61,659 nt of DNA from Clostridia bacterium (GTDB lineage: Bacteria > Bacillota > Clostridia > Christensenellales > Borkfalkiaceae): assembly GCA_017448355.1 (NCBI GenBank), contig JAFSLQ010000011.1:1-61659 (forward strand). Reading direction: 5' to 3'. Of the stretch, positions 1 to 61,659 are shown one piece after another. Positions within the stretch are counted from its first letter, which is position 1. Each line of letters starts with the position of its first letter. Both the position numbers and the translations under genes were made by a program. The notes below the pieces were generated by a model that was not told the origin of the DNA, searched no databases, and was given only the letters and a program-made list of their open reading frames with translations.

Positions 1-3000
1 AGCGGATACACGTTTGCAGGCTGGTATACTAATTCAAGTCTGACAACTGACTGGAATTTTAATACTAACACCGTAACGAGCGATATAACTCTCTATGCCA
101 AATGGCAAGAAAATATTACGGAACATACAGTAACCTTTTATCTTAACTATAGTGGTGCTAATAGCGTAAGGCAAAATACTGTAAATGGGAAAGTCAATTA
201 TTCGCCTGATAGAACCGGATACGAATTTAATGGTTGGTATACCGATATTGAATGCACTAAACTATGGGATAGCAATCAAATTGTAACAAACAATAATTTA
301 GTTTTATATGCTGAATGGGTTGAAGCAAGAATATATCAAGGGCAGCTTTCTGCTCCTGTTGTAACGATAAACGGATATACTTTTAGTTGGAATTCTATAT
401 CAAACTCTGCCGGATATGATATTATTTTAAGTTTATCGAATACAACAATTAAAACCGAAACAACTTATTCTACAAGTTGGACTTTCCCTAGTTCGTTAGA
501 AGCGGGGAGTTATACTTTTAAGATAAGAGCAAAAGGTAACGGAACTACAACAGTAAATTCGTCTTATGCGTCTAAATCTTTCAGGCATAAAATACTTGCT
601 ACGGCAACTAATCTTAAATTTGATTTACAAACTTCGCTTTTAACATGGAATGCCGTTGAAAATGCAACAAGTTATAATGTATATAATTCGAATACATTAC
701 TCACTACAACAACTGCAAATAGTTACGACATGTCTTCTTTTGATGCGGGAAATTATTCAATAAAAATAATTGCTACTGCAGACGGATTTAACAGCTCTAC
801 CGCAACTATTACAGTAAATAAGTTAACGTTAAAAACACCAAGTATTTCAGTATATAAAAACGAAAGCGACTTATCTTATACCATAAGATGGAGTAGCATA
901 AATAATGCTGATATTTATGTGGTTAAATTGGGCGAGCGCACAGCGGAAACAAGTAGCACTAGTTATACGATAACGGCAAGTTCTTCATTGTGGGCAGGAT
1001 TGCAAACGGCAAAATTAAGTGTAGCTGCTAAAAACTCTAATGCAGATTACCTAATTTCAACTTACAGTGCACCAACTACTATAACAAAAATGTATAGAGT
1101 AACGGTGAATTTAAGCGACCCTTCTGCCGGTAACATATATATAAACAATTCCGCTGTAAGTAGTAAGGTAATTGACTATGGTTCTTCTTGTACTATAAGA
1201 GCAACGGTAAATTATGCTTGTGTTTGGCTTGGTTGGTATAAAGATAACCAAAAGGTAACTGACGAATTAAGTTACACTTTCACAATGCCGAGTGAAAATA
1301 TAACGTATACTGCAAAATACAATTATTACACTGTAGCTGTAAACAAAAACATGGATGAAGCAGGTAGTGTGAATTATTCTACCATGACAAAAGTTCCTGT
1401 TGGGGGAAATGTTACTTTACAGGCGACCATTAATACAGGATACACATGGCTTGGATGGTATAAAGGCAACCAAAAAGTAACGGACGAGTTAAGTTATACT
1501 TTCACAATGTCGAGTGAAAACGTAACGTATACTGCAAAGTGGGAAATATGGGAAGAATTATCAATATTTAATTTTACATCAACCCCAACCACTTGTAACA
1601 TTACGGGCATAAAAGATAATACTATAACAGAAATAATATTACCAAACTACGTAACGAGTATAGGAATATCTGCGTTCTCTGGTTGCAATAATTTACGAAG
1701 TATAACAATCCCGGACAGCGTAACGAGTATAGGACTTGCCGCGCTCAATGGGTGTTCGTCGCTTGAAAGCGTAACTATACCTTTTGTAGGTGGCAGTAAA
1801 AAGACGACAAGTAATACTTATCAATATCCTTTTGGATATATATTCGGTGAGTCTTCTTATACTGGTGGAGTTGCTACAACACAATATTATCATGGTAACA
1901 GCACAAGTTCTACTACTAATTCTACGTTCTATATTCCGTCGTCACTAAAATCCGTAAAGATAACGGGCGGTGATATTTTACGCGGTGCATTCTATAATTG
2001 CAGTTTATTAACAGCTATAAACATACCTGACACTTTAACTAGTATAGGTTCTTATGCGTTCTATTATTGTAGCAGTTTAGAGAGCATAGAAATTCCCGAT
2101 AGTGTTACGAGTATAGGTTCTTATGCGTTCTATTATTGTAGCAGTTTAGAGAGCATAGAAATTCCCGATAGTGTTACGAGTATAGGTTCTTATGCGTTCT
2201 ATGGATGCAAGTCGCTAACAAGTGTAAATTATACAGGAACGATAGATGAATGGGCTTCAAAGATAAGTTTTGGCAATGGCGAAGCAAACCCATTATATTA
2301 TACTGAAAAACTATATATAAACGACGAATTAGTAACCGAAGCGAATATAACTACGGCAAAGAGGATATATTCTGACGCGTTCTATGGTTGCAGTAGTTTA
2401 ACAAGCGTAACCATCGGTAACAGTGTAAAAAGCATAGGAAGAGGTGCATTTGCTAGGTGCAGTTCATTAACAAGTATAAACATACCAGGCAGTGTAACTA
2501 GTATAGAACTCAGTGCATTTGCTGGGTGCAATTCGTTAGAGAGTGTTATAATCGGTAACGGGGTTCCATATATAGGGGAGTCTGAGTTCTCTAGTTGCAC
2601 TTCTCTTAAGAGTATAACAATCCCCGATAGCGTAACGAGTATATTTGAAAATGCGTTCTATGGTTGTACTTCGTTAGCGAGTATAACAATCCCCGATAGC
2701 GTAACGAGTATAGGTGAGCGTGCGTTCTATGGTTGTACTTCGTTAGCGAGTATAACAATTCCCGATAGTGTTACGAGTATAGGTTCTGATGCGTTCTATG
2801 GATGCAAGTCGCTAACAAGTATAAAAATCGGTAACAGTGTAAAAAGCATAGGAAGCGGTGCATTTGCTAGATGCAGTTCATTAACAAGCATAACAATCCC
2901 TGATAGTGTAACGAGTATAGGAGGGGCTGCGTTCTCTGATTGCTCGTCGTTAACGAGTGTAACAATCGGTTATGGCGTAACAAGTATAGGAGTGTGTGCG

Positions 3001-3177
3001 TTCGGGTTCAGTAGTTTGAAGAGTGTAACGTTTAAGAATGCAAGCTGGTGGAAAGTGTCAAAATCTTCTGATATGAGCAGTCCTACAACGCTTACAAGCA
3101 GTGATTTATCAAATACATCTACTGCTGCAACTTATCTAACGTCAACTTATGTCTATCGTTACTGGCAACGTACTTAA
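1..3177 (+). CDS. BspA-like/InlB-repeat surface protein, 5'-truncated by window
   Basis: The reading frame is open from base 1, so the gene begins upstream and the ATG at 730 is internal. The visible 1058 codons start with two InlB B-type (Listeria-Bacteroides) repeats of the GYTFAGWYT...LYAKW type, followed by fibronectin-III-like segments. Next come two SENVTYTAKW-type repeats (about 1100-1545) and a long run of BspA-like (LRR_5) leucine-rich repeats with the core IPDSVTSIG.AFYGC. There is no LPXTG signal or C-terminal membrane helix; the protein stops after WQRT. Such proteins are exported and usually adhesive. Two LRR units at 2042-2110 and 2111-2179 are identical at the DNA level. The family call is firm and the ligand is unknown. 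Confidence 0.9.
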   Translation, partial: SGYTFAGWYTNSSLTTDWNFNTNTVTSDITLYAKWQENITEHTVTFYLNYSGANSVRQNTVNGKVNYSPDRTGYEFNGWYTDIECTKLWDSNQIVTNNNLVLYAEWVEARIYQGQLSAPVVTINGYTFSWNSISNSAGYDIILSLSNTTIKTETTYSTSWTFPSSLEAGSYTFKIRAKGNGTTTVNSSYASKSFRHKILATATNLKFDLQTSLLTWNAVENATSYNVYNSNTLLTTTTANSYDMSSFDAGNYSIKIIATADGFNSSTATITVNKLTLKTPSISVYKNESDLSYTIRWSSINNADIYVVKLGERTAETSSTSYTITASSSLWAGLQTAKLSVAAKNSNADYLISTYSAPTTITKMYRVTVNLSDPSAGNIYINNSAVSSKVIDYGSSCTIRATVNYACVWLGWYKDNQKVTDELSYTFTMPSENITYTAKYNYYTVAVNKNMDEAGSVNYSTMTKVPVGGNVTLQATINTGYTWLGWYKGNQKVTDELSYTFTMSSENVTYTAKWEIWEELSIFNFTSTPTTCNITGIKDNTITEIILPNYVTSIGISAFSGCNNLRSITIPDSVTSIGLAALNGCSSLESVTIPFVGGSKKTTSNTYQYPFGYIFGESSYTGGVATTQYYHGNSTSSTTNSTFYIPSSLKSVKITGGDILRGAFYNCSLLTAINIPDTLTSIGSYAFYYCSSLESIEIPDSVTSIGSYAFYYCSSLESIEIPDSVTSIGSYAFYGCKSLTSVNYTGTIDEWASKISFGNGEANPLYYTEKLYINDELVTEANITTAKRIYSDAFYGCSSLTSVTIGNSVKSIGRGAFARCSSLTSINIPGSVTSIELSAFAGCNSLESVIIGNGVPYIGESEFSSCTSLKSITIPDSVTSIFENAFYGCTSLASITIPDSVTSIGERAFYGCTSLASITIPDSVTSIGSDAFYGCKSLTSIKIGNSVKSIGSGAFARCSSLTSITIPDSVTSIGGAAFSDCSSLTSVTIGYGVTSIGVCAFGFSSLKSVTFKNASWWKVSKSSDMSSPTTLTSSDLSNTSTAATYLTSTYVYRYWQRT
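2042..2179 (+). repeat. Exact 69-bp tandem duplication within LRR coding region
   Basis: Two adjacent 69-bp units (2042-2110 and 2111-2179) appear identical base for base, and part of a third follows. 69 bp equals one 23-residue BspA-like leucine-rich repeat, so the duplication keeps the frame. Related but diverged units recur near 2620-2800. Confidence 0.85.
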
Positions 3178-3189
3178 AATCAACTCATC

Positions 3190-3218
3190 AGAAGGCGACT
3201 ATTAAGTTTTCGCCTTCT
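3190..3218 (+). terminator. Hairpin after surface protein gene
   Basis: A 9-bp inverted repeat (AGAAGGCGA / TCGCCTTCT) lies 13 bases after the stop codon. No clear T-tract follows, so this is a weak or bidirectional terminator. Confidence 0.55.
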
Positions 3219-3285
3219 GCCGAAAATATAAAATTAATATAACACAAAAAGTACTAGACATTAAAGAATAATAGGAGATATACAT

Positions 3286-3426
3286 ATGAGAACATAAATT
3301 AAGGCAAAAGCCCAAAGATTTAGTGTGCATTTAGAACGAGACTGTGAAAACGGAATAAGGGTTCAAACATTAATAGAAACATTACAAGTTTTTACTATGT
3401 TGCGCAGTAGTTATAGGTCAACATAA
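3286..3426 (+). pseudogene. 46-residue small ORF with a stop at codon 4
   Basis: A good ribosome binding site (AGGAGA, 3273-3278) sits 7 nt before an ATG at 3286, but the fourth codon is TAA. The same frame then runs open for 42 more codons (IKAKAQRFSVHLERDC...) to TAA at 3424. A single AAA-to-TAA change would explain this. The product is not recognised. It could also be a chance ORF, although the placed Shine-Dalgarno argues for a once-real gene. Confidence 0.4.
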
Positions 3427-3432
3427 GACAAT

Positions 3433-3663
3433 ATGAAAAATGTTGTTGTTGAGCCAGTAATTGAAAGTGTTGAGAATGGTTCAATTATACTTAATATAGT
3501 AATAGGTGTATTATCTGGCGTAGCGGCTAATTTTTTTACAGAGTTTATAAAAAAACAATTACGCCATAAATTGCGAAACGGAGACTTTTATATCGAATTT
3601 CAAGATAAAAACATTGATTATATTGAGATTATAATTCACAAAAAGAACAATTTAAAAAAATGA
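3433..3663 (+). CDS. Small membrane protein, unknown function
   Basis: A 76-residue protein with one clear hydrophobic segment (about residues 17-36, IILNIVIGVLSGVAANFF) followed by a basic stretch (KKQLRHKLR) and a charged tail. The layout is an N-out or single-pass anchor with a short cytoplasmic end. No family is recognised. No strong Shine-Dalgarno precedes the ATG. It follows the broken small ORF at 3286 by 6 bases and precedes a palindromic hairpin, so the two may have been one small operon. Confidence 0.5.
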   Translation: MKNVVVEPVIESVENGSIILNIVIGVLSGVAANFFTEFIKKQLRHKLRNGDFYIEFQDKNIDYIEIIIHKKNNLKK

Positions 3664-3671
3664 TTTTTTAT

Positions 3672-3696
3672 AAGGCTCGGAAAATCTCCGAGCCTT
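3672..3696. terminator. Palindrome between convergent genes
   Basis: A 10-bp perfect inverted repeat (AAGGCTCGGA / TCCGAGCCTT) lies between the convergent genes at 3433 and 3722. T-tracts are weak on both sides, so it is probably a bidirectional terminator. Confidence 0.6.
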
Positions 3697-3721
3697 AAAT
3701 CTTAAAGTTAACTTTTAGCAT

Positions 3722-4348
3722 TTAAACATTTATAAGTTTTAAATATTTCTTTTGTAATTTATTTCGGCGGTCAAAGACGGTAGATACCCCGCAGGATATC
3801 GTCCTTGCCGTTTCGGATAAAGATTTACCGCTTATTAAACAGTCAAGAATTTTAAGTTCGCTTTCGTTAAGTTCGAGTTTCTCTATCGTTTCGTCAACTT
3901 TAAGCCACTCTTCTTCCGAATAATCATAAACTTCGTTTATACGTAATTTTGATTTTCTGCATATATCTATGTCCTTACAATTATAAGAAAAGAAGTCTTG
4001 CCGTATATGTTTAGATAATATAAACATACACCCGCCGAGTATGGGCATATCTTTTAATACACCATATTTAGAAACTTGTGTAATATCGTTTAATCTTTTA
4101 CCTAAATGAGAGTATAGAAAGCAGTATGCGTCCATAACTATATCGTAAGCGGAAGAAAAGATATAACGGTAATCTTTTTTACAGCGTATATCTCTGAAAA
4201 GGTTATCGTATAGATTTAAGAAAAAATCCACACGAGAGAAACGCATAAAAGATTTAACGCAGTTAACGGTAAGATACTCGCTTAATGCTTTAACGTTGTT
4301 TACAGTGATAATTTCATCACAAGCATAGGTTTTACATTTGAAATTCAT
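3722..4348 (-). CDS. Protein with C-terminal sigma-region-4/LuxR-like HTH, unknown role
   Basis: 208 residues. The last about 50 (LELNESELKILDCLISGKSLSETARTISC..STVFDRRNKL) read as a helix-turn-helix of the sigma-70 region 4/LuxR type, with SLSETARTISCGVSTVFDRR as the two helices. The first about 150 residues are not recognised; they contain several Cys (CKTYAC, NCKDIDIC) but no clear metal site. An AAGGAGA site lies 8 nt before the ATG. It is divergent from the region leading to the WYL regulator. Likely a DNA-binding regulator, possibly a degenerate sigma-like factor. Confidence 0.6.
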   Translation of the reverse strand: MNFKCKTYACDEIITVNNVKALSEYLTVNCVKSFMRFSRVDFFLNLYDNLFRDIRCKKDYRYIFSSAYDIVMDAYCFLYSHLGKRLNDITQVSKYGVLKDMPILGGCMFILSKHIRQDFFSYNCKDIDICRKSKLRINEVYDYSEEEWLKVDETIEKLELNESELKILDCLISGKSLSETARTISCGVSTVFDRRNKLQKKYLKLINV

Positions 4349-4665
4349 TTATAAAATCTCCTTAAATTTTTTTGCCGAAGGCGACAGTAAACGCGCCATA
4401 GGGCGAAATGGATTTAAGAAGATTTATAATTTTATTTGGGAGAATCAAGGGAGAAATAAAAAAGTTTTTAGGCACATAGAAAAAGTCGCACCTATAAAGA
4501 TACGGCTAAAAAATTTTTTATCCTTGATGCTCCCGCTGTCCTATGGCAAAGTGAACAGCCGAACGGGCAAAAAATTAAGGGATTAGTTATAATTATAAAA
4601 GAATAAAATCGCCATATTTTTACAGGTGAAAACGCCTTCGCATAACACGATATCGGGGCAGCCAT
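4349..4665. other. Gene-free stretch with no supported feature
   Basis: About 320 bases between the HTH gene and the first terminator. Short ORFs occur on both strands but lack ribosome sites and overlap one another. I see no RNA or repeat that I can support. Confidence 0.4.
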
Positions 4666-4722
4666 AAACGGACGGTTATTTTGATACAAAAAGTATCTTG
4701 ATAATCGTCCGTTTTTCTTTAT
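4666..4722 (+). terminator. Long imperfect intrinsic terminator
   Basis: A 22-nt arm (4666-4687) and its near-complement (4693-4714) enclose an AAAAA loop. A T-rich tail follows on the plus strand. No gene ends just upstream on this strand, so it may close a lost gene or an untranslated RNA. Confidence 0.7.
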
Positions 4723-4766
4723 TTATCGACCTATATAGGGCTTTTTTAGCAAAAATACGAAAAATC

Positions 4767-4810
4767 AAGGGTGTTATGGCTTTCTTCGGAAAGTTGTAGC
4801 ACCCTTTTTC
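4767..4810 (+). terminator. Terminator with TTCG tetraloop
   Basis: AAGGGTG pairs with CACCCTT, and an inner CTTTC-TTCG-GAAAG hairpin carries a TTCG loop. T's follow at 4805-4809. Confidence 0.7.
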
Positions 4811-4825
4811 TTTTTCGGCAAAAAA

Positions 4826-4897
4826 GTAATCGTGCAAAGATATTAGTAATCGTGCAGGGAATAGAGATAATCGTGCAAGTATTAAGGTAATCGTGCA
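4826..4897 (+). promoter_or_regulatory. Four phased direct repeats GTAATCGTGCA upstream of WYL gene
   Basis: GTAATCGTGCA occurs at 4826-4836, 4846-4856 and 4887-4897, with ATAATCGTGCA at 4867-4877. Spacings are 20, 21 and 20 bp, about two helical turns, so all copies face the same side of the DNA. The array ends about 48 bp before the -35 box of the WYL gene promoter. This is the geometry of a multi-site operator or iteron cluster. The bound protein is unknown; the downstream WYL regulator is the obvious candidate. Confidence 0.7.
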
Positions 4898-4944
4898 GTT
4901 ATTTGAAAAATAGCAAGATGTCGTGAATTTTGCACATCTCACTA

Positions 4945-4973
4945 TTTACATTTGTGTCGGAATCTGATATAAT
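4945..4973 (+). promoter_or_regulatory. Promoter of the WYL regulator gene
   Basis: TTTACA at 4945-4950, a 17-bp spacer, then TATAAT at 4968-4973. Confidence 0.8.
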
Positions 4974-5009
4974 ATAATAGTCGAAATATAAGTTTTTATG
5001 GAGAAAGCC

Positions 5010-6014
5010 ATGAAAGAAGAAAATATCAAAAGAATCAGATTGTTGCGTATATGGGAAATTCTCAAGCAAGAAACGGATGAGGAACATCCTATGGGAACGC
5101 CGGAACTAATTAAAAAATTAGAGGCAAATGGTATCGAATGTGATCGTAGAACGCTTTACGGAGATATAAAGGTTTTGAATGATTTCGGATATGAGATTAT
5201 TTGCAACCGTTCTACGACAAACCAATATTACGTTATAGACCGCACTTTCGATGTTCCTGAAATTCAAATCTTGATGGATGCCGTCCAGGCAGCAAGTTTT
5301 ATTACGGAGAAGAAGACAGCAGAGTTGGTAGATAAAATCGCTCAACTTGCCGGGAGTCAACGTGGCGAAGTGTTGAAACAAAACATCGTCCGCTTTGGAA
5401 CGCCAAAAGGAAACAACGAGGGCATCTATTATTCTGTCAATGAAATATCTCTTGCCATCAACAGCGGTAAGAAAATAGGTTTTTATTATTTCGACTATGA
5501 TACGAGCCACAAAAGAGTATACCGTGTTCATCACGAAGAGCCACACGATAGGCGTTGGTATGAAGTGAATCCGGTTGCTACGGTATTCCACGATGATAAA
5601 TACTATTTGTTTTGCTACAACGACCGGCATTTGAAAGTAGTGCAGTATCGTATTGATAAAATGGAGCAGGTGAAAATGCTCGATAAGGATATTACGCCTT
5701 GCAAAGAAATAGAGAAATTAGACCTTTCCAAACACAAACGGTCACTTGTTGGAATGTTCGGTGGTGAAACCGAGCGTGTATCGTTTGAAGCCGACAAGTC
5801 GGTCATCGATGCGATTTTTGACAAGTTCGGTGAAGATGTTCGTTTTTATTCCGTTAACGAAGAGAAAATTGGTTTTTCGGTGGAAGTGCAAGTTTCAAAG
5901 CCTTTTTACTCGTGGGTTATAGGGTTTGGTAAGTCGCTTAAAGTTATAGCACCCAAGAACGTGGTTGAAGACATAAAAAACCTCGTTCAGAGTGCGGTTG
6001 AAAATTATGAATGA
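5010..6014 (+). CDS. WYL-domain transcriptional regulator
   Basis: 334 residues from the ATG at 5010. This start is preferred over the ATG at 4998 because a GGAG site (5000-5003) lies 6 nt before it. The N-terminus carries a winged HTH (GTPELIKKLEANGIECDRRTLYGDIKVL). The middle is a WYL domain that binds small molecules or nucleic acid (KIGFYYFDYDTSHKRVY, then RWYEVNPVATVFHDDKYYLFCY), followed by the usual C-terminal extension. WYL regulators commonly control phage-defence and DNA-stress loci. It heads an apparent operon with the small membrane protein at 6029 and is preceded by four phased repeats, which suggests autoregulation. Confidence 0.9.
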   Translation: MKEENIKRIRLLRIWEILKQETDEEHPMGTPELIKKLEANGIECDRRTLYGDIKVLNDFGYEIICNRSTTNQYYVIDRTFDVPEIQILMDAVQAASFITEKKTAELVDKIAQLAGSQRGEVLKQNIVRFGTPKGNNEGIYYSVNEISLAINSGKKIGFYYFDYDTSHKRVYRVHHEEPHDRRWYEVNPVATVFHDDKYYLFCYNDRHLKVVQYRIDKMEQVKMLDKDITPCKEIEKLDLSKHKRSLVGMFGGETERVSFEADKSVIDAIFDKFGEDVRFYSVNEEKIGFSVEVQVSKPFYSWVIGFGKSLKVIAPKNVVEDIKNLVQSAVENYE

Positions 6015-6028
6015 TAAAAGGAGGCTAA

Positions 6029-6253
6029 ATGGGTATTTTTATTGAAGTGATAAGCACACTTTGGCAAGCATTCTGGGGAATTGTTTCTGCATTTGGAACG
6101 GCAATATGGAACAATCTTCCTCAAATATTCGAACTAAAAAAGATACTTGGACTGTTGACACCGTCTGGCGCAATTGCCATAATGCTCGGAGTGCCGGTAG
6201 TGCTTATACCTATTTTTAGATTTACTTTGAAAAAAGTTATTGATATAAAATGA
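6029..6253 (+). CDS. Small two-helix membrane protein
   Basis: 74 residues with two hydrophobic segments (about 5-28 and 44-65) and a short basic end. An AAAGGAGG site directly precedes the ATG, and the gene lies 14 bases after the WYL gene, so both are probably co-transcribed. Size and topology resemble small holin-like or effector membrane proteins of prophages, but no family is recognised and the function is open. Confidence 0.65.
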   Translation: MGIFIEVISTLWQAFWGIVSAFGTAIWNNLPQIFELKKILGLLTPSGAIAIMLGVPVVLIPIFRFTLKKVIDIK

Positions 6254-6313
6254 GTCTGACCATCTTCCTTACATAAAATTTTTAGAAAAAGTTTATCGAA
6301 AACTAAATTTTTA

Positions 6314-6342
6314 TTGTAAAATCGTTTTGTTTGTGCTATACT
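6314..6342 (+). promoter_or_regulatory. Promoter of the XRE gene
   Basis: TTGTAA at 6314-6319, a 17-bp spacer, then TATACT at 6337-6342. Confidence 0.75.
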
Positions 6343-6370
6343 ATTAGCATCAGATGGAGAGGTGATGGGC

Positions 6371-6580
6371 ATGTCGATAAGTTATAAAAAACTATGGAAG
6401 ATACTGATTGATAAGGATTTGCAGAAGGGTGAATTAGCCGAAAAGGCAGGTATCAGTAATTATACTTTGAACAAGTTAAAACACGGCGAAAATGTAAATG
6501 TGGATACTCTTGCAAAAATATGTGCTGTGTTAGGCTGTGGATTCGATGATATTATGGAAATCATCTCGGAAGAGAAATAA
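6371..6580 (+). CDS. XRE/Cro-family DNA-binding protein
   Basis: 69 residues made almost entirely of a Cro/CI-type HTH (LWKILIDKDLQKGELAEKAGISNYTLNKLKHGENVNVDTLAKICAVLGCGFDDIMEI). The ATG at 6371 lies 8 nt after GGAGAGG, a better fit than the GTG (6362) or ATG (6365) just upstream. It sits directly before the phage remnants and could be a surviving phage or island regulator. Confidence 0.85.
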   Translation: MSISYKKLWKILIDKDLQKGELAEKAGISNYTLNKLKHGENVNVDTLAKICAVLGCGFDDIMEIISEEK

Positions 6581-6746
6581 AGGCGAAAACGGATAAGATT
6601 CTTAGTAGTTCCTTTATAAATATCTATGTCGTAAAGAGGTGCCTACGGCAGCGTAAAAATCTGGCGTTCGTTTTTTATTGAAGATATAGATGTTAACAAA
6701 AAACTATACACCATTAATTATATTATATATAATCTATACACCCACG

Positions 6747-7895
6747 AATAGTTTTTATCAAGTGCTTTCGGCAGAAGCGTACAGTAAGCACGGATTCAAT
6801 ATTCACGGGGTAGTTTTTGACGAGTTGCATACGCAGCCGAACCGAAAACTCTTTGATGTTATGACAAAGGGTTCCGGCGATGCGAGAATGCAACCATTAT
6901 ACTTTCTGATCACAACGGCGTGAACAGATACACATTCCATATGTTATGAAACGCATCAAAAGGCGAAAGACATACTGGAAGGACGAAAAGTCGATCCTAC
7001 GTTTTACCCTGTAATTTATGGGGCGGACGAAGGGGACGATTGGACTGATCCAAAGACATGGAAAAAGGCGAATCCGTCACTTGGCATTACTGTCGGCATA
7101 GACAAGGTTGTGGCGGCATGTGAATCGGCAAAGCAAAACCCTGCCGAAGAGAACTCTTTTCGGCAACTGCGCCTTAATCAGTGGGTTAAACAAGCGGTGC
7201 GATGGATGCCGATGGAGAAATGGGATAAATGCGAGATTGCGTTTAACGAAGAAGAACTTGAAGGTCGAGTTTGCTATGGCGGACTTGACCTTTCTTCTAC
7301 TACGGATATTACGGCTTTTGTTTTGGTGTTCCCACCGACCGATGAAAACGATAAATACTATATTCTTCCGTATTTTTGGATACCGGAAGACAACATTGCC
7401 TTGAGGGTAAGCAGAGACCACGTGCCGTATGAGATATGGAAACAACAAGGATTCCTTGAAACCACGGAAGGAAACGTGGTGCATTACGCTTACATTGAAA
7501 AGTTTATAGAAAAACTCGGCGAGCGGTTCAACATACGAGAGATTGCTTTCGATAGATGGGGAGCGGTGCAGATGGTTCAGAACTTGGAAGGGATGGGTTT
7601 TACGGTCGTTCCGTTCGGGCAAGGTTTCAAAGATATGTCACCGCCTACCAAGGAACTTATGAAGTTAGTTCTTGAAGGAAAGATTGCACATAGCGGACAT
7701 CCGGTTCTTCATTGGATGATGGACAATGTGTGTGCGAGAACCGATCCTGCCGGGAATATCAAGATGGACAAAGAGAAGTCCACAGAAAAAATCGATGGTG
7801 CCGTTGCTACAGTAATGGCACTTGATAGAGCAATTCGGTGTGGTAATGATAATCAAGAGTCGGTATATGATAGCCGAGGGATATTGTTTATATAA
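6747..7895 (+). pseudogene. Phage terminase large subunit (TerL) remnant, N-terminus lost and one in-frame TGA
   Basis: From NSFYQVLSAEA (6747) the frame matches the large terminase of siphophages: VVFDELHTQPNR (Walker B region), KGSGDARMQPLYFLITTA, then the nuclease half from GRVCYGGLDLSSTTDI to DGAVATVMALDRA. At 6921-6923 the frame meets TGA where family members have Gly (ITTA-G-TD); it then continues open, without a shift, to 7895. The N-terminal about 130 residues with Walker A are absent, and the bases before 6747 code for unrelated sequence. The enzyme would package phage DNA; this copy cannot. The late part from 7110 could still be translated but would lack the ATPase. Confidence 0.9.
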
Positions 7896-7902
7896 AAAAA
7901 GA

Positions 7903-7920
7903 GGGACGACGAATCGTCCC
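7903..7920. terminator. Short hairpin after terminase remnant
   Basis: GGGACGA / TCGTCCC with a 4-nt loop just after the terminase stop. No T-tract follows on the plus strand. Confidence 0.5.
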
Positions 7921-8010
7921 CTAATGAAAGTCCAATCGGGTTGAGCATCATAGAGAGGCTTGATTGGATCTCTCAATAATATTATATGCCATAGAATCGA
8001 GAAAAATACT

Positions 8011-8925
8011 TTAAACGGTGAAATGCGTTGTCCAGTCTGCCGGGAAATTTAACCTTGTCAAATCGGCTATTGATGAACTCGCATTATACAAAGCAGTGAA
8101 ATTAGCCACGAATGTGTTCCACGAATCGTTGTCGGGACGTAAATATTTCATTGCTAACATTATCTGATATAAACCGGTGAAACGCGGAACAGTAGCAACT
8201 CTGTCAAGTCCTACAAGAGAGGGATTGGTATTTATTGAGCGATTATAAATTCGTCCGTTGTGAGCGCAAATATTTCTCAGAAAAGAAACCGCTTTAATCC
8301 AGGATGAAAAGATATCTATGCGAGGAGTTACCAGACTGCCATGTGATGAAGAAACGAATTTGTATTTTTGAGCCAAAATCGAATAAGCACTGGACGATCC
8401 AACTTTCAAATTTTTAATCACTTTTGAAAGTGTACCGAAAGACATTATTTCAACAGTTGCCCAAATGGGAATTGCTCCATCGTGGTTATCAAAATTATGT
8501 TTGATAAAAGCATCGGTTGAGCGGACAATTTCGGATGAGAGTTTTCCTTGGTTCTCCCAATACTTCTCTTTGTCTAAAAAGATTGAAGGATCATTTAATA
8601 TGAGAGCATCTCCATATGCTTGGAGCAATGCTTGAGATGTTCTTGCTCTCAGTGCGACTTCAATTTGAGACAAATAACCAAAAAGCAAATGAGATAAATC
8701 CATATCAAAACGATATAGTTTTACAATATCTGAAAATTTGGTATTTGGCACGAAATGATGCGTGGTTCTGTCTAAAAAGTGAAAGCAATAACCTTTGAAA
8801 CGATAATATCCGATAGAAGAGAGAACTTCTTCGGCATTGTCGGTCGGATCAATTATCATTCCTTCACTTGATAGTTTAGAAACTAATTGTGTTGATGTTA
8901 ATATACGTTTTGGATAAGTGTACAT
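8011..8925 (-). CDS. abiF: AbiF/Abi_2-family HEPN RNase (abortive-infection toxin)
   Basis: 304 residues from the ATG at 8925, chosen because ATGGAGC (a GGAG site) lies 7 nt upstream; the longer 318-codon frame starts inside the RNA leader. The Abi_2 family is recognised from KPRxL-like KRILTSTQLVSKL, IGYYRFKGYCFHF, LYRFDMDLSHLLF and the C-terminal LRNICAHNGRIYN. The last contains the R-x4-H motif of HEPN ribonucleases (about R217 and H222). AbiF proteins halt phage growth by RNA cleavage and are relatives proposed as ancestors of Cas13, kept in check by a small upstream RNA. Here such an RNA lies directly upstream, and the gene is inserted opposite in strand between terL and the portal gene, as a phage-borne cargo gene would be. 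Confidence 0.85.
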   Translation of the reverse strand: MYTYPKRILTSTQLVSKLSSEGMIIDPTDNAEEVLSSIGYYRFKGYCFHFLDRTTHHFVPNTKFSDIVKLYRFDMDLSHLLFGYLSQIEVALRARTSQALLQAYGDALILNDPSIFLDKEKYWENQGKLSSEIVRSTDAFIKHNFDNHDGAIPIWATVEIMSFGTLSKVIKNLKVGSSSAYSILAQKYKFVSSSHGSLVTPRIDIFSSWIKAVSFLRNICAHNGRIYNRSINTNPSLVGLDRVATVPRFTGLYQIMLAMKYLRPDNDSWNTFVANFTALYNASSSIADLTRLNFPADWTTHFTV

Positions 8926-8943
8926 AAAAATGCTCCATAAATG

Positions 8944-9006
8944 AAAAAGTCCCACCGGGTTGCGCATGAATGCAAAAGCAAACCTAAGCGTGGTGGGTTC
9001 TATTGT
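8944..9006 (-). ncRNA. Candidate abiF RNA (structured leader/antitoxin RNA of AbiF)
   Basis: The predicted transcript starts near 9006, 5-7 nt after a consensus -10 box. Its core stem is CCCACC/GGTGGG (plus-strand 8992-8997 with 8951-8956), enclosing an inner GGTTTGC...GCGCAACC helix. It ends in ACTTTTT (8944-8948), a leaky-terminator shape, just 19 nt before the abiF start codon. A conserved abiF RNA motif next to Abi_2 genes has been described from comparative genomics, and RNA antitoxins of AbiF have been reported. Position, size and structure fit, but I could not run the covariance model. Confidence 0.65.
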
Positions 9007-9010
9007 CTAT

Positions 9011-9039
9011 ATTATATACCATCAAATCTCATTTGTCAA
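9011..9039 (-). promoter_or_regulatory. Consensus promoter for the abiF RNA and gene
   Basis: On the minus strand TTGACA (9039-9034), exactly 17 bp, TATAAT (9016-9011): a perfect sigma-70/SigA consensus. Confidence 0.9.
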
Positions 9040-9146
9040 TAGGCAAGGACCATATTTCTAAAATTTTTCTAAATTTATTAAGAAATGCAATCTTGTAAAG
9101 TAATTATAATCTAAAAACATTGATTTGTCAAGGAGGAAAAAGTTAA

Positions 9147-9863
9147 ATGTCAGTTTTCAATCGAATTTTTCATGCAAGAGATAAGCCTAAAGATAGTACG
9201 GCGGGCGGTAGTTTTGCTTTCTATCTTGGTGGTAGCACAGCGGGAAAACAGGTAAACGAGCGAACATCCATGCAGATGACGGCGGTTTATGCTTGCGTTC
9301 GTATTCTTTCGGAGGCGATAGCAGGACTTCCGCTACATCTATATCGTTACAAGGACGATGGCGGTAAAGAAAAAGCCATAGACCATCCTTTGTATTTGCT
9401 ATTACACGATGAACCGAATCCAGAGATGTCGAGTTTTGTTTTTAGAGAAACGCTTATGACACATCTGTTGCTTTGGGGAAATGCGTATGCGCAAATAATC
9501 CGTAACGGCAAAGGGGAAGTCATAGCCTTGTATCCGTTGATGCCAAACAAGATGACCGTGGATAGGGATGAGAAAGGTCAACTGTATTACACCTATTCTC
9601 GGTCAAACGATGAAGCGAAGACGATGGAAGGTTCGGAAGTAAAGTTAAGCCCGTCTGATGTGTTGCATACGCTTGTTTTTGATTTTAAGCAAAAATTAGA
9701 TATCAATGGATGGACGAGTATTTATGACGATGGTTTTTCTTATGAGTATAAAAAGGGAAACATACATATTCAATTTGATAATGTTAGACCGAGTGAAGTG
9801 TGGAATGGGTACGAGTATAATTTAGAATATTATTACTTTAATTATTCTGCATATGTAGAATAG
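9147..9863 (+). pseudogene. Phage portal protein, C-terminal half replaced
   Basis: The start is firm (AGGAGG 11 nt upstream). Residues 1 to about 172 match HK97-type portal proteins: TSMQMTAVYACVRILSEAIAGLPLHLY, HPLYLLLHDEPNPEMSSF, WGNAYAQIIRNGKGEVIALYPL and LSPSDVLH. After LSPSDVLHT the expected portal sequence stops, and about 65 unrelated residues follow (FDFKQKLDINGWTSIYDDGF...YYFNYSAYVE). A deletion has thus joined portal to the end of another gene. The product cannot form a portal ring. The downstream tail has no recognised family. Confidence 0.85.
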
Positions 9864-9890
9864 CAATTAAAAGATTAAAAGAGTTAAATA

Positions 9891-10349
9891 ATGGATTTTG
9901 AAGAAAGAAAGCAAGATATTTTAAGGCTGATAGAAAAGAATGAAATTGATATTCACGATCATACAGAAAAGGGCTATGACTTTTTAGAATCAGACGAGTT
10001 TTTTATTATGGTAAAAAATAAAACGTCCTCTCAATATTTATCTCTACAGATAGGGATAAATAAATTGATTATATTTTTCGGCGGGAGTAGTATTTCTTTC
10101 GGCTCAAAAGATGAAGATTACAATACTTTTGTTTTGACATTAAAGCAGATTTTTAATAATGAACTGTTCTTAATTTCATTACGATCTAATACCATTGGTA
10201 TTAAAAACTATTTTTCAAAAAGTGAAATTGCTGATTTGTTTACTTTGTTGAGAGAGAGTAATTATAGTATTAGAAAACTCAAAAAAGAAACAATAACAGT
10301 AAAGACGATAAAATGGGATTTTGAGTTTTCCAAGGATATTAAACTGTGA
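9891..10349 (+). CDS. Hypothetical protein, immunity-like
   Basis: 152 residues, acidic N-terminus (MDFEERKQDILRLIEKNEID), mixed alpha/beta pattern (KLIIFFGGSSISFG, TFVLTLKQIFN, ADLFTLLRESNYSIRKLKKE), no membrane segment or signal. It lies 27 bases after the chimeric portal frame. Size and position after an unrelated C-terminal fragment would fit an immunity protein following a toxin tail, but I recognise no family and this is inference only. A hairpin terminator follows at 10407. Confidence 0.55.
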   Translation: MDFEERKQDILRLIEKNEIDIHDHTEKGYDFLESDEFFIMVKNKTSSQYLSLQIGINKLIIFFGGSSISFGSKDEDYNTFVLTLKQIFNNELFLISLRSNTIGIKNYFSKSEIADLFTLLRESNYSIRKLKKETITVKTIKWDFEFSKDIKL

Positions 10350-10406
10350 AATACTGTAGGCAATCGCTATGATAGTATTGTTTCCTTTTGGTTATATTTC
10401 TCAAAG

Positions 10407-10430
10407 GCTCCTGCGTTTTATCACAGGAGC
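10407..10430. terminator. Bidirectional hairpin terminator
   Basis: GCTCCTG / CAGGAGC with a 10-nt loop and ATTTTC after it; it lies between convergent frames. Confidence 0.65.
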
Positions 10431-10438
10431 ATTTTCAA

Positions 10439-10645
10439 TCATTCTTCAGTTATGCTTGGCAGAGAATCCACATCTTCGCTTTCATCGAAATCTTCATCTT
10501 CCGTATCGGATTCAAGAGAGGCATCTTTGGAGTTTAACTTGGTAATGGATAAACGGTATGCAGAGTCTTTCTTCTTTTTACCATTATATTCGATGACCAT
10601 AGCTTCGGCGTAGCCCATAGAACCGGGACGGCGCTCTTTCGCCAT
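10439..10645 (-). CDS. Small protein with acidic tail, unknown
   Basis: 68 residues: basic N-terminal part (MAKERRPGSMGYAEAMVIEYNGKKKKDS) and a strongly acidic end (SDTEDEDFDESEDVDSLPSITEE). No Shine-Dalgarno is visible before the ATG. An in-frame TGA lies only five codons upstream, so it may be a remnant. No family is recognised. Confidence 0.35.
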   Translation of the reverse strand: MAKERRPGSMGYAEAMVIEYNGKKKKDSAYRLSITKLNSKDASLESDTEDEDFDESEDVDSLPSITEE

Positions 10646-10692
10646 TGGTGGGTACTGTCAAGTGTTTATCATAAATTTTTAGGTTCTACAAT

Positions 10693-10729
10693 AAATGTTG
10701 GGGTGTGAAAAGAAGACACTTCAACATTT
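10693..10729. repeat. Strong hairpin next to the anti-16S RNA
   Basis: AAATGTTG / CAACATTT extended by GGGTGT / ACACTT (two G-T pairs) gives a 14-bp stem. It is followed by TTTTTC on the plus strand. It may be a plus-strand terminator or the end of a lost insertion sequence. Confidence 0.5.
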
Positions 10730-10736
10730 TTCTAAT

Positions 10737-10853
10737 AAAAAAATAGGAACTATGTGGTCAACACTAGTTCCTACTTCTGTTCATCTTGTAGAGAGTTTGA
10801 TTCTGGCTCAAGACGAACCTTGACGATGAATTCTATTCACGTCTAATATAGTA
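10737..10853 (-). ncRNA. Predicted small RNA antisense to the 5' end of 16S rRNA
   Basis: About 115 nt on the minus strand, with a perfect promoter and a strong terminator but no ORF with a ribosome site. Plus-strand 10792-10818 reads AGAGTTTGATTCTGGCTCA then AGACGAAC, the universal start of bacterial 16S rRNA (the region of primer 27F) with two changes from the usual Firmicutes form. The transcript is therefore complementary to 16S nucleotides about 8-34. Weaker similarity continues for about 10 nt, mostly with G-to-A changes that keep G-U pairing. The terminator is a hairpin at 10744-10773 (TAGGAACTA / TAGTTCCTA plus GTG/CAC) with seven T's at 10743-10737. Base pairing there would compete with the 16S central pseudoknot. 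The role is inferred. Confidence 0.6.
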
Positions 10854-10858
10854 TATGT

Positions 10859-10887
10859 ATTATACTACGAAAGATTCGTTTTGTCAA
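10859..10887 (-). promoter_or_regulatory. Consensus promoter of the anti-16S small RNA
   Basis: Minus strand TTGACA (10887-10882), exactly 17 bp, TATAAT (10864-10859). It is a perfect match, as strong as the abiF RNA promoter in the same island. Confidence 0.9.
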
Positions 10888-11027
10888 GAGGTTTTGATAA
10901 ATTCGAAAAAACTTTAGGTTTTTAATGAATTATTGCGATAATTAGTTGTCAAATAAGTAAGGATTGACGTTTTTATCTCATTTCATTGTTTATAATTTAT
11001 ATGCTTGCATATATTTGATTAAGCTAT

Positions 11028-12419
11028 TTAAGCATTATCCTCTTCCTTATTTAAAAATGTTTTAAATAATGTTTGAGCATCATCACTAGGAGTGGTTGAA
11101 GAAAAACCTTGAATGCCACCATCCTCTGAAATTTTAATTGCTAATCCATATTTTGCGAGTTCTTTTGTCGCTGCCAATCGTCCACCGCCATCACTTCCAC
11201 CATCAATTCTCACAATAGCTCCTACGCATAGGATTTTGCCAGAAGAATCTAATACAGTGGCACCATCCAAACTCAATAATTCTAATCTAAGTTTCCTATC
11301 TAGATGTTGGAAATATGGTTCTGCTTCATTTAATGATCCAGCATTTATAAGCCGTTGAACAATTGCTTTTTTCTCATTTTTGGGGTCTACTGCTGTTAAC
11401 GCATCTTTCAAGAAGTGGGTTTTAAGAACATCATTACAATACTCCTTTTTGATTATCGCAATACATCCTCCAGTATGAGCAAAAGAAGTGTCGAGAACTG
11501 AGGAATGAACTTCATCGGCAAATTTTTTGCTGGAATCATCAGATTGTCTTTCGTAAAATTTCTCAACTGTAGTTTGTATTGTAAAAGAGTTTAAATATGC
11601 CCATTTCCCATTTCTTTTTGCAAAGACCAAACTCCTTTTTTTGAAAATAAGGATATCGCCATTGTTCTGCATTATGACACCGATCCAACCTGAATCGCAT
11701 AAGCTGGCAAAATCAATAAATTCATATGGTGCCCAAGCTGTGTGTTTGTCGTCCGAATGTTTATGTGCGGTAGAAAAGTATTCTATAATATTGCCATTGC
11801 TGTCGAGTTTTATACCAGAAGATATAGCGTCGGTAAAAACGGCACTATGGTCGTTTTTAAGGAATTTGACATAATTAGTAGTGCCTATAAGTTTATTAGA
11901 AGAATCAATTAAGAAACTAAATGACATATGATTTCCCTCATATGTTTTTTGGGCCCAATCATATAGCCTTTGAATTAATTCATAAAGACAATTGCTTCCT
12001 AACCAATTACAAAGTCCTAATTCATAAGCGACATCAAATCTCGCATTTCGATAAACATATTGTTTTGTATCATAAAAATTTAATAATGAAAAATCCGAAT
12101 TTCGGTAATCAAAATTACTTACAAGCATAATTTCACGCAATATTTTTTCGGCAATGCCTAATTTTTGTTTCGGATTTTTTGTTAAAATGCGATAGTGAAA
12201 TTGAGGAGTTTCTAATGATGGGAAGAAGTAAAGATAAAAGCTCTGTCCGTTTTTATAGCATGAAATATATTTTTTCAGTTTATGATTTATCGTTTTTTTA
12301 TCTTTGAATATTAATTTACCTTCACATTGAAGGAGAGGCTTTATATATGTTGTTAGAATATATTGAAATTCTAATATGGCATCGTTTTTTCTCGCTTCTA
12401 TTTTGTTATTAATTAGCAT
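11028..12419 (-). CDS. DisA/DAC-like putative nucleotide-sensor protein
   Basis: 463 residues from the ATG at 12419; AAAGGAGA lies 12 nt upstream (slightly long), while the longer frame begins with TTG and lacks a site. The last about 150 residues resemble the diadenylate cyclase (DisA_N) fold: SLDGATVLDSSGKILCVGAI with the DGA motif, then GGSDGGGRLAATKELAKYGLAIKISEDGGIQGF in the place of GTRHRAA...VSEE. The catalytic RHR is replaced by GRL, so cyclase activity is doubtful. Such DAC-derived domains (the DACN groups) have been proposed as sensors of nucleotide signals in conflict systems. The first about 300 residues are unrecognised. The anti-16S RNA unit starts about 175 nt downstream on the same strand. 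Confidence 0.65.
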   Translation of the reverse strand: MLINNKIEARKNDAILEFQYILTTYIKPLLQCEGKLIFKDKKTINHKLKKYISCYKNGQSFYLYFFPSLETPQFHYRILTKNPKQKLGIAEKILREIMLVSNFDYRNSDFSLLNFYDTKQYVYRNARFDVAYELGLCNWLGSNCLYELIQRLYDWAQKTYEGNHMSFSFLIDSSNKLIGTTNYVKFLKNDHSAVFTDAISSGIKLDSNGNIIEYFSTAHKHSDDKHTAWAPYEFIDFASLCDSGWIGVIMQNNGDILIFKKRSLVFAKRNGKWAYLNSFTIQTTVEKFYERQSDDSSKKFADEVHSSVLDTSFAHTGGCIAIIKKEYCNDVLKTHFLKDALTAVDPKNEKKAIVQRLINAGSLNEAEPYFQHLDRKLRLELLSLDGATVLDSSGKILCVGAIVRIDGGSDGGGRLAATKELAKYGLAIKISEDGGIQGFSSTTPSDDAQTLFKTFLNKEEDNA

Positions 12420-12666
12420 AGCAGTGTTGTTCTCCTTTGTTTTATGGTTGATTGAAAAACTTTCATAAAGTAACAATTTTTAATTGGCAATATTATTTTA
12501 TCACAACATTAGACATTTTTCAATATATTTGCCATGGGTTTTTCTTAATTTGCCTTTTGATTTGATAATTAGCACTATATATTTAAAGCATATAATTTTT
12601 TGAATAGGCCTTGACTTTTCTCTTTTTTTGATCGATTTATTATAGTAAAAAAGGAGAGTGGTCAAA

Positions 12667-12840
12667 ATGCTTGAAGAGACAATAGAAAAAGAAATCCGTT
12701 ATACTATTTCAAAGATTTTGTTGTTAACGCTGTGCGATACGGCGTGTATAGACAAAAGGGATGCGTTGGAAATCGATATAAAGTTGCTTAGTCATTATCG
12801 ACCTTTTTTGGAAGACTTGGAAGATGGTGGCAAACAATGA
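12667..12840 (+). CDS. Small protein preceding serine recombinase
   Basis: 57 residues from the ATG at 12667 (AAGGAG 10 nt upstream; the GTG at 12658 is too close to the site). Helical and mostly acidic (MLEETIEKEIRYTISKILLLTLCDTACIDKRDALEIDIK). Its stop overlaps the recombinase start as ATGA, so the two are translationally coupled. Similar small ORFs often precede large serine recombinases in Clostridia; a role in control of recombination is plausible but unproven. Confidence 0.6.
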   Translation: MLEETIEKEIRYTISKILLLTLCDTACIDKRDALEIDIKLLSHYRPFLEDLEDGGKQ

Positions 12841-14249
12841 GCGAACGCAAAATTGAAATAGTTCCGCAAAATGCAAAATTTACGAAGATCGGCAAATTTG
12901 TTCAAGTCCGCAGAGTGGTTGCTTACGCCAGAGTGTCAACCAACACCAGCGAACAGGAAAACAGCCTGGAAGCACAGCGTGATTTCTTTACTAAATTTAT
13001 AAACAAGCACAGCGATTGGGTTTTCTGCGGCGTTTACATTGATGAAGGAATCACGGGGACTAACCGAAACCGCCGAGAAGGTTTCAACAGAATGGTGCAA
13101 GATGCGGAAGACGGAAAATTTGATTTGATAATTACAAAATCGTTTTCCCGCTTTGCCAGAAATACGGTAGACAATTTGATTGTCATACGACAGTTGAAAG
13201 CCATAAACGTCGAGGTATATTTTCAAAAGGAAGAAGTTTATACCTTTGATACGAAAGGCGAGTTCTTAATCACCCTGTGGGGTGGATTCGCTCAACAGGA
13301 AAGCGAGAGCATTTCCGAGAACATTCGCTGGAGAATAAGACGGGCATATGAGAATGGAAAGTATTCCAAATGCACAGTTAATTTTTTAGGATATGCACGG
13401 GGTGCTGAAAAGGGAACCGTGGTGGTTGATGAGCGTGAAGCGAAAATCGTTAAGTATATCTACTACCTATTTTTAGAAGGCTTTACGGATTATAAGATTG
13501 CGCCGTTGCTGAGTTCTATGAAAATTCCGACTCCGACGGGAAATGCCGTGTGGCAGGAAACCACAATTAGAAGTATTCTGCAGAATGAAAGGTATAAAGG
13601 CGATGCCCTTTTACAAAAGACATATGTCATCGATCCAATATCAAAAAAGTCCCGAAAAAACAAAGGAGAACTGCCACAATTTTATGTGGAAGACGGACAT
13701 CCGGCAATCATCCCAAGAGAGATATTTGACTATGTGCAATTGATACGTAAAGAGAGAATTGAGCGTTTTGGCATGTCGTACAGCAGCAAACTTGAGGGCT
13801 ACAGCATCATCACTTGTGGCTATTGCCAGTCTCAATATGGAGTGCGGATTTCGCATTCAAGCGACAAATATAGAAAGGTGTTCTGGCGGTGCAATGGGTG
13901 CTATAAAAAGGAATGTCCAAACCCGAAAATCCCAGATGAAGAATTGTTGCAATTTCGGAATATTGCCATTGAACGATTTATTTATGAGAATCCGGAGCGA
14001 TTGAAAATAATTCTCGATGAATTCAGAGAAATATGTTCGCCGAATGTTTACGAGCGTTTATTGGAAATTGTGAATGGCAGACAGCAGTTGAACCTATCTT
14101 CGGTCAATACGATTTCACTTCTGAAAGAAATAAGGGTTCTGGAAAATGCACTGGAATTTATATTTCAGGACTGCAAAAGCATTATAACCGATGCCGAGCG
14201 AAAGAGAAAGGGCAGCAATCGTTTGTATGTAAAAAGGTGCAAGCAGTAA
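12837..14249 (+). CDS. Large serine recombinase (site-specific integrase)
   Basis: 470 residues. Resolvase catalytic domain: VVAYARVSTNTSEQENSLEAQ with nucleophile Ser34, then YIDEGITGTNRNRREGFNRM and ITKSFSRFARNTVD. Next is the recombinase domain (NFLGYARGAEKGTVVVDEREAKIVKYIYYLFLEG...GNAVWQETTIRSILQNERYKGD) and a zinc ribbon (CGYC...CNGCYKKECPNP). A helical C-terminus follows. Enzymes of this type integrate and excise mobile islands without replication. It is likely what moved the accessory block to its left; att sites could not be located by eye. A terminator overlaps its last codons. Confidence 0.95.
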   Translation: MSERKIEIVPQNAKFTKIGKFVQVRRVVAYARVSTNTSEQENSLEAQRDFFTKFINKHSDWVFCGVYIDEGITGTNRNRREGFNRMVQDAEDGKFDLIITKSFSRFARNTVDNLIVIRQLKAINVEVYFQKEEVYTFDTKGEFLITLWGGFAQQESESISENIRWRIRRAYENGKYSKCTVNFLGYARGAEKGTVVVDEREAKIVKYIYYLFLEGFTDYKIAPLLSSMKIPTPTGNAVWQETTIRSILQNERYKGDALLQKTYVIDPISKKSRKNKGELPQFYVEDGHPAIIPREIFDYVQLIRKERIERFGMSYSSKLEGYSIITCGYCQSQYGVRISHSSDKYRKVFWRCNGCYKKECPNPKIPDEELLQFRNIAIERFIYENPERLKIILDEFREICSPNVYERLLEIVNGRQQLNLSSVNTISLLKEIRVLENALEFIFQDCKSIITDAERKRKGSNRLYVKRCKQ

Positions 14250-14266
14250 AAAATTTGCACCTTTTT
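14231..14266 (+). terminator. Terminator of the recombinase gene
   Basis: AAAAAGGTGCAA (14231-14242) pairs with TTGCACCTTTTT (14255-14266), overlapping the stop codon. Confidence 0.85.
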
Positions 14267-14322
14267 CTGAAAAATGCAGAAAATTTGCACCCGTCTTTTG
14301 ACCAAAAATGCACCTTTTTCTG
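14251..14322 (+). repeat. Short direct repeats after the recombinase
   Basis: TGCACCTTTTTCTG occurs at 14256-14269 and 14309-14322, and AAATTTGCACC at 14251-14261 and 14281-14291. They include one arm of the terminator. They might be part of a recombination site; this is not established. Confidence 0.5.
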
Positions 14323-14351
14323 TTTGTATCAAAATAACTCATCAATCACAT

Positions 14352-14391
14352 AAAAAACAACACCCGTATTTGATACGGGTGTTGTTTTTTA
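14352..14391. terminator. Strong bidirectional terminator
   Basis: AAACAACACCCGTAT / ATACGGGTGTTGTTT with a short loop, A's on one side and T's on the other. Confidence 0.85.
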
Positions 14392-14592
14392 CCGTCGTCC
14401 CGACGGAGATGAATTATCCGATTATCTTGCTAATGCAAGATAAGTCGTCGACGCTCGTCCGAGCTATCGCGCTACCGAGGGCTTTGTTGCCTATAGCGCC
14501 ATTTTTAATGGTGTCAATATGTTGGCAAGTCGCCCGAGTATATTTGGGGGAATTATAATAACCCATTGCCAAGTGGCAATGGGTTGTTTTGT
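14392..14592. repeat. Hairpin-dense gene-free block
   Basis: No gene is seen. Several small stem-loops follow each other: CCGTCG-TCC-CGACGG (14392-14406), TTATCTTGC/GCAAGATAA (about 14422-14444), GCTCG/CGAGC (about 14453-14464) and TAGCGC-type arms (about 14466-14502). The block ends in a terminator-like CCCATTGCCA/TGGCAATGGG (14562-14583). The layout recalls the multi-hairpin elements found after tRNA genes at 24.7 and 61 kb, but there is no tRNA 3' end or CCA here. Confidence 0.4.
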
Positions 14593-14633
14593 TTATTATA
14601 TTAAACCGATAACAGTGTAACTGTAATAGTTAT

Positions 14634-15635
14634 TTAAATAACTACTCCGAAAACACCGCTGATTACAAGATACATAAGCGGAATTGTAATCGTAGATAAA
14701 ACGGTAGAGAGTAAAACACATACTGATGCAAAATCGCTGTCTTTTTCAAAACGGACTGAAAACAATACGGTACTCGTGGCGGAAGGCATTGAAAGTAGGA
14801 AAAACACGGTGTATTTTATCGTCGTATCAATCGGTAAAAAAGCAACGGCAAGAATACTTATCAGTGACATTAAAATAAGTTTAAAACTTGCTGACAGATA
14901 TGCAAGTTTATCTAAAAAGAGTTGTTTAAGATTTATTCCGCCAAGTCTGATACCTATAACTATCATGGAAAGCGGTGTAACAAGTTCTTTAATCGTATTT
15001 AAACTCCAAACGATCTTTTCTGTGATTTTATACGAAATAGTGTTCGGCGTGAAAAACGAAATTACAGGGCGTTTCAGAACGAAAAACAAAAGTAAACCGA
15101 TAATAACACCTATAATTACAGGATTTAAAATAATTTTTTTAATCGATACTTGTTTTGCGTCTTCCGTCATAACGAAAACACCGACCGTCCATGTCATTAC
15201 GTTGAATATGGATATAATAACCGCACCGTAAATTAGCGTTTCACTGCAAATAACGGGGTCGGAAAATAACGACTGTAAGAAGGGAAAACCCATAAATCCG
15301 CAATTAGAAAAAACCGAAGCAAATTTTAAAACTCGTATTCTATCGTTTGCAGATTTTTTTAAAAATATAAGATACAATACTGCAAACATAAGTAAGTGAA
15401 TAATAATTGCCAGTATTGCAACGTAAAGCATATTTATGCCAAGTGTAGGCGTATATTCTTTGTCCTGAAAACTCATTATAACGAGTAAAGTTTGTGCAAC
15501 GTATAAAACGATAACCGATAACGTTTCACTTGCTTTTTGCGGAAGAAGTTTCAGTTTTGCAAGAATAAATCCCGGAACTGCAAGCAGAACGAGAGATAAA
15601 ACGGTTATTAAAACGTCAAAAAAAGATATATTCAT
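14634..15635 (-). CDS. AEC-family (auxin-efflux-carrier type) transporter
   Basis: 333 residues from the ATG at 15635; AAAAGG lies 6 nt upstream, whereas the longer frame begins with GTG without a site. About ten hydrophobic helices. The N-terminal VPGFILAKLKLLP and the central SNCGFMGFPFLQSLF, with Asn and Gly-rich turns, are typical of AEC permeases such as malonate carriers. The C-terminal half repeats the pattern (ELVTPLSMIVIGIRLGG, MPSATSTVLFSVRFEKD). It is an inner-membrane carrier for small organic anions. The substrate cannot be told from sequence. Confidence 0.9.
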   Translation of the reverse strand: MNISFFDVLITVLSLVLLAVPGFILAKLKLLPQKASETLSVIVLYVAQTLLVIMSFQDKEYTPTLGINMLYVAILAIIIHLLMFAVLYLIFLKKSANDRIRVLKFASVFSNCGFMGFPFLQSLFSDPVICSETLIYGAVIISIFNVMTWTVGVFVMTEDAKQVSIKKIILNPVIIGVIIGLLLFFVLKRPVISFFTPNTISYKITEKIVWSLNTIKELVTPLSMIVIGIRLGGINLKQLFLDKLAYLSASFKLILMSLISILAVAFLPIDTTIKYTVFFLLSMPSATSTVLFSVRFEKDSDFASVCVLLSTVLSTITIPLMYLVISGVFGVVI

Positions 15636-15865
15636 ATAAAGCCTTTTCGGCACAATAGCCGATATATGTATTTATGATATATTATCATTATTTATGTATT
15701 TTTGTCAAACTATATATGTCGGGGCAAAAGATATATTCCCCTTTTCTAATTAGTTCGTCATTGATACAATAAATCTAATATAATTCATAGAGAATAAATT
15801 GTCGCATTTTAAAAACAGTTGACTAATCAGATGGAGTGTATTAAAATGTATAAAGAGAAATTATT

Positions 15866-16921
15866 ATGGATAACAAGTTGATACAAATAATAAATAAGTT
15901 CGATATCGAAGGGGAAGTGCTTTCGGTTAATCCGTTCGGGGCGGGGCATATCAATAAAACTTTTTTAGTTATTACGACAAAGAAAAAATATATTTTTCAG
16001 CAGATAAATAACTCCGTTTTTCCTGATATGGACGGACTTATGGAAAATATAAAGTACATAACGTCGCATTTAAGGGCAAAGGGCGTTGAAACACTCGATT
16101 ACGTTTGCACCAAAGATAATAAAAATTATATAAAAGGCGACGAGTGTTATAGAATATTCGTGTTTATTGAAGGGACGAAATCGTATAACCGAGTTGAAAA
16201 CCGAGAAGTATTTAAAAATGCGGGGCGGGCGTTCGGCGAGTTCCAAAATTATCTTGCCGATTTCGACGCAAGCGTTTTAACCGAAACGATAAAAAGGTTT
16301 CACGATACGCCTAAAAGATTTAACGATTTTACCTTGGTTTTAACGGAAGATAAATTAAATAGGGCGAAAACCTGCAAAAAGGAAATCGATTTCATTATCT
16401 CGCATAAAGATACTTTCGGTTTGGTTACAGAAGGGCTAAAAGACAAGACTATTCCGTTAAGGGTTACGCATAACGACACAAAACTCAATAATATTTTAAT
16501 CGACGAAAAAACGAATAAAGTAAGGGCGATTATTGATTTAGATACGATAATGCCGGGGTCGGTACTGTACGATTTCGGCGACTCTATTAGGTTTGGTGCT
16601 AACGATAACGAAGAAGACGAAAAAGATTTATCGAAAGTCAACTTTAATATTGATTTATATAAGGCTTATTCGGAAGGCTTTTTATCGGCGGTAAAAAACA
16701 GCCTAAATAAAAAAGAAATAGAGTTATTGCCTTACGGCGCGTATTTAATGACCGTCGAGTGCGGTATGAGATTTTTAACAGACTATTTACAGGGCGATAC
16801 TTATTTTGCGACGCAGTACCCTGAACATAACTTAGTAAGAGCGAGAACGCAATTAAAACTCGCCTCTGAAATGGAAAACAGATTTGACGAAATGTCGGCG
16901 ATTATTAAAGAACTGATATAA
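15866..16921 (+). CDS. nahK: N-acetylhexosamine 1-kinase-like phosphotransferase
   Basis: 351 residues of the APH/choline-kinase fold, cytoplasmic. The catalytic block RVTHNDTKLNNILID, then AIIDLDTIMPGSVLYDFGDSIRFGAN and the DEKDLSKVNFN segment match NahK/LnpB, which phosphorylates N-acetylhexosamines at C1 in the galacto-/lacto-N-biose pathway. The N-terminal glycine-rich region is FGAGHINKTFLV. Length equals the family norm (about 355). A GAGAAA site precedes the ATG. A remnant of nagB follows after a terminator, which supports amino-sugar use. Other LNB-pathway genes are not in the window. Confidence 0.8.
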   Translation: MDNKLIQIINKFDIEGEVLSVNPFGAGHINKTFLVITTKKKYIFQQINNSVFPDMDGLMENIKYITSHLRAKGVETLDYVCTKDNKNYIKGDECYRIFVFIEGTKSYNRVENREVFKNAGRAFGEFQNYLADFDASVLTETIKRFHDTPKRFNDFTLVLTEDKLNRAKTCKKEIDFIISHKDTFGLVTEGLKDKTIPLRVTHNDTKLNNILIDEKTNKVRAIIDLDTIMPGSVLYDFGDSIRFGANDNEEDEKDLSKVNFNIDLYKAYSEGFLSAVKNSLNKKEIELLPYGAYLMTVECGMRFLTDYLQGDTYFATQYPEHNLVRARTQLKLASEMENRFDEMSAIIKELI

Positions 16922-16935
16922 AAAACAGTATAAAA

Positions 16936-16972
16936 AAACAGATGGTAGGTGATGTTACCATCTGTTTTTTTG
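16936..16972 (+). terminator. Terminator after nahK
   Basis: AAACAGATGGTA / TACCATCTGTTT with a loop of about 8 nt and a T-run to 16970. Confidence 0.9.
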
Positions 16973-16996
16973 TTATTAAAATTATTTAGAAAAAAT

Positions 16997-17491
16997 CACT
17001 TTTACGTATATTTTATGAGAGATAATCTTTTCGACCATATAGATATTAAGTTGGAAAATACGAACATAGAAAACGGCAAAGCGGAAGATAAAGAAGCCGA
17101 GTGCGAAAGATATACTAAACTTCTTGCGACAATGCAACAGGATATTCAGTTGTTAGGACTTGGCGGAAACGGACACATCGCGTTCAACGAGCCGAACACC
17201 CCGTTTGACAGTACGACGCATATCGTTGACTTAACCGAAAAGACGATAAAGGACAATTCAAGGCTTTTTAATTCGATAGACGACGTTCCGCGCCAAGCGT
17301 TTACTATGGAAATAAAGAACATAATGAACGCAAAAAAGATTTTGATATTAGCAAGCGGTGATAATAAAGCCGACGCCGTTTATAAAATGGTAAAAGGTAA
17401 AATAACGGAACAAGTGCCTGCAAGCATATTGCAAACGCACCCCGATTGCACGCTTATAGTGGACGAAGAAGCGGCAAAACTGATAAAGTAA
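16997..17491 (+). pseudogene. nagB: Glucosamine-6-phosphate deaminase (NagB) fragment, N-terminal third missing
   Basis: From HFYVYFMRDNLFDHIDIK to the stop the frame matches the last two thirds of NagB: DIQLLGLGGNGHIAFNEPNTPFDS (active-site His and Glu), TFTMEIKNIMNAKKILILASG and VPASILQTHPDCTLIVDEEAA. NagB is normally about 240 residues; the first 80 or so, including the catalytic Asp of the DEY motif, are missing. The only upstream ATG lies inside the nahK terminator, so there is no real start. The enzyme would convert glucosamine-6-P to fructose-6-P and ammonia; this copy should be inactive. Confidence 0.85.
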
Positions 17492-17541
17492 TATAAAAAA
17501 CAATTTTGATTACACCCCCATAAGAATATCGTTTTATACAA

Positions 17542-17580
17542 AGTAGCGACCGTGATTTAATATCACGGTCGTTGCTTTTT
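17542..17580 (+). terminator. Terminator after the nagB remnant
   Basis: A stem of about 15 bp (GACCGTGAT / ATCACGGTC core with G-U extensions) followed by GCTTTTTAAA. Confidence 0.8.
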
Positions 17581-17821
17581 AAAAATAATCAATAGTAGTC
17601 AATAAATGTATTTAATTAAATAAACTTCAAAAGAAATATTTGAGTTTAATTAAATAAAAAAATAACCAAAATCGAAAGGTTCGATTTTGGTTGCAACTGG
17701 CGGGGCATTAGTAATCAAAATCGAATTTTAAGTTATAAAACGCTAAAAAAACTATAAACACTTGCGAAAGGCGGAGATTTTTGGTAAAATAAAAGGGTAA
17801 CAAGCTAACGGTAAAAAATAA
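17581..17821. other. AT-rich intergenic block with a perfect 13-bp hairpin
   Basis: No gene. AACCAAAATCGAA (17664-17676) and TTCGATTTTGGTT (17680-17692) form a perfect 13-bp stem with an AGG triloop, without a T-tail. A third copy of the half-site (ATCAAAATCGAA) follows near 17718. An AT-rich inverted repeat (TTTAATTAAATAAA type) lies at about 17607-17660. Confidence 0.5.
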
Positions 17822-19084
17822 ATGACTAAAAACGTTATTTTTAATGCAACGGTATGTTTAATCGGAATTATGATTTTAATGATTCACGTATTAAACATTA
17901 TATTTAAAAGGGGAAAACGCAACGACGAAAAAGTACTGCTTACTTTCTTTGTCTTTACAATTATCCATTTTTCAACCTATCTTGCGTTTACTATTATCAA
18001 AACTCATTATACAAGCGACGCATTTATTACCGCATTTTACACGACGTTCTATATAATGAATAACATAGAAGCCTTACTTCTTTTCCGATACGTGCGTGAA
18101 TACGTTTGCTGGGAACAAAAGAAGAGAAGGGTTTTGTCGCTTTTTAATCTTTGCATTTTTACACTGTTTGTGATTTTAGATGTAATAAATATTTTCACGG
18201 GCATATTCTTTACTGCAAAAGGCGGTGCATACGTTCGTAGCAATACAATGATACTTTCACAAGGTTATCAGTTTGTTATTTTCCTTATAGTATTTATTGT
18301 TATTATTGCCGATAAGAAACTTAACGCACGTGAAAAAACGGCGTTCGGACTATATTGTTTTTTACCGCTTGTCGCAATAATATTACAAAATATATTTAAG
18401 GGCTATGCGATAGCATACGTGTCCATAATAATCGCTATTGAAATGCTGTTTCTGTTTTTGAGCGTGCAACGTAATATCGCACTTGCTCAGGAAGAAGAAA
18501 AAAATAAAGACGCACAAATAAAACTTATGCTGTCACAAATAAAACCGCATTTCGTTTATAATTCTCTTTCGTCGATTTCTACTCTTATATCGATAAACCC
18601 GGAAAAAGCACAGGCGACACTCGATGCATTTACAGAATATTTAAGAACTAACTTATCTTCGCTTACCGAAGTTCGGTGTATTTCTTTCGAAGACGAATTA
18701 AAACACATAAAGACGTACGTATCATTGGAAAAAATGCGTTTCAGCGACAGAATAAACGTTTCTTACGATATACAGACGACGGATTTTTTTGTTCCGCCTT
18801 TAACTATACAGCCTATCGTGGAAAATGCAATAAAACACGGTATTTTAAGTAAACTCGAAGGCGGTAAGTTGACCTTCAAGACGTATGAAACGGAAAAAAA
18901 TTACGTTGTCGAAGTTGCGGACGACGGCATAGGTTTCGATATTAACGCCGTTGATTTTAAAGAGAACAAACATTACGGGCTTAAAAATATAGAATACCGT
19001 TTATCGAAAATGTGCGACGCCGTGCTTACTGTGAAAAGCGAAATAAACGTAGGCACGACAGTCACTGTCGCTTTTAAAAAGTAG
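17822..19084 (+). CDS. LytS-type sensor histidine kinase
   Basis: 420 residues. About seven hydrophobic helices fill residues 5-220 (an integral-membrane sensor). A His_kinase domain follows with SQIKPHFVYNSLSSI (phospho-acceptor His243), then PPLTIQPIVENAIKHG (N box) and VEVADDGIGFD (G box). This is the AgrC/LytS class of kinase. The partner response regulator begins 8 bases after the stop, so the two form one operon. The signal is unknown. The large surface protein gene immediately downstream is a possible target. Confidence 0.92.
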   Translation: MTKNVIFNATVCLIGIMILMIHVLNIIFKRGKRNDEKVLLTFFVFTIIHFSTYLAFTIIKTHYTSDAFITAFYTTFYIMNNIEALLLFRYVREYVCWEQKKRRVLSLFNLCIFTLFVILDVINIFTGIFFTAKGGAYVRSNTMILSQGYQFVIFLIVFIVIIADKKLNAREKTAFGLYCFLPLVAIILQNIFKGYAIAYVSIIIAIEMLFLFLSVQRNIALAQEEEKNKDAQIKLMLSQIKPHFVYNSLSSISTLISINPEKAQATLDAFTEYLRTNLSSLTEVRCISFEDELKHIKTYVSLEKMRFSDRINVSYDIQTTDFFVPPLTIQPIVENAIKHGILSKLEGGKLTFKTYETEKNYVVEVADDGIGFDINAVDFKENKHYGLKNIEYRLSKMCDAVLTVKSEINVGTTVTVAFKK

Positions 19085-19092
19085 GTAAAAAA

Positions 19093-19851
19093 ATGAAAAT
19101 ACTATTAGTTGACGACGAAGAATTAGGGCTTATTAGATTAAAGGACGCCGTAAAGAAGGCTTTACCTGACAACAACGAATTTTTATGCTACACTAACGCC
19201 GTTCTCGCCGCCGAAGAAAATGCCGACAATCCTATTGACATTGCGTTTTTAGACGTGCAAATGCCTGTTCTAAACGGTTTTGGTCTTGCGAAAAAACTGA
19301 AAGCGGTCAATCCGAAAGTAAATATCATTTTTGTCACCGCATACGACGACTATGCGTTGGACGCTTATAAAATGCACGCTTCGGGTTATGTCACCAAACC
19401 TGTCAACGATAATAAAATCAAAGAAGAAATAGAAGGATTGCGTTATCCCGTTGAACTTACGCCGACAAAAAAACTGCAAGTAAAATGTTTTGGCAATTTT
19501 GAAGTTTTTTTCGACGGTGAACCGCTTAAGTTTCAGAGAAGTAAAAGCAAAGAACTCTTTGCATACCTGATTGACCGTGAAGGTGTTGCGGTAAATATCA
19601 ACGAACTAAACGCCATCCTTTGGGAAGAAGACAAAAAATCTTATTGTCGCAATCTTATTGCCGATATAAAGGCTACGCTTAAAGCGGTTGGTGCTGGTGA
19701 AGTTTTTATTAAACGTAGAAACGAGTGTTTTATCGACGTAAACAAGGTTGATTGCGACGCTTACGAGTATAAACACGATAACCCGAACGCAATAAGGGCA
19801 TACCGTGGGGAATATATGGCACAATATCCGTGGGCATTTTTTAAAAATTAA
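19093..19851 (+). CDS. Response regulator with SARP/BTAD-like winged-helix output
   Basis: 252 residues. Receiver domain at 1-120 with acidic pocket DDE (7-9), phosphorylation site Asp54 (IAFLDVQMPVLNG), T (FVTAYDD) and Lys (SGYVTKPVND). The C-terminal half (LQVKCFGNFEVFFDGEPLKFQRSKSKELFAYLIDREGVAVN) is the OmpR-like winged helix of SARP/large-ATP regulators rather than the LytTR domain usual beside LytS kinases. DNA-binding activator, cytoplasmic; target unknown. Confidence 0.9.
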   Translation: MKILLVDDEELGLIRLKDAVKKALPDNNEFLCYTNAVLAAEENADNPIDIAFLDVQMPVLNGFGLAKKLKAVNPKVNIIFVTAYDDYALDAYKMHASGYVTKPVNDNKIKEEIEGLRYPVELTPTKKLQVKCFGNFEVFFDGEPLKFQRSKSKELFAYLIDREGVAVNINELNAILWEEDKKSYCRNLIADIKATLKAVGAGEVFIKRRNECFIDVNKVDCDAYEYKHDNPNAIRAYRGEYMAQYPWAFFKN

Positions 19852-19880
19852 ATATTTTGATATATTCATATCTTTCTAAA

Positions 19881-19904
19881 AAAAACCGTAATTATACGGT
19901 TTTT
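19881..19904 (+). terminator. Terminator of the two-component operon
   Basis: AAAAACCGTA-ATTA-TACGGTTTTT followed by more T's. Confidence 0.9.
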
Positions 19905-19995
19905 TTGTTGCACTTATGTTGCATTTGATTTGTTATCATAGTAAATAATCTCTTTTTATAAAAAAGAAAACTATTTGATTAAAGGAGAAATAACT

Positions 19996-22900
19996 ATGAC
20001 GCAAACAAAAAGAAACATAATTCGTATCCTTTTAGTAGCAGTTATCGCATTCTTGCTCTCGGCAACGATATCGCTTGTTTTACCGAGAAATAATTCTAAA
20101 ACGGCTTACGCGGCAAGCGAAAAAGTAGCCGAATTCCACTTTTGGGCGGTAAATGCAGGTAGCGGTACTAAGACTGATAACGGAATTACTTTCTCATATA
20201 GTGGTGTTACTGCGCACGAACATGAAACTTCCAAAGTATCTATCGCCTCGGGAGGAACGCTTAGAATTACGGTTGCCGAGAATCAGCTTACCGCAAACAG
20301 CATAGGGAAAGCAGCGTTCAGTATCAGGGTTGATTCCGGTATCGCAATAAGCTATAACTTAAAGCGTGGTTCTACGACGCTATCAAGCGGTTCCGGAAAG
20401 ACGTCTTATGACGTTGGCGAAACTTCTATCGCCGGCAGTGGGGATCTCGTTCTCGAATTTACAAACAATTCGGGATCTGCAGCCACGGGCGTTCACTTTG
20501 AAAACCCGAACTTCGCGCTTTACGAGATTACGAAACGTACGGTAAGCATTACGGCGGGAACGGGCGTTAAATCCGTTTATATGTCCACTTCGTCCACGGC
20601 GACAAGCGGAGACTCAAGCGGGACGCAATATGCCGACGGAACGAAGGTTTACGGATTTGCGACGATTGCGGATGGATATAATCCTCAATCCGGTTGGACT
20701 TTAGTAAGCGGTAAGACTTATTGCGTAGGTTCAAAAACGATTTCCAGTTCGCAAAAAAGTTTCGGCACGGTTTCCGCACAATTAGCGACTTATACTATTT
20801 CTTACACCTTAAACGGCGGAACGTTGCCTTCGGGATACCCTGCGAGTTATAATATAACGACGAACACCTTTTCGCTTTCTAACCCGACGAGAAAGGGATA
20901 TACTTTCTCGGGTTGGACGGGTTCTAACGGAAGCACGAAGCAAACGAGTGTAAGTATAGCAAAAGGTTCTACCGGCAATAAAAGTTATACCGCAAACTGG
21001 ACGGCGAACAGTTATACCGTAACGTTAAGTAAAAACAACGGAACGGGCGGCAGCGATTCGGTATCCGCGACCTACGGTTCGGCAATGCCGAGTGCAACTA
21101 TGCCGACGAGAACGGGCTATACGTTTACGGGATATTTCGATTCGAACAACGTGAAGTATTACAACGCAAACGGAACGAGTGCAAAAAACTGGGATACAGC
21201 AAGCACGGCGACTTTAACCGCAAAGTGGCAGATAAATCAATACCCCGTTTCTTGCCCCGAAAACACCGCCCATGCGTCTTACTTCGTTTCGTCAAACGCT
21301 AACGCAACGAGCGGTTCTACGAGCGGAAATTTCGATTATAACAGCACCGTTTATTTTTACGTTGTAGCCGACGAAGGTTATTATAAGCCGAAAGGTAGCA
21401 GTTGGGAAAAAACGGGTACGGTAGGCGATAGAATCGTTTACCGTGCAAACTCTTGGACCGTAAGTACGGGCACTTACGAGTTTTCGGCGGTAGAACCGGA
21501 CATTGGTGATACAATTAGCGCAAGCGCAACCGGTTATAACGCGCCTTTCGATAAGGCCAGCCACTCGATAACCGTTAACGTTACGACCCCTGAAAGCGAT
21601 TACGTTATCAAATATAAGGTCGGTAACGGCGATTATTCTGCTACGAAACCGCAATATACTAACGTTTGCAACGTTACCGTTGAATATAAAATAACGGCGG
21701 ACGGATATTATCCGTTTTTCGGCGGCGCAACCATAAAAATCACGCAGCAGGAAAACGTTTCCTATACGACCGCGCCCGATAAAATCGAAAACTTGATTTA
21801 TAACGGTTCTGCACAAGCCTTGCTTACCGCGGGTACGTCGAATTACGGCACCGTTCAATATAAACTCGGCGATGCGGGCGAGTGGACGAATACCGTTCCG
21901 CAGGTTCAGAACGTAGGCGATTACGTAGTTTATTACCGTGTTCCGGAAGACGCGAATCAGGTGGGTATTTCCGAAAGTTCGTTCACCGTTTCTATTGCGG
22001 AAGTCAACAAAGACGAATTAAACGATATTATCGCTACCGTTGACGCATATTACGGTACTATAATAGACGGTTATTCTTCGATAGCGGAAACGTTAAACGG
22101 GCACAGACAACAGATATATAACGATTATTACGCTGACCCTAACGTAACGGAAACGCAGGTTGCCGAAGCGGTTATCGCGCTTAACGTTTATCTTGACGAC
22201 GCAAAGAAGTCCGTTACCGAAGCGAAAATCGACGCAATCGGCACGGTAAGTTATACCGCCGACATTAAAGCGAAGATTGACGACGCTAAAAACTATTTCG
22301 ACAACGAATTGAACGAAGCGCAAAAAGAACTCGTAAATTCCGACAAGAAAACGGCTTTACAGAACGCAATATCTCTTTATAACGACGTTGACGCTGTGGT
22401 AAACGTTATAAACTCTATCGGAGAACCGCAAGATACCGAAGCGTTCAGACAAGCGGTTATCGACGCGAGAGAAGAGTATAACGCTCTCGGTGTTGACAGG
22501 AAAGCGATTTTCCCTGCGGACGTTCTTAAAACGTTGACCGATTACGAAGTGGCGATTGACGTTATGAACCTTATCAACGCAATCGGCGACGTAGAATACA
22601 CGGCGGACAGCAAAGGGAAGATTGACGCGGCAAACGACGCTTACGCTGATTTGGAAGACGACCAAAAACTTTTAGTTGTAAATTACGATAAACTTTTGCA
22701 GGCAAACACCGATTACGACAAAGTCGACGAAGCGATTGGCAAAATAAACGCAATCGGCGACGTTGAGTATACCGCCGACATTAAGGCGAAGATTGACGAC
22801 GCGAGAGAAACTTACGACGCACTTTCCGCTTACCAGAAATCTATCTTCCCGGAAGACGTACTTAAAAAGTTAATCGACGACGAAAAAGCGTACGAATCTA

Positions 22901-24459
22901 TGGATAAGATTCGTGCGATAGGAACGATTGAAAACACTCCGACCAGCAAAGGGAAAATCGTAGAAGCGAGAAAAACTTACGACGCGCTTAAAGAAGACCA
23001 GAAGGCTCTCGTTTTATCCGATTTCGTTAAAGAACTCGAAGACGCGGAAGCGGCGTTTTACGCGATAGAACAAGTCAACGCAATCGGCGATATCAGATAT
23101 AACGAAGACTCGAAGGATTTGATTGCAAAAGCAAGGGCTACTTACAACGCGCTTTCCGCCGACCAGAAAAAACTTGTTCCTTCGTTCGTGTTCGACGCGC
23201 TTGAAACGGCTGAAACCACTTACGAAACGATTGAAAAGAACGCTAAAACTCTTTCTACCGTTATGAATATCGTGTTAGGCGTATTACTCGTAGGGGGTAT
23301 AATAATTCTTATTCTTCTGCTTCGTAAAAGAAAGGACGAAGATAACGACGGCAAAAAGAAAGTATTGAGTGTTTCGGCACTTCCGTTGTTTCTTGCTGCA
23401 AATCACTACTTTGACGGTGCTTTCATTGTTCTATATATTTTAGTGGTGCTTACTCTTACCGTTTGGTGCGTAAACTTATATCTCTTTATTCAAAAACGTA
23501 AAAATCAAGTGGCGGAAGTTATCGAAGACGAAACGCCGTTAGAAGAAGATAACGACGAACCTGATATTTCTAACGAAGACGATACCGAAGAAATTGAAGG
23601 CGAAACTATCGCCGTCACCGAAGATAACGGAACGAAGTTCTATATAAGGCGTATTAAGTCCTTTACGGCTAAACTTATTCAGTCCGACGATGACGTTAAA
23701 GCGTTCTACGGCGAACTTAAAAACGAAGTGCTTTCTTACGAAAAGACGTTAAGTAGAGTTTCGTGGCATTACGATTCGGTATATTACGGACGCAAACCTG
23801 TTCTTAAATTCGGTATAAGGGGCAAAACGTTATGCGTTTATTTTGCACTTGACGTTAAAGATTTTAAGGCAACAAAATATAAAGTTGAACTTTGTGAATC
23901 TAAAAAGTTCGCACTTGTGTCTTGTATGTATCGCATTAAAAACGAACATAGATGTACTCTCGCAAAAGACTTGATTGCAACGGTTTGTGCAAATCTCGGT
24001 TTAGTTAAGGGTGAACAACATAATATTGAATACTCGTTCCCTTATGAATATACAGAAGCGTTGATAGAAAAAGGACTTATTAAAGAACTTAAAACCAAAG
24101 TTGAAACAACCGAAACTGTCGTAGAACATCATCACGCGGTCACCGTAAGTGAGGCTGATGCCGAAATGTCCGACGAAGTTGCCGAAACCTATATCAAAGA
24201 CGACGTTGACGGAAAAGTCCATAAAGGCAAAAAGGCAATAATCAATATTGACCTTCTGTCCGCCAACTTTAACGACGGCGACACCGTTGATATCGAGGCT
24301 CTTTGGGAAAAGAAACTTGTCGCTAAAAACGTGGGACAAGTTAAAGTTCTCGCAAAAGGAACGCTCGATAAGGTCTTAAACGTCGATTTGCAAGACTATT
24401 CTTTGCAGGCTGTTAAAATGATCGTCCTTGTCGGCGGAACTGTCCATAGGGCAAAATAA
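19996..24459 (+). CDS. Membrane-anchored surface protein with InlB-like repeats and a C-terminal ribosomal-L15-like domain
   Basis: 1487 residues from the ATG at 19996 (AAAGGAG 8 nt upstream; the frame opens with TTG at 19975). Order: Sec signal (residues 8-38, cut after AYA), beta-rich region, two InlB-type repeats (about 265-412), Ig-like segments, then a helical repeat region (about 670-1080) with at least five units of the AIGDVEYTADIKAKIDDAR type (FIVAR-like). Two membrane segments follow (about 1085-1110 and 1128-1166), then an acidic linker and a cytoplasmic domain starting RRIKSFTAKLIQSDDDVKAFY. The last 81 residues (NIDLLSANFNDGDTVDIEAL...VKVLAKGTLDKVLNVD...VGGTV) match the C-terminal half of ribosomal protein uL15. 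Probably a cell-surface adhesin or sensor whose inner part could contact RNA or ribosomes; that role is inference. Confidence 0.85.
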   Translation: MTQTKRNIIRILLVAVIAFLLSATISLVLPRNNSKTAYAASEKVAEFHFWAVNAGSGTKTDNGITFSYSGVTAHEHETSKVSIASGGTLRITVAENQLTANSIGKAAFSIRVDSGIAISYNLKRGSTTLSSGSGKTSYDVGETSIAGSGDLVLEFTNNSGSAATGVHFENPNFALYEITKRTVSITAGTGVKSVYMSTSSTATSGDSSGTQYADGTKVYGFATIADGYNPQSGWTLVSGKTYCVGSKTISSSQKSFGTVSAQLATYTISYTLNGGTLPSGYPASYNITTNTFSLSNPTRKGYTFSGWTGSNGSTKQTSVSIAKGSTGNKSYTANWTANSYTVTLSKNNGTGGSDSVSATYGSAMPSATMPTRTGYTFTGYFDSNNVKYYNANGTSAKNWDTASTATLTAKWQINQYPVSCPENTAHASYFVSSNANATSGSTSGNFDYNSTVYFYVVADEGYYKPKGSSWEKTGTVGDRIVYRANSWTVSTGTYEFSAVEPDIGDTISASATGYNAPFDKASHSITVNVTTPESDYVIKYKVGNGDYSATKPQYTNVCNVTVEYKITADGYYPFFGGATIKITQQENVSYTTAPDKIENLIYNGSAQALLTAGTSNYGTVQYKLGDAGEWTNTVPQVQNVGDYVVYYRVPEDANQVGISESSFTVSIAEVNKDELNDIIATVDAYYGTIIDGYSSIAETLNGHRQQIYNDYYADPNVTETQVAEAVIALNVYLDDAKKSVTEAKIDAIGTVSYTADIKAKIDDAKNYFDNELNEAQKELVNSDKKTALQNAISLYNDVDAVVNVINSIGEPQDTEAFRQAVIDAREEYNALGVDRKAIFPADVLKTLTDYEVAIDVMNLINAIGDVEYTADSKGKIDAANDAYADLEDDQKLLVVNYDKLLQANTDYDKVDEAIGKINAIGDVEYTADIKAKIDDARETYDALSAYQKSIFPEDVLKKLIDDEKAYESMDKIRAIGTIENTPTSKGKIVEARKTYDALKEDQKALVLSDFVKELEDAEAAFYAIEQVNAIGDIRYNEDSKDLIAKARATYNALSADQKKLVPSFVFDALETAETTYETIEKNAKTLSTVMNIVLGVLLVGGIIILILLLRKRKDEDNDGKKKVLSVSALPLFLAANHYFDGAFIVLYILVVLTLTVWCVNLYLFIQKRKNQVAEVIEDETPLEEDNDEPDISNEDDTEEIEGETIAVTEDNGTKFYIRRIKSFTAKLIQSDDDVKAFYGELKNEVLSYEKTLSRVSWHYDSVYYGRKPVLKFGIRGKTLCVYFALDVKDFKATKYKVELCESKKFALVSCMYRIKNEHRCTLAKDLIATVCANLGLVKGEQHNIEYSFPYEYTEALIEKGLIKELKTKVETTETVVEHHHAVTVSEADAEMSDEVAETYIKDDVDGKVHKGKKAIINIDLLSANFNDGDTVDIEALWEKKLVAKNVGQVKVLAKGTLDKVLNVDLQDYSLQAVKMIVLVGGTVHRAK

Positions 24460-24502
24460 GGCTTTAAATTAGTCTTGATTATTCATTATATAAACTTCCT
24501 AA

Positions 24503-24540
24503 AAAACAAGGTGTCGTATTCATACGGCACCTTGTTTTTT
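24503..24540 (+). terminator. Terminator of the large surface protein gene
   Basis: AAAACAAGGTGTCGTAT / ATACGGCACCTTGTTTT (one G-T step) with a T-run. Confidence 0.9.
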
Positions 24541-24619
24541 ACAATTTGTTTTCACTTATTAGTATTATCGTTTGTTGTCTTTTTGATTTTTACCGTTTAA
24601 CAAAAATCACAAATAAAAA

Positions 24620-24650
24620 TCCAGTCAAACCATTATAGGTTCAACTGGAT
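24620..24650 (-). terminator. Terminator closing the tRNA-Ser-linked element
   Basis: ATCCAGTCAAACC / GGTTCAACTGGAT around ATTATA; on the minus strand it is followed by TTTTTATTT. It lies just after the CCA end of the duplicated tRNA 3' tail. Confidence 0.85.
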
Positions 24651-24656
24651 CGTGTG

Positions 24657-24772
24657 TGGCAGAGGGGATAGGATTCGTCTCTCTCGAACCTCCCGCAAAA
24701 CAGTCCACAGGACTGTTTTCTTGCCTTCGGCAAGCACGCCGTAAACGGCTGGCTCCTAATTCGAATCCTATC
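24657..24772 (-). repeat. tRNA-tail-capped multi-hairpin element, copy A
   Basis: Read on the minus strand: left arm GATAGGATTCGAA (24772-24760, the inverted T-arm of tRNA-Ser); hairpin GCCG/CGGC (24749-24738); hairpin CTTGCC/GGCAAG with a 3-nt loop (24734-24720); 10-bp hairpin AAAACAGTCC/GGACTGTTTT with a TGT loop (24719-24697); GCGGGAGGTTCGAGAGAGA; then 21 nt (24677-24657) identical to the tRNA-Ser 3' end from T-loop C56 to CCA. The outer stem GATAGGATTCG/CGAATCCTATC is perfect. ORFs over it are not coding. Copy B at 60888 shares the inner sequence but carries tRNA-Thr arms. Confidence 0.85.
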
Positions 24773-24794
24773 TTATCTAATCGAAAACAAAAAA

Positions 24795-24818
24795 CCGCTG
24801 AAACAAACGTCTCAGCGG
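24795..24818 (-). terminator. Terminator of tRNA-Ser
   Basis: CCGCTGA / TCAGCGG with a 10-nt loop, followed on the minus strand by TTTTTTGTTTT. Confidence 0.85.
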
Positions 24819-24824
24819 ATTTTT

Positions 24825-24912
24825 TGGCAGAGGGGATAGGATTCGAACCTACGAGAGATTTCTCTCTACTCGCTTTCCAAGCGGGCACATTAGACCACTC
24901 TGACACCCCTCC
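24825..24912 (-). tRNA. tRNA-Ser (GGA anticodon)
   Basis: 88 nt including encoded CCA. Acceptor GGAGGGG pairs with CCCCTCT, discriminator G, anticodon loop CTTGGAAAG (GGA), long variable arm (TAGAGAG...CTCTC) typical of class II serine tRNA, T-arm GTAGG-TTCGAAT-CCTAT. The anticodon stem has one C-A mismatch (CCCGC against GCGAG). Reads UCC/UCU codons. Confidence 0.95.
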
Positions 24913-24928
24913 TTAAAGGGTCTTTATC

Positions 24929-24957
24929 ATTGTAATATATTTTTTAGTTTTTTGCAA
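24929..24957 (-). promoter_or_regulatory. Promoter of tRNA-Ser
   Basis: Minus strand TTGCAA (24957-24952), 17 bp, TACAAT (24934-24929), 16 bases before the mature 5' end. Confidence 0.8.
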
Positions 24958-25072
24958 CAAATTTATATTACAAAAAATCATATTTATTTTTTAAATTCGA
25001 TATACTTTTTTGTTTTAAAGTTGTAATATATTATTATATAAAATATTTACCTTATATTGTACGGGGGTTGTT

Positions 25073-25294
25073 ATGGAAAGACATAACGATTATTTCGGAT
25101 TCAACAGAAAGCAAAGTATACTGTTTGCCGTTATCTTCTTAACTTGCTGGATTTTCGGGCTGATTATAAGATTTAAAGAAAAAAAATATCTCGCTTGTCT
25201 CGTGCGCTTAATTTTCGGGTTCAATATCTTGTGGTTAATAGATATTCTCACCATCATAAAATACAACTCCATTTTAAGGCTTTTAAATAGGTAA
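25073..25294 (+). CDS. Small membrane protein, unknown
   Basis: 73 residues with two hydrophobic segments (about 16-33 and 41-62) joined by a basic loop (RFKEKKYLACLVR). A G-rich site (GGGGG) lies 7 nt before the ATG. It stands alone, with its own terminator at 25321-25358 (CGCCTTT/AAAGGCG plus T's). No family is recognised. Confidence 0.6.
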   Translation: MERHNDYFGFNRKQSILFAVIFLTCWIFGLIIRFKEKKYLACLVRLIFGFNILWLIDILTIIKYNSILRLLNR

Positions 25295-25320
25295 ATCGAC
25301 TGTAAAATTATACAAAAAAC

Positions 25321-25358
25321 CGCCTTTTTCTGCATTATTTGCAAGAAAGGCGTTTTTT
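25321..25358 (+). terminator. Terminator of the small membrane protein gene
   Basis: CGCCTTT / AAAGGCG followed by six T's. Confidence 0.85.
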
Positions 25359-25365
25359 ATTAAAA

Positions 25366-25381
25366 ACACAATATATTGTGG
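25366..25381 (+). promoter_or_regulatory. Candidate NrdR box
   Basis: ACACAATATATTGTGG matches the palindromic NrdR operator (ACACNATATATNGTGT type). It lies 40 bp before the nrdD -35 box. A second box, usual for NrdR, is not obvious; AACAAAATATTCC near 25399 is a weak candidate. Confidence 0.6.
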
Positions 25382-25420
25382 TTGGCTAAAAAAATATTAA
25401 CAAAATATTCCAAAAAACCA

Positions 25421-25449
25421 TTGACAACGGTAATTTAATATGATATATT
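25421..25449 (+). promoter_or_regulatory. Promoter of nrdD
   Basis: TTGACA (25421-25426), 17 bp, TATATT (25444-25449). Confidence 0.85.
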
Positions 25450-25481
25450 AAATAGGCTTATTACAATTAAGGAGAAAGAAA

Positions 25482-27851
25482 ATGTTTCAGGTAAAGAAAA
25501 GAGACGGAAGTTTAGTAGAATTCGACATGTCGAAGATATCGACGGCATTAAGTAAAGCGTTCAACGCAAAGCAGGTAAATTACACGGCTGACATACTCAA
25601 TATGTTGGCGCTTCGCGTTACCGCGGATTTTTCGAAGAAGATTAAAGACGGGGTAGTTACCGTTGAAGATATACAGGATAGCGCCGAAGTAGTACTTATT
25701 CAGGCGGGGTACGTCGATATTGCAAAAAGTTATATTCTCTATCGTAAACAGAGAGAAAAAGTTCGTAATATCAACGAAACGCTTGTAGACTACAAAAAGA
25801 TCGTAGACGACTATCTTAAAGTTTCCGACTGGCGTGTTAAAGAAAACTCCACCGTTACATATTCGGTTGGCGGTCTTATTCTTTCTAACTCGGGTGCGGT
25901 TACCGCAAACTACTGGTTATCTGAAATATACGACGATGAAATCGGCGAAGCGCACAGAAACGCCGATATTCATATTCACGACTTATCGATGCTTACGGGT
26001 TATTGCGCGGGCTGGTCTTTAAAACAACTCATTAAAGAAGGTCTCGGCGGTGTTCCGGGCAAAATCACTTCGTCTCCTGCGGGGCATCTTTCCACGCTTT
26101 GCAACCAAATGGTAAACTTCCTTGGCATAATGCAGAACGAGTGGGCGGGCGCACAGGCATTTTCTTCTTTCGACACTTATTTAGCGCCTTTCGTTAAGGT
26201 TGATAACCTTTCCTATAAGGCGGTTAAACAATGTATTCAGTCCTTTATTTACGGTGTAAACACGCCGTCCCGTTGGGGCACGCAAGCGCCGTTTACCAAC
26301 ATTACTCTCGACTGGGTAGTTCCTAACGACCTTGCGGAAATGAACGCAATCGTCGGCGGAAAGGAAATGGACTTTAAGTATAAAGACTGTGCCGAAGAAA
26401 TGGCGATGGTAAATAAAGCGTTTATCGAGATAATGATTGAAGGCGACGCGAACGGCAGGGGATTCCAGTATCCTATCCCTACCTATTCGATAACGAGTAA
26501 TTTCGACTGGTCGGAAACGGAAAACAATAAGTTATTGTTTGAAATGACTGCAAAATACGGCACGCCGTACTTCTCCAACTATATCAATTCAGATATGGAA
26601 CCGAGCGACGTTCGTTCTATGTGTTGCAGATTGCGTCTCGACCTTCGTGAACTCCGCAAAAAATCCGGCGGGTTCTTCGGTTCGGGCGAATCGACGGGTT
26701 CTGTCGGCGTTGTTACTATCAATATGCCGAGAATAGCGTATTTATCTAAAACGAAGGAAGAGTTCTTCGAAAGACTTACCCGTCTTATGGATATTTCGGC
26801 ACGTTCTCTTAAAGTTAAGAGAGACACGATAAGCAAATTGTTAGAAGTGGGCTTATACCCTTACACGAAGAGATATTTGGGAACTTTTGCAAACCACTTC
26901 TCGACGATAGGTTTAGTAGGTATGAACGAAGCGTGCTTGAACGCTAAATGGGTAGGACAAAACCTGACTAATAATGACGCGCAGGAATTTACGAAAGAAG
27001 TTCTTAACTTTATGAGAAACAAGTTGTCCGACTATCAGGAAATGTACGGCGACCTTTATAACTTGGAAGCGACGCCTGCCGAATCTACATCTTTCCGTTT
27101 GGCAAAACACGACAAGAAGAGATACCCTGACATAATAACGGCGTCCGATAACGACAAAACGCCTTACTATACCAACAGTTCGCACTTGCCTGTCGGGTTT
27201 ACCGAAGATATTTTCTCGGCACTCGATATTCAGGACGATTTACAGACTTTATACACTTCGGGAACGGTTTTCCACGCTTTCTTGGGTCAGAAACTTCCTG
27301 ACTGGAAGGCTGCCGCTAATCTCGTAAGAAAAATTGCGGAAAACTATAAACTTCCTTACTATACGATGTCGCCGACCTATTCGGTATGTTCGGATCACGG
27401 CTATATCGCGGGCGAAGTTTATAAATGCCCTGTTTGCGGAAAGACGACGGAAGTTTACAGCCGTATCACAGGCTACTATCGTCCTGTTCAGAACTGGAAC
27501 GACGGTAAAAGGGCTGAGTTTGCAGACAGAAAGGTTTACGATATAGACAATTCGAATTTCCACGGTAAGGGTTGCGCATGCGGTACTGAAACCAAAAAAC
27601 AGACCGCTACGCCTGAACTTGAAGGGCTTACGCTGTTTACGAGAAACGGTTGCCCTAACTGTAAGACGAGTAAAATGATGCTCGATAAAGCGGGTATCAA
27701 ATACACGACGGTCAACGCGGAAGAAGAAAAAGAACTTACAATGAAATTCGGTATCAAAAAAGCGCCGACCCTACTCGTTCCTAACGGCAGTTCGTTCGAC
27801 GTTTACGATAACGCAAGCGAAATCAGAAAATATATTGAGAGTATAAACTAA
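25482..27851 (+). CDS. nrdD: Anaerobic ribonucleoside-triphosphate reductase fused to a glutaredoxin domain
   Basis: 789 residues. N-terminal ATP-cone (about 1-90), glycyl-radical catalytic barrel, zinc-site CPVC (about 649-652) and a later C-A-C pair (about 697-699). The glycyl-radical motif is SRITGYYRPVQNWNDGK, Gly near 664. After about residue 712 comes a complete glutaredoxin/NrdH-like domain (LTLFTRNGCPNCKTSKMML, GIKKAPTLLVPNG) with a CPNC redox pair. The enzyme makes dNTPs without oxygen. Class III enzymes of the NrdD2 type take electrons from a glutaredoxin-like protein instead of formate; the fusion fits that type. The next gene, a TrxR-like flavoprotein, overlaps its stop (TAATG). 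The activase NrdG is not in the window. Confidence 0.93.
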   Translation: MFQVKKRDGSLVEFDMSKISTALSKAFNAKQVNYTADILNMLALRVTADFSKKIKDGVVTVEDIQDSAEVVLIQAGYVDIAKSYILYRKQREKVRNINETLVDYKKIVDDYLKVSDWRVKENSTVTYSVGGLILSNSGAVTANYWLSEIYDDEIGEAHRNADIHIHDLSMLTGYCAGWSLKQLIKEGLGGVPGKITSSPAGHLSTLCNQMVNFLGIMQNEWAGAQAFSSFDTYLAPFVKVDNLSYKAVKQCIQSFIYGVNTPSRWGTQAPFTNITLDWVVPNDLAEMNAIVGGKEMDFKYKDCAEEMAMVNKAFIEIMIEGDANGRGFQYPIPTYSITSNFDWSETENNKLLFEMTAKYGTPYFSNYINSDMEPSDVRSMCCRLRLDLRELRKKSGGFFGSGESTGSVGVVTINMPRIAYLSKTKEEFFERLTRLMDISARSLKVKRDTISKLLEVGLYPYTKRYLGTFANHFSTIGLVGMNEACLNAKWVGQNLTNNDAQEFTKEVLNFMRNKLSDYQEMYGDLYNLEATPAESTSFRLAKHDKKRYPDIITASDNDKTPYYTNSSHLPVGFTEDIFSALDIQDDLQTLYTSGTVFHAFLGQKLPDWKAAANLVRKIAENYKLPYYTMSPTYSVCSDHGYIAGEVYKCPVCGKTTEVYSRITGYYRPVQNWNDGKRAEFADRKVYDIDNSNFHGKGCACGTETKKQTATPELEGLTLFTRNGCPNCKTSKMMLDKAGIKYTTVNAEEEKELTMKFGIKKAPTLLVPNGSSFDVYDNASEIRKYIESIN

Positions 27852-28765
27852 TGTACGATATAATAGTAGTAGGTGCGGGCGCTTCGGGTATGACCGCGGC
27901 GCTGTACGCATTGAGAAACGGAAAGACCGTTTTGGTTTTGGAAGGCGAAAGTTTAGGCGGTCAGATAGCGACAAGCCCGAGACTTGAAAATTATCCTTCG
28001 ATAAAGGAAATAAGCGGTGAACAGTTTGCCGACAACTTGTTTGAACAAATTACGGCGCTTGGCGCGGAACTTGAAATCGATAAGGTTACCGAAATAATCA
28101 AAAACGGCGAAGGGGACTTTACCGTTAAAACGGAATATAACGAATTTAAAGGTAAAAGCGTTATTATCGCGACGGGCGTTAAACATAAACACCTTCGCAC
28201 CAAAGACGATAGGGACGATTTAGTCGGCAAAGGCGTTTATTATTGCGCTATTTGCGACGGGGCGTTCTATAAAGATAAGGAAGTCGCTTTAGTTGGGGAC
28301 GCTAACACCGCGCTTCAATACGCGCTTTTATTATCGAGTTATTGCAAAAAAGTTTATATGTACACCCTTTTCGATAAGTTTTTCGGCGACGAAAGATTGC
28401 AAAGGGCGGTAAGGGCAAAAGACAATATCGAAATTCGCCCGAACACGAGTGTTCTTAACTACGTCGGCGAAAAGGAACTCGAAGCGATTGAGTATAAAGA
28501 CGCGGACGGCGAGATAAAACGACATAAAATCCCTGCCGTGTTCATAGCGATAGGGCAAGTGCCCGATAATAAGGCGTTTACTAACGTCGTTGACCTTGAT
28601 AAGGACGGATATATTATTGCGGACGAAACTTGCAGAACGAAAACCAAAGGCGTTTTCGTTGCGGGCGATTGCAGAACGAAACCCGTTCGTCAGGTAGCGA
28701 CCGCGGTTGCAGACGGGGCGGTAGCGTCGACGCAAGCGTCAATCTATCTTGAAAGTCTCAATTAA
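27851..28765 (+). CDS. Thioredoxin-reductase-like flavoprotein, probable electron donor to NrdD
   Basis: 304 residues. FAD site VGAGASGMTAALYALRNGK, redox pair CAIC (in VYYCAICDGAFY), and C-terminal FAD block GVFVAGDCRTKPVRQVATAVADGA are intact. The NADPH half is altered: VGDANTALQYA replaces GGGxSAxEEA, and the HRRxxxR motif that holds the NADPH phosphate is absent (KKVYMYTLFDKFFGDERL). This recalls ferredoxin-dependent flavin thioredoxin reductases of Clostridia. The start codon overlaps the nrdD stop, so the pair is translationally coupled and the likely route is reductant to this enzyme, then to the NrdD glutaredoxin domain. The cofactor is uncertain. Confidence 0.88.
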   Translation: MYDIIVVGAGASGMTAALYALRNGKTVLVLEGESLGGQIATSPRLENYPSIKEISGEQFADNLFEQITALGAELEIDKVTEIIKNGEGDFTVKTEYNEFKGKSVIIATGVKHKHLRTKDDRDDLVGKGVYYCAICDGAFYKDKEVALVGDANTALQYALLLSSYCKKVYMYTLFDKFFGDERLQRAVRAKDNIEIRPNTSVLNYVGEKELEAIEYKDADGEIKRHKIPAVFIAIGQVPDNKAFTNVVDLDKDGYIIADETCRTKTKGVFVAGDCRTKPVRQVATAVADGAVASTQASIYLESLN

Positions 28766-28790
28766 AATAAAAACAAATCGAATAATAACG

Positions 28791-28820
28791 AAAACGGCAC
28801 ACAAGTGTGTGCCGTTTTTT
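28791..28820. terminator. Terminator between convergent genes
   Basis: AAAACGGCAC / GTGCCGTTTT with T's on the plus strand. Confidence 0.9.
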
Positions 28821-28827
28821 ATATCGT

Positions 28828-29481
28828 TTAATTTTTTCGTTTTATTTTTATTTTCCAAAAGGCGAAGGCGGTGAGATAGCCTATCGCTAACAGGACGACG
28901 GCAAAGAGAAGGGCAACTATTACGCCGTTTTGGGCGAAAGCGTACCAGTCGTATTTAATATCGACTTTGCCGTTTTCAAAATGCGATATTGCAACTATCT
29001 GATAAAATATACTGTATATGAATAAATGAATAACCCCGAATAATGTTTGAATTTTTTTAACGAAATAAAACGGTTCAAAAAAGATAAAGGAAATGATGTT
29101 TAATATCGGCACGATAAGATGAAAAAAGAAATTTGCGTTATAGTAAACGGAAATATAACCGTCAGGCGTGATAAAGCCTAAAAACAGAGCAACGACTAAA
29201 AAGGTAATAAGTAAGTCAATCGTTGCAATATATTTAAGAACGAAAACGAAAAACGGCACTTTGATATCCTTGTCTTTATTTTTAATATAAAAAATGACAT
29301 AAAGTAAAGCGACGATACCCGCCAAAATATTTGACTGCACAGTGAAGTATTTTAAGATATTACCACTGTCTGATGAAACGGGGATTACGGTTATTTTTCC
29401 AAATGCCATAATAGAGCCGAATAACACAAAAACAAAGATTAAAACGTTAAAAATAATTGAAAGTTTTTTCTTCTTATTCAT
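28828..29481 (-). CDS. Pr6Pr-family integral membrane protein
   Basis: 217 residues with six hydrophobic helices and a basic C-terminus (KIKIKRKN). The pattern YFTVQSNILAGIVALLYV after the first helix, and the later HLIVPILNIISFIFFEP, are features of the bacterial Pr6Pr family, whose function is not established. GGAAG lies 8 nt before the ATG. It is monocistronic and divergent from the ABC transporter operon. Confidence 0.75.
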   Translation of the reverse strand: MNKKKKLSIIFNVLIFVFVLFGSIMAFGKITVIPVSSDSGNILKYFTVQSNILAGIVALLYVIFYIKNKDKDIKVPFFVFVLKYIATIDLLITFLVVALFLGFITPDGYISVYYNANFFFHLIVPILNIISFIFFEPFYFVKKIQTLFGVIHLFIYSIFYQIVAISHFENGKVDIKYDWYAFAQNGVIVALLFAVVLLAIGYLTAFAFWKIKIKRKN

Positions 29482-29574
29482 TTTTATACTTCCTTTTTTT
29501 GCATTATATCATAAAAAAGAACATTATAAAAGGATTTTTTGGCAAAAATAAAAAAGGACGACAGTTATTTATTG

Positions 29575-29603
29575 TTGATTTATTATTTTTCTTATTGTAT
29601 AAT
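29575..29603 (+). promoter_or_regulatory. Promoter of the ABC transporter operon
   Basis: TTGATT (29575-29580), 17 bp, TATAAT (29598-29603). Confidence 0.8.
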
Positions 29604-29633
29604 TATAATACAACTAAAAAAGGACGGGTGGAT

Positions 29634-30533
29634 ATGGAAAACGAATACGTTATAGAAACACGGGCGCTTACTAAAAAGTTCCCTGGGAAGTTGGCGGTCG
29701 ACCACGTGGATATGCACATTAAAAAGGGCGATATTTACGGGTTTATCGGAAAAAACGGCGCGGGGAAAACTACCGCAATGAAACTTATTTTGGGGCTACT
29801 TAATCCGACTTACGGCGAAATAGACTTGTTCGGCACAACCGATTACGTTCACGCAAGGAAAAAGATAGGTTCGCTTATCGAAGCCCCTGGGCTTTATAAA
29901 AACTTTTCCGCTTACGAGAATATGAAACGGTTTTCTATTATCTTCGGCGGAACGGACGCGGAAATTAAAGAAATATTAGCGTTAGTGGGCTTATCTGACG
30001 TCGGCGGAAGAAAAGTCGCTAATTATTCGCTCGGTATGAAACAAAGGCTCGGTATCGCCGTTGCGCTTTTAGGCAATCCCGAAATACTTATTTTAGACGA
30101 ACCTATGAACGGGCTTGACCCCGCGGGGATTAAAGAAATAAGGGACACAATCCTAAATCTCAATAAGGAAAAGGGCGTAACCTTCTTAATTTCTTCGCAT
30201 ATATTAGACGAACTTGCAAAAATCGCGACGACCTACGGCATAATAAATAACGGCAGGTTGGTTGACGAAATCGACGCGGAAACGCTTATGAAAAGATGTG
30301 AAAATAAACTCGTTATTAAGGTTTCGGACACGAATAAAGCGTTAGAAATCTTAAATAAGGAAGGTTTCCTTGAAAACTATAAGCAAGAAGGGGATACCGT
30401 TACTTTATTCGACCATCTCGATATGTCGTCCGTTATCAACGAAAAGTTAGTAAATGGCGGAATAGGGGTTTACGAATTAGCAAAATCGAGTTCTGATTTT
30501 GAAGATTATTTTATTGAAAGGATAGGTAGATAA
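29634..30533 (+). CDS. ABC transporter ATPase (bacitracin/lantibiotic-resistance type)
   Basis: 299 residues from the ATG at 29634, which follows the promoter; the longer frame starts upstream of it. Walker A IGKNGAGKTT, Q-loop region GSLIEAPGLYKNFSAYENM, signature NYSLGMKQRLG, Walker B EILILDEPMNGLDPAG and switch His in ISSHILDEL. Length and the EAPGLYKNFSAYEN segment are typical of BcrA-like exporters. The permease begins 3 bases after the stop. The pair probably removes a peptide antibiotic or lipid; the substrate is not visible. Confidence 0.92.
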   Translation: MENEYVIETRALTKKFPGKLAVDHVDMHIKKGDIYGFIGKNGAGKTTAMKLILGLLNPTYGEIDLFGTTDYVHARKKIGSLIEAPGLYKNFSAYENMKRFSIIFGGTDAEIKEILALVGLSDVGGRKVANYSLGMKQRLGIAVALLGNPEILILDEPMNGLDPAGIKEIRDTILNLNKEKGVTFLISSHILDELAKIATTYGIINNGRLVDEIDAETLMKRCENKLVIKVSDTNKALEILNKEGFLENYKQEGDTVTLFDHLDMSSVINEKLVNGGIGVYELAKSSSDFEDYFIERIGR

Positions 30534-30535
30534 TT

Positions 30536-31282
30536 ATGGGAAAACTTCTTAAATTCGAATTCAGAAAGATTTTGACTTCCAAATATTTTTACATTATAAC
30601 CGCCGTTTCCGTTGTCTACGCAATTTTACAATGCTGGGCGTTAGGCGAAACGCAAAAAATTGCACAAGAAATTTTTGGCGGTTCTGGTGATGTAAATACT
30701 TATAAAATTGTAAAAGTCACGCTTGCGGGGATTTACGACACCCTGATTGCAATCTTTTTAGCCATTTTCGCAACGAGTGAAGTGTCTAACGGCACGGATA
30801 AAAATATTTTCGGCAAAGGCTATTCACGGGAAACGGTTTATTTATCGAAATATATCGTTTCGCTTGTCTCGGCGTTCGCTATGGCGATTATTACCTTACT
30901 CGCCGCCTTTATTTACGGCGCGTTCTCGTTCGGTATCACGAAGGATATAGGCGAAAGCGTTATTACCGTGATTTTAGGTCAGGCGTGCGGTATTCTCGCT
31001 ATGCACGCGCTTTATTTCGTGCTTTCTTACACGATAGGTAAAATCGGGCCCGCTATCGCTTTGAATATCGTTCTGCCACTCGTTGTTACTCTCGTTTTAA
31101 TGCTTATTGATACGCTTGCTAAAATGGAAACGTCTAAATACTGGATAAGTTCGCTGTTCACGTCGTTTACGGGCTATGCCGAAAGCGGCGACGCACTCGT
31201 GAATATTTTGGTGTTGCTTGCTTACGCGGTGGTATTCGCCGTCGCAGGGCTCTTTATCAGCCAAATAAAGGAAAGTAAATAG
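30536..31282 (+). CDS. ABC transporter permease (ABC-2 type)
   Basis: 248 residues with six predicted membrane helices. The N-terminus MGKLLKFEFRKILTSKYFYII is the typical start of ABC-2 permeases, followed by ATSEVSNGTDKNIFGKGYSRETVYLSKYI. Partner of the ATPase 3 bases upstream. No peptidase or two-component gene is adjacent to hint at the substrate. Confidence 0.9.
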   Translation: MGKLLKFEFRKILTSKYFYIITAVSVVYAILQCWALGETQKIAQEIFGGSGDVNTYKIVKVTLAGIYDTLIAIFLAIFATSEVSNGTDKNIFGKGYSRETVYLSKYIVSLVSAFAMAIITLLAAFIYGAFSFGITKDIGESVITVILGQACGILAMHALYFVLSYTIGKIGPAIALNIVLPLVVTLVLMLIDTLAKMETSKYWISSLFTSFTGYAESGDALVNILVLLAYAVVFAVAGLFISQIKESK

Positions 31283-31330
31283 TTTTAATAAAAAAACTTT
31301 GATTAAAAGATAAAATTCTGAAACTAATAA

Positions 31331-31366
31331 AAAAACAAACCTAAATAGTTTTAGGTTTGTTTTTTT
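31331..31366. terminator. Bidirectional terminator
   Basis: AAAAACAAACCTAAA-TAGT-TTTAGGTTTGTTTTT between convergent genes. Confidence 0.9.
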
Positions 31367-31371
31367 AATAA

Positions 31372-31863
31372 TCAATCGAGTTTAGTTCCGCATTGAGAAC
31401 AGAATTCCGATTTGTAATCGTTTACGTGTTTGCAATTAGGACATTCTTTTTTAAGTTTTGTTCCGCATTTAGGACAGAATATCGTTTCCTGTCGTAACGT
31501 TTCACCGCAATTAGGACAAGTATTGCCTATTGTTTCGTTGATTAAATCAGTAGTATAACCCGTAATCACAATTTTAAATCCAAGAGAAGCGATTGCAAAA
31601 CCTATTACCGCAACTATGCTACAAGGAATAAACAGTAAAAAAGGAATCATAATTCTCGCAGTAGGTCCGTTCGGACCAAAAGCATCAAAACCTGCCGTGG
31701 CGGCAAAAGCAAAACATACGAACACGCCTAAAAGACCACAGATTCCTATTGACAATCCTATTGACAATAATTTTTTTCTTAATTTTTTTGCCTTCTCACA
31801 ATTTGCAACGTTATTCACGTCTGCATTTAACGATTTAATCGTTTCATATAAATTTTTAAACAT
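31372..31863 (-). CDS. Membrane protein with C-terminal double zinc ribbon
   Basis: 163 residues. Two hydrophobic segments (about 34-57 and 70-95) lie between a charged N-terminus and a cytoplasmic tail. The tail holds zinc-ribbon CxxC pairs: CPNCGETL, CPKCGTKL, CPNCKHV and CSQCGTKL. This is the zinc-ribbon layout common in Clostridia, of unknown role. AAAGGAAA lies before the ATG. Confidence 0.75.
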   Translation of the reverse strand: MFKNLYETIKSLNADVNNVANCEKAKKLRKKLLSIGLSIGICGLLGVFVCFAFAATAGFDAFGPNGPTARIMIPFLLFIPCSIVAVIGFAIASLGFKIVITGYTTDLINETIGNTCPNCGETLRQETIFCPKCGTKLKKECPNCKHVNDYKSEFCSQCGTKLD

Positions 31864-31965
31864 TTTAACTTTTCCTTTAACGTTGATAGTTTATCATATA
31901 ATTTTTTTATAGTCAATAATTATATTTCATTAAGTTTTAATCTTCTATGAGTAAATCGGGGGGGG

Positions 31966-32784
31966 TTATATCGTGAAACTATAATTTTCCCCGTTTATCG
32001 GGCAGTAAAAAGATATATGATAGGAAGTTAAGTCAAAATCATTATAATCTTTTGCGTTTTCGTTATAAAGTGCGTCGCCTTTTAACGGGTGTCCGATATA
32101 CGATAGGTGAACGCGTATCTGGTGCGTTCTGCCCGTTTTAAGGCTGACTGAAAGTTGCGAATCGCCGTCCCTTTCGCCGACAACCTTATAAACGGTTATG
32201 GCACTCTGTCCGCTTTTATCGACTATACGCTTAACACCGTTTATACTTTCTCTTTTTATATTCGCGTTTATTTCGCCTTGTTTTTTTTCAAAAATACCCG
32301 TTGCCGTACAGCGGTATTTTTTAGTTATTTTTTCTTTTGAAAGGGCGTAATGAGTATAGCCGTTTTTTGCAAAGACGACTAAACCCGCCGTCTCTTTATC
32401 TAATCTGTTTAAGATATGAATACCTGCGCATATCTTATTTTTTTGATAATAATATGCGACCCTGCCCGCAAGACTATCGGAATAGTGCCGTTTTGAAGGG
32501 ATTGTTGTTAGCCCTTTTTCTTTATTTACTACCAGAAAAAACTCGTCTTCAAAAACGATTTTTATATCTTTTTCGACGGGAATAAGGGAAGACGGTTGGT
32601 CTTCTAATACTATTCGTAAGTTGTCGCCCTTGTTTAACAGATAGTCGGTTGTATATTTTTTACCGTTAATAAAAATATTCTTTTTTTCTAACAGTAGGGC
32701 AGATATTAAATTGTTAGAAAACCCTTTTTTTACTAATACCGATTTAATATCGGTAGGGGTATCAATTTCATAAGTCAGAATCAT
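31966..32784 (-). CDS. RluA-family 23S/tRNA pseudouridine synthase
   Basis: 272 residues. N-terminal S4-like RNA-binding region (VKKGFSNNLISALLLEKKNIFINGK), catalytic motif HILNRLDKETAGLVVFAKN with the active Asp in RLDKET, KKYRCTATG, and the C-terminal KTGRTHQIRVHLSYIGHPLKGD. It makes pseudouridine in rRNA or tRNA. The precise target cannot be assigned. A TATAAT box ends 8 nt before the ATG, so the mRNA has almost no leader. Confidence 0.92.
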   Translation of the reverse strand: MILTYEIDTPTDIKSVLVKKGFSNNLISALLLEKKNIFINGKKYTTDYLLNKGDNLRIVLEDQPSSLIPVEKDIKIVFEDEFFLVVNKEKGLTTIPSKRHYSDSLAGRVAYYYQKNKICAGIHILNRLDKETAGLVVFAKNGYTHYALSKEKITKKYRCTATGIFEKKQGEINANIKRESINGVKRIVDKSGQSAITVYKVVGERDGDSQLSVSLKTGRTHQIRVHLSYIGHPLKGDALYNENAKDYNDFDLTSYHISFYCPINGENYSFTI

Positions 32785-32823
32785 AATACAATATTATATA
32801 AAATATTTCCGTTTGTCAATATA

Positions 32824-32846
32824 AAAAACCACCCTGAAAAGGGTGG
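32824..32846 (-). terminator. Terminator after the AOS-family gene
   Basis: ACCACCCT-GAAA-AGGGTGGC; T's follow on the minus strand. Confidence 0.8.
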
Positions 32847-32866
32847 CTGAAATATTAAATATTATC

Positions 32867-34051
32867 TTACTTAACTTCGAGTATATCCAAAACTTCTTTA
32901 ATTTGTTCCGCCGCGTAGATAAGGTCTTCCTTTTTATGCGTTGCCGTATAACTCGTACGAAGTAGCGCAAAACCTTTCGGGGTTGCCGGGCTTATAACGG
33001 GGTTTACGTAAACACCGCGTTCCAAAAGCATTTTGCACGCCATAAACGCCTTTTCGTCTTCATAAACGTAGATAGGAATAATAGGGGTTGTGCTTTCTAT
33101 AATCTTAATGCCCTTTGAAACTAAAAGGTCTCTCATAAAATTACTTATGTCTTCTAACTGTTTAACTCTTTCAGGGTGTTCAGATAAAATTTTAAGAGAC
33201 GCCCTTGCGGTAGCCACGCTTGCCGGCGTGATACTCGCGCTGAATATAAACGGGCGGGAATTGTGCCTTACGTAATTGCAAACGACTTTCGACGCAGCCA
33301 TATAACCGCCGAGAGATGCAAGCGATTTCGAGAAAGTTCCCATATAGATATCGACTTCGTCTTCAAGTCCGAAATGTTCTGCCGTACCCCTGCCGTGCGC
33401 ACCTAAAACGCCAAGCCCGTGCGCGTCGTCTACCATAACTCTTGCGCCGTATTTTTTAGCGATAGATACGATTTCAGGAAGTTTTGCAATCTCGCCACTC
33501 ATAGAGAACACGCCGTCGGTTACTATTAAAACCCCGCTTTTAGATAAATCTAACGATTTAAGTTTTTCTTCCAAATCTTTCATATCCGAGTGGTTGTATC
33601 TTATCATTTTAGCGTAAGACAACTTGCACCCGTCGTAAATACTCGCGTGATTTTCCTTGTCGCATAATATATAATCGCCAAGCCCGCAAATCGCGCTTAT
33701 AATACCGAGATTAGACTGGAAACCCGTTGAAAAAGTTACTACTTCTTCTTTATGTAAAAACTCCGCAAGTTCCTTTTCTAAAAGCACGTGCGTGTCTAAC
33801 GTTCCGTTTAAAAATCTACTGCCCGAACAACCCGTGCCGTAATTTTTAATAGCGTCGATTCCCGCTTTCTTTACGCTGTCTTCGGTGGTTAATCCAAGAT
33901 AGTTGTTAGAACCAAGCATAATAGTTCTTCTGCCTTCCATTAAAACTACGGTGTCCTGCGAAGAAGTGAGAGTATGGAAATAAGGGTATAAATCGGCTTT
34001 TTTTAAGTCGTCAACTTTGGTGTAGTTTTTGCACTTGTTAAAAATGTCCAT
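32867..34051 (-). CDS. PLP-dependent alpha-oxoamine synthase, serine-palmitoyltransferase-like
   Basis: 394 residues, fold-type I. YPYFHTLTSSQDTVV, MLGSNNYLGLT, GTGCSGSRFLNGTLDTHVLLE, FSTGFQSNLGIIS, VMVDDAHGLGVLG and the PLP lysine in GTFSKSLASLGG. The family joins an amino acid to an acyl-CoA with loss of CO2 (KBL, AONS, ALAS, SPT). The opening LYPYF and the GSGCxGSRFLNGTLDLH-type block resemble bacterial serine palmitoyltransferase more than Kbl or BioF, as far as I can judge by memory. The fatty-acid gene plsX lies nearby on the same strand. Sphingolipid synthesis is possible but not shown. Confidence 0.8.
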   Translation of the reverse strand: MDIFNKCKNYTKVDDLKKADLYPYFHTLTSSQDTVVLMEGRRTIMLGSNNYLGLTTEDSVKKAGIDAIKNYGTGCSGSRFLNGTLDTHVLLEKELAEFLHKEEVVTFSTGFQSNLGIISAICGLGDYILCDKENHASIYDGCKLSYAKMIRYNHSDMKDLEEKLKSLDLSKSGVLIVTDGVFSMSGEIAKLPEIVSIAKKYGARVMVDDAHGLGVLGAHGRGTAEHFGLEDEVDIYMGTFSKSLASLGGYMAASKVVCNYVRHNSRPFIFSASITPASVATARASLKILSEHPERVKQLEDISNFMRDLLVSKGIKIIESTTPIIPIYVYEDEKAFMACKMLLERGVYVNPVISPATPKGFALLRTSYTATHKKEDLIYAAEQIKEVLDILEVK

Positions 34052-34174
34052 AAAAAGAATAATCCTTATTTATATATTTATAGTATACTGATTATAACAC
34101 ATTTGATAGCGATATTTCAAGCAAGTTTTACAATCAAAAAATATTTTTTGTAATCTTCCTATATTTTTCGGTTT

Positions 34175-34738
34175 TTATTTAATATCTTTTATCGCTTTTC
34201 TTTTTTCTATATGATTCTTTTCAATGGCAATAAATTGTGGCCAGATAACTTCTAAAATAAGTTCCACGCCCAAAAGAATAAGGTGCGAGTTTAAGTGGTG
34301 GTGCGTTGGATTAGCGATTAGCATAATGCTATAAACGATAACGACTACCGACTCGATAAAGTTAATGGACGAAGTTATCTTGCAGTCGAGATGGTTAAGC
34401 ACTTTCTCGTTAATTTCTTCACTTTCGCGCATTATCGCCCAAACCGACCAAAGAATAGATATGGCGACGATTTCCGATTCCGAACCACGAACGATAAACA
34501 CGAGTACTATGCCGAGTAAAAGGGTTATAAGACTACTTATGATTTCACCGCGTTCTTCTTTTACTTCTTTTCTGATAATAATAAGCGCAGTTTCTTCAAT
34601 GCCGTAAAACGCCATAACTCCGCCGATTAAAAGGGGTAGTGCCGAAAACTTTTCTTCAATGAAAAAGTCGTGAAAAATTAAAACGAGAATACCCGCTAAA
34701 ATAAACACGAAAAACTTTATAATTTTATAAATTTTCAT
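34175..34738 (-). CDS. DUF308/HdeD-like membrane protein
   Basis: 187 residues with six hydrophobic helices in pairs (FFVFILAGILVLIF, LPLLIGGVMAFYGIEETAL, IISSLITLLLGIVLVF, AISILWSVWAIM and others), the pattern of HdeD/DUF308 proteins. AAAGGAAA precedes the ATG. It starts 15 bases after plsX ends, so both are one operon. Function unknown. Confidence 0.7.
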   Translation of the reverse strand: MKIYKIIKFFVFILAGILVLIFHDFFIEEKFSALPLLIGGVMAFYGIEETALIIIRKEVKEERGEIISSLITLLLGIVLVFIVRGSESEIVAISILWSVWAIMRESEEINEKVLNHLDCKITSSINFIESVVVIVYSIMLIANPTHHHLNSHLILLGVELILEVIWPQFIAIEKNHIEKRKAIKDIK

Positions 34739-34753
34739 ATTTATTTCTTTCCT

Positions 34754-35773
34754 TTAATTTTCGCCGTTCGTTATCGGCGCAACTCTCTCACTTATTTTAT
34801 CGCGGATACCGTTCTTTTCCATATTGTAAGCCTGTTTTATACAATGGAAAACGGAAAGCGCCTTACTCGACCCGTGCCCTTTTACAATCGTCTTTGCAGT
34901 TCCTAATAAAACCGCACCGCCGTAATTATTATAGTCCATATAGTCTTTAAGTTTATAAAGGTCTTTTTTGATAACGAGCGCGCCGAGTTTGGTTTTTAAG
35001 TTCTTTTTAAAAACGCCCTTTAACTGCGTCAACAGGCTTATGCACGCGCCTTCCGTCGCCTTAAGAAGCACGTTCCCCGAAAACCCGTCGCAGACTATTA
35101 AATCATAGTCGCCCGATAATAAATCGCGCGCTTCCATATTGCCGACGAAATTGAGTTCGGGGTTGTTTTTAAGTAGGGGGAAAACTTCCTTACGAAGTAA
35201 ATCGCCTTTTTCTTCTTCCGTGCCGACGTTAAGAAGGGCGATTTTAGGATTTTCCTTATTATAAGCGGTTTGTAAAAAGAGATTGCCCATCATTGCGAAT
35301 TGTTCTAAATTCGTCGCGTCGCAATCGACGTTCGCACCGCTGTCGCAAATAGATACGATACCGCCCGTCATTGTCGGAAGAATAGGGCAAAACGCAGGGC
35401 GTTTTATACCGCGGATTCTACCGATTTTTAAAACCGCGCCCGCAAGAATAGCGCCCGTTGAACCCGTGCTTACGAGTGCGTTATAGTCTTCGCCGTTTTT
35501 TAAAAGTTCAAAACTTTTATAAAGCGAACTTTCCTTTTTTTCACGTATCGCGACGGTCGGCTTATCGTTGCAACCGATAACGTCCTTCCCGTCTAAAACC
35601 GCTAATCTTTCTTTATCGTATTCTTTTCCGTTTAAATACGCTGTGATTTCTTCTTCGTTGCCGACTAACGTAATATGCGCGTCGCCGATAGCGTTAAGCG
35701 CTGATAGTGCGCCGTCTATATCCGCGTAAGGGCTGTTGTCTCCACCTAAAGTATCAACTATTATTTTAATCAT
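34754..35773 (-). CDS. plsX: Phosphate acyltransferase PlsX
   Basis: 339 residues, cytoplasmic or membrane-associated. MIKIIVDTLGGDNSP, ALVSTGSTGAILAGAVLKIGRI, RPAFCPILPTMTGG, DSGANVDC, LLNVGTEEEKGD, NFVGNMEARDLLSGDYDLIVCDGFSGNVLLKATEG. It makes acyl-phosphate from acyl-ACP for PlsY in phospholipid synthesis. Length is normal. An AGGAG site precedes the ATG. First gene of an operon with the DUF308 protein. Confidence 0.96.
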   Translation of the reverse strand: MIKIIVDTLGGDNSPYADIDGALSALNAIGDAHITLVGNEEEITAYLNGKEYDKERLAVLDGKDVIGCNDKPTVAIREKKESSLYKSFELLKNGEDYNALVSTGSTGAILAGAVLKIGRIRGIKRPAFCPILPTMTGGIVSICDSGANVDCDATNLEQFAMMGNLFLQTAYNKENPKIALLNVGTEEEKGDLLRKEVFPLLKNNPELNFVGNMEARDLLSGDYDLIVCDGFSGNVLLKATEGACISLLTQLKGVFKKNLKTKLGALVIKKDLYKLKDYMDYNNYGGAVLLGTAKTIVKGHGSSKALSVFHCIKQAYNMEKNGIRDKISERVAPITNGEN

Positions 35774-35880
35774 AATTAACTCCTACGTTCATTTTAACAT
35801 TTATTAAAAACATAGTCAATGAAATATTTTATTTATAATTAAAAATATAAAAAAGTTGACGTTATATCCCCTTTTATCGT

Positions 35881-35910
35881 TTGCAAATAGGGGGTGAAAT
35901 ACGATATAAT
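35881..35910 (+). promoter_or_regulatory. Leaderless promoter of the EamA gene
   Basis: TTGCAA (35881-35886), 18 bp, TATAAT (35905-35910). The ATG begins 6 nt later at 35917, where transcription should start. Confidence 0.75.
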
Positions 35911-35916
35911 ATTTTT

Positions 35917-36837
35917 ATGAACGAAAAGAATAAACAAAACTTAATAGGGCAGGTGCTGTTGTTCAGCGCGACGATTATTTGGGGAACTTCCTTCGTCGTT
36001 CTTGCCGACACGATAGCGGAAGTGCCGAAGTTTTACGTAATCGGGTTAAGGTTTTTATCGTCCGCCCTTATTTTTTTCGTTATTTTTCACAAAAGAATAC
36101 TGAAAATGAATAAGCGAACGCTAATCGGCGGGCTTTTTGCCGGCATTTCGCTTGCCCTTGCCTACACCACGCAGACGATAGGGTTGGAACACACTACGCC
36201 GGGGAAAAACGCTTTTTTAACTTCGCTTTATTGCGTTTTAGCGCCCTTTTTAGTGTGGATTATGCTTAAAGAAAAACCTAAATCGTATAACATAATCGCG
36301 TTATGCACTTGTATAATCGGCGTGGGGTTTATCTCGTTTTCGGGCGGGGAAGCAATATTGACTTTTACCTTTTTAGGCGAAGGTATGACGCTTTTTTCCG
36401 CGGTATTTTTCGCCTTTCAGTTGGTTTATCTTGAAAAATACAGCGATTGCGACACCGCGTCTATGGTGTTTGTTCAACTTTTAACGACGGCGGTTTTCGT
36501 TTGCCTTTTATCGCTGACTACCGAACTGCCGAAAGGAATAGACGTTTATAGGCTTAACTTAAATCAGGGGCTTAAAATACTGTACCTTACCGTGTTTGCG
36601 ACAATATACGCACAGATTGCGCTAATTAAGGGGCAGAAAAAAACCAACCCGAGCGAAGCGGCGATTATTTTATCGTTAGAAGCGGTTTTCGGCGCGCTGT
36701 TTTCAATACTGTTTGGAAAAGAAAAGGTTACCGTGCCGTTGATTGTCGGGTTTACGATTATCTTTTTAAGCGTACTCATGTCCGAACTTAAAATAGACTT
36801 GATAGGGCTAATCGGCAAAAAGAAAAAGACGGAATAA
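35917..36837 (+). CDS. EamA/DMT-family transporter
   Basis: 306 residues from the ATG at 35917. Ten hydrophobic helices in two EamA halves (FSATIIWGTSFVVLADTI...; LGEGMTLFSAVFFAFQLVYLEKY...). LEHTTPGKNAFLTSLYCVLAPF and LSLEAVFGALFSILFGKEK are typical. Inner-membrane exporter or importer of metabolites; substrate unknown. The longer frame would start at a TTG inside the promoter, so the start at 35917 is preferred. Confidence 0.9.
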   Translation: MNEKNKQNLIGQVLLFSATIIWGTSFVVLADTIAEVPKFYVIGLRFLSSALIFFVIFHKRILKMNKRTLIGGLFAGISLALAYTTQTIGLEHTTPGKNAFLTSLYCVLAPFLVWIMLKEKPKSYNIIALCTCIIGVGFISFSGGEAILTFTFLGEGMTLFSAVFFAFQLVYLEKYSDCDTASMVFVQLLTTAVFVCLLSLTTELPKGIDVYRLNLNQGLKILYLTVFATIYAQIALIKGQKKTNPSEAAIILSLEAVFGALFSILFGKEKVTVPLIVGFTIIFLSVLMSELKIDLIGLIGKKKKTE

Positions 36838-36952
36838 ATAAAAACGGGTTTTATATTGAAAAACCCGATATAATATGTTATCATATATATTACGGTATAA
36901 CTATGGTGCAAACTATATTTTTACCGAAAAATAAAATCTTCAAGGTGTAATT

Positions 36953-37708
36953 ATGTTTTTTAAGAAAAGGAAATCTAACGGCAAAGAAACGGACGGCATT
37001 ATAATAACCGAAAACGCAAGCGGTGCTAAAATCGAAGGCTACAACAGGTTAAGGGATAATATTTTATTCTTAAACGCCGACGGCAACAATAAAGTTATTC
37101 AGGTAGAATCGTCCGTCGCCCACGAAGGGAAAACCACGGTTGCGACTAACCTTGCCGTAAGTTTGGGGCTTACCGATAAAAAGGTAGTAGTCGTTGACTT
37201 GGATTTCCACAGACCTAACGTTCACCGCTTTTTGGGTACTTCTCTCGAAACCGGTTTGGCGGAATACGTTTTAGGACAGGCGGAAATAAAGGACGTTATT
37301 AAAAAAACCGAATATAAAAACGTCGACATTATTTCCCGCGGTGCGAAAATCTACAATTCGTCGGTAGTGTTTATTTCCGATAAGTTTAAAACGCTTATAA
37401 AAAAATTAAGGGAAGACTACGACTACGTTATTTTAGACTGCGCACCTATATTGCAGGTTTCCGACTATATAAACATTTCACAGGTTTCAGACGGCGTTCT
37501 CTTTTTGGTCGCTTACGGTATGACTACGAGAAATCAGGTTAGCGACGCGATAAAAGAGTTGAATAAAAACAACACTAAAATATTAGGTACGGTATTTACA
37601 ATGTACGACAGAAAAAAGAGTATTTACGGCGAGAACGCCTATTACGGAAAGGGTTATTACAGTTATTACAGAAGTACTCTTGATGACGATGCCAAAAAAG
37701 ACAAATAG
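36953..37708 (+). CDS. Bacterial tyrosine kinase CpsD/CapB type
   Basis: 251 residues. Walker A SSVAHEGKTTVATNLA, Walker A' VVVVDLDFHRP, Walker B region YDYVILDCAPI, and a Tyr-rich C-terminus (YYGKGYYSYYRS) for autophosphorylation. BY-kinases control capsule or exopolysaccharide export with a membrane adaptor (CapA/Wzz type), which is not adjacent. The cognate phosphatase follows 21 bases later. Confidence 0.92.
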   Translation: MFFKKRKSNGKETDGIIITENASGAKIEGYNRLRDNILFLNADGNNKVIQVESSVAHEGKTTVATNLAVSLGLTDKKVVVVDLDFHRPNVHRFLGTSLETGLAEYVLGQAEIKDVIKKTEYKNVDIISRGAKIYNSSVVFISDKFKTLIKKLREDYDYVILDCAPILQVSDYINISQVSDGVLFLVAYGMTTRNQVSDAIKELNKNNTKILGTVFTMYDRKKSIYGENAYYGKGYYSYYRSTLDDDAKKDK

Positions 37709-37729
37709 GAAACCTATAAGGTTTAACGT

Positions 37730-38416
37730 ATGATAGATATTCACTCACATATTATTCCGAATATCGACGACGGCAGTAGGAGTATTGAAGACTCTCTTGC
37801 CATGCTTAAAACGAGTGCGATTTCAGGGGTCAGCGATATTATATGTACCCCGCATTACAGGGAAGGCTATAAAAAAACGCCCGCTGAAATAGAAAGCGCT
37901 TTTAAATTGTTAAAAGACAGCGCCAAGTCGCAGGGTATTCCCGTAAATCTCTATTTAGGCGAAGAAATATTCGTAACTAAAAACATTAAAACTGAATTAA
38001 AAGAAAAACAGGTTTTAACGCTTAACGGCACCAAGTTCGTTTTATTAGAGTTCGACTATAATATTAACTCTGAAATATCGGAAATAGTGTACGAACTGTC
38101 GAGAATAGGGTATATTCCGATAGTTGCGCACGTAAACAGATATAATTATCTCTCGATAGACGACGTTATAGATATAAAGCGTAGCCACGGCCTATTGCAG
38201 GTCAATGCGGACGACGTTTTAAGGAACTTGGGGCGGTTCGGCAAAAACGCGAAAAAACTTTTTAATAAAGGGCTTGTCGATTTCGTGGCAAGCGATATCC
38301 ACGCGAACAGGGAAAATAAAATGTCGGAAGCGGGGCAGATAGTTAAAAAGAAGTTCGGGGAAGACGCCTATCAGGTGGTTTTTCACGACGTAGCAATGCA
38401 GATTATAAAAGGTTAG
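37730..38416 (+). CDS. CpsB/YwqE-type PHP protein-tyrosine phosphatase
   Basis: 228 residues. PHP metal-site motifs MIDIHSHIIPNIDDGSRS, ICTPHYREGY, LGEEIFV, IPIVAHVNRY and DFVASDIHANR. It removes phosphate from the BY-kinase, resetting capsule synthesis. Operon partner of the kinase. Confidence 0.93.
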   Translation: MIDIHSHIIPNIDDGSRSIEDSLAMLKTSAISGVSDIICTPHYREGYKKTPAEIESAFKLLKDSAKSQGIPVNLYLGEEIFVTKNIKTELKEKQVLTLNGTKFVLLEFDYNINSEISEIVYELSRIGYIPIVAHVNRYNYLSIDDVIDIKRSHGLLQVNADDVLRNLGRFGKNAKKLFNKGLVDFVASDIHANRENKMSEAGQIVKKKFGEDAYQVVFHDVAMQIIKG

Positions 38417-38453
38417 GCAGGGGTCTAACCTTTTATCGGGAAAAAGAATTATT

Positions 38454-39158
38454 ATGGAAAAAAAGATTATCGCAATCGGCGGTGGCGAAATAAAAAACAA
38501 AACGACTTTAAAAATCGACGAGTACGTTTCAAACCTTGCAAAAAAGCACGCGGGTGAAAAACGGGCGAACGCCCTTTTTATCGGCACGGCTTCGCACGAT
38601 TCTATGCCGTACTTTAACAGTTTCAGAAAGACTTATACTTCGGTTTTCGACATTAAAGCCGAAGTTGCGCTTATAGTGTACGGCGAAATGGATATAGAGA
38701 GAATAAAAAATAAAATCGATAACGCCGATATGATTTATATCGGTGGCGGAGATACCGTGTTTATGCTCGATAAATGGAAAGAAACGGGGCTACTTGACCT
38801 TATCGTTTCGGCGTATAATAACGGCAAAATCATTTGCGGGCTTTCGGCGGGGGCTATCTGTTGGTTTAAGACAATGTTTACCGATTACGAAATAATGCGT
38901 GGAAAAAGCGCCGAATACACCTTAAAAGAAGGGCTTGGAATAGTCGATAACACCGCTTGTCCGCACTTTGACGAACGGGAAAAAGATTTTACAAAAGTGC
39001 AAAAGCAAAACGGTATAAAAAGTGCTGTATGTATCGAAAATAACTGCGCGGTAGAGTTTACCGACGGGGTTATAACAAACGTTATAAGCGCGGGTGGAAA
39101 GGCGTTTTTGCAAACGCTTAACGAAGGCGAAGTAGTAAGGAAGGAAATAACCGTTTAA
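38454..39158 (+). CDS. Peptidase E/S51-like class I glutamine-amidotransferase-fold hydrolase
   Basis: 234 residues. KKIIAIGGGEI, FIGTASHD, MIYIGGGDTVFML, and the nucleophile elbow CGLSAGAICWF with Ser, then LGIVDNTACPHFD. The S51 family includes alpha-aspartyl dipeptidase PepE and cyanophycinase; this one looks like the short Firmicutes form. Shares an operon with queH (1 base apart). Confidence 0.85.
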   Translation: MEKKIIAIGGGEIKNKTTLKIDEYVSNLAKKHAGEKRANALFIGTASHDSMPYFNSFRKTYTSVFDIKAEVALIVYGEMDIERIKNKIDNADMIYIGGGDTVFMLDKWKETGLLDLIVSAYNNGKIICGLSAGAICWFKTMFTDYEIMRGKSAEYTLKEGLGIVDNTACPHFDEREKDFTKVQKQNGIKSAVCIENNCAVEFTDGVITNVISAGGKAFLQTLNEGEVVRKEITV

Positions 39159-39159
39159 T

Positions 39160-39771
39160 ATGAACAAGGTTAATTACGATAAAGAACTACAATCGTTAAT
39201 CGACGAAAATATTAAAAGGGGAATAAAACCGAAACTTTTATTGCACAGTTGTTGCGCACCCTGTTCTTCGGCGTGTATAGAACGGCTGAAAGAAGGGTTT
39301 TATATATGCATTTTCTACTATAACCCGAACATCGACAGTGAAGAAGAGTATATTAAAAGACGGGACGAACAGAAAAGGCTGTCGTCTTTGATGGGCGTCG
39401 ACTTCGTTTCCTGCGATTACGACTGCCGAGAGTTCTATTCTGCGGTGAAAGGCTACGAAAACTGCCAAGAAGGCGGGGAAAGATGTTTTATCTGCTATCG
39501 GTTAAGGCTTAATAAGACCGCCGAGTACGCAAAAGAACACGGATATCCCTTTTTTGCGACGACTTTAACTTTATCGCCCCTTAAAAACAGCGATAAATTA
39601 AACGAGATAGGGAAAGAGACGGCAAAAGAGTTTAATTTAACCTACCTGTCTTCCGATTTCAAAAAGAGAAACGGATACCTTCGTTCGATTGAACTTTCAA
39701 AAGAATACGACCTTTATCGGCAAAATTATTGCGGATGCGTGTTTTCAAAAAGCAAGGAAAAATCTGAATAA
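39160..39771 (+). CDS. queH: Epoxyqueuosine reductase QueH
   Basis: 203 residues. LLLHSCCAPCSSACIERL, FYYNPNIDSEEEYIKRRDEQKRL, GGERCFICYRLRLNKTAEYA and YRQNYCGCVFS give the Cys set of QueH (iron-sulphur cluster plus CxxC redox pairs). It performs the last step of queuosine synthesis in tRNA in organisms without QueG. Length normal. Other que genes are not in view. Confidence 0.93.
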   Translation: MNKVNYDKELQSLIDENIKRGIKPKLLLHSCCAPCSSACIERLKEGFYICIFYYNPNIDSEEEYIKRRDEQKRLSSLMGVDFVSCDYDCREFYSAVKGYENCQEGGERCFICYRLRLNKTAEYAKEHGYPFFATTLTLSPLKNSDKLNEIGKETAKEFNLTYLSSDFKKRNGYLRSIELSKEYDLYRQNYCGCVFSKSKEKSE

Positions 39772-39826
39772 AAGGGCAAAAAGTAAGAAAAATCGCAAAA
39801 AAATATAAAAAATTTTTAAAAAGGTA

Positions 39827-39855
39827 TTGAAAAGCCGATATTTCTATGATATTAT
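39827..39855 (+). promoter_or_regulatory. Promoter of a candidate small RNA
   Basis: TTGAAA (39827-39832), 17 bp, TATTAT (39850-39855). Confidence 0.65.
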
Positions 39856-39861
39856 TATTTG

Positions 39862-39962
39862 CGGAAGTAAAAGCGACTTGCGTTATTCTTCCTGAATGAT
39901 ATATATGGGGGATATATAATCGTTTAAAATGAAAATAAACCTTTGCGGGTTTATTTTTTTTT
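39862..39962 (+). ncRNA. Candidate small RNA between queH and the lysine riboswitch
   Basis: About 100 nt bounded by a good promoter and an intrinsic terminator (AATAAACC / GGTTTATT with T9, 39934-39962). A GGAAG...CTTCC stem (about 39863-39892) encloses a GCG-rich loop. Only a 7-codon ORF occurs (ATG at 39889). No known family is recognised; it could also be a leader of a lost gene. Confidence 0.45.
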
Positions 39963-40012
39963 GCCTTTTTTTAAAAAATTGTTAAAAAAGCCGATAAAAA
40001 AAGTAAAAATTG

Positions 40013-40041
40013 TTGACAAAAGGAAAATATTGTAATATATT
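40013..40041 (+). promoter_or_regulatory. Promoter of the lysine riboswitch transcript
   Basis: TTGACA (40013-40018), 17 bp, TATATT (40036-40041). Confidence 0.85.
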
Positions 40042-40059
40042 ATACGTGGTAATTAAATT

Positions 40060-40272
40060 ACGGATAGAGGCGCAATCTTTATGATAAGCACTTCGGGGTG
40101 GATTTGCCGAGTGTGGGAAAGGAAAGATTGCCGAAGAGATGCGTTCTTCCACGGGGCGGATTGTCTGGGTGCAAAAAGAATATTTTTGCAACTGTCATAC
40201 CGGTTTCGGTATGTTGTGCTACCAAACTTTGTCGAGATTACGGCGTTTAGTAGCGTCGTGATTTTTTATTTT
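40060..40272 (+). ncRNA. Lysine riboswitch (L-box) with terminator
   Basis: Conserved L-box pieces appear in order: GGATAGAGGCGCAA at the start, GATAAGCA, a GGGAAAGGAAAGATTGCCGAAG block, CTGGGTGCAA and CTGTCATACCGG. They are followed by an expression platform with a terminator stem ACGGCG/CGTCGT and ATTTTTTATTTT (40240-40272). Lysine binding should stop transcription before the NhaC-family gene, marking that gene as a likely lysine transporter. Confidence 0.88.
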
Positions 40273-40301
40273 AAAAATACTCAATGAAAAAAGGAGAAGG
40301 T

Positions 40302-41993
40302 ATGTTAAACGAAAAAAAGTTTTTCAACAAAAAGACCATCACGGTCATCGTTGCTTCGTTTATCGCACTCGCACTCGTTATTTTAGTAACGGCTACGGGC
40401 TGGGCGCATAATTCTATTGCGTGTCGCGATTGCATAGGCGAAGAGTGCGAAGTTTGTGGTGGCACAGGCTTCGTGCAAGGCTCGTTCTGGGCTTTGCTTC
40501 CGCCGATTATCGCCATTTGCTTGGCACTTATAACGAAAGAAGTTTTCTCTTCGTTATTCGTCGGCATTTTATCGGGTGCTATCTTGGCTGCCGATTTTGC
40601 ACCGCTTAAAACTATGGACCATATCGTAAACACGGGTTTAATAGACGCGGTATCGGGGACGGCGGGAATATTTATCTTCCTTGTCGAATTAGGGCTTTTA
40701 GTTTGTCTCGTTAATAAAGCGGGCGGTTCAAAAGCGTTCGGCGAGTGGGCGTCTAAACACGTTAAATCGAAAGTCGGCGCGCAACTCTGCACCTTCGTTT
40801 TAGGTATCCTTATTTTTATCGACGACTACTTTAACTGCTTAACGGTCGGTTCTGTTATGCGTTCGGTTACCGATAAGGAAAAGGTAAGCAGATCTAAACT
40901 CGCGTATTTAATCGACGCGACGGCTGCGCCTATCTGTATGATAGCGCCTGTTTCTTCGTGGGCTGCCGCAGTTTCGCAGTACGCGTCGGACGGAAACGGA
41001 TTTAAGTTGTTTATTATGGCTATTCCGTTCAACTTCTATTCGCTGTTAACTCTCGTGTTCGTTCTCGGTATTATTCTTATGAAAATAGATTTCGGTCCTA
41101 TGAAAAAACACGAAGAAAACGCGGAAAAAGGCGACTTATTCAGCGGTAAAATGGTTAAAACCGAACAGGAAATACCTGCGTCTAACGGTAAAGTATTAGA
41201 CCTTATCTTCCCTGTAGTTTTGCTTATTATTTGTAGCGTATTTGCGGTTATGTACGTCGGCGGAATATTCGACGGTGCGTCTTTCCTTGATTCTTTTGCG
41301 GATACCGACGCAACGATAGCGCTTCCTTGGGGCGGACTTATCGCACTCATTATCACTATGATTTTCTTGGCGGTTAGAAAGACCGTTTCCTTTAAAGATT
41401 CTTTGGATTTAATCCCGAAAGGCTTTGCCGCTATGGTTCCCGCTATCCTTATTCTTACCTTCGCAACGGCGTTAAAGAATATGACGGGCGAACTCGGTGC
41501 TAAATATTACGTTGCAGACTTAATGTACAGCGTTCCTGAAACGTTAAAGAGATTATTGCCTGCAATCATATTCCTTGTTGCTTGCGTTCTTTCTTTTGCG
41601 ACGGGAACTTCGTGGGGTACTTTCGGTATCTTAATCCCGATAGTAACCGCTATGTATCCTGAAAGCACCGACCCGTTGTTCGTAATCGGTATTTCGGCTT
41701 GTCTTGCCGGCGCTGTTTGCGGCGACCATTGTTCACCGATTTCGGATACGACGATTATGTCGTCCGCGGGGGCTGAATGCGAACACATTAACCACGTTTC
41801 AACGCAGATACCTTACGCACTCTACGTTGCGGTTATTTCCTTCGTATGTTTCGTTTTAGCGGGCTTTATCACAAACGCTATTATTATGCTTCCGCTTTCG
41901 ATTGCTATTATGATAGGTTCGTTGTTTGTTACCAAGTTCATAATAAATAAAAAATCGAACGGCGCAAAGAAAATCGAAGAAGTTAAAGAATAA
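40302..41993 (+). CDS. NhaC-family antiporter, probable lysine transporter
   Basis: 563 residues from the ATG at 40302 (AAGGAGAAGG just upstream). About twelve helices; FVLGILIFIDDYFNCLTVGSVMR, DATAAPICMIAPVSSWAAAVSQY, FATGTSWGTFGILIPIVTAMYP and GAVCGDHCSPISDTTIMSSAGAECEHINHV are NhaC/lysine-permease hallmarks. Control by the lysine riboswitch points to lysine uptake. Odd: after helix 1 there is a Cys-rich insert IACRDCIGEECEVCGGTGF, a DnaJ-like CxxC...CxxCxGxG knuckle facing outside by the predicted topology. Confidence 0.92.
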   Translation: MLNEKKFFNKKTITVIVASFIALALVILVTATGWAHNSIACRDCIGEECEVCGGTGFVQGSFWALLPPIIAICLALITKEVFSSLFVGILSGAILAADFAPLKTMDHIVNTGLIDAVSGTAGIFIFLVELGLLVCLVNKAGGSKAFGEWASKHVKSKVGAQLCTFVLGILIFIDDYFNCLTVGSVMRSVTDKEKVSRSKLAYLIDATAAPICMIAPVSSWAAAVSQYASDGNGFKLFIMAIPFNFYSLLTLVFVLGIILMKIDFGPMKKHEENAEKGDLFSGKMVKTEQEIPASNGKVLDLIFPVVLLIICSVFAVMYVGGIFDGASFLDSFADTDATIALPWGGLIALIITMIFLAVRKTVSFKDSLDLIPKGFAAMVPAILILTFATALKNMTGELGAKYYVADLMYSVPETLKRLLPAIIFLVACVLSFATGTSWGTFGILIPIVTAMYPESTDPLFVIGISACLAGAVCGDHCSPISDTTIMSSAGAECEHINHVSTQIPYALYVAVISFVCFVLAGFITNAIIMLPLSIAIMIGSLFVTKFIINKKSNGAKKIEEVKE

Positions 41994-42007
41994 TTAACTT
42001 AAAAATT

Positions 42008-42037
42008 AAAGCACCCGAAAGGCTTTTCGGGTGCTTT
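42008..42037. terminator. Terminator of the lysine transporter gene
   Basis: AAAGCACCCGAAA-GGCT-TTTCGGGTGCTTTT, usable from both sides. Confidence 0.9.
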
Positions 42038-42042
42038 TAGTT

Positions 42043-42417
42043 TTAAAAAATATTTTCAACAGACAGTGAAAAGGTTTTCGGTATTTCTTTTGATAGGCTT
42101 ATTAACACGTCGACTTTTGAAAGCGCTTCCGTCCACTCTTTATCGCGGACTAAAACCGCCGTTTCAAATAGCCATAAATCTATTTCCTTTATCTCGTTAT
42201 GCGGAATAAAGGCGTGTAAACTTTTTTTCTTATTGAGCCATTGTTCTTTAACGGCATAAACGTCTTTTTCCGTCGCCGTTTCGTCGTCTATTTTTTCGTA
42301 AAGAATACTAAACGAATAATTAAGTTCGTCAAACTGTTTTTTTATAAATCGGTTTTCAACTATTGCGCCCGCAATCAGTATTATTATTGCCGATATAACA
42401 GATACCACCGTTTTCAA
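42043..42417 (-). CDS. DUF4363-like single-pass protein
   Basis: 124 residues: one N-terminal helix (VVSVISAIIILIAGAIV) as anchor and a soluble helical domain (WLNKKKSLHAFIPHNEIKEID). It overlaps the end of the DUF421 gene by 4 bases; this pair is common in spore-forming Firmicutes. Function unknown. Confidence 0.8.
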   Translation of the reverse strand: MKTVVSVISAIIILIAGAIVENRFIKKQFDELNYSFSILYEKIDDETATEKDVYAVKEQWLNKKKSLHAFIPHNEIKEIDLWLFETAVLVRDKEWTEALSKVDVLISLSKEIPKTFSLSVENIF

Positions 42418-43100
42418 AACTCCACCCCTTCTTTTAACTCAAAAAAAAGTATCTTATACTTTTCCTTGTATTTCTGAAAATAAACTCTGCCGTTCCCGTC
42501 AACAGTCATTATTTCCGTTTTAGAAAGCGAACAGTCGTTTTTTTCTAAAAACTCTTTTAACATTTCTTCCGTTATTTGAAGTTTATCGGCGTTAGACTTA
42601 TCTATTCTGCCTTCGTTGATTAGCAGTAGGGGAATAGACGTTTTTTCCGCTTTATAGTCTGTTCTTTCAAGTGCAGACAGTTTTCCGTTCGCTTCGAAAA
42701 TGGCGTAGTCCACCGCGTCCAACGAAAAGTAGCCTTGCGAACGCATACTCTCTATTAAATCATCCACCCCTAAATTGTTCTTTTTAAGTTCCGCTATACA
42801 AACGCCGTCCTTATCGATAACGATACTCGGCTTTCCCGAAAGTATCTTCTTAAAAAAATTACCCCGCCTTTCAAGTAAGAAAAAAAGCTGGTGCATTATA
42901 AACAGCGCGAGAATAGAGACTATTCCGTAAACGAGCGGAATAGAAACGTCCGACATAGGCACGCAGGCAAGGTCGGCTATAATCAGGGTTACTATAAACT
43001 CGAAAGGTTGCATTTCGCCTATCTGCCTTTTGCCTAAAAACCGTATTACCACAGTCAGAGTAAGGTAAATAATAAGTGTTCTTATAAAAATAACCGCCAT
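42414..43100 (-). CDS. DUF421/YetF-type membrane protein
   Basis: 228 residues. Three N-terminal helices with FLGKRQIGEMQPFEFIVTLIIADLACVPMSD, then a cytoplasmic domain with KPSIVIDKDGVCIAELKKNNLGVDDLIESMRSQGYFSLDAVDYAIFEANGKLS (broken here into the usual YetF blocks). A TATAAT ends only 10 nt before the ATG. Role unknown; often linked to spore or envelope functions. Confidence 0.85.
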   Translation of the reverse strand: MAVIFIRTLIIYLTLTVVIRFLGKRQIGEMQPFEFIVTLIIADLACVPMSDVSIPLVYGIVSILALFIMHQLFFLLERRGNFFKKILSGKPSIVIDKDGVCIAELKKNNLGVDDLIESMRSQGYFSLDAVDYAIFEANGKLSALERTDYKAEKTSIPLLLINEGRIDKSNADKLQITEEMLKEFLEKNDCSLSKTEIMTVDGNGRVYFQKYKEKYKILFFELKEGVEF

Positions 43101-43143
43101 AGAAGTTATTATTATATAAAACGGCGATATTTATTCCTTTTTG

Positions 43144-43172
43144 TTGACTATATTTTAAAATAATGTTATTAT
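43144..43172 (+). promoter_or_regulatory. Promoter of the THF riboswitch transcript
   Basis: TTGACT (43144-43149), 17 bp, TATTAT (43167-43172). Confidence 0.8.
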
Positions 43173-43179
43173 TTACGTA

Positions 43180-43272
43180 TAGAGTAGCAAAGATGCGTAA
43201 AGTGTTGCAAAATGGGATGTCGTTTGCAAACGAAAAGAATTTTTCTTGCGGTATCTTTGCGCGTCCGCTATT
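43180..43272 (+). ncRNA. Tetrahydrofolate (THF) riboswitch
   Basis: AGAGTAGCAAAGATGCGTAA, then AGTG, GGGATGTCG, AACGAAAAG, CTTGCGGTATCTTTGC and GCGTCCGCT reproduce the THF-I aptamer in order, with pairing CAAAGAT/ATCTTTG. It lies before an ECF folate-transporter S-component gene, its classical target. Downstream platform: hairpin GACGGG/CCCGTC and a TCTCTC/GGGAGA stem followed by seven T's, which includes the Shine-Dalgarno. Confidence 0.9.
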
Positions 43273-43303
43273 ATACCGACGGGGCTACCCGTCTATTATA
43301 TCG

Positions 43304-43328
43304 GTCTCTCTATAAGGGAGATTTTTTT
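43304..43328 (+). terminator. Riboswitch terminator that also holds the Shine-Dalgarno
   Basis: TCTCTC-TATAA-GGGAGA then T7, immediately before the ATG at 43329. The GGGAG needed for translation is the 3' arm. Confidence 0.7.
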
Positions 43329-44006
43329 ATGTCAAATCTATTAGTTTCATCTTTTGATTTTTCCGCTATTTTCGGCAATATCATTGAAAAATGGTATTTA
43401 TATTTACCGCTTCTTTTAATTATCGGGCTTTTTATCGCACTGTTTTTCGTTAAGGATAAAGAACGAAATTATTTATCTAACACGCAAAAACTCGTTTATA
43501 CTGCAATGCTAACGGCACTGTGTACTATCTTTAACTGTTTTATTACCTTTTATCCGCAAAACTATATCGCTATTTCGTTTAACAGTACGATTTGTTTTGT
43601 GGCAGGGTTGTTGCTCGGTTATAAAAGGGGATTTTGCGTCGGCTTTTTGGGAGATCTAATCGGTGCTATCATCTTTCCGCAAGGCGTTTATAATCCGCTT
43701 ATCGGTCTTGCAAGCGGGCTTTTCGGGTTTATTCCGGGGCTACTTTTTGATAAGTTCAGAATAAATAAGTATTTGCTCACGGTTATTTCATCAATCATAA
43801 CTCTTATACTTTGTACTTGTTTTCTTAATACTTTCGGGCTATGGCTTATTTACGGGCTTGGCAAAAAAACCTTCTTTGCCTATCTGTTCGTCAGGTTGCC
43901 GTGGCAAACTTTTGTTGCAGTTGGAAATGCCGTTTTATGTTTATTGCTCGTTGCGTTTTTGCCAAAAGTTTTACCGAAAAATAAGTTTAATCTATTTAAC
44001 GAATAA
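43329..44006 (+). CDS. folT: ECF transporter S component, folate type (FolT)
   Basis: 225 residues from the ATG at 43329; the frame is open further upstream but that part is riboswitch RNA. Six to seven helices. LSNTQKLVYTAMLTALCTIFNCF and GYKRGFCVGFLGDLIGAIIFPQGVYNPLIGLASGLFGFIPG (in shorter blocks) match the ECF_trsfr_S folate family. Works with shared EcfAAT modules encoded elsewhere. The THF riboswitch confirms a folate role. Confidence 0.9.
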   Translation: MSNLLVSSFDFSAIFGNIIEKWYLYLPLLLIIGLFIALFFVKDKERNYLSNTQKLVYTAMLTALCTIFNCFITFYPQNYIAISFNSTICFVAGLLLGYKRGFCVGFLGDLIGAIIFPQGVYNPLIGLASGLFGFIPGLLFDKFRINKYLLTVISSIITLILCTCFLNTFGLWLIYGLGKKTFFAYLFVRLPWQTFVAVGNAVLCLLLVAFLPKVLPKNKFNLFNE

Positions 44007-44023
44007 GACTATTTTTAATAATA

Positions 44024-44052
44024 AAAAAAGCGGTTAATAAACCGCCTTTTTT
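44024..44052. terminator. Bidirectional terminator folT / flippase
   Basis: AAAAAGCGGTT-AATA-AACCGCCTTTTTT (one mismatch). Confidence 0.85.
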
Positions 44053-45548
44053 CTTTTTAAAACGAACCGCTTTTTCATTACGCTAATATCGATAACGTCG
44101 AACGCGCAGTATAGTAGAACGAGAGTTAAAACGGACACGACGGCGACTATAAACAGAGTTATCACGCTTCCGCAAAATGATAAAACGATATTTTTTATAA
44201 GGTAGGATAATAATACCGTAGGTAAAAGAAGTAGCGACGAGTATGTTAAAAACGAGAATATTCTCGGCTTATAAAAACATTGCGTATTCAGAAGTTTAAT
44301 ATTTAATACGGAAGATAGTAAGTACACGAACGCAAAGCCTGTAATAAGCGAGTATATGCCGATATATTTCGGCAAGAACCACACGGAAGCGAGCATAAAC
44401 ACGCTACTTATTACGTAATATAACAGCGTTTTCTTTTCCTGCCCCATAGAGTTAAGAATACTTGTAGTTATTCCCGAAAGCCCGATAAAAAACAGCATAA
44501 GTGAAGAAGCGGAAAGGTATTTCCCGCAGTCGGCGTTGTCGAAGATTACAATGCCTAACTCTTCCCCGCACACGAAGAAAAGCGGAATAAACAGACAGGA
44601 AATAAAGATAGTGAACTTAACCGATTTTTCCACGTTGTTCCGAAGAATAACGTGGTTTTTCTTATAAAAGGTTTCCGCTATTTCGGGTATTAACACAAGC
44701 GTAAAAGAGTTAGTTATAGTCGACGGAATAAAAAGTAGCGGTAGCGCCTGCCCGACGGCAGACCCGAACTCACTCATTGCCATTTCACTGCTTAATCCCG
44801 ACGCAACGAGCCGTAAAGGGAGAATAATCGACACTAACGAAATAGAAAGCGTGTTAGCCGTTCGCATTGCGGTAATGGGTATTGCCGACGATAAAAGCGG
44901 TTTATAAAGTTTTATGGGATTACAGAGTTTATTTTTCCTTACGAAAAATACTATCGTGGCAAGGGTAAAGGAAAAGGTAAGCGAAATAAAAACGGCAATT
45001 CCCGCCGATATCGCCCCGCCCGTTACCGTAGTGCTTAACGATATTAAAACTATGCCGACTACAATCATACACAGTTCTTCTAAAAGTTCGATAAGCGAGT
45101 AAGGAAGAAAATCTTTATTGCCCCAGAACACACCGCGCAGAACGGAATAAAGCGAAGTAAAGATAATTGACGGCAAGAGTATTAAAAAAATGGTCATACA
45201 CCTGTTGTCGGCAAACAGGAAAGATAAATATGGGTGGAAAATAAAAAACACAAGACAGACGGGAACGGTTATAAAAAGCGCCGAAGTAAGCCCCGCCGTT
45301 ATAACACCGCCGACCTTTTTCGGTGCGTTTTCCGAACGGTATTTCATCATAAGCCGTGAAACGGTTATCGGTATTCCCGAAACGCACGCCGACAGAATAA
45401 GCGAAAAAAGGGACAGGGCGACTTGGTATAGTCCTATTCCTTCCGTGCCGATAGTTCTCGATAAAAATATTCTGTATAAAAACCCCAACGCCTTTTCGCA
45501 TACGGAAAAGACGGTTACTATAAAAACAGTTTTATAAAACCCTTTCAA
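44034..45548 (-). CDS. SpoVB/MurJ-like polysaccharide (lipid II) flippase
   Basis: 504 residues, about fourteen helices of the MVF/PST type: EKALGFLYRIFLSRTIGTEGIGLYQVALSLF, SGIPITVSRLMMKYR, LRGVFWGNKDFLPYSLIELLEE (in order). This is the stage V sporulation protein B branch, which moves lipid-linked peptidoglycan precursors. The frame begins at a TTG; AAGGGG lies about 12 nt upstream, so the exact start is uncertain. Confidence 0.88.
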   Translation of the reverse strand: MKGFYKTVFIVTVFSVCEKALGFLYRIFLSRTIGTEGIGLYQVALSLFSLILSACVSGIPITVSRLMMKYRSENAPKKVGGVITAGLTSALFITVPVCLVFFIFHPYLSFLFADNRCMTIFLILLPSIIFTSLYSVLRGVFWGNKDFLPYSLIELLEELCMIVVGIVLISLSTTVTGGAISAGIAVFISLTFSFTLATIVFFVRKNKLCNPIKLYKPLLSSAIPITAMRTANTLSISLVSIILPLRLVASGLSSEMAMSEFGSAVGQALPLLFIPSTITNSFTLVLIPEIAETFYKKNHVILRNNVEKSVKFTIFISCLFIPLFFVCGEELGIVIFDNADCGKYLSASSLMLFFIGLSGITTSILNSMGQEKKTLLYYVISSVFMLASVWFLPKYIGIYSLITGFAFVYLLSSVLNIKLLNTQCFYKPRIFSFLTYSSLLLLPTVLLSYLIKNIVLSFCGSVITLFIVAVVSVLTLVLLYCAFDVIDISVMKKRFVLKRKKAVY

Positions 45549-45605
45549 AATATAGTAAATCCCCTTGATATTTTCTTTATAAGTCTATTCGTAAGAAAAG
45601 ATAAA

Positions 45606-45611
45606 TATAAT
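45606..45611 (+). promoter_or_regulatory. -10 box of a leaderless LysM gene
   Basis: TATAAT exactly 6 nt before the ATG at 45618; the -35 box is weak. Confidence 0.6.
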
Positions 45612-45617
45612 AGTTTT

Positions 45618-45893
45618 ATGAAAAAGTTTTTTTATCGTGTGGTAGACGGGGATACCGCGCTATCTGTTTGTAAAAGATTTTCCGTTTCTTTTTCTTCGCT
45701 GAAAAAGAACAATAACTTAACCGAAGAAATAAAGGCGGGCGATATTCTGTATATAGAAGAAGAAAACGTTTATCAGGTGCTACCTAACGAAGATTTTAAC
45801 GACGTTGCTAAAAAGTTCGGGATAGAAAAAGAAGAAATAATAAATAAAAACGGTATCGACAGCGTTTTTTACGGCTTAAACCTTTTAATATAA
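45618..45893 (+). CDS. Small LysM-repeat protein
   Basis: 91 residues: two LysM-like motifs, FYRVVDGDTALSVCKRFSVSFSSLKKNNNL and VYQVLPNEDFNDVAKKFGIEKEEIINKNG (given as blocks). LysM binds N-acetylglucosamine in cell wall or spore peptidoglycan. There is no signal peptide, so it may act in the cell, for example at the forespore. It is predicted to be translated from a leaderless mRNA. Confidence 0.8.
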   Translation: MKKFFYRVVDGDTALSVCKRFSVSFSSLKKNNNLTEEIKAGDILYIEEENVYQVLPNEDFNDVAKKFGIEKEEIINKNGIDSVFYGLNLLI

Positions 45894-45911
45894 TAGTTAT
45901 AATTGCCGAAA

Positions 45912-45946
45912 ACCTATTGACAAGGTAGGTAATTATGTATTATAAT
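45912..45946 (+). promoter_or_regulatory. Rrf2 promoter with built-in operator
   Basis: ACCTATTGACAAGGTAGGT (45912-45930) contains the -35 TTGACA (45917-45922); TATAAT at 45941-45946. The ACCTA/TAGGT inverted repeat recurs unchanged at the cysK promoter. Confidence 0.8.
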
Positions 45947-45974
45947 TTATACATTAAATAAAAAGGGGAAGAAA

Positions 45975-46409
45975 ATGATTTCGACACGGGGAAGATACGC
46001 GTTAAGGGTTATGGTGGATTTAGCGAAAAACAGCCAGAACGAATTTATTACCCTTAAAGATATTGCGAAGCGGCAGGATATTTCCAAAAAGTATTTAGAA
46101 CAGATTATTCCTATTTTCAATAGGGAAAATATGCTGATTGCTTCCCGCGGGTACGGTGGCGGTTATAAACTTTCAAAATCCCCGAAAGAATATACCGTCG
46201 GCGAAATATTAAGGCTTACCGAAAGTAGCCTTGCACCCGTTGCTTGCTTGGAAACGAAATCTAATCAATGCCCGCGCGCAGGCAGTTGCCCTACGCTGTT
46301 CGTGTGGAAAGGGCTGCAAAAGGTGGAAGAAGAATATTTGAACGGCATTACCCTGCAAGATATTCTCGATAGGGAAATCGACCTTTCGGGTAACGACTAT
46401 AACATCTGA
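45975..46409 (+). CDS. Rrf2-family regulator (IscR/CymR-like)
   Basis: 144 residues. Winged HTH MISTRGRYALRVMVDLAKNS...KDIAKRQDISKKYLEQIIP, wing with ASRGYGGGYKLSKSP. It carries three Cys in ACLETKSNQCPRAGSCPT, the IscR-like iron-sulphur pattern. The same operator overlaps its own promoter and that of cysK, so it probably represses both and reports cysteine or Fe-S status. Confidence 0.92.
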   Translation: MISTRGRYALRVMVDLAKNSQNEFITLKDIAKRQDISKKYLEQIIPIFNRENMLIASRGYGGGYKLSKSPKEYTVGEILRLTESSLAPVACLETKSNQCPRAGSCPTLFVWKGLQKVEEEYLNGITLQDILDREIDLSGNDYNI

Positions 46410-46471
46410 CACGGCAAAACTTTTTAAGAGATATTTTTATCTCTTAAATTTTTTACAAATAAACATATAAA

Positions 46472-46505
46472 ACCTATTGACAAGGTAGGTTATTTATGAT
46501 ATAAT
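46472..46505 (+). promoter_or_regulatory. cysK promoter with the same operator
   Basis: ACCTATTGACAAGGTAGGT (46472-46490), TTGACA 46477-46482, 17 bp, TATAAT 46500-46505. Confidence 0.85.
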
Positions 46506-46535
46506 CATTATATAAAAAATAAAGGAGATAAAATT

Positions 46536-47468
46536 ATGGCAAAAATATATACTTCAGCCGACCAACTTATCGGCAACACGCCATTACTTGAATTGACGCA
46601 TTTAGAGAAGAAATACGGCTTAAAAGCAAAGTTAGTCGCAAAACTCGAATATTTTAACCCCGCGGGGTCTGTTAAGGACAGGATAGCGAAAGCGATGATA
46701 GACGACGCGGAGAAAAAGGGCATATTAAAAGAAGGTTCGGTTATTATAGAGCCGACTTCTGGGAATACGGGTATAGGGCTTGCGTCGGTAGCGGCGGCAA
46801 GGGGCTATCGCCTTATTCTTACGATGCCCGAAACTATGTCGGTTGAAAGACGGCAACTTATTAAGGCTTACGGTGCGGAAATAGTTTTAACGGAAGGCGC
46901 AAAGGGTATGAAAGGCGCGATAGAAAAGGCGGAAGAACTAAAAAAAGAGATACCGAACAGTTTTATCGCAGGGCAGTTTGTCAACCCTGCTAACCCAAAG
47001 GCGCATAGAGAAACCACGGGTCCTGAAATATGGAACGATACCGACGGAAAGGTAGATTATTTCGTTGCGGGCGTCGGCACGGGCGGAACGATAACGGGTG
47101 TAGGCGAATACTTAAAGGGCAAAAACCCGAACGTAAAAGTCGTTGCCGTTGAACCGCTTTCGTCGGCGGTATTATCGACGGGGGTTGCAGGTCCGCATAA
47201 GATACAGGGTATCGGCGCAGGGTTTGTTCCCGAAGTTCTTAACACAAATATTTACGACGAAATAATAGCGGTCGCCAACGAAGACGCGTTTAAGGCGGGT
47301 AAAGAATTCGGCAAAAGCGAAGGGGTTTTGGTCGGCATTTCTTCGGGCGCGGCGCTGTTTGCCGCAATCACGCTTGCTAAAAGAGAAGAAAACAATGGAA
47401 AACTTATCGTCGTTCTTCTTCCCGATACGGGCGACAGATATTTATCGACGGCATTATTCAGCGATTAA
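46536..47468 (+). CDS. cysK: Cysteine synthase (O-acetylserine sulfhydrylase)
   Basis: 310 residues. PLP lysine K47 in [14 protein letters not shown], phosphate loop [22 protein letters not shown], and [15 protein letters not shown]. It joins O-acetylserine and sulfide to make cysteine. AAAGGAGA precedes the ATG. Controlled by the adjacent Rrf2 protein, as judged from the shared operator. Confidence 0.95.
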
Positions 47469-47494
47469 AAAAAACAAAACAAAAAAGAAAAAAA

Positions 47495-47520
47495 AAGGAT
47501 AGGCAATTTTGCCTATCCTT
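47495..47520. terminator. Terminator between cysK and fba
   Basis: AAGGATAGGC / GCCTATCCTT with A- and T-runs on the two sides. Confidence 0.85.
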
Positions 47521-47542
47521 TATGTTTTTTATAGGTTAAATC

Positions 47543-48529
47543 TTAAAGACATTCGTCTGCTTTTCCCGCGCAACCTAAAACGTCTTTTAACTTATGTTTA
47601 ACCATTTCCTTAATGTTTGCCCTTGCAGGTTTTAAGTATTCTCTCGGGTCGAACTTGTCAGGGTGTTCGTTAAAGAACTGCCTTACCGTACCCGTCATTG
47701 CAAGACGAAGGTCGGAGTCGATATTGATTTTGCAAACGGAAAGTTTTGCCGCTTGGCGGAGTTGTTCTTCCGGAACACCGATAGCGTCCGGCATTTTACC
47801 GCCGTTGTCGTTTACCATCTTAACGTATTCCTGCGGAACGGAAGACGAACCGTGCAATACGATAGGGAAACCAGGGAGTTTTTTGCTTACTTCTTCTAAT
47901 ATATCGAAACGGAGTGCAGGCGGAACTAAAATGCCCTTTTCGTTTCTCGTGCATTGTTCAGGCTTAAACTTATAAGCGCCGTGCGAAGTTCCGATAGCGA
48001 TAGCAAGCGAATCAACGCCCGTCTTTTCAACGAATTCGATAACCTGTTCAGGCTTGGTGTAAGATTCGTTGCCCGCTTCTACCTTAACGTCGTCTTCGAT
48101 ACCTGCAAGCGTTCCGAGTTCGCCTTCAACAGTAACGTAAGGAACGTGTGCGTGCGCATATTCAACGACTTTTTTGGTGAGTGCGATATTTTCTTCAAAC
48201 GGAAGATGCGAACCGTCTATCATAACGGAAGTAAATCCGCCGTCGATACAAGCCTTGCAAGTTTCAAAATCAGGGCCGTGGTCCAAGTGTAAAACGATAG
48301 GGATATTCGGGCATTCGATAACCGCCGCTTCAACCAACTTAACGAGATAAGTGTGGTTAGCGTAAGCCCTTGCACCCTTGCTTACCTGAAGAATAACAGG
48401 CGCGTTTTCTTCTTTGCAGGCTTCCGTGATGCCCTGAACGATTTCCATATTGTTTACGTTAAAAGCACCGATTGCATAGCCGTTTTTATAGGCTTGTTCA
48501 AACATTTTTTTAGAATTAACTAATGGCAT
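47543..48529 (-). CDS. fba: Class II fructose-bisphosphate aldolase
   Basis: 328 residues. AIGAFNVNNMEIVQGI, metal ligands in VLHLDHGPDFE, VEGELGTLAG, AIAIGTSHGAYKF, IVLHGSSSVP and NIDSDLRLAM. Splits fructose-1,6-bisphosphate in glycolysis, metal-dependent. Longer than the 285-residue GatY type and fitting the common clostridial form. Monocistronic. Confidence 0.95.
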   Translation of the reverse strand: MPLVNSKKMFEQAYKNGYAIGAFNVNNMEIVQGITEACKEENAPVILQVSKGARAYANHTYLVKLVEAAVIECPNIPIVLHLDHGPDFETCKACIDGGFTSVMIDGSHLPFEENIALTKKVVEYAHAHVPYVTVEGELGTLAGIEDDVKVEAGNESYTKPEQVIEFVEKTGVDSLAIAIGTSHGAYKFKPEQCTRNEKGILVPPALRFDILEEVSKKLPGFPIVLHGSSSVPQEYVKMVNDNGGKMPDAIGVPEEQLRQAAKLSVCKINIDSDLRLAMTGTVRQFFNEHPDKFDPREYLKPARANIKEMVKHKLKDVLGCAGKADECL

Positions 48530-48732
48530 AAAAAATTTCCTCCAAAACTTAATACAGTTTTATTTGTTTTTCTAACCATAATTATATATCTTTTTTAATA
48601 TTAAAGCAAACGATTTTAACAAAAAACCGAAATCCCCGTTAAAAATACCGCACTAATACGAATTAGCACGGTAAAAATAATAGTTAAATTGATTGCAATA
48701 ATGTTTATTGCGATAAAAAATAAAAAACTTTT

Positions 48733-48933
48733 TTAGTCTTCTAAACCTAAAATATAATCGGTCGTTTCATTAAAAAACTGCGACAATATTATAATTGCAC
48801 TTGCCGTCGGTTCGGTCTTATTAAGTTCCCACTTTGCGATTGCCGATTGACTTATACCTGTTTTTATAGCAAGTTGCATTTGGCTTAAATTGTTTGCAAG
48901 TCTTAACTCTTTTAACCTTTGACTGAAAATCAT
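48733..48933 (-). CDS. XRE-family repressor
   Basis: 66 residues: MIFSQRLKELRLANNLSQMQLAIKTGISQSAIAKWELNKTEPTASAIIILSQFF (in family blocks), a bare Cro/CI HTH. TATAAT (48945-48940) ends 6 nt before the ATG, so the mRNA is predicted leaderless. A perfect palindrome AAGTCTTATAAGACTT sits in the divergent promoter, with a half-site AAGTCT next to its own. It likely represses both genes. Confidence 0.88.
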   Translation of the reverse strand: MIFSQRLKELRLANNLSQMQLAIKTGISQSAIAKWELNKTEPTASAIIILSQFFNETTDYILGLED

Positions 48934-48967
48934 ATTTTTATTATATATGTTTTAAGTCTAAAAATAC

Positions 48968-48996
48968 TTGACAAGTCTTATAAGACTTGATACAAT
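48968..48996 (+). promoter_or_regulatory. Promoter with palindromic XRE operator in the spacer
   Basis: TTGACA (48968-48973), 17 bp, TACAAT (48991-48996). The 16-bp palindrome AAGTCTTATAAGACTT (48973-48988) fills the spacer; a repressor bound there would block RNA polymerase. Confidence 0.85.
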
Positions 48997-49018
48997 AAAA
49001 AAAAGGAGGGTAAAAGTT

Positions 49019-49171
49019 ATGGGTATTTTTAAGAATTTTAAAGACAGGCTTAAAGCTGTTGATAATTTAACAAAAGATATTAACAACGGAGACGTTGTCG
49101 TTGACCGTAAAAACTTAGAAATTAAAAAGAACGACGACAAAAAAGATGTTAAACAATCTGAAAAGAAATAA
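49019..49171 (+). CDS. 50-residue charged protein under XRE control
   Basis: Starts at the ATG 49019, 8 nt after AAGGAGGG; the longer frame begins inside the promoter. MGIFKNFKDRLKAVDNLTKD then a Lys/Asp-rich end (KKNDDKKDVKQSEKK). Possibly an amphipathic N-terminal helix; no family recognised. With its divergent XRE gene it forms a compact switch. Confidence 0.65.
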   Translation: MGIFKNFKDRLKAVDNLTKDINNGDVVVDRKNLEIKKNDDKKDVKQSEKK

Positions 49172-49214
49172 TTTTTATATTGTTTATTTCACACTTTTAA
49201 ATTAACGACAAGAA

Positions 49215-49245
49215 AAAGAAACGCAATTTTGCGTTTCTTTTTTTA
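49215..49245 (+). terminator. Terminator of the small XRE-controlled gene
   Basis: AAAGAAACGC / GCGTTTCTTT followed by T's. Confidence 0.85.
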
Positions 49246-49468
49246 TTAAGATACACTCGATTTTTTTTCAAAATCTCGGTACGATAAGAAAGATACACTC
49301 AACGGCGTTGCCGTTTCGGCAAAACATAGTATTTATTTGATATAATAAAAAGGTGGCTTGCGTATCGTTGACAAGGGGGCTAAAAGAGTGATAAACTGAA
49401 AATAGTTATAAGACGGCAATATTTTGTATATATTAAAAAGGATATAAGCCGTTAAAAAAGGAATTATT

Positions 49469-50584
49469 ATGATTGACGAAAGAATTAAAAAATTAGCGAA
49501 AAACCTTGTGAACTATTCTTGCGACCTTAAAAAGGGCGAAAAGATTTTAATCGAAGCGAAAGGAATAGACTATATGCTTGTAAACGAGATAGTAAAAGAA
49601 GTTTACGCCGTTGGGGGCATACCTTTCGTTGAAATATTCGACAACAGAGTAACGAGACAGTTACTTTTGGGGCAGACGGAAGAACAGGCGAAACTGCGCG
49701 CCAAGTACGACGGGGCGAGAATGGCGGAAATGGACGCGTATATAGGTATCCGCGGGGGAAACAACAGCCTTGAAAACTCCGACGTTCCGTCCGATAAAAT
49801 GCAGATAGAAAGCGAGTTCTATTCGCACCCCGTTCACCACGAATTGCGCGTTAAAAAGACGAAGTGGGTTATACTTCGCTATCCTAACGAAGGTATGGCA
49901 AGTCAGGCGGGTATGAGTACGGACGCGTTCGAAGAGTTCTATTTTAACGTATGCAATCTCGACTATTCCAAAATGGACAGGGCGATGGACGCGCTGAAAA
50001 AAAGGCTTGACAAAGCCGACAAGGTGCATATTATCGCAAAAGATACGGATATAACCTTTTCGATAAAGGGAATAGGCAGTAAAAAGTGTTCGGGCGAAAG
50101 GAATATCCCCGACGGCGAGATATACACCTGCCCCGTAAAGAACTCGGTAAACGGCGTTATTACTTACAACACGCCGAGTATAGAACAGGGCGTTAAGTTC
50201 GAGAACGTGTCGCTGACCTTTAAGGACGGCAAAATTATAAAGGCGACGGGCAATTATCCCGAGCAGTTAAACGCCATTTTCGATACGGACGAAGGCGCGA
50301 GATACGTGGGCGAGTTTTCCTTCGGCGTAAACCCGTATATTACGAAGCCTATGGGCGATATACTCTTCGACGAAAAGATTTCGGGGTCTATCCATTTTAC
50401 CCCCGGTTGTTGCTACGACGATTGCTACAACGGAAATATCTCTGCCGTGCATTGGGATTTGGTGCAGATTCAGACCCCCGAATACGGCGGCGGAGAAATA
50501 TATATCGACGGCGAACTGATTCGTAAAGACGGAAGGTTCGTTCCCGCCGACTTAACTGGGCTTAATCCCGAAAATCTCAAATAA
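49469..50584 (+). CDS. M29-family aminopeptidase (AmpS/PepS-like)
   Basis: 371 residues. Start MIDERIKKLAKNLVNYSCDLKKGEKILIEAKG (blocks of the M29 N-domain), YIGIRGGNNSLENSDV, RNIPDGEIYTCPVKNSVNGVI, and metal-site E/H residues in FDTDEGARYVGEFSFGVNP and GSIHFTPGCCYDD. A cytoplasmic metal aminopeptidase. Monocistronic. Slightly shorter than the usual 410 because the N-domain is trimmed. Confidence 0.9.
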   Translation: MIDERIKKLAKNLVNYSCDLKKGEKILIEAKGIDYMLVNEIVKEVYAVGGIPFVEIFDNRVTRQLLLGQTEEQAKLRAKYDGARMAEMDAYIGIRGGNNSLENSDVPSDKMQIESEFYSHPVHHELRVKKTKWVILRYPNEGMASQAGMSTDAFEEFYFNVCNLDYSKMDRAMDALKKRLDKADKVHIIAKDTDITFSIKGIGSKKCSGERNIPDGEIYTCPVKNSVNGVITYNTPSIEQGVKFENVSLTFKDGKIIKATGNYPEQLNAIFDTDEGARYVGEFSFGVNPYITKPMGDILFDEKISGSIHFTPGCCYDDCYNGNISAVHWDLVQIQTPEYGGGEIYIDGELIRKDGRFVPADLTGLNPENLK

Positions 50585-50680
50585 AATGATATTTATTTTC
50601 ATAAATAGTTAATTTATGTCAGGTTTTGTGTAAAAAACGACGGAAAACTGTGAAAAAAGCAAATGAAGGCTATCAAAAAG

Positions 50681-50709
50681 TTGACAATAAAAACAGATAA
50701 AGATATAAT
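50681..50709 (+). promoter_or_regulatory. Consensus promoter of gap
   Basis: TTGACA (50681-50686), 17 bp, TATAAT (50704-50709). Confidence 0.9.
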
Positions 50710-50757
50710 AAAACGTGATAAAAAACAAAAAATTATTATTTTTGGAGGACATAAAAA

Positions 50758-51819
50758 ATGTCAAAAGTAACAAAAGTTGCAATTAACGGTTTTGGTCGTA
50801 TCGGCCGTCTCGCTTTCAGACAGATGTTCGGTTCTGAAGGCTATGAAGTCGTTGCTATCAACGACTTAACCAGCCCTAAAATGCTTGCGCATCTTTTAAA
50901 GTACGACACGATGCAAGGCAACTATGCAAGGGACCACAAAGTTGATTTCATCGACGCGCAGTACGCCGAAGACGGGAAAACCGTTACCGTTCCGGGTGCA
51001 ATCATAGTAGACGGCAAACAGATTACTATCTACGCTTGCCCGAAAGCACAGGACCTTCCTTGGGGCGAACTCGACGTTGACGTAGTTTTGGAATGCACCG
51101 GTTTCTACACCGCAAAGGCAAAAGCACAGGCGCATATCGACGCGGGAGCTAAAAACGTCGTTATCTCCGCACCGGCAGGCAACGACCTTCCTACTATCGT
51201 TTACAACGTTAACCACAAGACCTTAACGAAGGACGACCACATTATTTCGGCTGCATCTTGCACGACCAACTGCTTAGCACCTATGGCGAAAGCGCTTAAC
51301 GACGCGTTCCCTATCGTTTCGGGTATCATGACAACCGTTCACGCTTACACGGGCGACCAGATGATTCTCGACGGACCGCAGAGAAAGGGCGACCTTCGTC
51401 GTTCGAGAGCGGGCGCTATGAACATCGTTCCTAACAGCACGGGCGCTGCAAAGGCTATCGGTCTCGTTATCCCTGAATTAAACGGCAAACTTATCGGTTC
51501 TGCGCAACGTGTTCCTACCGCTACCGGTTCGACGACTATTCTCGTTGCAGTAGTTAAAGGTAAAGACGTTACGAAGGACGCAATCAACGCCGCTATGAAA
51601 GCACAAGTTACCGAATCTTTCGGTTACAATGAAGACGAAATCGTTTCTTCGGACGTTGTTGGTATGAAGTTCGGCTCACTCTTCGACGCTACTCAAACTA
51701 TGGTTTCTAAGATTGACGACGATACTTACCAAGTTCAGGTTGTTTCTTGGTACGACAACGAAAACTCTTACACCAGCCAAATGGTTAGAACGATTAAATA
51801 TTTCTCTGAAATCAAGTAA
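50758..51819 (+). CDS. gap: Glyceraldehyde-3-phosphate dehydrogenase
   Basis: 353 residues. NAD site [16 protein letters not shown], catalytic Cys168 in [40 protein letters not shown] and [16 protein letters not shown]. Glycolytic GAPDH, about 15 residues longer than E. coli GapA owing to an insert around [21 protein letters not shown] lies before the ATG, and codons are those of a highly expressed gene. Confidence 0.97.
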
Positions 51820-51838
51820 TTTAGAAAAATATCAAATT

Positions 51839-51869
51839 AAAGGGCAACCGTTATCGGTTGCCCTTTTTT
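51839..51869 (+). terminator. Terminator of gap
   Basis: AAGGGCAACCG-TTAT-CGGTTGCCCTT then T's. Confidence 0.92.
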
Positions 51870-51884
51870 CGTCGTAATCGAAAG

Positions 51885-52028
51885 TTATGAGTTAGAGTTG
51901 TTAAAAAAACAGTTGCCCGTCGCCGTTGACAACAGGGCGAGTAGCAGTAAAAGTTGCGTCGTCGTTATCGTGTTATTATTGACAAGCAAGAACATTAAAG
52001 CAACCAAAACTATATTGTTTGAATTCAT
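51885..52028 (-). CDS. 47-residue hydrophobic peptide
   Basis: Minus-strand ATG at 52028 preceded by GGAGGT at a 5-nt distance. The product is MNSNNIVLVALMFLLVNNNT followed by TITTTQLLLLLALLSTATG and NCFFNNSNS: two short hydrophobic runs between Asn/Thr-rich parts. Too short for standard gene finders. Family unknown; a membrane or secreted peptide is possible. Confidence 0.5.
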   Translation of the reverse strand: MNSNNIVLVALMFLLVNNNTITTTQLLLLLALLSTATGNCFFNNSNS

Positions 52029-52154
52029 ATACGACCTCCAAATAGATAAATTACGACTATATTTTACTTTATGCGATAAAACTTTTTATTATGCGCTTTT
52101 TTGGTTATAGTAATATGTTTGCATATTCACATTTATTGATTTAAGGGGGCAGAT

Positions 52155-52490
52155 ATGGAACAATTATTATTAGACAGAAGATTGCAAACTATGGTGGAAG
52201 AATACGTGCCGAGTGGCGACACGCTTTATCAACTCGTAGACCTGTTTTCGCTGTTTTCCGATTACACCAGATTAAGAATTATTTCCGCGCTATCGATAAC
52301 CGAAATGTGCGTGAACGACATCTCGAAATTATTAAACATAAATCAAACGACGGTGTCGCATCAACTTAAACTATTAAAAACGAGCGGTGCGGTAAAGAGT
52401 TTAAGACAGGGCAAAGTCATTTTCTATTCGATAAGAAACGAAATGCTTTCCGATATTCTTCTTAAAGGCGTGGAATTTTTGGGCTATTAA
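52155..52490 (+). CDS. ArsR/SmtB-family regulator
   Basis: 111 residues. LYQLVDLFSLFSDYTRLRIISAL, then ITEMCVNDISKLLNINQTTVSHQLKLLKTSGAVKSLRQGKVIFYSI, the winged HTH with one Cys in the helix where SmtB-type proteins bind metal. Single Cys, so a metal or redox role is possible but unclear. AGGGGG precedes the ATG. It lies upstream of uvrC, which has its own promoter. Confidence 0.9.
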   Translation: MEQLLLDRRLQTMVEEYVPSGDTLYQLVDLFSLFSDYTRLRIISALSITEMCVNDISKLLNINQTTVSHQLKLLKTSGAVKSLRQGKVIFYSIRNEMLSDILLKGVEFLGY

Positions 52491-52493
52491 ACC

Positions 52494-52522
52494 TTGATAA
52501 AAACGCAAAAATCGGTTATAAT
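52494..52522 (+). promoter_or_regulatory. Leaderless promoter of uvrC
   Basis: TTGATA (52494-52499), 17 bp, TATAAT (52517-52522); the GTG start is 6 nt later at 52529. Confidence 0.8.
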
Positions 52523-52528
52523 GTATTT

Positions 52529-54349
52529 GTGAGTATTATTTCAGATAAATTACAGTTATTGCCGAATAACCCCGGTGTGTACGTAATGTTGAACGCCGAC
52601 GGGCAGATTATTTACGTAGGCAAGGCTAAAAATCTTAAAAACAGGGTAAGAAGTTATTTCCACTCTAATAAAAAACCCGAAAAAGTCGAAGCAATGGTAA
52701 AAAATATCGCCGACTTCTATTATTACGTCGTTCCGAGTGAAATCGACGCCTTATCTCTTGAAAATAATCTTATAAAAAAACATAAACCGCATTATAATAT
52801 TTTATTAAAAGACGATAAAACTTATCCGTATATAAAAATCAATCTGAAAGACACTTATCCTACTTTTACTATTACCCGTAAGATACAGAACGACGGGGCG
52901 AAGTATTTCGGGCCGTTTATGGGCGGAATATCGGTAAACAACGTTTTAGATATATTAAACCTTGCCTTTTCTATTAGACCTTGCGATAAAAAACTCTCGA
53001 ACGTTAAGCCGATTAAACCGTGCCTTAACTACCACATAAAAAAGTGCCTTGCACCGTGTTCTTTGTACGTTTCCGAAAAGGACTACCGTGAAAACGTCGA
53101 TAAAGCAATCGATTTTATGAACGGAGATATTGCAAAAACCGAAAAGTTATTAAAGGAAAAAATGTTTTCGGCAAGCGCCAACGAAGATTTTGAACTCGCG
53201 TTAAAGTATAGGGACTGTTTAACGGGGCTTGATAAGATAAAGTTAAAGCGTATTACTGCGCTTAATAAGTTTATCGACGCCGACGTTATTTCTTACCGCT
53301 CGAACGGGATTTACTGTGCCGTTTCGATACTCTTTATAAGGCGCGGTATCATGCAGGGCGGAAAGAACTTTGCATTTTCTTCCGCGGAAACGGACGAGAA
53401 CGTGATTTCAGAGTTTATTTTAAGATATTACGGTAAAAACAGCGATATTCCGAACGAAATTATAACCGACGGCGAGATAGCGGACGCAAACCTTATCGAA
53501 GAATATTTTAAGACAGAACTCGGTAAAACGGTGTATCTGTTCCACGCGAAGCAGGGCGACAAGAAAAAACTCGCCGATATGGCAGGCGACAACGCGCGCG
53601 AACACCTTGACACGGCAATCGGCAGGGTAAAGCATAAGTACGATATGACCGTTTCCGCTTGCCAACGCTTAAAAGAAATATTAAACCTTTCAAAATATCC
53701 AAAGCGTATGGAGTGCTACGATATTTCTAATATTTCCGGCGTCGATAAAGTCGGAAGTATGGTAGTGTTTACGGACGGCGTTAAAGACAGCGCGAGTTAT
53801 AGGCGGTTTAAGATAAAGACCTTCGAAGGTGCGGACGATTTCAGGTCGCACCAAGAAATGATGAGAAGAAGGCTTGAAAGGTTAAGTAGCGACGAAAGTA
53901 AGTTTCCAAAACCCGACCTTATCGTAATAGACGGCGGTAAAGGGCAGTTGTCGGCGGTTAAAGAAGTATTCGACGAAAAGGGGATAAAAGATATTGACCT
54001 TATCGCGCTTGCGGAAAGGAACGAAGAGATTTACACGCTCTTTTCAAAAGACCCGATAGTCTTAAAGAAAAGCGACTACTGCTTACAGATGTTGCAGAGA
54101 ATAAGGGACGAAGCGCACAGGTTCGCAATCACCTATCACAGGAACTTGCGCGGTAAACGGGCGATGTCTTCCGTTCTCGATAAAGTAAACGGTCTTGGGA
54201 AAGTTAAAATCCGCGCGTTATTAGAGTATTTTAAGGACGTAAGCGGTATAATAAAGGCGACGGAAGAAGACTTTATAAAGGTCGAAGGTATAGGACGTAA
54301 ACAGGCGCAAGAAATCATTAAGACACTTACGGAAGAAGGATTGAGATGA
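52529..54349 (+). CDS. uvrC: Excinuclease ABC subunit C
   Basis: 606 residues with a GTG start and no Shine-Dalgarno. GIY-YIG nuclease (NNPGVYVMLNADGQIIYVGKAKNLKNR), Cys cluster KPCLNYHIKKCLAPCS, UVR motif, endonuclease V-like domain (MECYDISNISGVDKVGSMVVF, DLIVIDGGKGQLSA), and a C-terminal HhH pair (VNGLGKVKIRALLEYF, VEGIGRKQAQEI). It makes both cuts in nucleotide-excision repair with UvrAB. The mRNA is predicted leaderless. Its stop overlaps the next gene. Confidence 0.96.
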   Translation: MSIISDKLQLLPNNPGVYVMLNADGQIIYVGKAKNLKNRVRSYFHSNKKPEKVEAMVKNIADFYYYVVPSEIDALSLENNLIKKHKPHYNILLKDDKTYPYIKINLKDTYPTFTITRKIQNDGAKYFGPFMGGISVNNVLDILNLAFSIRPCDKKLSNVKPIKPCLNYHIKKCLAPCSLYVSEKDYRENVDKAIDFMNGDIAKTEKLLKEKMFSASANEDFELALKYRDCLTGLDKIKLKRITALNKFIDADVISYRSNGIYCAVSILFIRRGIMQGGKNFAFSSAETDENVISEFILRYYGKNSDIPNEIITDGEIADANLIEEYFKTELGKTVYLFHAKQGDKKKLADMAGDNAREHLDTAIGRVKHKYDMTVSACQRLKEILNLSKYPKRMECYDISNISGVDKVGSMVVFTDGVKDSASYRRFKIKTFEGADDFRSHQEMMRRRLERLSSDESKFPKPDLIVIDGGKGQLSAVKEVFDEKGIKDIDLIALAERNEEIYTLFSKDPIVLKKSDYCLQMLQRIRDEAHRFAITYHRNLRGKRAMSSVLDKVNGLGKVKIRALLEYFKDVSGIIKATEEDFIKVEGIGRKQAQEIIKTLTEEGLR

Positions 54350-55152
54350 AATACGATTTAATGGTCAGCGATTTTGACGGAACTCTCGGCACTGTGCCAG
54401 ACGTTATCGACGACGAAACCGTTGACGCGATAAAAAAATATACGGGGCGCGGTGGAAAGTTCGCTATCGTTACGGGGCGGGTCAACTCGTCAATTATGGC
54501 GATATGCCGTAAATATAATCTTGACGGTATAGTTATTTCCTATCAGGGTTCAATGATAAAAGACGTTAAAACGGACGAGACGCTGTTCGTCGGCGGTATC
54601 GGAATTGACGACGCGATAGAGATAGTTAAAAAGTTTCAACAAGAAAAGGTAAAAGTTATTATCGAAGTGGACGATATGCTAATCTACAACGAACCGTCCG
54701 ACTACATAGAAGTTTACAAAAAAAGGTTAAACGGCAACGTTATTTATAAAAAAGATTTATGCGCGTTTATTAAAGAATACGGCAAAATTATTCAGAAAAT
54801 CAACGTCAACTGTACGGCGGAACAGTCGAAAACTCTTACCGATAAATTAAACGCAGAATATAAAGGAAAGATAATCTTTAACAACGGTTCGCCTTACATA
54901 ATAGAAGCGATAAACCCGTCTTGCAGTAAGGGGCAAGCGGTAAGATATTTATCGCGATATTATAACATACCTTACGATAAAATTATCGCCGTCGGCGACT
55001 CGACGAACGATATCGAACTTATAAATGGCGAGTGGCACGGCGTTTGCGTGGGCGACGGACGGGAAGAGTTAAAAAAGATTGCGGACGAGATTACCGTGCC
55101 TTATAAAGATAAACCGATTAAAACACTTTTAGAAAAATACCAAATGATATAA
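54346..55152 (+). CDS. Cof-type HAD-superfamily hydrolase
   Basis: 268 residues. DxD nucleophile motif MVSDFDGTLG, AIVTGRVNSS, and the C2-cap phosphatase end KGQAVRYLSRYY...IIAVGDSTNDIELI. A sugar-phosphate or flavin phosphatase by family. The start overlaps the uvrC stop (ATGA), so the two are coupled. Confidence 0.92.
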   Translation: MKYDLMVSDFDGTLGTVPDVIDDETVDAIKKYTGRGGKFAIVTGRVNSSIMAICRKYNLDGIVISYQGSMIKDVKTDETLFVGGIGIDDAIEIVKKFQQEKVKVIIEVDDMLIYNEPSDYIEVYKKRLNGNVIYKKDLCAFIKEYGKIIQKINVNCTAEQSKTLTDKLNAEYKGKIIFNNGSPYIIEAINPSCSKGQAVRYLSRYYNIPYDKIIAVGDSTNDIELINGEWHGVCVGDGREELKKIADEITVPYKDKPIKTLLEKYQMI

Positions 55153-55162
55153 AGAGGCTAAA

Positions 55163-57538
55163 ATGGAAGAAATAAAAACCGAACAGGAAATAAGTTTTAT
55201 AGAAAAAACCGAAGAAACGGACGGGAAAACGTTTGAAACGGGTGCAAAAGAGTATCCGCTTGTTGCCCTTCGCGGGAAAGTGCTGTTTCCGAATACTATT
55301 CTCAATTTCGACGTGGGAAGACCTGTGTCTGTTTCGGCGATAGAAGAAGCGCGCGTTTACGATAATTACTTGTTTATTGCGACTCAAAAGAACGCGTTTA
55401 TAGATAACCCGACGAAAAGAGATATAAATAACGTCGGAGTAATAGCAAAGATAAAACAGGTTGCTAAACTTTCTAACGGCAATATGAAAGTCAGCGTCGA
55501 AGCGTTAAGAAGGGGCAGAATAACACTTTTTACGCAGGATAAAGGTTGCTTTAAGGTTATGGCGGAAGCCTATCCTTACGAAGACCACGCGATAGCCGAA
55601 GAAGTGGAAGCGTATTTCAGGGTGGCAAAGGGCGCGTTTTACGAGTTTACTCTGTTTGAAAAACGTATCACGAAAGATATGTTGTCGACTATAACCGCTA
55701 TTTCTAACCCTAATAATTTTATCGACAACGCTATGTCGCTTGTAAACTTAAAGGAAGAAGACTGCCTTAATATTCTTGAAACGACGGAAACGAAGGACAG
55801 GCTTATCGCTTTTGAAAAACTGTTTTCAAAAGAAGTGGAAATCGCAAAGATTGAAAAGCGCATCGCGTCGAAAGTCAGAACTAATATCGACGAAAGTCAG
55901 AAAGAGTTTTATCTGCGCGAACAGTTAAAGGCTATTCACTCGGAACTCGGCGACGAAGACGACGGAAACGAATTAAAAGAGAGAATTAAAGAAAAGAAGT
56001 TGCCGAAAGAGATTGAAGAAAAGGCGTTAAAAGAAGTGGAACGGCTTGATAAAATCAATCCGTCTTCGCCCGACTATTCGATTATATTAAACTATTTAGA
56101 CTGGCTTTTAGGCGTGCCGTTTAACGAGTGTACGGAAGATAACAACGACTTAAAAAAGGCGAAAGAGATATTAGATAAAGACCATTTCGGGCTTCAAAAG
56201 GTAAAGGATAGAATAGTCGAATATATCGCGGTTTTACAACTTACCAAAAAAATCAAAGGACCTATAATCTGTTTCGTAGGTCCGCCGGGGGTAGGTAAAA
56301 CTTCGGTCGCGTCTTCTATTGCAAGGGCGCTTAACAGAAAGTTTATCCGTATGAGTTTAGGCGGTGTTAAGGACGAGGCGGAAATCCGCGGGCACAGAAG
56401 AACTTACGTCGGCGCAATGCCGGGGCGTATTATTTACGGTATGAAAAACGTAGGCGTTAATAACCCCGTGTTCTTATTAGACGAGATTGATAAACTCTCG
56501 TCCGATATTCACGGCGACCCTGCAAGCGCGCTTTTAGAAGTTTTAGACCCCGAACAGAACTCTACCTTCCGCGACAGGTTTTTGGAAATACCTTACGACT
56601 TGTCGAAAGTTATGTTTATAACCACGGCAAATAGCGTCGATACTATTCCGTATCCGCTACTCGACCGCATGGAAATAATCGAGTTGTCGGGCTATACCCA
56701 AGAAGAAAAGTTCGAGATTGCAAAACGTTATTTAATTCCGAAACAACTCGTTGAAAACGGGCTGACTAAAAAGAATATAGAAATAAAAGACGAAGCGATA
56801 AAAGAAATTATTTCGGGCTACACGATGGAAGCGGGGGTCAGAAACCTTGAAAGGGAAATCGGAAGTTTAATAAGAAAAGTAGCGACCAAGTTTGCGGAAA
56901 AGCACAGGCTTAAAAAACAGATTATAAATAAAGAAGACGTAGAAGGGTATTTAGGGAAAAGAAAACGCCTGTTAGATATTACGATGGAACAGGACGAAGT
57001 GGGCGCGACGACGGGGCTTGCGTGGACGAGTATCGGCGGGACGACGCTTACTATCGAAGTCGTGCTTATGAAAGGCAAGGGCGATATAGTTCTTACGGGA
57101 AAACTCGGCGACGTAATGAAAGAGTCTGCCAAAACCGCTTTAAGTTATATTCACGCCAACGCGGAAAAGTATAATATAGACGAAAAACTGTTCAGCGAAA
57201 GGGATATTCATATCCACGTTCCCGAAGGCGCAACGCCGAAAGACGGGCCGAGTGCGGGTATAACTATGGCGACGGCTATTTTATCGGCTTTAACGAATAA
57301 ACCGGTAAGGTGCGATATCGCAATGACGGGCGAAATAACCCTTCGTGGAAAGGTATTGCCGATAGGCGGACTTAAAGAAAAGTCGCTTGCAGCGTTCAGA
57401 CAAGGCATTAAAACGATAATAATCCCTTACGGCAACGAAAAGGATTTAGACGATATTCCGCAAGAAATACGAAAGGAGATAGATTTTATTCCCGTTAAAA
57501 CGGTGGAAACCGTGTTTAATACGGCGATAAGATTGTAA
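55163..57538 (+). CDS. lon: ATP-dependent protease Lon
   Basis: 791 residues. N-domain from [23 protein letters not shown], coiled linker, Walker [19 protein letters not shown], Walker [10 protein letters not shown], then the protease domain with catalytic Ser697 in [15 protein letters not shown] and Lys in [13 protein letters not shown]. Degrades damaged and regulatory proteins. It follows the HAD gene by 10 bases and precedes engB by 6: the lon-engB order is conserved in Firmicutes. Confidence 0.97.
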
Positions 57539-57544
57539 GAAAAA

Positions 57545-58123
57545 ATGGACATTAAATCGGCAACGTTTATAACTTCGGTAGCGTCGAGTGATAAGTTTTA
57601 TAAGACGGATAAACCGATAATCGCAATCGCGGGCAAGTCGAACGTCGGTAAGTCTTCGCTGATAAATATGCTTGGCAATAATAAAAAGTTAGCGCGCACT
57701 TCGGTAACCCCCGGCAGAACGCGACTAATTAACTACTTCGATTTCGGCGATTTCGTCCTTGCAGATTTACCGGGCTACGGTTTTGCGAAAGTCAGCAAGG
57801 AAGAAAAGAATAAGTGGGGAAAACTTTTAGAAGATTTCTTATTAAAAGAAGACATTAAACTTCTTATTTCCCTTGTCGATATACGGCACGACCCGACGGA
57901 AGACGATAAGATGATGATAAACTATTTATATCATTATCAGATACCGTTTTCTCTCGTTGCGACGAAAAGCGATAAACTGCCGAAGACCAAAATCAAACCG
58001 CAGTTGCAACGCATTGCGACCTGCTTAAAAGTGGGCGTGAACGATATAATTGCAGTTTCATCTCTTTCGGGTCAGAATAAAAACGAAATACTGTCGATAA
58101 TAGGGAAAGCGATTTCCGTATAA
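57545..58123 (+). CDS. engB: Ribosome-biogenesis GTPase EngB/YsxC
   Basis: 192 residues. G1 GKSNVGKSSLINML, G2/G3 RTSVTPGRTRLINYF and DLPGYGFAKVS, G4 ATKSDKL. Needed for 50S assembly. Ends the uvrC-HAD-lon-engB run; terminator at 58137-58169. Confidence 0.96.
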   Translation: MDIKSATFITSVASSDKFYKTDKPIIAIAGKSNVGKSSLINMLGNNKKLARTSVTPGRTRLINYFDFGDFVLADLPGYGFAKVSKEEKNKWGKLLEDFLLKEDIKLLISLVDIRHDPTEDDKMMINYLYHYQIPFSLVATKSDKLPKTKIKPQLQRIATCLKVGVNDIIAVSSLSGQNKNEILSIIGKAISV

Positions 58124-58136
58124 AAAAAGTACGAAA

Positions 58137-58169
58137 AAAAAGGCGATATGCAAACGCATATCGCCTTTT
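58137..58169. terminator. Terminator after engB
   Basis: AAAAGGCGATATGC / GCATATCGCCTTTT, loop AAAC. Confidence 0.92.
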
Positions 58170-58179
58170 GTATTTTACG

Positions 58180-58806
58180 TTATATTTCCGCGTTGTCTTT
58201 ATGTTGTCTGTTTACGTTTTTATAAGTAAACCATAAAACGATTAAAACTTGTAGCGGTATTCCGATAATAAATATCAGCCATAGTCGTAGTGGCGGAGTA
58301 GATAGCAGTTTAAATAAACACAGATAAACCGCTAAAAGCAGCGTCCACACGAGAAAGGAACTGAAAACGGCGTTCCAGATATTTTTGCCCCAAACGGAAG
58401 TTAAAACCAAAAGCACGATAAAGGTTATAGGTATTGCAACGATTAAAGATAGCCAACTTACCGAGATAAGTTCTTCAAAAATAAGCCCTATAAACGCATA
58501 AGCGACGATGGCAACTAACCAAACAAGCCCCGCAGAACAGGCGGCAAGGATTATTCTTCGTTTCGATAGGTTGTATTTCGATTTAGGTTTTGCCCTTTTC
58601 GGGTCGCCGATAAGCGTGTCTACCGTTATACCGAACAGGTCGGCAATGCTTTTAAGCGTAACTATATCGGGCACGGCATCACCGCGTTCCCATTTTGATA
58701 CAGCCTTGTCCGAATAATGCAGTTTTTCCGCTAAATCGAGTTGCGTCAGATTAGACGCTTTCCTGTACGTCGTAATATTTTTCGCAATGTTTTCTTTTAT
58801 GTCCAT
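58180..58806 (-). CDS. XRE regulator with C-terminal membrane helices
   Basis: 208 residues. N-terminal HTH IAKNITTYRKASNLTQLDLAEKLHYSDKAVSKWERGDAVPD (in blocks), then a linker RAKPKSKYNLSKRR and four hydrophobic helices (about 85-190). Membrane-tethered HTH proteins of this kind are common in Clostridia; the target is unknown. Promoter TTGCAA (58841-58836), 17 bp, TAAAAT (58818-58813), then 6 nt to the ATG: leaderless. Confidence 0.88.
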   Translation of the reverse strand: MDIKENIAKNITTYRKASNLTQLDLAEKLHYSDKAVSKWERGDAVPDIVTLKSIADLFGITVDTLIGDPKRAKPKSKYNLSKRRIILAACSAGLVWLVAIVAYAFIGLIFEELISVSWLSLIVAIPITFIVLLVLTSVWGKNIWNAVFSSFLVWTLLLAVYLCLFKLLSTPPLRLWLIFIIGIPLQVLIVLWFTYKNVNRQHKDNAEI

Positions 58807-59008
58807 ATATTCATTTTATCATATTTTTTCACCGTTTGCAAACGAAAATGATAGATATTTCCTATAATTCTACTTGTAGGAGAGAGTATTTTTCATAACT
58901 CTACCGAACGAAAAACAAGTGTAGTATTAAAAACGTCATATTCTCTTGTTGTTTTTATAGAATATCGTATATTATAAAATTACAAAAATCGACGACTCGG
59001 AGATTATT

Positions 59009-59857
59009 ATGAAAATAGCAATTTCGGCAGAATCAACAATCGATATCACGGAAGAAATTAAAAAAGCAAACGACATTAAGATAGTTCCTTTTCAGATTTT
59101 TTTGGGCGACGATAATAAGTTGGACGGGGAAATTACTTCACATGAAATTATCGAGTTCGTAAATAAAAATAAAATACTACCGAAAACGGGCGCGGTAAAC
59201 AGCGCGCAGTTCGAAGAACACTTTTCTTCGATAAAAAAGGATTACGACGCGATAATACATTTTTCGTTGTCGAGTGAATTAAGTAGTGCCTATAACAACG
59301 CCAAGTCGGTTGCCGATACTATGGAAAACGTTTACGTAATAGATACGCGTTCTTTATCGACGGGTATCGCGCTTTTAGCACTTTACGCCGTCGAACTCGT
59401 AAAAAAAGGTTTAGACGCGAAAGATATTTATGAAAAATGTTTAGAAAGAGTACCGTTCGTCCAAGCGAGTTTCGAATTAATGAGATTAGACTATCTGTAT
59501 AAAGGCGGCAGGTGTTCTTCGCTTGCATATTTCGGCGCAAACCTTTTAAGAATAAGACCGCAGATTTTAGTAAAAGACGGCAAGATGGTTTCGGGCAAGA
59601 AATATAGGGGCAATTTCGAACACGTCGTAAACAAATATTGCGAAGACGTTTTGGCGGAGTTTAACTCGCCCGACCTTTCGAACGTGTTTATTACATACAC
59701 TACGGCAAGCCCCGAAATTATCGAAGGCGTTAAAAACCGCCTTATAGCAAGGGGATTTAAAAAGATTTACGTTACCACCGCGGGCGGAACTATTACAAGC
59801 CATTGCGGGGAAAACTGTCTCGGTATTTTATACATCAACGACGGTGATAGGATTTAA
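59009..59857 (+). CDS. DegV-family fatty-acid-binding protein
   Basis: 282 residues. MKIAISAESTIDI, SGA-type turn KTGAVNSAQFEEHF, HFSLSSELSSAYNNA, VIDTRSLSTGIALLALYAVEL, and IRPQILVKDGKM. DegV proteins hold a fatty acid; many act as FakB, presenting it to the FakA kinase. FakA is not in the window. CGGAG lies 8 nt before the ATG. Confidence 0.93.
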   Translation: MKIAISAESTIDITEEIKKANDIKIVPFQIFLGDDNKLDGEITSHEIIEFVNKNKILPKTGAVNSAQFEEHFSSIKKDYDAIIHFSLSSELSSAYNNAKSVADTMENVYVIDTRSLSTGIALLALYAVELVKKGLDAKDIYEKCLERVPFVQASFELMRLDYLYKGGRCSSLAYFGANLLRIRPQILVKDGKMVSGKKYRGNFEHVVNKYCEDVLAEFNSPDLSNVFITYTTASPEIIEGVKNRLIARGFKKIYVTTAGGTITSHCGENCLGILYINDGDRI

Positions 59858-59894
59858 TTTAGTGTTGCACATACCAAAAGTACTTTCTCTAATA

Positions 59895-59930
59895 GAAAAC
59901 GCGCTATGCATTTTTGCATAGCGCGTTTTC
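59895..59930. terminator. Terminator between convergent genes
   Basis: GAAAACGCGCTATGCA / TGCATAGCGCGTTTTC. Confidence 0.92.
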
Positions 59931-59948
59931 TTATGTTTATAATATATA

Positions 59949-60632
59949 TTATTGTTTAATATTTTTCTTACCGTAAAGTTTATCGCCCGTGCGTGGCAAA
60001 ACGTTTTCGGCTGAACCTAACGGCATAAGCGCGTTTCTGTAATCGTGTTTTTTACAAAACCTGTCTAATTCGCTTAAAAATCTGTCGGTATTGTCGTAAA
60101 ATAGGTTTGATAGGGTTTGTAAATATTCTTTAGAAAAGGCGGAAGATTCGCTTGCGTTTTCTAAAAGACAGGCAAAGTGTTCCATACAAAAACCTTTTCC
60201 GTTTTTTACAATCTCGCGGAATTCGGGTTCTTTTTTATATAGCATGGCGACCGCTTTATAATACTTTTCCATACTCTCGTTTAATATGTCGCAGATAACG
60301 CAGGTTTTGGTTTTTGCCCTTAACTGTTCGGCAAGTTTCTTTGCCGACTTAAAGTTTTTCGGCGGCGTAAAACCGCCCTTTATTTTCATAACCCGCGTCG
60401 AAAGTTGTAAGGCAAGCGAAAGTTTGTTTTTCCCTGCGAACAAAAGGTCGAAGTGGTGTCTGCAAAACCCGTATTTATTTACTTTTATCCGCATATCGTC
60501 GTCCATAACCGCGTCGTTTAGAAATTCGTAAACGATTTGGTCTTCAACGGTTTTTTTAACGTCGCATAAAGGGCACTCGCTTTCCTTTATAAACTTTTCT
60601 TTCAGTAATTGCGTGTCTATATGATATTTCAT
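59949..60632 (-). CDS. DUF6062-like Cys-rich protein
   Basis: 227 residues. ECPLCDVKKTVEDQIVYEFLNDAVMDDDMRIKVNKYGFCRHHFDLLF, then TCVICDILNESMEKYY and GFCMEHFACLL give two CxxC pairs with C-x3-H partners, a repeated zinc-binding pattern of DUF6062 proteins. Function unknown. TATAAT (60644-60639) lies 6 nt before the ATG with TTGAAA 17 bp further up: leaderless mRNA. Confidence 0.8.
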   Translation of the reverse strand: MKYHIDTQLLKEKFIKESECPLCDVKKTVEDQIVYEFLNDAVMDDDMRIKVNKYGFCRHHFDLLFAGKNKLSLALQLSTRVMKIKGGFTPPKNFKSAKKLAEQLRAKTKTCVICDILNESMEKYYKAVAMLYKKEPEFREIVKNGKGFCMEHFACLLENASESSAFSKEYLQTLSNLFYDNTDRFLSELDRFCKKHDYRNALMPLGSAENVLPRTGDKLYGKKNIKQ

Positions 60633-60685
60633 AGAAAGATTATAACAAAAAAATTAAAAAATTTCAATATCTTTCGCATATTTGT

Positions 60686-60714
60686 TTGTCTTTAAGATAG
60701 AATTATGATATAAT
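60686..60714 (+). promoter_or_regulatory. Promoter of tRNA-Thr
   Basis: TTGTCT (60686-60691), 17 bp, TATAAT (60709-60714). A small ACGGCAA/TTGCCGT hairpin lies between promoter and tRNA. Confidence 0.75.
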
Positions 60715-60757
60715 CAAAAAAAAAAGAAACGGCAAGTTGCCGTTAAATAAGCAAAAT

Positions 60758-60833
60758 GCTGGTGTGGCTCAGTCGGTAGAGCAGCTGATTCGTAATCAGC
60801 AGGTCAGCGGTTCAAGTCCGCTCACCAGCTCCA
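60758..60833 (+). tRNA. tRNA-Thr (CGT anticodon)
   Basis: 76 nt with encoded CCA. Acceptor GCTGGTG/CACCAGC, D-arm GCTCAGTCGGTAGAGC, anticodon arm GCTGATTCGTAATCAGC (CGT), T-arm AGCGG-TTCAAGT-CCGCT. Reads ACG. Confidence 0.96.
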
Positions 60834-60838
60834 CGAAA

Positions 60839-60876
60839 AGAAAAACCCGTCCTTATAGGTCGGGTTTTTCTTTTTG
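60839..60876 (+). terminator. Terminator of tRNA-Thr
   Basis: AAAAACCCG...CGGGTTTTT with inner CC/GG pairs, then CTTTTT. Confidence 0.9.
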
Positions 60877-60887
60877 TAAAAATATGT

Positions 60888-61005
60888 AGCGGACTTGAAT
60901 TAGGAGCAAGCAACCAAAGGTTGCGCACTTGCCTATGGCAAGAAAACAGTCCTGTGGACTGTTTTGCGGGAGGCTCGAGAGAGGCAAGTCCGCTCACCAG
61001 CTCCA
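60888..61005 (+). repeat. tRNA-tail-capped multi-hairpin element, copy B
   Basis: Left arm AGCGGACTTGAA (60888-60899, inverted T-arm of tRNA-Thr), then TTAGGAGC as in copy A; hairpins GCAACC-AAA-GGTTGC (60910-60924), CTTGCC-TAT-GGCAAG (60928-60942), and the 10-bp AAAACAGTCC/GGACTGTTTT (60943-60965); GCGGGAGGCTCGAGAGAGG. It ends with 21 nt (60985-61005) identical to tRNA-Thr 60813-60833 from C56 to CCA. The first hairpin differs from copy A in both arms but keeps pairing. Confidence 0.88.
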
Positions 61006-61043
61006 AAACAACACCCCGTCCGATTTGGACGGGGTGTTGTTTT
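61005..61043 (+). terminator. Terminator of copy B
   Basis: AAAACAACACCCCGTCC-GATTT-GGACGGGGTGTTGTTTT (17-bp stem). Confidence 0.9.
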
Positions 61044-61064
61044 GGATATGATTAACAAAGAGAC

Positions 61065-61186
61065 AGCGGACTTGAATGGGGAGACACGAGACGCAGTCGA
61101 AGTGGTTTGCCAAGCAAACCGAAAGGTAGATACCTACCTTTCGTCGGAGAAGGGCGCACAGGCGCCAAGTCCGCCCAGTAGTTCCA
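61065..61186 (+). repeat. tRNA-tail-capped multi-hairpin element, copy C (divergent)
   Basis: Left arm AGCGGACTTGAA (61065-61076); hairpins GGTTTGC-CAA-GCAAACC (61104-61120), GAAAGGTAG-ATAC-CTACCTTTC (61121-61142), GGCGC-ACAG-GCGCC (61153-61166). The last 21 nt (61166-61186) read like a tRNA 3' end from C56 to CCA, but with CCCAGTAGTTCCA, not the tRNA-Thr acceptor. The inner sequence is unlike copies A and B although the layout is the same. Confidence 0.8.
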
Positions 61187-61191
61187 AAGAA

Positions 61192-61230
61192 GTGGGTCGA
61201 AAAGTCTTTATGTCTTTCGACCCATTTTTA
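61192..61230 (+). terminator. Terminator of copy C
   Basis: GTGGGTCGAAAG-like arm pairs with CTTTCGACCCA, then TTTTTA. Confidence 0.85.
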
Positions 61231-61459
61231 CATATTTTTAGGCGAAAACTAGCGATTTTGAACGTCATTGAATTTCAAGTGTCTTTTTTTATTTGCAAAA
61301 AATCAAAAAAACACCCTACCTACACACATAGATAAGGTGGGTCAAAATGTGAAATGAGCGGGATTTGAACCTATATAGATTGAAAAATAAAATAAAATGT
61401 GGTACAATAAAACACATAACAAAATATTTATAAATCGTTATTTAAATTTTCAGGTGTAA
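61231..61459 (+). other. Gene-free stretch with a T-arm relic and a promoter
   Basis: No gene. GAGCGGGATTTGAACC (about 61356-61371) is the inverted T-arm and 3' strand of some tRNA, possibly the left arm of another decayed element. A promoter TTGAAA (61380-61385), 17 bp, TACAAT (61403-61408) serves the next gene. Confidence 0.55.
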
Positions 61460-61659
61460 ATGAGTTATTTAGTTATTATTTCGACATTGTTTGTTATCGG
61501 CTCTTTGGGCGGTTGGGTTATAGAACTATTCTTCAGGCGTTTTGTGTCGCAGAAAAAGTGGATGAATCCCGGCTTTTTAACCGGGCCTTATTTGCCGATA
61601 TATGGTTTCGGGGTGTTGGTTTTATATGCCGTAAGCAATATACCGCTTGGGATAGACGG
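61460..61659 (+). CDS. CmpB-type putative ABC transporter permease, cut by window end
   Basis: The first 66 residues are visible (ATG at 61460, AGGTG upstream). MSYLVIISTLFVIGSLGGWVIELFFRRF, then KKWMNPGFLTGPYLPIYGFG and VLVLYAVSNIPLG: the N-terminal helices and the NPGFLxGPxxPIYGxG signature of the CmpB/'putative ABC-transporter type IV' family. Membrane protein of unknown role. Confidence 0.8.
   Translation, partial: MSYLVIISTLFVIGSLGGWVIELFFRRFVSQKKWMNPGFLTGPYLPIYGFGVLVLYAVSNIPLGID

Follow-up and report, generated by a model that had tools for sequence, protein, structure and literature searches.

Three-hairpin units with ends fitted to the neighbouring tRNA recur behind tRNA genes of Clostridia

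When islands integrate into tRNA and tmRNA genes, the tRNA gene stays intact and a fragment of its 3' end is displaced behind the insert (PMC4383910). Phage Ms6 recombines in the T-loop of a tRNA-Ala gene and needs 100% identity over a 26-base core (PMC1762012). REPs are presented as short extragenic hairpins of 20-40 bp that carry a GTAG or CGTC tag and are possible mini-transposons (PMC3733652). Here we describe hairpin units behind a tRNA-Thr gene and a tRNA-Ser gene of one window, by which we mean the whole stretch of DNA analysed, 61,659 bases long and comprising the entire contig C4 of a 1.94 Mb source genome in 60 contigs. The features are as follows.

60758..60833, + strand: tRNA-Thr(cgt), the host gene; the tail sequence corresponds to its final 21 nt, C56-CCA (60813-60833).
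60834..60887, + strand: first terminator-like hairpin (term1) and spacer, from the tRNA to copy B.
60888..60899, + strand: 5' arm of copy B, AGCGGACTTGAA, the exact reverse complement of tRNA-Thr positions 54-65.
60900..60984, + strand: body of copy B, with TTAGGAG, three short-loop hairpins and GCGGGAGGCTCGAGAGAGG.
60985..61005, + strand: tail of copy B, CAAGTCCGCTCACCAGCTCCA, 21/21 to the 3' end of tRNA-Thr(cgt).
61006..61064, + strand: terminator-like hairpin 3' of copy B and spacer up to copy C.
61065..61076, + strand: 5' arm of copy C, AGCGGACTTGAA.
61077..61165, + strand: body of copy C, of a second subtype: TGGGGAG ... TCGGAGAAGGGCGC ACAG GCGC.
61166..61186, + strand: tail of copy C, CAAGTCCGCCCAGTAGTTCCA, 20/21 to the GCTACTG/CAGTAGC allele of tRNA-Thr(cgt).
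61187..61230, + strand: terminator-like hairpin 3' of copy C and beginning of the flank; the same flank stands directly behind tRNA-Thr in genome G128 and farther downstream of it in G130.
24825..24912, - strand: tRNA-Ser(gga), host gene of a third copy.
24657..24771, - strand: third copy, behind tRNA-Ser(gga), with its arm (24771-24760, ATAGGATTCGAA) and body.
24677-24657, - strand: tail of the third copy, CGAATCCTATCCCCTCTGCCA, 21/21 to tRNA-Ser(gga).

The two tandem units of arm, hairpins, tail and terminator that the initial annotation reported after tRNA-Thr are read directly from the DNA, with a full match of copy B's tail to the tRNA and a terminator-like hairpin after the tRNA gene and after each of the two tails. 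The tail of copy C had been attributed to a different tRNA. It belongs instead to another allele of tRNA-Thr(cgt), the one with the GCTACTG/CAGTAGC acceptor, which is present in G006, G119, G124, G130 and G131; to the tRNA-Thr tail of its own locus it is identical at 17/21 positions. The DNA 3' of copy C aligns over 120-135 bases with the DNA directly after tRNA-Thr in G128, whose own tRNA-Thr tail matches that of copy C at 17/21. In G130 the flank aligns further downstream of tRNA-Thr and not directly behind it, and it was not seen in G131, G119, G124 and other genomes with that tRNA-Thr allele. Since both tail and flank match other forms of tRNA-Thr, copy C is probably the record of an earlier form of this locus. 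Folding z-scores were -4.17 for copy B and -4.63 for copy C. The outer stem that was said to have been rebuilt from the T-arm is present in the predicted minimum-energy fold of copy B alone and absent from that of copy C alone. A scan of the window with Rfam at gathering scores gave 5 matches, none overlapping the elements; they include a lysine riboswitch (40057-40229, +), a THF riboswitch (43178-43272, +) and an abiF RNA (7931-7967, -). A GTGGGTCAAAATGTG-type sequence with an inverted T-arm (GGGATTTGAACC) after it stands behind several tRNA genes or tails, at 61335-61380 of the window and also at L083 and L043, and is perhaps the start of a further element family.

The source genome carries more copies behind tRNA-Lys(ctt) and tRNA-Lys(ttt), as well as at sites without an adjoining tRNA, and model R1 gave 7 matches in it at E up to 1e-4. 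A census of the genus with the core pattern, allowing up to 2 mismatches, returned 52 matches in 23 of 44 genomes and none in the other 21, and the backwards pattern gave 1 match; the early expectation of many copies is thus borne out. Searching genome_contigs with the 19-nt core yielded 45 stretches, of which 37 in Clostridia-type MAGs were kept (records titled Clostridia, Clostridiales, Eubacteriales or Christensenella, with ruminant in 20 titles) and 8, one of them a Lachnospiraceae record, were dropped as chance matches with tails unlike tRNA. Most genomes used are MAGs by title, in which repeats can be misjoined. Under stricter filters, model R1 matched 6 of 396 genomes of the order, 4 of this genus and 2 of other families. 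In G193, from another family, the match lies behind a tmRNA gene and both arm and tail fit that gene; at this locus (L267) two units with GAGAGTCGAAC arms and tails containing GACTCTCCCCACCTCCAC follow the tmRNA gene. The exact 19-nt core was absent from IMG/VR contigs, and copy B had no match in phage and plasmid collections. We found no description of the element in the open-access PMC literature, which does not in itself show its absence from print. Apart from the element as a whole, a hairpin that would encode a EPPAKQSTGLFSC-type peptide occurs in 10 viral contigs. A AAACAGTCCNGTGGACTGTTT hairpin is found in viral contigs L279-L288, in several of them as GCGCCCGGAAAACAGTCC..TTTTCAGCGAGACGC and in four copies in L282; ARAGORN detected no tRNA gene in these ten viral stretches, and a broader family of repeats may have this hairpin in common as a module.

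From the arm to tail base 10 the element measures ~100-109 nt, with three hairpins and GGAG islands, and a unit of terminator, 5' arm, hairpin body and one tail measures ~150-190 bp. At the core-search loci the distance is narrow, 128-172 nt with one at 304. The tail ends in CCA at base 21 in 32 of these 37 loci. Copies lacking a tRNA 3' tail, which had been named as a refuting case, thus occur as exceptions only: 5 of the 37 have no CCA at the 21st base, one of them cut by the contig end. A tRNA lies within 1.5 kb upstream in 25 of the 37 loci (Ser, Gln, Val, Leu, Arg, Met, Pro and Thr), and in 20 of these 25 the tail is identical to it at 21/21 positions; of the other five tails, three match at 19-20 of 21, one is broken (15) and one is cut by a contig end (16). 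In a set of 121 distinct tRNA genes biased towards element-bearing loci, the last 16 nt of the tRNA recur as a direct downstream copy (up to 2 mismatches, within 350 nt) in 50, two of which, tRNA-Lys neighbours, score through the element of the next tRNA. The same 121 genes gave no inverted downstream, direct upstream or inverted upstream copy.

The left border of the tail was examined in a likewise biased sample of 53 copies, of which 25 belong to family 1, 9 to the ACAG subtype and 19 to other inserts. Identity to the tRNA begins exactly at C56 in all 25 family-1 copies, a sharp border that agrees with the targeting of the segment from T-loop to CCA first proposed for copies B and C. In the ACAG subtype identity starts at position 56 (5/9) or 57 (4/9), and in the other inserts at 56-61 (16/19) or further left (55, 35 and 34 in the remaining three). 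The idea that all other inserts share the same docking rule was not upheld, as two of them, the tRNA-Met inserts of G024 and G103, continue to tRNA position 34-35. Tail-ended inserts whose bodies are, by eye, unlike family 1 were noted in the source genome (L087, L091, L020, L028, L032 and L039), and similar ones at L239, L242, L244, L252, L256, L069, L198 and L199; examples of their bodies are GACGCGATTGA..GTAGCAATCGCTATTCCGTCGC and ACGGCAACCCCTTTGTC..GGGGAATT. A possible mirrored form was seen by eye upstream of tRNA-Asn (L008) and tRNA-Pro (L067 and L069), where a copy of the 5' part of the tRNA is followed by a body containing a AAACAGTCC..GGACTGTTT hairpin, which deviates by one base in L069, and by an arm complementing the D-stem side.

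Both ends of the element follow the neighbouring tRNA. Comparison of 24 of the 29 elements with an upstream tRNA (omitted were 3 with broken tails, 1 cut by a contig end and 1 out of register) gave mismatches at 4 of 504 positions between tail and tRNA and at 18 of 240 between arm and tail complement. Tails stay identical to their own tRNA even where species differ, for example at Leu(caa). The initial observation that arm and tail are fitted to the adjacent tRNA therefore extends beyond this locus. It had also been proposed that the body of a tRNA gene was replaced and its T-stem kept, in which case the arm would be a leftover. Imperfect complementarity between the two T-stem strands made 18 of 29 rows informative: the arm complements the 3' strand in 12 of them, equals the 5' T-stem strand in none and agrees with neither in 6, and it is therefore not a remnant of a tRNA body. 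A leftover T-stem of a duplicated tRNA is ruled out on the same count, and in the pair of G089 and G024 described below the unit stands beside an intact tRNA. A tRNA-like RNA that borrows CCA-end processing, also suggested in the initial annotation, would need an acceptor stem whose 5' strand pairs with the CCA tail; in the 29 rows the nucleotides ahead of the arm do not generally match that strand, and a few copy 1-3 of its bases.

Closely related bodies make the refitting of the arm visible. In 19 disjoint pairs with close bodies (97 differences in 1575 body positions), 114 arm positions faced conflicting demands from the two tails, and the arm carried the base of its own tail at 88, that of the other at 17 and neither at 9; this count includes four pairs containing a broken-tail copy and one pair, L176/L158, with a one-base register error (5 own, 5 other, 2 neither). 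In G052 the elements at Leu(tag) and Leu(cag) have bodies with 1 difference in 79, and their arms follow their own tail at 8/8 positions. Some arms lag behind their tail, as in L123/L066 (own 4, other 2 of 6). Tails thus track the tRNA more closely than arms, for which continued conversion or selection may also be required.

Evidence for movement comes from a filled and an empty site. In G024 a terminator directly follows tRNA-Met, and after it comes an older insert with a long fragment of tRNA-Met at its end. In G089 a family-1 unit stands between tRNA-Met and this same sequence, which is colinear with the post-tRNA sequence of G024 from the first base after the second tail, terminator and older insert included. 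Compared in this way, the pair shows a unit of terminator, arm, hairpins and one tail added at the 3' end of the tRNA, and by analogy the first terminator-like hairpin of our locus was probably carried by unit B. At tRNA-Thr, the sequence after the tail in G072 and the sequence after the tRNA in G096 are identical over the first 22 bases; in G072 the element is preceded by just a 45-base 3' fragment of tRNA-Thr. We also asked where the nearest body of each element lies, using 38 elements out of 46; L002 was dropped, as were elements to which no tRNA was assigned, and the tRNA type was taken from the tail where the contig has no tRNA. The sum for nearest bodies in the same genome at another tRNA was 5.0 against a shuffled mean of 0.83, with 1 of 500 shuffles as high, and the sum for another genome at the same tRNA type was 9.0 against 2.81, with 2 of 500 as high. 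Both classes exceed the shuffles, so both movement and inheritance are seen, and the suspicion of mobility that accompanied the first description of the locus gains from the G089/G024 pair and from the nearest bodies at other tRNAs of the same genome.

The terminators speak less clearly. For 34 of 55 bearing loci, those with at least 2 element-less comparators (at least one comparator, L050, has a broken-tail element), the ancestral terminator was assigned to the second position in 5, to the first in 3, to both in 2 and to neither in 24. If the terminator is carried along, recent copies should resemble each other in it, and by eye the terminators beside units are dissimilar among copies of one genome, which counts against a mobile element. 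Finally, 13 core matches in 11 loci were rescanned for further copies of their own tail. None was found in 8; for the other 5 a copy within the T-arm of a tRNA or tRNA fragment lies 161-169 nt upstream, and in one case a further copy, with 2 mismatches, lies downstream.

Taken together, the units have a sharp border at C56, a fixed orientation, hosts of many tRNA kinds, an arm complementary to the local tail and one clear filled/empty pair. We lean towards reading them as a small mobile element, non-autonomous and directed at the segment of tRNA genes from T-loop to CCA, with an arm rewritten by template switching. Insertion would place a unit of ~150-190 bp such that the tRNA keeps an intact C56-CCA and a second 21-nt copy ends up behind the element. 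An enzyme acting in trans, perhaps a tyrosine integrase adjoining tRNA genes, would cut in the T-loop. The tail could arise as in tRNA-integrating islands, from a regenerated gene end and a displaced end, or as a long target duplication, and template switching within an imperfect inverted repeat, the mechanism known as quasi-palindrome correction, may then rewrite the 5' arm to match the new tail. The conserved folded strand might be what the enzyme or a partner recognises. In G000, 12 integrase matches were obtained, 8 of them over the cut-off, and a tRNA gene is present in 5 of the 12 loci. The element itself is not linked to any enzyme. Since an enzyme of the Ms6 type needs identity over its full 26-base core, hopping among different tRNAs would be hard for it. 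As an observation in its own right, a 501-aa large serine recombinase (PF00239, PF07508, PF13408) in G000 ends just before a family-1 copy (L090, C14, 2934-3035), and this contig has another, of 499 aa, behind tRNA-Ser(gct).

A bolder version of the mobile-element reading, which we regard as doubtful, holds that the element moves between tRNA (perhaps tmRNA) genes while re-templating its own ends, taking C56-CCA of the target as its 3' end and the complement as its 5' arm; the sense strand, once folded, would then always close on local tRNA sequence. Other hairpin bodies may dock alike, and the mirrored form may use the tRNA 5' end.

The units could alternatively be eroded remnants of islands or phages that integrated into tRNA genes, the tail being a displaced fragment and there being no element of its own. 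A regenerated gene with a displaced fragment is what defines islands in tRNA and tmRNA genes (PMC4383910); the integrase loci with a tRNA gene in G000 and the 19 of 53 tail copies that belong to inserts unlike family 1 point the same way. For the tRNA-Met inserts of G024 and G103, whose identity reaches 34-35, this account does hold, as they look like displaced ends of anticodon-loop islands. Fragments of tRNA-Met with 98-100% identity, extending from roughly the anticodon loop as far as CCA, were also seen in G089 (C20:395-444, C7:91-137, C4:5-51), G127 (C3:4537-4582) and G024 (C4:122191-122232); they are probably the displaced ends left by islands or phages whose integrases use the anticodon loop. 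Erosion does not account for the family itself, in which 23 of 44 genomes share one folded body, repeated at many tRNAs with a narrow distance and tail-fitted arms, and we judge it improbable there.

Integron attC sites are folded single strands with arms around a variable middle. If the units were integron-like cassettes, the folded strand would act as attC and the T-loop as attI, and some cassettes would hold genes. This is compatible with the two arms around a hairpin-rich middle, with the newer unit of the G089/G024 pair being the tRNA-proximal one, with folding of the sense strand and with G134, where a GNAT acetyltransferase gene (PF13302 and PF00583 over cut-off; L190, C42, 2458-2904, -) stands between two tRNA-Met tail copies. 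Against it, none of the 10 integrases scanned among the 12 of G000 reaches the cut-off of TIGR02249 (best 68.8 versus 265 bits), attC core sequences are not evident by eye, and G134, the only case to suggest a gene between tails, is a single MAG contig with a repeat of ~85 nt and possibly a misassembly. We consider cassettes very unlikely. In the same contig an ornithine cyclodeaminase gene follows the second tRNA-Met tail copy.

Casposons insert at tRNA 3' ends with target duplication. A Cas1-type, casposase-like insertion that duplicates the tRNA end, as CRISPR adaptation duplicates the repeat, would leave a duplication bounded by T-loop and CCA much like the one seen. Cas1 (PF01867) was found in just 3 of the 44 genus genomes (G072, G118 and G127) and was not found in G000, G052 and G089, each of which carries 4-5 core matches. 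This explanation is largely refuted, and we give it hardly any credence.

The main rival to the mobile element is a structured RNA with a function of its own, transcribed when the polymerase reads through from the promoter of the tRNA; its closing stem would be built from the tRNA 3' strand and its CCA tail would serve 3' processing or pairing with the 5' acceptor strand. The unpaired islands GAATTAGGAG and CGGGAGGCTCGAGAGAAGC are conserved while the hairpins vary in sequence, and tails keep their tRNA identity, across species too. The consensus structure of 46 sequences has 96.3% of cells paired, and sliding the partners abolishes the signal. In it, both sides had changed in 157 cells, compared with 46.5 in shuffles, and the covariation score was 0.373 against 0.152, with 0 of 500 shuffles as high in either case; weaker measures gave 12 pairs (40/500 shuffles as high) and 37 pair types (65/500). 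These values lean towards the structure, since it was derived from the same MAFFT alignment. Wobble pairs favour the tRNA-sense strand in P1 (18 G.U versus 5 A.C, p 0.011), in distinct hairpins (32 versus 17, p 0.044) and in all hairpins (38 versus 23, p 0.072), the p-values being only guides because the element sequences are related. Covariation and sense-strand wobbles fit an RNA or a folded DNA strand.

Several results weigh against the RNA. A promoter-like score of at least 9 in the 60 nt before the arm was found in 2 of 46 elements (shuffled 16%), and in the 70 nt before tRNA genes in 85 of 149 (shuffled 34%). A terminator-like hairpin precedes 25/25 elements in a loose test that 81 of 125 shuffles also pass. 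The predicted fold of copy C lacks the outer stem, and nearly half of the genus genomes (21/44) have no core-pattern match. We therefore think a functional RNA unlikely. A guide RNA, with the 3' tail as guide after a T-rich motif, was considered only, and there the arm would sequester the guide; a retron-like reading with the arms as a1/a2 was likewise considered only.

Were the units indeed mobile, a gene-less element of less than 200 bp would have colonised many tRNA genes with both ends fitted to the target, a new answer to the problem of harmlessly targeting a conserved gene family, and old tails and lagging arms would reveal the origin of a copy from its sequence alone. Were they RNAs, a tRNA-matched RNA would stand behind many tRNA genes, and we found no such regulator described. 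Under either reading, tail and arm together offer a natural record in which template switching at inverted repeats can be studied.

How, then, do the units compare with described systems? With casposons they share insertion at tRNA 3' ends and duplication, and differ in that Cas1 is confined to 3 of 44 genus genomes, for which reason Cas1 or a casposase was set aside. In contrast to integron cassettes, the arms match tRNA T-arms and family-1 units are too short for a gene; no integron integrase was found among the 10 G000 matches scanned. Rickettsia palindromic elements and mitochondrial double-hairpin elements are mobile hairpins tolerated in or near genes, a likeness that ends there, as we know of no duplicated tRNA tail or tRNA-refitted arm in either. 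Short hairpins are shared with REP/RAYT systems, and GGAG beside the hairpins recalls REP tags as a resemblance only. REP palindromes of 20-40 bp are unlike an element of ~100-109 nt with three hairpins and GGAG islands, and to our knowledge REPs have no tRNA tail. RAYT was set aside for G000, where the single Y1 match is partial: it lies in a 58-aa frame and covers positions 79-119 of a profile of 121. Closest are the tRNA/tmRNA islands (Islander), which have in common with our units an intact tRNA, a displaced direct 3' fragment, a crossover region in the T-loop and the use of both gene kinds; an intact tRNA with a direct displaced fragment is found at 50 of 121 genes of the biased set and at copies B, C and Ser. 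Unlike such islands, the units are ~150-190 bp long, which leaves no room for an integrase gene of their own and places them outside the islands in this respect; the same body occurs at many different tRNAs, and the 5' arm is complementary to the displaced tail. With many tRNAs and fitted ends, the units exceed the known frame of T-loop integration.
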